Below are positions 1-20,545 of a stretch of 20,545 bases of DNA, piece by piece. Position 1 is the stretch's first letter. Each line of letters opens with the position of its first letter. The position numbers were made by a program, and so were the translations under genes. The notes under the pieces were generated by a model. The model was not told the DNA's origin. It saw nothing but the letters and a program-made list of their open reading frames with translations, and searched no databases. Source of the stretch: Candidatus Auribacterota bacterium (GTDB taxonomy: Bacteria; Auribacterota; JAFGBW01); contig JAFGBW010000003.1 of NCBI GenBank assembly GCA_016932965.1, forward strand, positions 1 to 20,545. The letters are read 5' to 3'.

Positions 1-122
1 CTTTCATGGTTTTCTGTTTTGCGGATGATCCTGTTCCTGAAAGCTGTGCTGTCTAAACAGGGGATCCTTACCAAAGGAACCGGCTGGGAATTCTGAATCA
101 GGCATTGTTCGAAAGCTGTCAT
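1..122 (-). CDS. HyfG/HycE-like hydrogenase large subunit, N-terminal fragment (partial)
   Basis: An ATG at 122-120 opens a frame that stays open to the window edge (40 full codons, beginning MTAFEQCLIQ). It starts 3 nt after the hyfF-like stop, and a GAGCAGG purine stretch in the end of hyfF could act as ribosome binding site. In Hyf/Hyc operons the gene after hyfF is hyfG, which fuses a NuoC-like domain to the NuoD-like [NiFe] large subunit. The visible 40 residues are too few for independent family proof, so the call rests mainly on position. The CxxC pairs that hold the Ni-Fe site lie off the window, so I cannot say whether this is a real hydrogenase or a hydrogenase-related (Ehr-type) complex. 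Confidence 0.6.
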   Translation of the reverse strand, partial: MTAFEQCLIQNSQPVPLVRIPCLDSTAFRNRIIRKTENHE

Positions 123-125
123 GGT

Positions 126-1607
126 TTAACCTGCTCTCAGCTGCTGGGTTATTTCTGTGATTGTATTTCTAAGGAAGTCCGGAAGATAAAATCCCAATAA
201 AAGAATCCAGCTTAAAAGCAGTAATGGAGGTAACACAGCGCAGATGAATTCCGAGAGAGAGGTGGTTTTGACTTCCAGGTGGCATCGCTCTCCCTGTGAC
301 ATGAATAGAATGGTTTTGGACATGCTGATGAAAATGACAGAAAGGAAAAAAAGAAAAAGGATCGTTTGCCACAGCAGTTGTTGCCTGAGTGCTTCTTGTA
401 AAATCATGAATTTGCTGAAAAAAGTTCCAAAAGGCGGCATGCCTGATATGGCAAAAAGTCCTGCCAGCCATAAAATTCCGGTGAGCGGTGAATGGTGAAG
501 GATTCCCTGTATTTTATTGATGGATTTTGTTTTATAGGCTGTGAGGATATTGCCGGAAATCAAAAAAAGTGCGGCTTTGACGAAGGAGTGGTTCAGCACA
601 TGGAAAATAGAGCCCCAGGCTCCCAGTCCGCCGAGCCCTATTCCGAAAATCAAAATTCCCATATGTTCTACGCTGGAATAGGCCAGCATTCTTTTGTAGT
701 TGTTCTGGCCGAGAATGAATATCGAGGAAAAGATCAGCGACAAGATTCCAAAAAGTCTGAAAAGATCCTGCGCAAATGAGGCAAGTCCTGCTGCTGAGGC
801 AATGGAATAAATGCGGAGGAGCGATAGGAAGGCGCAGTTGAGCAGGGCTCCTGACAAAAGGGCGGACACCGGGGACGGCGCTTCGCTGTGTGCGTCAGGA
901 AGCCAGGTGTGAAAAGGGGCCAGCCCCATTTTAGTTCCGTATCCCACCAGGAAAAAAATAAACGCTGTTTTCAGCCAGATTGTCTTGAAATGAATGGCAC
1001 GGCTGATCATACCAGGGAAAAGCAGGGAGGAGGCCGTCTGGCCAGTCTGACAGGCTGAAACGGATATAAAGATGTTTCCCAGAAGACCCAGCGCAATACC
1101 GACTGAACAGATGACCAGGTATTTCCATGTGGCTTCTAAAGAACGGCTGTTTTTATTGAAATAGATGAGAGGAGCAGTGGAAAGGGTGGTGGCTTCCATG
1201 GCCACCCAGAGAATACCAATATGCTGGCTCATGGTGACCAGGGACATGGATGAAAGAAAAAAATGCATGCATCCCAGAAACAGCTTTTCATTTTTTTTTG
1301 ATGAATCACCTTCCCTGTGATCCGGAAATGATGAATAGACCGATTCCTGCTGCAGGTATTTCAAAGAATATACCGAGGAGGCGAGAAATAAAAGGGAGGC
1401 GATGGAGAGGAAGAAAAGGCCGGTCTGATCGAGATGAATCCAGTTTCCGGTATTGGGCGGTTCAGGAATTATCCAGAGACTGAGAAGCACTCCGGCATGT
1501 CCCAGAGACAGGCAGACAAGCAGAATACGGTTGATGATTTTATTGGGGATGAAGCACGTCAGGGTGCCTGCAATCAGAGGGGATAGAATAAGGACTAAGG
1601 GGCGCAT
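126..1607 (-). CDS. hyfF: HyfF-like proton-translocating antiporter subunit of a group 4 (Hyf-type) complex
   Basis: This 493-residue polytopic membrane protein belongs to the NuoL/M/N (Mrp antiporter-like) family and probably moves protons or Na+ in a membrane-bound hydrogenase. Its signature segment is HTWLPDAHSEAPSPVSALLS (residues 233-252), which is the HyfF wording rather than the HyfB wording. The family's TM5 Glu (E138, in VAMEAT) and TM7 Lys (K226, in GTKMGLAPFH) are present. Hydrophobic segments span nearly the whole length, about 14 helices, with a hydrophilic loop near residues 92-108. Length fits HyfF of enteric bacteria. It starts 4 nt after the hyfE-like stop and ends 3 nt before the hyfG-like start, so the genes are likely translated together. 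Confidence 0.9.
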   Translation of the reverse strand: MRPLVLILSPLIAGTLTCFIPNKIINRILLVCLSLGHAGVLLSLWIIPEPPNTGNWIHLDQTGLFFLSIASLLFLASSVYSLKYLQQESVYSSFPDHREGDSSKKNEKLFLGCMHFFLSSMSLVTMSQHIGILWVAMEATTLSTAPLIYFNKNSRSLEATWKYLVICSVGIALGLLGNIFISVSACQTGQTASSLLFPGMISRAIHFKTIWLKTAFIFFLVGYGTKMGLAPFHTWLPDAHSEAPSPVSALLSGALLNCAFLSLLRIYSIASAAGLASFAQDLFRLFGILSLIFSSIFILGQNNYKRMLAYSSVEHMGILIFGIGLGGLGAWGSIFHVLNHSFVKAALFLISGNILTAYKTKSINKIQGILHHSPLTGILWLAGLFAISGMPPFGTFFSKFMILQEALRQQLLWQTILFLFFLSVIFISMSKTILFMSQGERCHLEVKTTSLSEFICAVLPPLLLLSWILLLGFYLPDFLRNTITEITQQLRAG

Positions 1608-1611
1608 CTGG

Positions 1612-2256
1612 TTATTCTTTCAATGAGGATAGTTTGTCAATGTCGATATGGTCGAATGCTCTGCTGATATGGAAAATCATGATGCCCATGATGAATACCC
1701 CGGCAAATATATCCAGCAGGATTCCCAGTTCTATGATAAAAGGCTGTTCGTGGACCAAGGTGATGCCCAAGGTATAAATACCGTTTTCCATGACCAGATA
1801 TCCGATCACCTGGCTGAGCGCTTTCCGGCGGCTGATGAGGATGAACAACCCAGTCATGATTGTGAAAAGGGAGGATGGAACCAAAAGCCGTGAGGTAAGC
1901 AGATACGGTATTTGAAGCCGGAAACCCAGCCATGCGGAAATGAATAAGAGCCCCATACCGAAAAGAATGGAAAAGGAATATCCGATAAAAGGCTCCACTT
2001 CATGTCTGACATCAGCTTTCCGCATGGCTTTTTCCAGATAATAAGGAAAAATCAGCCCCCTTAAAAGAATGCTGCCTACTGCAAGCAGAACAGAATCATA
2101 AGAAAAGGCCGGAATATGTATCAAAAACGGAAGGATTCCAAGGCTGAGTCCCTGGAGTGCCAGAATCCTGATGCATGTTTTCAGGCGGCTGATTCCTAAA
2201 AAGGCGAGGTTGGACAGGATGAGGAACATGAGCACAATATCAGCAATGGTTTTCAC
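1612..2256 (-). CDS. hyfE: HyfE-like hydrogenase membrane subunit
   Basis: A 214-residue, almost entirely hydrophobic protein with about 6-7 membrane helices. It matches the HyfE family, whose C-terminal half resembles NuoK. The conserved stretch SQVIGYLVMENGIY lies near residues 148-161, followed by a helix with an acidic pair (IELGILLDIF). HyfE is thought to be part of the membrane arm that links hydrogen metabolism to ion pumping. It overlaps the end of hyfC by 4 bp (ATGA type) and lies 4 nt upstream of hyfF. Family recognition is by motif and by operon position between HyfC- and HyfF-like genes. No substitution stands out. Confidence 0.85.
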   Translation of the reverse strand: MKTIADIVLMFLILSNLAFLGISRLKTCIRILALQGLSLGILPFLIHIPAFSYDSVLLAVGSILLRGLIFPYYLEKAMRKADVRHEVEPFIGYSFSILFGMGLLFISAWLGFRLQIPYLLTSRLLVPSSLFTIMTGLFILISRRKALSQVIGYLVMENGIYTLGITLVHEQPFIIELGILLDIFAGVFIMGIMIFHISRAFDHIDIDKLSSLKE

Positions 2257-3164
2257 AGTTCCTCTAATAGGATTAAAATGCCCAGGACCGAGAAAGAAAA
2301 CGCCGCTATGAGCAGCTGCGGAATATGGATGAGCTTGAGTCTTGCCATGACGGATTCAGTGATGCCTGTAAGGACGCCTATGAGAATCAGCCATCCGATA
2401 CAAAAAGCAAAATGGGTCAGGGGAGAAAGGGGGATTGCCGCGGCTAAAATCCCGGATAGGACAGAGCCGAAAATCCATAATTTAAGGGAGCCTGAATAAA
2501 GAAGAAACGCCAGGTCAGGCCCGCTATGGTCCAATATCATGACTTCATGAATCATGGTGAGTTCCAGGTGGGTGTTGGGGTCATCCACAGGGATGCGGGC
2601 GTTTTCCGCGAGGTAAATGATATAGATCGCGGTCAGGATAAGGAGGATCACAGGGATATGGTTGCCGAAAATCCAGGAATCAATGCCGGAAAAAACTCCT
2701 GTCAGGGAAGTTTGTCCGGTCATCTTGCATAACGCTGCCAGACTCACAAATAAGACAGGCTCGCAAAGCGTGGAAAATGCCGCTTCGCGGCTTGCGCCCA
2801 TTCCTTCGAAGCTGGAACCGGTATCCAATGCAGCAAGAATCATGAAGAACCTCACTAATCCCAGAAAATAAATCAAAACAACATAATCCCCGGGAAAAAA
2901 GAGGATGCTAGGCTGACCTCCCAAAGGGAGTAAAAATAAAACGATGATCATAGCAGCCAGAGAAATTACGGGTCCTGTTTTAAATAAGAAAGTCGTTGTC
3001 GTGCTGTAGACGGCACCTTTCCGGATCAATTTCAGGATATCATAATAGAGCTGGAATATAGAGGGGCCTTTTTTTCCGGAAAAAAAAGCTTTGGTTTTGT
3101 TGATCACGCCGGGTAGTAACGGCGCAAAAATCAGGGCAGATAATATGGCAAGAATCCCGTTCAT
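2253..3164 (-). CDS. hyfC: HyfC/HycD-like (NuoH family) hydrogenase membrane subunit
   Basis: A 303-residue NuoH/HycD-family protein with about 8 membrane helices. In these complexes it forms the joint between the peripheral hydrogenase module and the ion-pumping arm. Family marks visible are GPSIFQLYYDILKL (residues 33-46, the cytoplasmic loop after TM1), FEGMGASREAAF (119-130) and the acidic loop ENARIPVDDPNTHLELTMIH (187-206), which corresponds to the quinone-cavity loop of complex I. These are intact. It begins 1 nt after the hyfB stop and overlaps hyfE by 4 bp. The gene symbol follows the Hyf naming because HyfE and HyfF partners are present; HycD of formate hydrogenlyase is the close relative. 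Confidence 0.9.
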   Translation of the reverse strand: MNGILAILSALIFAPLLPGVINKTKAFFSGKKGPSIFQLYYDILKLIRKGAVYSTTTTFLFKTGPVISLAAMIIVLFLLPLGGQPSILFFPGDYVVLIYFLGLVRFFMILAALDTGSSFEGMGASREAAFSTLCEPVLFVSLAALCKMTGQTSLTGVFSGIDSWIFGNHIPVILLILTAIYIIYLAENARIPVDDPNTHLELTMIHEVMILDHSGPDLAFLLYSGSLKLWIFGSVLSGILAAAIPLSPLTHFAFCIGWLILIGVLTGITESVMARLKLIHIPQLLIAAFSFSVLGILILLEEL

Positions 3165-3165
3165 A

Positions 3166-5151
3166 TCATTTCACTTTCCATATCAGGAGGAGGCAAAGAA
3201 CCAGGGCAATATAAAGAACATACATTTGCAGCATCCCGTGCTGGAATCCCTTGAACACCCGGGTTATTTTAACGAATTTAGAAAATACCGGCTGGTAAAA
3301 GAAACGGTTGAAAATATCGTTATAGTGGGTTGAGAAAGAGGCTTCCTTAGGGAAATAACTTTCAGGTATCGCATGAGTTTTTTGTATCCGCAGGATGAAT
3401 TGAAATAATTTTTTTAAAGGGTCTGAGAAGGAAGAGGCCGTGTACTGCATACGGGAAGAGGGGAATAAGAACCCGCATCCCCATGTTTCCTTATATGGAG
3501 CGGGCTGTCTGGAAAGAAGGAAACGGCGGAGAAGAATGACCAGGAATAGGACAACTAAAAATACAGTACAACTGAGACTGAGCATGTTCAGACTTTCATA
3601 AATAAAATGCCAGTCAGATATGGAAGATAAAGAGGAACCGGTTATATAGAGGATAGGCCTGCTGAGTGTTTTAAAAACTGCGGGTGCAAACAGGCCGATA
3701 AGAACGCAAAAAAGCGAAAGGAGAATCATAGGAGAAGTCATCCATGATGGGGATTCTTTGACCGGTTCAGCAAAATGTGTGCGTGATTCACCTAAGAACA
3801 TGATGCCAAAGACTTTGGTGAAACAGGTGAGAGCCAGACCTCCTATGAGGGCAAGGGATAATATCGTGGCGAGAAAAATCATGATAAAAGCAGGGCTCAA
3901 AGATGCCATGCCAGTAAAGGAAGCCAGATAAATCAGGAATTCGCTGACAAATCCATTCAAAGGCGGCAGGCCTGAAATGGCTATGGAACCGATAAGAAAG
4001 GTCCATCCGGTAACAGGCATTTTTTTCATGAGTCCTCCGGAATGGTCTATATCCAAAGAATGGGTTTGGCAATATACCGAACCTGCTCCAAGGAAAAGCA
4101 GGCTTTTAAAGACCGCATGATTGAAAATATGTAAAAGTGAGCCGCCTATTCCAAGGCTGGCGATCAGGATGTTTTTTTCGGATAAGCCGATAAGTCCTGT
4201 ACCCAATCCTAATGTAATGATGCCGATATTTTCAACGCTGTGATAGGCTAGAAGTTTTTTTAAATCATGTTCTGCCAGGGCAAAGAGAACTCCCAATATT
4301 CCTGAAACAGAGCCTATGATGATCAAGAACCATCCCCACCAAACAGGAGGATTCCCTAAAATCACGAGCGTTTTCATGATGCCGTATATTCCTGTTTTGA
4401 TCATGATGCCTGATAAAACGGCAGAGACCGGACTGGGTGCTGCCGGATGAGCTTCAGGAAGCCATATATGGAAAGGGATCATGCCTGCTTTGATGCCAAA
4501 GCCGATCCAGGAAAAAATAAAAAGACAATTTAAAATTATTTTTGAAACGTTTGAATCGGTTAGAGGAGATAAGTTGAAGTCCGGATTGATCTGATTGAGT
4601 AAAATAAAAAATACAAGGAGAAAACAGGTGCCGAAATGCGTCGCTATCAGATAAATCCAGCCTGCTTTTTTTGTTTGTTCTTTTTCATGCTGGAAACTGA
4701 TCAGGAAATACGAGGCTATTGTCATGATTTCCCATGCAAAGAGAAAGACAATGCCATTCGCCGCAAGAAAGACCAGGATCATGCTCGCGATCAGAATTTG
4801 ATAAAAAAACCAGTATGCACCGACGGATTTGTCTTCTTTGAATCCATGAAGATAGGAGTAGCTGTATAAAGCGGAGCAGAAGGCAAGAATATAAGTCGGT
4901 AAAATAAAAAATGCTGAAAGAGGATTCAATTCGATCATGAGCCTACCTAAAGGAATCGGATACGGCAGGGAGTACATATCAGCTGTGCCTGAGAAGATAC
5001 AACGGATAACCGGAATGATGCCGAATCCTGCGGCTAAAAGAATTCCTGACACAGCAAAGGCGGTTGAGAGAGAACGATTTCTTGCAGCAAACAGAGAAGC
5101 AAGACCGCTGACAAAAAGAAGAACCAGGCTGAAGAGAAGATATTCCATCAA
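3166..5151 (-). CDS. hyfB: HyfB-like proton-translocating antiporter subunit
   Basis: A 661-residue NuoL-like antiporter subunit, the size expected for HyfB. The segment PFHIWLPEAHPAAPSPVSA (residues 226-244) is typical of HyfB/HycC. E141 (in FAWEIM) and K221 (in KAGMIPFH) fit the conserved TM5 Glu and TM7 Lys of the proton path. The C-terminal region (about 575-661) contains an ETWGCGF...RMQYTASSF block that is characteristic of this family before a final membrane helix. It probably pumps H+ or Na+ in step with electron transfer. It overlaps the stop of the upstream HTH-EIIA gene by 4 bp (ATGA), which strongly suggests that regulator and complex are co-expressed. Confidence 0.9.
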   Translation of the reverse strand: MMEYLLFSLVLLFVSGLASLFAARNRSLSTAFAVSGILLAAGFGIIPVIRCIFSGTADMYSLPYPIPLGRLMIELNPLSAFFILPTYILAFCSALYSYSYLHGFKEDKSVGAYWFFYQILIASMILVFLAANGIVFLFAWEIMTIASYFLISFQHEKEQTKKAGWIYLIATHFGTCFLLVFFILLNQINPDFNLSPLTDSNVSKIILNCLFIFSWIGFGIKAGMIPFHIWLPEAHPAAPSPVSAVLSGIMIKTGIYGIMKTLVILGNPPVWWGWFLIIIGSVSGILGVLFALAEHDLKKLLAYHSVENIGIITLGLGTGLIGLSEKNILIASLGIGGSLLHIFNHAVFKSLLFLGAGSVYCQTHSLDIDHSGGLMKKMPVTGWTFLIGSIAISGLPPLNGFVSEFLIYLASFTGMASLSPAFIMIFLATILSLALIGGLALTCFTKVFGIMFLGESRTHFAEPVKESPSWMTSPMILLSLFCVLIGLFAPAVFKTLSRPILYITGSSLSSISDWHFIYESLNMLSLSCTVFLVVLFLVILLRRFLLSRQPAPYKETWGCGFLFPSSRMQYTASSFSDPLKKLFQFILRIQKTHAIPESYFPKEASFSTHYNDIFNRFFYQPVFSKFVKITRVFKGFQHGMLQMYVLYIALVLCLLLIWKVK

Positions 5152-5861
5152 GAAATTCTGGTATTGGTTGCAGGAGAGCCAGGAACGTCGGGTAACGAAG
5201 ACTCGATATAGTCCAGCTCCCTCAAGATATGTTCCCGGGAATCCTGTTTGGAAAGAAGACGGGAGAATTTATCATTTTTAATGCAGAAAGCCAATTTTGA
5301 GAGAAGCGTCAGATGGGATTGGATGGTTGGCGTGATCAGAGTGAAGACCGTATGAACGGGTTTGCCGTCCAGGGCGCCGAAATCAACCGGATTTTCCAAA
5401 AAACAGAGTGAAATCATAGGCTTGGGAACAAACAGGACAATTGGATTTCTGGCGTGAGGGATGGCAATTCCGTCTCCAATGGCCGTGGGTGCCATTTTTT
5501 CTCTGGCCAGTAATAGGGTCAATAAAAGGTCTTTGTCCGTATCATCGGGAAGCCGCATGATTTTGATGATGGATTTAAGGACTTCTTCTGTTGTTTTTCC
5601 GTTGATCCGGTAAAAGATGCCCCCGTTTTCCAGGGCTTCTTTCAGACTGGGAACCGGTATGGACGCATTCTCCTTATCGTTGAGCACTTCGCTTGAAATA
5701 TTGACCCTGCGGGAGGTGGCCCATTCGAATATTTCCGATCTGTTGAATCTGAACTGATCATGAAGTTTGTAAGCGGGCATTTGCCTGTTCTGAATCCAGC
5801 GGTAAATGGTTTTTTCAGATACATTGAACAGCTCCGCAACATCTCTAACATTTAATTGCAT
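5148..5861 (-). CDS. HTH (excisionase/MerR-like) - PTS EIIA-Ntr/Fru fusion regulator
   Basis: A 237-residue protein with two domains. Residues 1-50 are an HTH_17/AlpA-type DNA-binding domain (VRDVAELFNVSEKTIYRWIQ, then a wing with FRFNRSEIFEW). Residues about 71-220 are a PTS EIIA domain of the PtsN/FruA type, with the phosphorylatable His in GIAIPHARNP (H136). A serine- and acid-rich linker (about 52-70) joins them. EIIA domains take phosphate from HPr or NPr, so the fusion could couple PTS phosphorylation state to transcription. No EI, HPr or EIIBC gene is visible nearby. It is the first gene of the hydrogenase operon, overlapping hyfB by 4 bp, and an AGGGC purine run precedes its ATG. Autoregulation through the upstream GACA boxes is an inference. 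Confidence 0.85.
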   Translation of the reverse strand: MQLNVRDVAELFNVSEKTIYRWIQNRQMPAYKLHDQFRFNRSEIFEWATSRRVNISSEVLNDKENASIPVPSLKEALENGGIFYRINGKTTEEVLKSIIKIMRLPDDTDKDLLLTLLLAREKMAPTAIGDGIAIPHARNPIVLFVPKPMISLCFLENPVDFGALDGKPVHTVFTLITPTIQSHLTLLSKLAFCIKNDKFSRLLSKQDSREHILRELDYIESSLPDVPGSPATNTRIS

Positions 5862-5884
5862 GAAAAGCCCTATATTTTCTTAAA

Positions 5885-5934
5885 TTTATACTAATTTTGA
5901 CAATAATGGACATACTTTAGACAAATAAGGACAT
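5885..5934 (-). promoter_or_regulatory. Candidate promoter and operator of the hydrogenase operon
   Basis: Reading the minus strand, TATAAA at 5890-5885 is a reasonable -10 box about 25 nt before the HTH-EIIA start codon. Just upstream are two 19-bp direct repeats, TTTTGACAATAATGGACAT (5895-5913) and TTTAGACAAATAAGGACAT (5916-5934), as written on the plus strand. Each contains two GACA boxes, so boxes start at 5899, 5909, 5920 and 5930, spaced 10, 11 and 10 bp. They cover roughly -20 to -55, including the position of a -35 element, which itself matches the consensus poorly. The repeat is plain in the sequence; its recognition by the adjacent HTH protein is inference. Confidence 0.5.
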
Positions 5935-5969
5935 TTAATAAAGAAAAATTTTTAAAAAAATGATTAAAT

Positions 5970-6089
5970 AAGACCTCTGCATAATCCGTATAATCATTAC
6001 TTTTGTCATTCCCGCGAAAGCGGGAATCCAGGATTTTCAACGATTCTGGATCCCCACTTTCGCGGGGATGACAGTCATGCAGAGGTCTT
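5970..6089. mobile_element. MITE-like 120-bp inverted-repeat element
   Basis: The ends are perfect 13-bp inverted repeats, AAGACCTCTGCAT (5970-5982) and its complement (6077-6089). They are flanked by an identical TAAAT on each side (5965-5969 and 6090-6094), consistent with a 5-bp target duplication, although the surroundings are AT-rich. Inside lies a 68-bp imperfect palindrome (6005-6072, GTCAT...ATGAC), each arm carrying a smaller CCCGCG/CGCGGG hairpin. There is no coding capacity, so this is a non-autonomous element that would need a transposase elsewhere. The inner CCCGCGAAAGCGGG repeat type is, from memory, widespread in intergenic DNA of several proteobacterial and related genomes. 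Confidence 0.75.
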
Positions 6090-6094
6090 TAAAT

Positions 6095-6589
6095 TAATAA
6101 ATAATGAAATCAGGAATGAGAATAATGATCTGCACCTGTTGTTTAATTTTTCGATCTGAAGGGATTCAAGCTCCATTATTGTTATTAAGACAAGAATCAA
6201 GAATTGATTAGGAAGAGGTTGAGAATCCTCCGGGACAGTGACAGTATAAATATATTTTTTTGAGATCGTATCGTAATAGCAACAGTGTCATTCGAACGAA
6301 TGGAAGACATTTTGGTTGGTTGATTTGCAATAAGGCGGGATTTTTCACTTATACCCGAAAAGAATATTAGAGTATTTTTCATGATTATTTGGCAGTCTCC
6401 AGTTTCGATGATGATATTTAGTTTATATCGACTTGAGTGGAATTCATTGTTATCATAAGACTGAAAGTAGTTATATTTGATCCACAATTTTAGTTCACTT
6501 TCATTGAAAATAATATTATCAGATTTCAGGTTCTATTGACAAATTAAGATGCATCAGGTAATGAGACAAAAAAATAAAACCCACTATCA
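6095..6589. other. AT-rich intergenic spacer with no convincing gene
   Basis: About 500 bases between the MITE-like element and the ribosome binding site of the ROK-like gene. Short minus-strand frames here have no recognisable motif, good start context or codon pattern. A near-palindrome CATTCGAACGAATG lies at 6289-6302. TTGACA at 6536-6541 is a perfect -35 hexamer on the plus strand, but the hexamer 17 bp downstream (TAATGA) is a poor -10, so a promoter for the next gene is only possible. I see no tRNA, riboswitch or terminator that I would defend. Confidence 0.5.
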
Positions 6590-6603
6590 AGAGGATTATT
6601 GTT

Positions 6604-8550
6604 ATGGTTAAATCGAAAATAAAACAAATTTTTTTATCCGTATTCCTTGTCAATATCGTTTTAATTAATATTTCAGCTTTGGATAACGACACTCTGGCTC
6701 CGCTAACCCAGGCGGAACAGGAGGTTTTATCAGTTTTCCTCACATCTGACCCTTCCATCACCTATGATGATCTGGAGTATGCCATTCATCAGTTTGCAGG
6801 GCCCAAATGCAGTGTGAAAATCACGTCCGCCAACGGCAGAAGTGAAGCCATAGAAATTCCCCACCCATCAGCAGTCCCTGAGACGCAAAAAATAGCTATT
6901 TATAAGCAATATATCGCCAAATTATTTGCCAGAGACATGGCTTTGAGCAATCCTTTCTCTCCCCTTCTGATTGAAATGGATATCGAGGGGGATCAAAAGA
7001 CAGCGGAAGAAAAAATCATCCGGGACATTATTTTGGAATATTTTAATAGTGATCAGGAAGGCATGGGGACAATGAGATTTTTAAGAAAAGCCAACAATGG
7101 AAATCCCGTGGGGGTATTCATCACCGGGGACCAATTTCCAGTCATGTCCTTGTCTGAAACAGTTGGAAATTATAAAACCCCGGAGGAATTAAGGTCTGAG
7201 GGGAAAAATATCGTTACCTTGGGGGTGGATATCGGCGGAACAGGGATAAAAATATGCATTAAGAATAACGGGCAGACCATCACCAGTGACATTTATAAAG
7301 ATGATGAGGCTTTTGGAGCGTTTCAACATGCCCTGATTGAAGCATTCCGGGCAAAGGGAATCCATCTGACGGAAGCAGATATTAAAATTGACCGAAAAGA
7401 CGGTGTCATTTCCTGCCCGTCTTTCGGGACAAAAGATATGAATCCCTACACAGGGGAAACCATAAAAAACGTCCTTGTCACCTTTGTCTCCCAAATGGTT
7501 GACACGGTGAACGCACATTACATTAACGTCACACCTCATGCGGGCATCAAAGTGAGAGGACTCTTTATTGACATGCCCGGAATCAAGAACAGTGAAAAGA
7601 ATTGCATGAACTCCTGCGGGGAACTTGCCAGCAGGGTTTCTGAGGGTGATTTCCAGGTGCACATGGATAAATTCAATGAGTTTATTCCTGAACTGAAAGG
7701 CATTTGCGAAGAAAGAGCGATTCAGAGTTTTGATTTTGGAAATGACATGGAAGGACATGCGCTTTACATGGCAACACAGGCTGGATTCAATGACGCTGTC
7801 GGATTTTTCTTCGGCGGGGGCTTGGGGACTTTTTTACTCAAGGGAGGCAAAATGTCTATTGGCTTTAACGAGGGTGGACACCATTGTATCGCCCCAAACA
7901 TGATTGTCAATGAAAGTGCCAATTGTGTTGCAGGATCCCATGAGCAGATGGGCGGAAGTAGACTCGGAATCCAGGATTTTTGCTCGGATCCTATAATCGG
8001 GGATGGACTCGCAGAGGACATGCGAATTGAATTTGGCATCAATCTCAGAGGAATCGATAATATTGATATTGGGAGACTGGCCGCGGGTCTCAATCCCTTC
8101 TCTGGAAAAGAATTGACCACTGTGCAGAAAAGAAAATTGCAACCCAAGGCTTTGAATGTTTACAGAGTTTCTGAGAAATACACCGCCGATCACATGTTCC
8201 GGGCGTTCAAAATGATCGGGGATACAGGGGTAAAAGATGTGACTAATTTTATTCTCGGTGGGGGACCATTCAAAGGGGAAACAGGTAAGATCCGGCTTGG
8301 TTTTGTAAAAGAGCACCTCCTGACATTTCTGGATAAGCGGGGAATGAATCCTGAACTCAAAATTCAGACCGATAAGCAGGTGGTCATCGCCTTTACTATC
8401 ATGGAAGGCGGGAAATCCATCACCAAAACGTTTGATATCCGCATAGTGGATGAAAACGCCGCCGCTGGGTCCGCCGAAAGAGCCCTGAGAGACTACCAGG
8501 ACATGGAAGCATCAAAAGCGGCTGAAGCACAAGTCGGAACGGCTGCATAA
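6604..8550 (+). CDS. ROK-like (hexokinase-fold) sugar kinase homologue with signal-like N-terminus
   Basis: A 648-residue protein. Residues 6-25 form a hydrophobic helix after a Lys-rich start, followed by ALDNDTLAPLT, which resembles a Sec signal and cleavage region. Residues about 36-195 are an unrecognised helical domain. From 203 on there are ASKHA/ROK motifs: phosphate-1 loop GVDIGGTGIK (207-216), FIDMPGI (321-327, probable catalytic Asp), GND (379-381), phosphate-2 loop GGGLGT (404-409) and adenosine-type FILGGG (549-554). The ROK zinc motif is altered: GGHH is followed by few of the usual Cys (C428, C441). It is about twice the usual ROK length. ATP-dependent phosphorylation of a sugar is likely, but the substrate is unknown and an exported kinase would be odd. 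AGAGGA 8 nt upstream supports the start. Confidence 0.7.
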   Translation: MVKSKIKQIFLSVFLVNIVLINISALDNDTLAPLTQAEQEVLSVFLTSDPSITYDDLEYAIHQFAGPKCSVKITSANGRSEAIEIPHPSAVPETQKIAIYKQYIAKLFARDMALSNPFSPLLIEMDIEGDQKTAEEKIIRDIILEYFNSDQEGMGTMRFLRKANNGNPVGVFITGDQFPVMSLSETVGNYKTPEELRSEGKNIVTLGVDIGGTGIKICIKNNGQTITSDIYKDDEAFGAFQHALIEAFRAKGIHLTEADIKIDRKDGVISCPSFGTKDMNPYTGETIKNVLVTFVSQMVDTVNAHYINVTPHAGIKVRGLFIDMPGIKNSEKNCMNSCGELASRVSEGDFQVHMDKFNEFIPELKGICEERAIQSFDFGNDMEGHALYMATQAGFNDAVGFFFGGGLGTFLLKGGKMSIGFNEGGHHCIAPNMIVNESANCVAGSHEQMGGSRLGIQDFCSDPIIGDGLAEDMRIEFGINLRGIDNIDIGRLAAGLNPFSGKELTTVQKRKLQPKALNVYRVSEKYTADHMFRAFKMIGDTGVKDVTNFILGGGPFKGETGKIRLGFVKEHLLTFLDKRGMNPELKIQTDKQVVIAFTIMEGGKSITKTFDIRIVDENAAAGSAERALRDYQDMEASKAAEAQVGTAA

Positions 8551-8668
8551 AAGATAGATTGGATACTCCCGCCTATTCAGAAGCAGATTGGTATATTGTC
8601 CTCCATTTTATTCCATGATTCTGTATAAATGCGCCATGTCGGCATCAGTCCACGGCAGGCTTTGGTAA

Positions 8669-8736
8669 GAGCCTATGACGGGAGACTGTCAGGTAGGGTA
8701 CTGTGAGAAGAAAGGGGGGGCGTTGGCCTGCCCGAT
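8669..8736 (+). mobile_element. Probable 3' relic of a group II intron (domains V-VI)
   Basis: The segment starting GAGCCTATGACGGGAGACTG (8669-8688) and continuing TCAGGTAGGGTAC (8689-8701) resembles group II intron domain V: GAGCC, TATGAC/GTCA stem, a GGGAGACT loop and a two-base bulge (GG) before TAGG. It departs from the usual form by loss of one G in the 5' strand and changes in the 3' strand, which would break pairs. It is preceded by TTTGGTAA, a common lead-in to domain V, and followed by a GGGC...GCCC hairpin region (about 8714-8733) where domain VI would be. No intron-encoded reverse transcriptase is nearby, so this would be an inactive remnant. The call rests on remembered consensus, not a covariance search. 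Confidence 0.5.
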
Positions 8737-8817
8737 TCAAATTGAAATAAATAATTGACTTTTCATTTGAATGGCTGAAAATAAGACTTTAGACGGACTC
8801 AAACGAGGAGACAATTC

Positions 8818-9285
8818 ATGACTGAACAAGCCATACCTGTATTGAGATTAAATAAGCCGGATTTGAACGGAAAAAAGACTTTTATTCTGGATAAGGAAAT
8901 CACCATTGGAAGGGACAAAAAAAATACCATTGTTATCTTGAGCCCCAATGTGTCCAGACACCATGCCAAGATTTATAAAACAGATAAAGGTTATTATATG
9001 GAGGATCTCCAGAGTCATAACGGGACGCTTTTAAACGGCAGGCTCGCCAGAAAGGAATTGCTTCAGGAGGGGGATCTGATCAACATTGCCGATGTGGAGA
9101 TGAATTTTTTACTTTCTTCTGATACGGTTCCCGATGAGAGTAAAGTGCAGATGACGGATTCTCAGGTGGGCCCCATTGTGTCCGGAAAGACGGAATTCGT
9201 TGATCTTTCTGAATTAAATAAAGAGCAGATGGAAGAATTGAGGAAACAGAAGCCGGTCCGGACCAACCCCTGGAAGGAATCATGA
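8818..9285 (+). CDS. FHA-domain protein
   Basis: A 155-residue soluble protein. Residues about 8-100 are a forkhead-associated domain, which binds phosphothreonine peptides: GR at 31-32, SRHHAKI at 46-52 and HNGTLLNG at 67-74 are all present. The rest (101-155) is a polar tail without recognised domain. It contains KTEFVDLSEL near 124-133, which holds a possible phosphothreonine (T125) for intra- or intermolecular binding; that is speculation. A GAGGAG 7 nt before the ATG gives a strong start. TTGACT at 8755-8760 could be a -35 box, though no good -10 follows. The stop overlaps the kinase-like gene by 4 bp (ATGA), so the two are almost certainly a functional pair. Confidence 0.9.
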   Translation: MTEQAIPVLRLNKPDLNGKKTFILDKEITIGRDKKNTIVILSPNVSRHHAKIYKTDKGYYMEDLQSHNGTLLNGRLARKELLQEGDLINIADVEMNFLLSSDTVPDESKVQMTDSQVGPIVSGKTEFVDLSELNKEQMEELRKQKPVRTNPWKES

Positions 9286-10283
9286 TCCGTTTTTTACTCA
9301 TCATTCTGTTTTTTTTATGCGTTTTGGTCTTGATCATAATCAGCAGGAAAAAAAATAAAAAATCTTTTACTGCTCCTGCAACACAGCCCAAGAAAGAGCC
9401 TCCACAACCGTCAGCCAGGCTGAAAGAGGACCTGGAGAACAAGCTGAATCAGGTCCTGAAGAAAAAATTTACCGACATCCTGATCACTTCCTTTTCCGGA
9501 TTTGCGATCACGGCTTCGGCCATAGACGCAACGACAAAGCAGAAAGTCCAGATCAAAACGCTCAATCCTGAATTTCAGAATGATGAAAAGGCCAAAAAGA
9601 TTTTTACTGCTGAACTGGAGGCCATCAAACGCATTGATCATCCCAATATCATCCGGATTCTGGATGTGGTCAGCAACGACGATATTTCTTTCTATGTCTC
9701 TGAATCTCTTGAAGGGGAAACATTGGAGGATCTCCTCAAAAGAGAGGGAAAGCTTCCCTTAAAGAGGGCCCTTCATATCACCAACGAAGTGCTGAAAGCC
9801 CTCGTCCATTGTCATAACAACAGGATCATTCACCGGGACATCCGGCCGTCCAATATTTTTATCAATAGGAAAAATACGGTCAAACTCATCAATTTTGACA
9901 TTGTGAAGATCATCACCGGCCAGTACGGGGAGGACATATCCTCCACGAGAATCGGGGGGCCTGATTTCGGTTCCCCTGAACAGATCCAGGGATTGGCTAT
10001 TACCGGTAAAAGCGATGTTTTTTCATTGGGAGTATGCTTTTATTATATGCTCACCAATCATTTTCCTTTTTTGAATCCGCTGGCTACATTGGATGCCACA
10101 ACGAGACCTGAAAATATTAAAAGATACTGTCCCAATCTTCCGGATGAAATCGTCGAAATCATTTCTGTCTGTCTTGAAAAAAATCCGGAAGAGCGCCTGA
10201 AAAGCATGGATGTCTGGAAAAAGATTCATTTTTTAAAACTGCCTGAAGACACTACTTCGACCAAAAAGATCAGCGGCAGCTGA
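9282..10283 (+). CDS. Membrane-anchored Ser/Thr protein kinase homologue, possible pseudokinase
   Basis: A 333-residue protein. Residues 3-20 are one membrane helix, then a basic, Pro-rich linker to about 45, then a eukaryotic-type kinase fold to about 315. The kinase would be cytoplasmic. Visible landmarks are K92 (VQIK), E111 as likely helix-C Glu, HRD at 184-186, N191, GSPEQ (230-234) and DVFSLG (245-250). Several key sites are unusual: the Gly-rich loop is degenerate (LITSFSGFAITASA, 67-80), the HRDxK Lys is Arg (R188), and DFG reads NFD (N204-D206), losing the Mg-binding Asp. Weak or absent phosphotransfer is possible, with a scaffold role beside the FHA partner. No PASTA or other sensor domain is present. 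Confidence 0.85.
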   Translation: MIRFLLIILFFLCVLVLIIISRKKNKKSFTAPATQPKKEPPQPSARLKEDLENKLNQVLKKKFTDILITSFSGFAITASAIDATTKQKVQIKTLNPEFQNDEKAKKIFTAELEAIKRIDHPNIIRILDVVSNDDISFYVSESLEGETLEDLLKREGKLPLKRALHITNEVLKALVHCHNNRIIHRDIRPSNIFINRKNTVKLINFDIVKIITGQYGEDISSTRIGGPDFGSPEQIQGLAITGKSDVFSLGVCFYYMLTNHFPFLNPLATLDATTRPENIKRYCPNLPDEIVEIISVCLEKNPEERLKSMDVWKKIHFLKLPEDTTSTKKISGS

Positions 10284-10295
10284 CATTTTTATACC

Positions 10296-10316
10296 GCAAT
10301 TTCGCCTGCGAAATGC
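10296..10316 (+). terminator. Hairpin after the kinase gene, possible weak terminator
   Basis: GCAATTTCGCCTGCGAAATGC forms a 6-bp stem (ATTTCG/CGAAAT) with an extra GC pair beyond a bulged A. It lies 13 nt after the stop codon. There is no U-run directly after the hairpin; a short TTTT occurs 8 nt later. It may slow or end transcription, or be incidental. Confidence 0.25.
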
Positions 10317-10467
10317 AGGATGTTTTCCCGATGCGGCCTGAGGGGGCTATTTTTCATCAGATGCTTCAGTTTCAGGAATAAAATTCCTTACTTGAAAATG
10401 AGATACGCCTGATTGTTTCAATACGTTATTGATTTCGGTATTCAGAAAATGAAAAGAAAAGATTCAC

Positions 10468-10492
10468 CACGAAGAGCACGAAGGACACGAAG
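10468..10492 (+). repeat. Triplicate CACGAAG repeat, 9-bp period
   Basis: CACGAAG occurs at 10468-10474, 10477-10483 and 10486-10492, separated by AG and GA. From memory, such CACGAAG strings often sit just before GxxExxY genes in environmental genomes, as here. In the downstream frame they would read HEE-HEG-HE, but an in-frame TGA at 10450-10452 and the GTG at 10492 suggest they are upstream of the coding start. Confidence 0.7.
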
Positions 10493-10599
10493 TGAAATTT
10501 GATGAGTTATTCAATGAAGTCGTAGAATGCACGATAGAAGTTCACCATAACCTGGGACCTGGATTATTGCAATCAACATATGAACAATGCCTGATATGA
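10492..10599 (+). pseudogene. Truncated GxxExxY-family gene fragment
   Basis: From a GTG at 10492 the frame encodes 35 residues before a TGA: VKFDELFNEVVECTIEVHHN then LGPGLLQSTYEQCLI. This matches the N-terminus of the GxxExxY protein family, whose hallmark is a V-H-x-x-L-GPGLLES-x-YE-x-x-L block. Intact members are usually about 120-130 residues, so roughly the last 70% is gone. The sequence after the stop shows no continuation in the other frames before the end of aroB. The family's function is not established, so nothing is claimed beyond identity and truncation. This fragment and its CACGAAG leader probably came in together. Confidence 0.65.
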
Positions 10600-10636
10600 A
10601 TAAAAAACGGGACTGTTAATCAATATCTCAAGAAGC

Positions 10637-11758
10637 TCAAGAGTCGTTCAGGAACCTTTTTTTGATGACATTTGTTATGGCGGAAAGGGGGATGTCCTCC
10701 ACGATTTTTATTTTTCCGATATCCGTTGCGACGATGAACCGGTTTTTTCCGTTGATGAATTTTTTATCGCGCCAGAAAAAATCCATGATTTCATCCAGAT
10801 TCCGGTTTTTGATTTTTACCGGCAACCCGGACCGGATCAATAGATTCTCGATTCTGGCCGCTGTATTTTTTTTCAGCATGCCCAGATGCACTGCCAGATC
10901 ATTGACGCAAGCCATGCCGATGGAAACTGCTTCTCCGTGCCTGTATGCGTATTTGGAGGCGGACTCGATCGCATGGCCGATGGTATGGCCGTAATTCAGC
11001 TCCGCCCGGATGCCCTTGGTGTCGAATTCGTCTTTTTGTACATAATCCGCTTTGATGCGGTACGATTCCACGGCGATCCGTTCCATCACTTTTTTATCCA
11101 GGGAAAAGATCCGGTCGAGATGGTCTTCAATAAAATCAAATAAAGAAGGCGATTTGATGACACCGTATTTGATCACTTCAGCAAGACCGGAACGCATTTC
11201 CCTTTTATTCAGTGTTTTTAACAGACTCAAATCAGCATAGACCAGTCTCGGCTGATGAAAAGCGCCGACGCAGTTTTTAATGCTTTTGTAATTGATGCCG
11301 GTTTTTCCCCCGATTCCGCAGTCCACGAAGGCCAGGAGCGTGGTCGGTACCTGGACATAGCTGATTCCGCGCTTATAAACGGATGCGACAAACCCGCCCA
11401 GATCACCGATGACGCCTCCGCCCATGTTCACGATGAACACCTTTTTTTCACCTTCTCTGCTGAAGCGGATGATTTCACTCAGCGCTTTTTGAAGGGAAGC
11501 GTTGCTTTTATGCCTTTCTCCGTCCGGCACCAGATGGGTATGGATGTCCTTGAAGCCTCCGTTGTTGAGGCCTGCCATGAGGGGCTTCAAATAATAGCCG
11601 CCGATCGTGGGGCTGGTGATCAGAAAAATGCTGCCTTTCAATCCCGATGCGCGGATGTATTCACCGGTCCGGGACAACACGTCGTATCCGACATAGATGT
11701 TATAATCCCTTCCTCCCGGAATCCTGACGTTGATTTTGGTTAAATGATCTTGAGCCAT
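10637..11758 (-). CDS. aroB: 3-dehydroquinate synthase
   Basis: A 373-residue sugar-phosphate cyclase. AroB converts DAHP to 3-dehydroquinate, step two of the shikimate pathway, using NAD+ and a divalent metal in the cytosol. The NAD-binding MGGGVIGDLGGFVASVYKRG block is at residues 112-131, and VPTTLLAFVDCGIGGKTGIN at 137-156. The three expected metal ligands are present: E194 (GLAEVIKYG), H258 (NYGHTIGHAIE) and H274 (YRHGEAV). Length is normal. The usual SSVGGKTG reads CGIGGKTG, a small change shared by some relatives, so related cyclases such as DOIS are less likely but not excluded. No other shikimate gene is in the window. It follows the ComM gene with a 112-bp gap, so it may have its own promoter. 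Confidence 0.85.
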   Translation of the reverse strand: MAQDHLTKINVRIPGGRDYNIYVGYDVLSRTGEYIRASGLKGSIFLITSPTIGGYYLKPLMAGLNNGGFKDIHTHLVPDGERHKSNASLQKALSEIIRFSREGEKKVFIVNMGGGVIGDLGGFVASVYKRGISYVQVPTTLLAFVDCGIGGKTGINYKSIKNCVGAFHQPRLVYADLSLLKTLNKREMRSGLAEVIKYGVIKSPSLFDFIEDHLDRIFSLDKKVMERIAVESYRIKADYVQKDEFDTKGIRAELNYGHTIGHAIESASKYAYRHGEAVSIGMACVNDLAVHLGMLKKNTAARIENLLIRSGLPVKIKNRNLDEIMDFFWRDKKFINGKNRFIVATDIGKIKIVEDIPLSAITNVIKKRFLNDS

Positions 11759-11870
11759 TGGTACATTCCCGTGAATATAAGGTTCTTATTTTTTTATGCC
11801 TTTTATAGAAGGTAATGAATTTTCAATACCTATGTCCGGACTTTATCAGAGCCCGCCGCACCGTCAAGCA

Positions 11871-13409
11871 TTAATCCGTGTAGGTCCTGTCCATGGCTCG
11901 GAAATGGATGGCTTCCGCTATGTGCTCCGCGTTGATGGTTTCACTGTGCGAGAGGTCCGCAATGGTTCTGGCTACCTTCAGTATCCGGTCGTGCGCCCTG
12001 GCAGAAATATTCAGGTCAATGAAAGCGGTTTTTAAGAGCTCTTCGGATTCTTCATCGGTGGTACAGTATTTTCTGACGTGTTTGTGACTCATGTCTGCAT
12101 TCGTGAAAATGGACAGCCCCTCGAAACGTTTTCTCTGCACGGCCCTGGCTTCCTCAACGCGGGAGCGGATGGAAGAGGAACTTTCCCCCATCTCTTTGGA
12201 TTTAAACTCCTCATAACTCACGGACGGCACATCCACATGCAGGTCAATGCGGTCTAATAAAGGTCCGGATATTTTCGTTCTGTACCTCAATACCATGAGC
12301 GGAGAACAGCGGCAGTCCTTTTTGGGGTCGGTCAGATAGCCGCAGGGGCAGGGATTCATGGCTGCTACCAGCATGAAATTGGCAGGCAAGGTGATGCTTC
12401 CGGATGCCCGGGAGATGGTGACCTTGCCTTCTTCCAGAGGCTCCCTCAAGACCTCCAGGACATCCCGGCGGTATTCCGGAAATTCATCGAGAAATAAAAC
12501 GCCGTTATGAGCCAGACTCACCTCCCCGGGTTTGGGATCGGATCCGCCTCCGATCAATCCGGCGTTGGATATCGTGTGATGAGGGGAACGGAAAGGCCTC
12601 GTCAGGATGAGGCCGGTTTTTTCCTGGGATAAACCGTAGACAATGGAATGGATTTTGGAAACAGACAGACTTTCCTGAAAGGTCATTTTCGGGATGATGG
12701 AAGGGATCCGTTTGGAAAGCATGGTTTTGCCGCTGCCCGGCGGGCCGATCATTAAAAGATTATGGCCGCCGGCCACCGCGATTTCTATAGCTCGCTTGGC
12801 GTTTAGCTGCCCGCGGACATCTGAAAAGTCAGGCAAATCGCTGCTTGCGGATTCTTCGAATAATTTTTCAATATCGATTCGATAGGGTTCGATCGGGTGT
12901 TCTTTTCTGAAAAAAGCAACACTCTCGGCCAGGGAAGAAACAGGATACACGTCGATGCCTTCCACCACGCCGGCTTCATTGGAGTTTTCTTTCGGCACCA
13001 TGATTTTTTTGCAGCCCCGGTGCAGAAGATCCGCCGCTATTGGTAAAACCCCTTTCACGGGCCGGACGGATCCATCCAGAGAGAGTTCCCCGACTGCCGT
13101 GTAATCGTTTAACGCTTCCGGCGGGATGTGATTGGTCGCGGCCAGGATTCCCAGTGCAATGGGTAGATCAAAGACCGAGCCCTCTTTTTTTGTATCTGCA
13201 GGAGCCAGATTGATCGTGATCCTTTTTTCAGGAAATTTAAAACCCGAATTATTGATGGCGGATCGGACCCGGTCTTTGGCTTCTTTGACAGCCGTGTCCG
13301 GAAGACCCACAATCACGATGGCAGGAAGTCCGCCGCTGATATCGAACTCGATGTTCACGTCATAAGCATCGATTCCGTTTAATGCTGCGGAACGGCAATA
13401 AGAAAGCAT
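11871..13409 (-). CDS. comM: ComM/YifB-family Mg-chelatase-like AAA+ ATPase
   Basis: A 512-residue protein with the standard three-part build: an N-terminal Lon-protease-like S5 fold (about 1-165, with GLPDTAVKEAKDRVRSA at 35-51), a central AAA+ module (about 190-395) and a C-terminal Mg-chelatase domain. Walker A is GPPGSGKT (222-229) and Walker B is VLFLDE (304-309); the arginine in LLDRID (387) is present. Four Cys (354, 356, 366, 368) form the CPCG...CRC cluster typical of this family. ComM is a hexameric helicase that promotes branch migration in natural transformation in Vibrio and Haemophilus; YifB homologues occur in many non-competent bacteria, so competence is not shown here. A GGGGG run lies 8 nt before the ATG. 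Confidence 0.9.
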   Translation of the reverse strand: MLSYCRSAALNGIDAYDVNIEFDISGGLPAIVIVGLPDTAVKEAKDRVRSAINNSGFKFPEKRITINLAPADTKKEGSVFDLPIALGILAATNHIPPEALNDYTAVGELSLDGSVRPVKGVLPIAADLLHRGCKKIMVPKENSNEAGVVEGIDVYPVSSLAESVAFFRKEHPIEPYRIDIEKLFEESASSDLPDFSDVRGQLNAKRAIEIAVAGGHNLLMIGPPGSGKTMLSKRIPSIIPKMTFQESLSVSKIHSIVYGLSQEKTGLILTRPFRSPHHTISNAGLIGGGSDPKPGEVSLAHNGVLFLDEFPEYRRDVLEVLREPLEEGKVTISRASGSITLPANFMLVAAMNPCPCGYLTDPKKDCRCSPLMVLRYRTKISGPLLDRIDLHVDVPSVSYEEFKSKEMGESSSSIRSRVEEARAVQRKRFEGLSIFTNADMSHKHVRKYCTTDEESEELLKTAFIDLNISARAHDRILKVARTIADLSHSETINAEHIAEAIHFRAMDRTYTD

Positions 13410-13525
13410 GAGAAACCCCCGTTTATCAGGTTTGGCTTATATGAAGCCGGAATAAAATCTGCTTATAAATAAAATCCCCTGGAAGTTCCATAAAAAACAA
13501 TATAAAATTTTTAACAGTTATCATT

Positions 13526-13550
13526 TATAATATTTCCTTATCTAAGGAGG
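13526..13550 (+). promoter_or_regulatory. Candidate -10 box and strong ribosome binding site for the epimerase gene run
   Basis: A perfect TATAAT lies at 13526-13531, but the hexamer 17 bp upstream is a poor -35. A near-ideal AAGGAGG (13544-13550) sits 4 nt before the ATG at 13555. Transcription from this box would give a leader of under 20 nt. The 145-bp gap to the divergent comM gene must also hold the promoter for comM, where I see no clear boxes. Confidence 0.45.
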
Positions 13551-13554
13551 AATC

Positions 13555-14520
13555 ATGAAAATACTGGTTGCTGGCGGAGCAGGATACATCGGGAGCGCTC
13601 TGATACCGAAGTTATTGGATCGCGGGTATAAAGTGGATGTGATTGATTTGTTCTGGTTCGGGAACCACCTGCCCAAGGAAGCCGGAGTGGTGAACAAGGA
13701 TTTGTTCAGGGTGGATGAACAGGATTTACATGGCTATGAGCAGGTCATTTTTCTGGCGGGTCTTTCCAATGACCCCATGGCGGAATTTTCGCCCAGCAAA
13801 AATTTTATTTATAACGCCGCGACGCCTGCATATCTCGCTTACATGGCCAAACGGGCCGGGATCAAGAGGTTTATTTATGCCGGATCCTGTTCGGTTTACG
13901 GTTATCGTGGAAATGAGCTTTCCACAGAAGAAGATCCGCCTGTATCGAATTATCCTTATGGAATATCCAAACTACAGGGGGAGAGGGCTGTTCTTCAGAT
14001 GGTGGAGAAAAATTTTTCAACGATCTGTTTAAGACAGGGAACGGTTTGCGGATACAGCCCCAGGATGAGGCTGGATTTGGTTGTGAATGCCATGTTCAAG
14101 TCCGCGATGACGGACCAGATCATTACAGTGAATAATCCTTCCATTTGGAGGCCGGTTTTGAGCATGCATGACGCCGCCGATGCTTACATCCGTGCGATTG
14201 AATGCCATGAGGATATTTCCGGTATATTCAACATCGCCTCGGGGAATTACACGGTCGGAGAAATAGCGGATTTGGTCAGGAACGTGATGGAACAAAGATT
14301 GAAAATGAATATCCGTCTGGATATCAGGCAACAGCAGGATTTCAGGAATTACAAGGTATCGATTGAAAAGGCCAGAAACATTCTGAGCTTCAAACCCCGC
14401 CATGACATCGAATCGATAGTGAACGATCTCCTGGACAATAAGGAACAGTTCAAGGAGTTAAACAATCCGGAGTATTATAATATCTTGGTTTTTAAAGAAT
14501 TGGAAAAGAAACAGAAATAA
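13555..14520 (+). CDS. NAD-dependent sugar-nucleotide epimerase/dehydratase
   Basis: A 321-residue extended short-chain dehydrogenase. The Rossmann motif GGAGYIG is at residues 7-13, the SCSVYG segment carrying the catalytic Ser/Thr position is at 111-116, and the YxxxK pair is Y135/K139 (YPYGISK). Members change the stereochemistry or oxidation state of nucleotide-linked sugars in the cytosol. The exact substrate cannot be read from the sequence. It is first in a run of five plus-strand genes, 13 nt before the 2-hydroxyacid dehydrogenase gene. Together with that gene and the cytidylyltransferase it suggests synthesis of an activated sugar or sugar acid for a cell-surface polymer. Confidence 0.85.
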   Translation: MKILVAGGAGYIGSALIPKLLDRGYKVDVIDLFWFGNHLPKEAGVVNKDLFRVDEQDLHGYEQVIFLAGLSNDPMAEFSPSKNFIYNAATPAYLAYMAKRAGIKRFIYAGSCSVYGYRGNELSTEEDPPVSNYPYGISKLQGERAVLQMVEKNFSTICLRQGTVCGYSPRMRLDLVVNAMFKSAMTDQIITVNNPSIWRPVLSMHDAADAYIRAIECHEDISGIFNIASGNYTVGEIADLVRNVMEQRLKMNIRLDIRQQQDFRNYKVSIEKARNILSFKPRHDIESIVNDLLDNKEQFKELNNPEYYNILVFKELEKKQK

Positions 14521-14533
14521 TCAATCATCTCTC

Positions 14534-15481
14534 ATGAATGTTTTTGTCTCTACGCATCCTTTTGGCCATGACTGTCCCCAGGCTGTTTCAGTTCTAAAAG
14601 AAAACGGATTGAAAGTGAAACTGAACCCTTTTGAAAGGAAGCTCACTCATGATGAATTGGCCCCTTTTTTAAAAGATGTGCATTATCTCATTGCCGGAAC
14701 AGAAGGAATCAATGAGGCGGTTTTGTCCCGGGCTTCTCATTTGAGGTTCATTTCAAGAGTGGGAGCGGGGTTGGATAAGATCGATTTTACCGCATTGAAA
14801 AAAAGGGGGATCCGGCTGGCGTACACGCCTTCTGGTCCCACACGGGCCGTGGCTGAACTGACTTTGGGGTTGTTGCTTGACTGCGCCAGGAGTTTCTCCA
14901 GGGCTGATCGGAATCTGAGACAGGGACATTGGCACAGGATCGTGGGTAGTTCGCTTGAAAATAAAACCGTTGGAATCATCGGATTAGGCCGCATCGGCAA
15001 AGCCCTGTCCAAGCTGTTACAGCCGCTTGGCATGAGGATTCTGGCCAATGATATCATGCCGGATGTTGGATTCGCTTCTGAGTTGGGTATCCGGTTTGTG
15101 GAAAAAGAAACCATCTATCAGGAATCAGATTTTCTTTCCCTCCATGTTCCCTTGACTGAACTGACCCAACATCTGATCCGTTGGGAGGTTTTAAAAAAAA
15201 TGAAAAAACAGGCCTGGTTGATCAACACTTCCCGGGGAGAAGTGGTGTATGAGGATGATTTAGCCAGAGCCTTGAAACAGAAAGTCATTTCCGGAGCTGC
15301 GTTGGATGTTTATCACAAAGAACCCTATCACGGGGATCTGATTAAACTGGAAAATGTGATCCTGACTTGTCATATGGGTTCCTGCACGACTGAATCCAGG
15401 ATATTAATGGAAAAAGGCGCTTCCGATGAAGTGGTGAGGTTTCATCAGGGCCGGTCTTTATTAAACGAGGTGGTGTTATGA
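14534..15481 (+). CDS. D-isomer-specific 2-hydroxyacid dehydrogenase (phosphoglycerate dehydrogenase-like)
   Basis: A 315-residue two-domain dehydrogenase. The NAD-binding motif GLGRIG is at residues 150-155, and the catalytic triad is R234 (INTSRGE), E263 (DVYHKEP) and H280 (LTCHMGS). The regulatory C-terminal ACT domain of long SerA proteins is absent. Phosphoglycerate dehydrogenase is the usual automatic name, but the neighbours, a sugar epimerase and a cytidylyltransferase, hint at a different 2-hydroxyacid in a glycan precursor route. The ATG lies 13 nt after the epimerase stop and its own stop overlaps the next gene by 4 bp (ATGA). No clear Shine-Dalgarno sequence is seen, so translation may be coupled. 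Confidence 0.85.
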   Translation: MNVFVSTHPFGHDCPQAVSVLKENGLKVKLNPFERKLTHDELAPFLKDVHYLIAGTEGINEAVLSRASHLRFISRVGAGLDKIDFTALKKRGIRLAYTPSGPTRAVAELTLGLLLDCARSFSRADRNLRQGHWHRIVGSSLENKTVGIIGLGRIGKALSKLLQPLGMRILANDIMPDVGFASELGIRFVEKETIYQESDFLSLHVPLTELTQHLIRWEVLKKMKKQAWLINTSRGEVVYEDDLARALKQKVISGAALDVYHKEPYHGDLIKLENVILTCHMGSCTTESRILMEKGASDEVVRFHQGRSLLNEVVL

Positions 15482-16179
15482 AATCATGTGATACCGTTGC
15501 AGTTATTCTGGCAGGAGGCAGGGGATCCAGGATGAAAAAAACTGGAGTACCGAAGCAATTTTTAAAACTCGGTGATAAGACCATTGTGGAATGGACGCTA
15601 GGCCGTTTCGCTGCTTGTCCGGGTGTTAAAAGGATTGTTCTGGTTTGTCCAAAAATGTATTTAAGCAAGGTTTTGAAGATCGTTTCAAGATCCGGATATA
15701 GGATTCCTGTGGAAATCATCGAAGGCGGCCCCACCCGTCAGGAGTCTTCTTATCTTGCTTTGGAATATTTGTCAAAACATCAGCCTCCCGGAATCGTAGT
15801 CATTCATGATGCAGCAAGGCCTTTTGTTGGACAATCCGTGATTCGCGCTTCGATCAAAGCCGCACAAATATACGGAGCGGCTGAAACAGCTGTTTCAGCT
15901 ATTGACACGATTGTAGAATCTGATAAACACTATGTGAAAAAGGTGCTGGACCGATCCAGTCTTTTTTATGTTCAGACACCCCAGAGTTTTCAATTTGAAC
16001 TCATTTGGAGTGCTCATCAGGAAGCAAAAAAATTGGGAATAGTTGATGCAACAGATGATGTGCAGCTGGTTTTTCAACTTGGACACAAGGTTCGGCTTAT
16101 TGAGGGGAGTTCGGCCAATTTTAAGATCACCACTTTTTTTGATTATCGTATGGCAAACTACGTTGGATTAAATAAGTAA
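15478..16179 (+). CDS. IspD/TarI-family cytidylyltransferase
   Basis: A 233-residue nucleotidyltransferase. Family marks are LAGGRGSRM (residues 11-19), VPKQFL (24-29), IHDAARPF (109-116), QTPQSF (166-171), TDD (192-194) and NFKITT (214-219). IspD makes CDP-methylerythritol in the MEP isoprenoid pathway; TarI makes CDP-ribitol for surface polymers. The LAGGxGSRM and VPKQFL wording is closer to TarI, while HDAARP and TDDVQLV are closer to IspD, so I do not choose. The operon setting, tied by a 4-bp overlap to a dehydrogenase and next to a sugar epimerase, without ispF, argues mildly for a CDP-polyol or CDP-sugar role. It ends 20 nt before the response-regulator gene. Confidence 0.8.
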   Translation: MKSCDTVAVILAGGRGSRMKKTGVPKQFLKLGDKTIVEWTLGRFAACPGVKRIVLVCPKMYLSKVLKIVSRSGYRIPVEIIEGGPTRQESSYLALEYLSKHQPPGIVVIHDAARPFVGQSVIRASIKAAQIYGAAETAVSAIDTIVESDKHYVKKVLDRSSLFYVQTPQSFQFELIWSAHQEAKKLGIVDATDDVQLVFQLGHKVRLIEGSSANFKITTFFDYRMANYVGLNK

Positions 16180-16199
16180 CGCATCCGGAACATACAGCC

Positions 16200-16577
16200 A
16201 TGAAAATACTTATTGTGGAAGATGAAAAAAATTTTTGTGATTTATTGGAATTGACTTTAGTCCAACGTTTGAATGCCCATGTGAAGATCGTGGACGATAT
16301 GAGAAATATTCAGGCCAGCGCCGAGAAATATCTGCCTGACGTCATCCTCCTGGATCTGGGATTGGGAGGGGAGCCGAATAATAGCGGGTTTCCCGTACTG
16401 AGGAATTTCAAACGGAGCGCCCGTACAAAAGATATTCCGGTGATCATCATGACCGGCAACAGAAACAAGGAATATCTGGTCCAGGCTTTCAAGGCAGGAA
16501 TAAACAGCTATGTCTTAAAACCTCCTGAAATGGACGATCTCATCGAGCGGATTAAAAAGATCGTTCAGCCGAAATAA
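16200..16577 (+). CDS. Stand-alone response regulator receiver domain protein
   Basis: A 125-residue single receiver domain of the CheY type without an output domain. The acidic pair is E7/D8, the phosphoacceptor D52 lies in LLDLGLG, the switch Thr is T85 (IIMTG) and the conserved Lys is K107 (LKPP). Such proteins pass or buffer phosphate or act by protein contact. A slight oddity is the GLGGEPNNSGF insertion after D52, longer than the usual LPxxxG turn. No histidine kinase is in the window. It sits 20 nt after the cytidylyltransferase and 13 nt before the CPBP protease, so it is likely co-transcribed with genes unlike it in function. Confidence 0.9.
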   Translation: MKILIVEDEKNFCDLLELTLVQRLNAHVKIVDDMRNIQASAEKYLPDVILLDLGLGGEPNNSGFPVLRNFKRSARTKDIPVIIMTGNRNKEYLVQAFKAGINSYVLKPPEMDDLIERIKKIVQPK

Positions 16578-16590
16578 TACGACCCCAGAT

Positions 16591-17475
16591 ATGAACAGCC
16601 ATATATGGTTGCATGATCCCTTATCTTCTTTCACTTTTTTATGTCTGATTCTTTCCATAGTCAGTTTCTGGATTAAATATGACATAAGAATATGGGGATT
16701 TCTGTCTGCGTTATCTTTGCTGTTTGGCCTCTTGGCAGGAAGAATTGAGTTCTCCGGTGTGATTCCAATTATGATGCTGGGGTTTTTGTATTTCATTGTT
16801 TCCCAAGACAGGTATAGCAGGTTTCTTCGTGCCTGCGCTAGTGTTTCAGCCATTATTCTTTCTATAGCCATTTCTGCTCATCTTGTTCCCGGATTCAACC
16901 GCTGGCAGCTGCTAGATCAGGCGGTTTGCAGTGAAAGAGGCCAGCCATATTCCCTGTATGCCCATATGGATAAACCTTTCGTCGGACTGTTTATCCTGGG
17001 TTTTGGGTTTCCGCTGGTTACAGATAAAAAAGAGTGGGGTTCTTTATTTCGTTCATTACTTCCTGTTTTTATTTCAGGATTGCTGATTTTGATCAGTCTA
17101 GCTTGTCTGTCGAATTATGCCTGCTGGGATGTCAAACTCCCTGCGTGGTTTTTCATATGGATGTTAAAGAACCTTTTTTTTACCTGTGTGAGTGAAGAAG
17201 CCTTCTTCCGGGGTTTTCTGCAAAAACGTCTCACTCGTATGCTGGAAAGAAATCCATACGGTCCGATGCTGAGTTTGATCGCCGTATCCATCCTGTTTGG
17301 ACTGGCTCATGTAAACGGGGGATTTAAATACGTTATTCTTGCTGCGGCTGCAGGCATTTTTTATGGTTATGCTTATCAAAAAACTCAACGCATTGAAGCC
17401 GCGATTTTGTGCCATTTCGGAGTGAACCTGGTTCATTTCATTTTTTTGACTTATCCTGCTCTTGCAGGAGGATGA
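16591..17475 (+). CDS. CPBP-family intramembrane protease (Rce1/Abi type)
   Basis: A 294-residue membrane protein with about 8 helices. The CPBP active-site motifs are intact: EEAFFR (E202, E203, R207), GLAH (H240) and HFGVN (H275, N279). Rce1-type enzymes are glutamate intramembrane proteases; bacterial members serve in bacteriocin immunity, protein maturation or unknown tasks. The N-terminal half (about 1-125) holds five hydrophobic segments outside the core domain. There is no clear ribosome binding site before the ATG, which lies 13 nt after the receiver gene stop. It ends the five-gene plus-strand run. Confidence 0.85.
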   Translation: MNSHIWLHDPLSSFTFLCLILSIVSFWIKYDIRIWGFLSALSLLFGLLAGRIEFSGVIPIMMLGFLYFIVSQDRYSRFLRACASVSAIILSIAISAHLVPGFNRWQLLDQAVCSERGQPYSLYAHMDKPFVGLFILGFGFPLVTDKKEWGSLFRSLLPVFISGLLILISLACLSNYACWDVKLPAWFFIWMLKNLFFTCVSEEAFFRGFLQKRLTRMLERNPYGPMLSLIAVSILFGLAHVNGGFKYVILAAAAGIFYGYAYQKTQRIEAAILCHFGVNLVHFIFLTYPALAGG

Positions 17476-17479
17476 CTTC

Positions 17480-17498
17480 GTCGGACGCGACCTTTTTT
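17480..17498 (+). terminator. Possible terminator after the five-gene run
   Basis: A short stem, GTCG-GACG-CGAC (17480-17491), is followed after one C by six T (17493-17498). The stem is only 4 bp, so strength is doubtful. A second small hairpin, CCTGC-TCTT-GCAGG, lies just before, inside the CPBP gene's end. The position between convergent genes fits a terminator. Confidence 0.35.
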
Positions 17499-17611
17499 AT
17501 TCTAGTGGCGTAAGGGTCGAAAATAGGGATCTGAAAGGGAAGAATTCAATCCCGCTGGAGGGCATGTGACTGTGCCGTTGGACGTCAAGCGTCCTGAAAG
17601 AAAGCAGGATG

Positions 17612-18358
17612 TTACTCCATGCCGGATACAATTTTTTTTATTTTTTTTAACAATTCCTCAAAATCAAACGGTTTGGTGATGAAATCAGCGGCTCCGAATT
17701 CTTCTGTCCATTTTTGTTTTATCGTATCTGTGGAATAGGCCATTCCGGTTATGACAATGATCCTGGGTAAACGGGCATCTTTGGATCTCAAGGTATCAGC
17801 GATTTCTGTTCCTAATATATCCGGAAGATTCACATCCAAAAGCATCACGTGAGGTTTGATTTCATGGCACAGAGATAGAGCGGATGTCCCATCCAAGGCA
17901 TGGTATACATCATAATAGAAGTCCTGTAGCCGGAAGGAAATTAAATCCGCCAGAGGTTTATCATCTTCCACGATCAGGATTTTTTTTCCCTGGCCTTCCA
18001 ATTCCTGTTTTTTTTCTATTTTCAGATTCATATATTGAGTAAAGACTTTTTCAAGATAGTGGCTCTGATCCCTGAAAAGGGGGGAGAACTCTATTCCGAA
18101 GATGAAGATGTCTTTTTGGTTTTTTCTCCATTTCACCTTTCCGTTCAAGGTGAAGGGAATGTCTTCCAATTTGGGAGATTGCAGTTTCATCTCAAGTTCT
18201 TGTCCGATTTCATAAGATTTTGCCGAGATAAAAACAATGCCGCCCAGGGAGACATTGTCCGTGTATGCATGAAACCATTGGTCAGTGCCTTTGAGGCGGT
18301 GCTGGATGTGATAATAGAAATGAAAACGGATGGTTTTTCGTTTTTCACTGAAATCCAC
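17612..18358 (-). CDS. PilZ - receiver domain protein
   Basis: A 248-residue protein with a PilZ domain (about 4-110) followed by a receiver domain (about 125-246). The c-di-GMP signature is complete: RKTIR (R7xxxR11) and NVSLGG (35-40, N/DxSxxG). The receiver has E131, D132 and D133, phosphoacceptor D175 (LLDVNLP), T204 and K229 (ITKPF). It can therefore read both c-di-GMP and phosphorelay signals; the target is unknown and there is no DNA-binding or enzymatic domain. The start is GTG, chosen because AGGAGG lies 9 nt upstream. It converges on the CPBP gene and diverges from the bactofilin gene. Confidence 0.9.
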   Translation of the reverse strand: MDFSEKRKTIRFHFYYHIQHRLKGTDQWFHAYTDNVSLGGIVFISAKSYEIGQELEMKLQSPKLEDIPFTLNGKVKWRKNQKDIFIFGIEFSPLFRDQSHYLEKVFTQYMNLKIEKKQELEGQGKKILIVEDDKPLADLISFRLQDFYYDVYHALDGTSALSLCHEIKPHVMLLDVNLPDILGTEIADTLRSKDARLPRIIVITGMAYSTDTIKQKWTEEFGAADFITKPFDFEELLKKIKKIVSGME

Positions 18359-18373
18359 TTGGGCATTCCTCCT
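18356..18373 (-). promoter_or_regulatory. Ribosome binding site that fixes a GTG start for the PilZ-receiver gene
   Basis: On the minus strand AGGAGG (18373-18368) precedes GTG (18358-18356) with a 9-nt spacer. An ATG 3 bases after the AGGAGG is in another frame and too close, and the frame it opens has no recognisable product. The GTG also keeps the whole PilZ RxxxR motif. Confidence 0.7.
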
Positions 18374-18495
18374 TTATTGGTTTTAAGGTTATGGGGAGGG
18401 TCAGTAAAAGTTTCATGCAGATTGCAATCATCATACATGATTTTACAAAAAAGATCATGTTCTTTTCTATTTTTTTATAAGTAAGAAAAGAAATC

Positions 18496-18524
18496 TTGAA
18501 AAGTCAGATCATATTTTGTTAAAT
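18496..18524 (+). promoter_or_regulatory. Candidate sigma-70-type promoter for bactofilin
   Basis: TTGAAA (18496-18501, five of six consensus bases) and TTAAAT (18519-18524, four of six) are 17 bp apart. The predicted start near 18531 leaves a leader of about 100 nt before the bactofilin ATG. This is pattern matching in AT-rich DNA and could be chance. Confidence 0.4.
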
Positions 18525-18628
18525 GAATGCATATTTTAGCTATATTTATCATAAAGAGGATAGGTGAAACTGGAGAGAAGGGGAGAATTCACTGCCACAA
18601 GGTCGATTACAAATAAGGGAAAGAAAGT

Positions 18629-18979
18629 ATGATTCTGAATGAAAAAACAGGAACCAATCTCAGTGAGGACGCTGATTTCAAGGGTGCAATCAATTTCACC
18701 AATCTGCTTAAAGTAGAAGGGAAATTCGAAGGAGAAGTCAACTCGACCGGTTCTTTGTATATCAGCAAATCCGGAAAAGTCAAAGCGGAAATCAAGGTCA
18801 AGGAACTGGAATCCGCAGGTTTGATCAACGGAAATATTCAGGCTGCAGGGACGGTCAAGCTGGATTCTTCTGCCAAGATGTTCGGCAATATCAAGGCTGA
18901 GAAATTAAAGATCGATGAGGGCGTTGTTTTCGTTGGAAAATGCGAGGTCAAGCCAGGGGGCCAGGAGCCGAATAAATAA
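18629..18979 (+). CDS. Bactofilin (polymer-forming cytoskeletal protein)
   Basis: A 116-residue bactofilin. The core (about 18-106) is a run of short beta-helix strands with regular hydrophobic and glycine spacing, such as LLKVEGKFEGEVNSTGSLYI, then SGKVKAEIKV and AGLINGNIQAAG. Bactofilins polymerise into membrane-associated filaments that place cell-wall enzymes or shape cells. Short disordered ends (MILNEKTGTN and KPGGQEPNK) are as usual. Many bactofilin genes lie next to an M23 peptidase gene; none is seen here. AAGGGA 8-9 nt before the ATG is an acceptable binding site. It stands alone as a single-gene unit with its own likely terminator. Confidence 0.9.
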   Translation: MILNEKTGTNLSEDADFKGAINFTNLLKVEGKFEGEVNSTGSLYISKSGKVKAEIKVKELESAGLINGNIQAAGTVKLDSSAKMFGNIKAEKLKIDEGVVFVGKCEVKPGGQEPNK

Positions 18980-19005
18980 ATCCTTTCAAGGGATGGAAGG
19001 ATTTT
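18978..19005 (+). terminator. Likely terminator of bactofilin
   Basis: AAATCCTT (18978-18985) and AAGGATTT (18997-19004) make a perfect 8-bp stem with an 11-nt loop, starting in the bactofilin stop codon. Only a weak TTAT follows, and the stem is AT-rich, so efficiency may be modest. Confidence 0.5.
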
Positions 19006-19226
19006 ATCCGGTTAAGAGCTTCTCATAAAAAAGTGGGGGTTTAATTTCGTTCCCTAAGAGGAATATCCGGCAGTTTCGCCTTCCACACGAAGAATGGATC
19101 CATTGGGCCGTGTCGTGTATTGCACTGCGAAAATTTTGTGTCAGGTCCATGCGGTAACTTGAAAGGGGATGTCTTGGCAATTTTTCTTTTTGTAAACCAG
19201 GTATTCTGGATGTGATCGGAATTGAT
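19006..19226. other. Intergenic stretch with no supported gene
   Basis: About 220 bases between the bactofilin terminator and the 183-bp inverted-repeat element. A minus-strand frame of 120 codons starts inside the element and runs through this stretch to 19004, but its sequence is Arg/Ser-rich, without a ribosome binding site or known motif. I see no RNA gene or repeat here. Confidence 0.4.
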
Positions 19227-19409
19227 CTAGCCCGCCTATTCCACGGATCTTCTACTGCGGACGAAAACGGTCTTTCATGTTTTACGTCGAAGCACCAAGG
19301 CGATCTTGACATATTGCAGTATGCCGGCACCCGTTTTGACGATTCTAGCCTCAAATGTGAGGGCATTTATGCATTCTCGTGACGAAACCCAGTGAGATAG
19401 GCGGGCTAG
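19227..19409. mobile_element. 183-bp element with 13-bp perfect terminal inverted repeats
   Basis: CTAGCCCGCCTAT (19227-19239) and its exact complement ATAGGCGGGCTAG (19397-19409) bound a 183-bp segment. CTAG is itself a palindrome, so the ends may be read as a 9-bp repeat CCCGCCTAT flanked by a CTAG target duplication. The next bases inward are also similar on both ends (TCCACGG against CTCACTGG). The interior has no domain that I recognise. It behaves like a non-autonomous insertion element or an internally deleted insertion sequence. Its right end coincides with the stop codon of the methyltransferase gene. Confidence 0.65.
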
Positions 19410-20191
19410 GCGGCTGTCTTTTCAGGTTTGCTATTCACGGTCGGGGCCCCTTCCTTTGTATAACCATAGACAAAATAAACGGTATCTGTAAAAGAAGGGA
19501 ACATTTCATTCAATGGAAATGCTTCTTTTTCAACCGTCATTGCCGGAAAAAGTCCGGTTTCCAAAAGAGCAGTTTTCGTGAATTCCAAGCGTTCAGAAGG
19601 TGATCGCATCTTCCAGCTGATGACCTCTTCCTCCTCTTTTGCTGCAGAGGTATAGGCGATAAAACATAATCCACCCGGTTTCAATTTTTTCAATACATTG
19701 GCAAATAATTTCCGTGGATCTTGGAGATAGGCCATGCCAGAGGTCATCATGACAACATCAAATGATTCATCGTCCAATTCGTCGAGATGACTGTGCTGGT
19801 TTAAATCTCTTACGATCCGTCCTGTGAGGACTTGATTTCTATGCAGTTCGTTGCTGTTTAATCCTATTCCTATAACACTATCCGGGGTGTACGTATCGGG
19901 TAATAGGGTATGAGTGCCGCTTAACAGGTCAATGATTTTGGCGTTTCGGGGTAGAACAGCTTGTAATTTCGCTTTTATGGCTGGCACTGCTGTTGGATCC
20001 CAAAATCCTAAATTGGCATAGGTTGTAAAAAAATTTTCTGAAATACCGGTATCAACAATGGCCAATCTTGTCTTTGGGGCCAAGACCCTATCACCTGTTG
20101 CATGGTTCAGCAGAAAGATAATCGTTGTTAAAGCTAATGATATTTTCATAAACATTTTTATCAATAAAAAACCATCATAAGCATACCACAT
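19406..20191 (-). CDS. SAM-dependent methyltransferase homologue with signal-like N-terminus
   Basis: A 261-residue protein. Residues about 15-33 form a hydrophobic signal-like helix (MKISLALTTIIFLLNHATG), then DRVLAP. From about 60 the protein follows a class I methyltransferase family that I know best from cyanobacteria: IIDLLSGTHTLLPD (86-99, in place of the Gly-rich DLGCG loop), VIGIGLNSNEL (106-116), VRDLNQ (127-132), SFDVVMMTSGMAYLQDP (143-159) and LKPGG (170-174). The substrate is unknown, and export would be strange for a SAM enzyme. The start is uncertain: the ATG at 20191 abuts its AGGAG with no spacer, while M13 (20155) and M15 (20149) would give a cleaner signal peptide. The TAG stop lies in the adjacent mobile element's end repeat. 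Confidence 0.7.
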   Translation of the reverse strand: MWYAYDGFLLIKMFMKISLALTTIIFLLNHATGDRVLAPKTRLAIVDTGISENFFTTYANLGFWDPTAVPAIKAKLQAVLPRNAKIIDLLSGTHTLLPDTYTPDSVIGIGLNSNELHRNQVLTGRIVRDLNQHSHLDELDDESFDVVMMTSGMAYLQDPRKLFANVLKKLKPGGLCFIAYTSAAKEEEEVISWKMRSPSERLEFTKTALLETGLFPAMTVEKEAFPLNEMFPSFTDTVYFVYGYTKEGAPTVNSKPEKTAA

Positions 20192-20217
20192 CTCCTAGGA
20201 GAATAAAAGGGGGGGGG
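20191..20217 (-). repeat. Palindromic ribosome-binding region and nine-base homopolymer tract
   Basis: TCTCCTAGGAGA (20191-20202) is a perfect 12-bp palindrome that contains the only purine-rich ribosome binding site of the methyltransferase gene. Seven bases further out is a run of nine G on the plus strand (20209-20217), a C tract in the gene's leader. Homopolymer runs of this length can change length by slippage; any effect on expression is inference. Confidence 0.5.
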
Positions 20218-20251
20218 TGTTATTTTTCGCTTTTTCGGTTTCAGAAAAGGA

Positions 20252-20545
20252 TCAGTTGAAGTCTTCCTGCTGGATTTCTTCTGAATCAACTGATTTTAAG
20301 ACAGGTTGGGAGGATTTTTTCTTTGGGTTTGGTTTGGCGCTCAAGAGTTTTTCAAGAAATGAATCCTCTTCAACCGGGATACGGCTTCTCTGGGTTGTTT
20401 TGGGCTCATTCTGGGATTTGGCATCTTTTCCTAAATTCAGTTCCAGCTGCGGGCCTTCGGAAGAGACATCTTCCTGGTCAGAATCTTCCCGATGGTTGAT
20501 TTCAATGGGACTTTTGAGTTCAAGCCTGCCGATTTTTCTTGTGCC
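20252..20545 (-). CDS. C-terminal tail of an unidentified protein (partial, 5' end off window)
   Basis: A minus-strand frame is open from the window edge through 97 codons to a TGA at 20254-20252. The sequence starts GTRKIGRLELK and is rich in Glu, Asp, Ser, Lys and Gln, with no hydrophobic segment, so it looks like a disordered tail. Short patches such as GPQLELNLGKD and EEDSFLEKLLSAKP are the only parts with some hydrophobic pattern. I do not recognise a family. It reads towards the methyltransferase gene, whose start is 60 bp further on, so the two could share a transcript. Confidence 0.6.
   Translation of the reverse strand, partial: GTRKIGRLELKSPIEINHREDSDQEDVSSEGPQLELNLGKDAKSQNEPKTTQRSRIPVEEDSFLEKLLSAKPNPKKKSSQPVLKSVDSEEIQQEDFN

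What the first reader, a model, noticed from the sequence alone, without database searches (positions are those of the whole stretch)
6604..6720. ROK-like kinase carries a signal-like helix and D-x-x-LAP motif
An ATP-dependent sugar kinase fold is expected in the cytosol, yet this protein starts with a Lys-rich, hydrophobic segment and ALDNDTLAPLT, plus an extra 170-residue domain before the kinase core. The methyltransferase homologue at the other end of the window has the same layout with DRVLAP. This suggests a shared sorting or anchoring tag on unrelated enzymes, possibly for an unusual compartment or cell surface. I recall similar starts in Omnitrophota proteins.
Basis: partly seen in the sequence, partly recalled or inferred. 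Interest (0 to 1): 0.7.

Follow-up and report, generated by a model that had tools for sequence, protein, structure and literature searches.

The report
Two-ended address tag on unrelated enzymes
This bacterium puts the same short label on both ends of more than fifty unrelated enzymes that normally work inside the cell, and switches many of them on with a shared promoter, which suggests an undescribed delivery route that sends working enzymes out of the cytoplasm.

Summary
The kinase-like protein at 6604-8550 starts with a signal-peptide-like helix followed by LAPLT. The conserved motif is not D-x-x-LAP but L-[A/S]-P-x-[S/T]. In about 846 kb (27%) of the host genome I found about 51 proteins with this start. 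Almost none is related to another, and many are cofactor-dependent enzymes: radical-SAM (RlmN-like, B12-type), protein and sugar kinases, uridine kinase, GNATs, methyltransferases, a racemase.

Two further shared features were not in the finding. First, a C-terminal tag: 38 of 44 end in a small-residue pair, usually -[S/A]-A-COOH, against 5 of 138 other signal-peptide proteins. Second, a promoter element, TTGA-N16-18-GGTA: 14 of 41 against 2 of 327. Codons vary at both ends, so selection acts on protein.

A profile of the start matches only this genome and two others of its phylum, out of 384 genomes; a fourth has one example. It is absent from 145 genomes of the phylum of a record labelled Omnitrophota.

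Best reading: a co-regulated, two-ended sorting tag exporting enzymes from the cytosol. Destination and reading machinery are unknown; no localisation was tested. ROK membership of the kinase is only weakly supported.

The parts
6536..6563 (+). Promoter-like element TTGACA-N15-GGTAAT shared with other tagged genes
   Evidence: TTGA-N16-18-GGTA in 17/50 tagged upstream regions vs 4/494 others; this site scores 16.9 bits; held-out detection 61% vs 5.7%
6604..8550 (+). Tagged ROK-like (ASKHA) kinase homologue, 648 aa; only a decayed paralogue elsewhere in the genome
   Evidence: motifs DIGGTGIK 209, NDMEG 380, GGGLGTF 404, GGHH 424; weak hhalign match to ROK at 388-432
6604..6678 (+). Signal-peptide-like segment, residues 1-25 (MVKSKIKQIFLSVFLVNIVLINISA)
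   Evidence: Hydrophobicity and charge pattern only; no trained signal-peptide predictor was available
6694..6708 (+). N-terminal tag L-A-P-L-T, residues 31-35 (consensus L-[AS]-P-x-[ST])
6709..7209 (+). About 170-residue N-terminal domain between tag and kinase core
   Evidence: Aligned to the decayed paralogue at G000:C196 (query 41-251, 32% identity); structure model unreliable (mean pLDDT 39.5)
8533..8547 (+). C-terminal tag V-G-T-A-A, residues 644-648
   Evidence: C-terminal small pair in 38/44 tagged vs 5/138 untagged signal-peptide genes vs 30/411 others
19406..20191 (-). Second tagged protein in the window: methyltransferase homologue (261 aa from ATG at 20191, or 247 aa from ATG at 20149)
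   Evidence: Pfam; motif I of the SAM site looks altered (IIDLLSGTHTLL)
20069..20083 (-). N-terminal tag L-A-P-K-T of the methyltransferase homologue
19409..19423 (-). C-terminal tag E-K-T-A-A of the methyltransferase homologue
20181..20207 (-). Weak candidate for the shared promoter element (TTTATT-N11-TGTGGTATGC, 11.8 bits), upstream of the 20149 start
   Evidence: low score, tentative

Best explanation
The kinase homologue is one member of a co-regulated set of at least 50 proteins (roughly 2% of this genome's genes) that share a two-ended address tag. The N-terminal end is a Sec-type signal peptide followed within about 0-20 residues by L-[A/S]-P-x-[S/T]. The C-terminal end is a small pair, typically -[S/A]-A-COOH, often with V or T at position -5. 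The signal peptide most likely takes the chain across the inner membrane. The LAP-x-[S/T] segment, at or near the mature N-terminus, together with the free C-terminus, is then read by a dedicated but unidentified receptor, protease or secretion channel that moves the protein onward. The cargo is catalytically plausible ATP-, SAM/[4Fe-4S]-, acetyl-CoA- or RNA-using enzymes, so the destination should hold such cofactors. I think the cytoplasm of another cell (prey, partner or host) is the likeliest destination (about 0.35). The cell envelope is next (about 0.25) and an internal compartment after that (about 0.15). Shown by sequence: both tags, their co-occurrence, the promoter, unrelated cargo, intact catalytic motifs in several members, untagged housekeeping copies for RlmN and ROK. 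Inferred: export, recognition of the two ends, destination.
For: Tag at the N-terminus: 23 vs 2 vs 1 occurrences, and LAP-x-[ST] 14 vs 0 vs 0, own vs unrelated vs other sampled genomes; logo. C-tail, which was not used in the N-motif test: 38/44 vs 5/138 vs 30/411; 2x2 table [[39,18],[34,502]], p=4e-27. Codons at the C-end vary freely (GCA/GCC/GCT/GCG, TCC/TCA/AGC), so selection is on protein, not DNA. Tagged proteins are not paralogues: 2 related pairs among about 52. Shared promoter, restricted to genes with their own upstream gap: 14/41 vs 2/327, p=5e-13; held-out halves 61% vs 5.7%. High-scoring 'untagged' promoters led to tagged proteins that the N-terminal filter had missed (L210 ...SLAPR...GRSS, L267 LAPVS...VSAA, L129 LAPKS...RTAS). 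Cargo; intact CxxxCxxC, HRD, P-loop and GNAT motifs. Two further, better-scoring RlmN copies and one normal ROK gene exist. Charge is positive before and negative after the helix (+1.2/-0.6), so N-in/C-out. The same N-tag and partly the same C-tail occur in family f6 genomes. Neither Pfam nor NCBIfam has a model that matches the tag region.
Against: No protein was localised and no trained signal-peptide program was available. No receptor, protease or channel was found: no ATP/ADP translocase in this genome, and the SprA search was uninformative. Radical-SAM and RNA-modifying enzymes are hard to place outside a cytoplasm at all. The organism's lifestyle is unknown.
Confidence: 0.55

Rival explanations
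1. The tag routes enzymes to the periplasm or cell envelope only: an ordinary Sec secretome whose mature ends happen to be under strong constraint, with the C-terminal pair read by an envelope PDZ or tail-specific protease as a quality-control mark.
For: Signal peptides fit Sec topology. C-terminal -[S/A]-A resembles, from general knowledge, the non-polar tails read by tail-specific proteases. Mature parts are poorer in Cys than cytosolic proteins (0.84% vs 1.5%).
Against: 138 other signal-peptide proteins lack the tags (C-tail 5/138). The cargo needs ATP, SAM, acetyl-CoA or RNA.
Confidence: 0.25
2. The proteins are gathered in an internal membrane-bounded or protein-bounded compartment reached through Sec, with N- and C-terminal addresses working like the two peroxisomal targeting signals.
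For: Metabolic and signalling enzymes with catalytic motifs kept; untagged copies of RlmN and ROK remain in the genome; co-regulation.
Against: No compartment genes were identified. The cargo is not one pathway and half has no family.
Confidence: 0.12
3. The C-terminal pair is a degradation mark (SsrA/ClpXP-like) that destroys copies which fail to be exported, so cytosolic doubles of housekeeping enzymes do not accumulate; the N-terminal motif alone does the sorting.
For: Tails such as -TAA, -EAA and -LGAA end like known ClpX or tail-specific protease substrates (general knowledge); untagged housekeeping copies exist.
Against: Most tails end -SA, -SG or -SS rather than -LAA. Not tested.
Confidence: 0.1
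4. The pattern reflects DNA-level spread, for example gene cassettes or recent duplication that copied the ends.
For: Tagged genes cluster: L126 6 of 7 genes, L254 7 of 12 by the automatic count plus at least 2 more carrying one or both tags.
Against: Codons and signal-peptide sequences differ from gene to gene; members are unrelated; tagged genes in the clusters lie on both strands among ordinary genes.
Confidence: 0.03

Closest known systems
[quoted passage not shown]
   Same: Signal peptide plus a short motif (RxLxE/Q/D) a few residues downstream on many unrelated proteins; marks proteins for export to another cell's cytoplasm (PMC10900883, PMC4740378).
   Different: Eukaryote, different letters, cleaved by plasmepsin V, no C-terminal counterpart.
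PEP-CTERM/exosortase, GlyGly-CTERM/rhombosortase, MYXO-CTERM/myxosortase, LPXTG/sortase
   Same: Many-to-one bacterial sorting tags found by genome-wide motif search (PMC1569441, PMC3237569, PMC11980579).
   Different: Those are C-terminal tripartite tags with a membrane helix and basic tail. Here the C-end is a bare small pair and the motif sits at the mature N-terminus.
Peroxisomal/glycosomal PTS1 and PTS2 (general knowledge)
   Same: Very short free C-terminal address and an N-terminal address on metabolic enzymes.
   Different: Eukaryotic, no Sec signal peptide; each protein usually carries one of the two, not both.
SsrA/ClpX and tail-specific protease C-terminal marks (general knowledge)
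   Same: Short C-termini ending in alanine.
   Different: Consensus -LAA; no coupled N-terminal motif or promoter.
ROK-family sugar kinases (PF00480)
   Same: The kinase homologue has DxGGT, ND, GGGxG and GH motifs in the right order.
   Different: Below Pfam detection; lacks the CxCGxxGC zinc motif; 170-residue N-terminal domain and tags.

Membership tests
ROK kinases (PF00480) - kinase core | Significant match to the family profile | tested here: not met
   No Pfam hit at E<=0.1; NCBIfam allose kinase E=0.15 over 25 residues; hhalign vs five phylum ROK proteins E=0.0017, probability 15%
ROK kinases (PF00480) - kinase core | DxGGT, catalytic ND, GTGxG and GH motifs in order | tested here: met
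   DIGGTGIK 209, NDMEG 380, GGGLGTF 404, GGHH 424
ROK kinases (PF00480) - kinase core | CxCGxxGCxE zinc motif | tested here: not met
   Present in L293-L297, absent in the window protein (by eye)
PEXEL-type N-terminal export motif | Signal peptide followed by a conserved short motif on many unrelated proteins | tested here: met
   (different letters)
PEXEL-type N-terminal export motif | Cleavage at the motif and delivery to another cell | not testable with these tools
   Needs N-terminal sequencing and localisation
PEP-CTERM / sortase / GlyGly-CTERM type | C-terminal motif + membrane helix + basic tail | tested here: not met
   C-termini of 44 complete members read: mostly polar linkers ending in a small pair
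Bacterial lipoproteins | Lipobox [LVI][ASTVI][GAS]C after the signal peptide | tested here: not met
   Cys at -1 from LAP in 18% only, with variable residues before it
SsrA/ClpX-type C-degron | Consensus -LAA C-terminus, degradation by ClpXP | tested here: inconclusive
   Ends are -[SA]-A in most, -LAA in none of 44; degradation not testable
T9SS cargo | Genome carries SprA channel | tested here: inconclusive
   PF14349 found in none of 44 genomes, but also in no control
   145 genomes of the phylum of record L109: only 2 weak matches in tiny or broken frames

The most novel reading that the evidence does not exclude
A previously undescribed bacterial protein-delivery system reads a two-ended tag (mature N-terminal L-[A/S]-P-x-[S/T] plus C-terminal -[S/A]-A-COOH) and moves a co-regulated repertoire of dozens of cofactor-dependent enzymes, among them radical-SAM, kinase, acetyl- and methyltransferase homologues, out of the cell into another cell's cytoplasm or into a dedicated compartment.
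Probability: 0.4. Interest if true: 0.93.

Novelty: new variant of a known kind. Interest (0 to 1): 0.8.

Why it matters
Sorting tags have repeatedly led to the discovery of new machinery (sortases, exosortases, rhombosortase, PEXEL). Here a tag at both protein ends and a shared promoter mark dozens of normally cytosolic, cofactor-dependent enzymes for what looks like export. If true, an uncultured bacterial lineage exports working metabolism or signalling enzymes by an unknown route. The tag, its C-terminal partner and the promoter give three cheap handles for finding the machinery by phylogenetic profiling.

Tried and rejected
D-x-x-LAP as the motif: not enriched as a bare pattern and D is not conserved. 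Orthologues of the kinase in relatives: none. PDB sequence matches for the kinase: only noise. AlphaFold model of the kinase: unusable (mean pLDDT 39.5), so no fold search was run. DNA-cassette explanation: rejected by codon variation and lack of homology. Paralogue expansion: rejected. Promoter enrichment as a by-product of single-gene transcription: still 14/41 vs 2/327 when only genes with their own upstream gap are compared; part of the element is simply a strong sigma-70-like promoter, and f6 genomes mostly show plain TTGACA/TATAAT without the GG. ATP/ADP translocase as a sign of parasitism: absent in this genome. T9SS SprA: nothing, but no positive control. Literature: no paper describing such a tag turned up among the terms tried; the library lacks most subscription journals.

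Full report
What was claimed.

The observation. The 648-aa ORF is intact. Its start is MVKSKIKQIFLSVFLVNIVLINISALDNDTLAPLT. The methyltransferase homologue (19406-20191, minus strand; Pfam Methyltransf_23/11) starts MKISLALTTIIFLLNHATGDRVLAPKT from a downstream ATG at 20149. The literal motif D-x-x-LAP is present only in the second. As a DNA pattern it is not enriched in the genome (35 matches, 47 for the reversed control), but about 8 of those matches lie in open frames just behind a hydrophobic N-terminus, which showed that something real was there.

The real N-terminal motif. In 560 kb of the host genome (call name G000) LAP behind a start codon and a hydrophobic stretch occurs 23 times, against 2 in 1345 kb of unrelated genomes and 1 in 298 kb of other genomes, mostly of the same phylum; the permuted tripeptides tested show no such excess. 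LAP-x-[ST] occurs 14, 0 and 0 times. Part of that 560 kb was chosen because it held pattern matches, so densities from it are biased upward; in contigs taken by number alone the class is present but sparser. Over 51 members the motif is L(1.00)-A/S(0.78/0.20)-P(1.00)-x-S/T(0.59/0.29), with K, R or Q favoured at x. L lies at residue 11-45 counted from the start chosen, mostly 20-32, and 0-24 residues after the most hydrophobic 11-mer. The helix is preceded by net positive and followed by net negative charge, the topology of a Sec signal peptide. No trained signal-peptide predictor was at hand, so this is a heuristic.

The C-terminal tag (not in the finding). Listing the members showed that they also end alike: kinase -AEAQVGTAA, methyltransferase -NSKPEKTAA, others -SVSLSA, -RFVEGSA, -VPSSA, -VETGA. 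The last two residues are small in 22 of 26 members against 23 of 369 other ORFs in the first sample (p about 7e-20). In a larger sample with membership set by the N-motif alone the table is [[39,18],[34,502]], p=4e-27. For the curated list, in which a C-tail could help admit a few members, the rate is 38 of 44 tagged genes, 5 of 138 signal-peptide genes without the N-motif, and 30 of 411 genes without signal peptide. Codons at the end vary, so selection is on the protein. Several of the exceptions in the untagged set turned out to carry L-S-P or L-G-P starts.

The shared promoter (not in the finding). A search of upstream regions for spaced four-mers returned TTGA-N17-GGTA as most enriched (10 of 50 against 1 of 493, p=1.9e-10 for about 10^6 combinations). 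Allowing N16-18 gives 17 of 50 against 4 of 494. With only genes that have their own upstream gap it is 14 of 41 against 2 of 327 (p=5e-13). A weight matrix trained on random halves finds 61% of held-out tagged genes and 5.7% of the others (its seed came from the k-mer search on all members, so this is not a fully blind test). The kinase has TTGACA-N15-GGTAAT at 6536-6563. Of the highest-scoring genes counted as 'untagged', three proved to be tagged proteins missed by the hydrophobicity filter. The element looks like a sigma-70-type promoter with a conserved GG before the -10; in family f6 the tagged genes mostly have plain strong promoters.

What carries the tags. The proteins are unrelated to each other (two related pairs among about 52). 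Pfam and NCBIfam identify an RlmN-like radical-SAM enzyme (2.8e-22) with intact CxxxCxxC, a B12-binding radical-SAM enzyme, two protein-kinase homologues, a ribokinase-like PfkB protein, uridine kinase fused to CYTH, a glutamate-racemase homologue, an isochorismatase, GNATs, methyltransferases, an amidohydrolase, an aldose epimerase, a metallo-beta-lactamase domain and a histidine-kinase-type ATPase; about half have no family. The enzyme cores lie inside the tags, which are extensions. The same genome also has two better-scoring RlmN copies (open frames of 365 and 350 aa) and one normal ROK gene. Tagged genes are scattered, but also form clusters on both strands: L126 (contig C2) 6 of 7 genes; L254 (contig C37) 7 of 12 by the automatic count plus at least 2 more with one or both tags; L120 (contig C154) 5. 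Ordinary genes between them lack the tags.

Distribution. A profile of 60 N-termini finds 41 places in G000, 4 each in G006 and G013 (one other family) and none in the other 41 held genomes of the phylum at E<=0.02, including the two of the same order. At E<=0.001 it finds members in 3 of 384 genomes. G012 of a third family has at least one, on a 6021-aa open frame. In family f6 the tagged proteins include CheR-type methyltransferase, SpoIIE phosphatase, starch-synthase and glucosamine-6-phosphate-isomerase homologues, and several end in -SA. In 145 genomes of the phylum of L109, a record labelled Omnitrophota, there is no credible member. A profile trained on these genomes would miss variants elsewhere.

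The kinase itself. It has ROK-like motifs in the right order but no significant profile match, a weak local hhalign match and no zinc motif. I call it ROK-like, not a ROK member. It has no homologue in 58 other genomes; the one relative, at contig C196 of the same genome, is broken by a stop and by frame changes, but shows that the 170-residue domain and the kinase core belong together. Its AlphaFold model is not usable.

How it most likely works. Shown: two tags, their coupling, the promoter and the kind of cargo. Inferred: the signal peptide takes the protein through Sec, and a dedicated reader recognises the LAP-x-[S/T] start and the free small C-terminus. Since the cargo needs ATP, SAM, acetyl-CoA or RNA, a destination with cytoplasm-like content is the most natural one, most likely another cell; periplasm/envelope and an internal compartment remain possible. 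A C-terminal degradation mark that removes unexported copies is a testable alternative for the C-end. No reader was found.

Known systems. It works like PEXEL (signal peptide plus short motif on unrelated proteins; PMC10900883) and like the CTERM/sortase tags found by genome-wide search (PMC1569441, PMC3237569, PMC11980579), but it fails the defining features of the latter and shares no letters with the former. I therefore file it as a new variant of the known kind 'protein-sorting tag', with the two-ended form and the cargo as what is new.

Noticed in passing
L126 (G000 contig C2) 1580-12087; L254 (contig C37) 980-15781; L120 (contig C154) 2892-19627: Clusters of tagged genes on both strands, interspersed with untagged ordinary genes (for example an ispF-like gene and an RNA-binding protein).
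   Followed up: partly
L126:5203-6297 (-): RlmN-like radical-SAM enzyme with intact CxxxCxxC behind a signal peptide, while two better-scoring RlmN copies exist at contigs C144 and C169.
   Followed up: partly
G000 contig C196:14871-15536 (in L122): Decayed copy of the window kinase with an in-frame TGA and frame changes; its start reads signal-like helix + DTPCPAPVT.
   Followed up: yes
L275 (G012 contig C24), L278 (G006 contig C45), L147 (G000 contig C16:8166): Very long open frames (6021, 3438 and at least 2781 aa) that begin with the same tag.
   Followed up: partly
window 126-5151 (-): Hydrogenase-4/formate-hydrogenlyase-type membrane subunits in a row (by eye), followed by an HTH + PTS EIIA protein.
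   Followed up: no
window 8818-10283 (+): FHA-domain protein followed by a membrane-anchored serine/threonine kinase just downstream of the tagged kinase; neither carries the N-tag.
   Followed up: no
upstream of tagged genes in G006/G013 (L273, L277, L278, L279): Near-consensus TTGACA-N17-TATAAT promoters, mostly without the GG typical of G000.
   Followed up: partly
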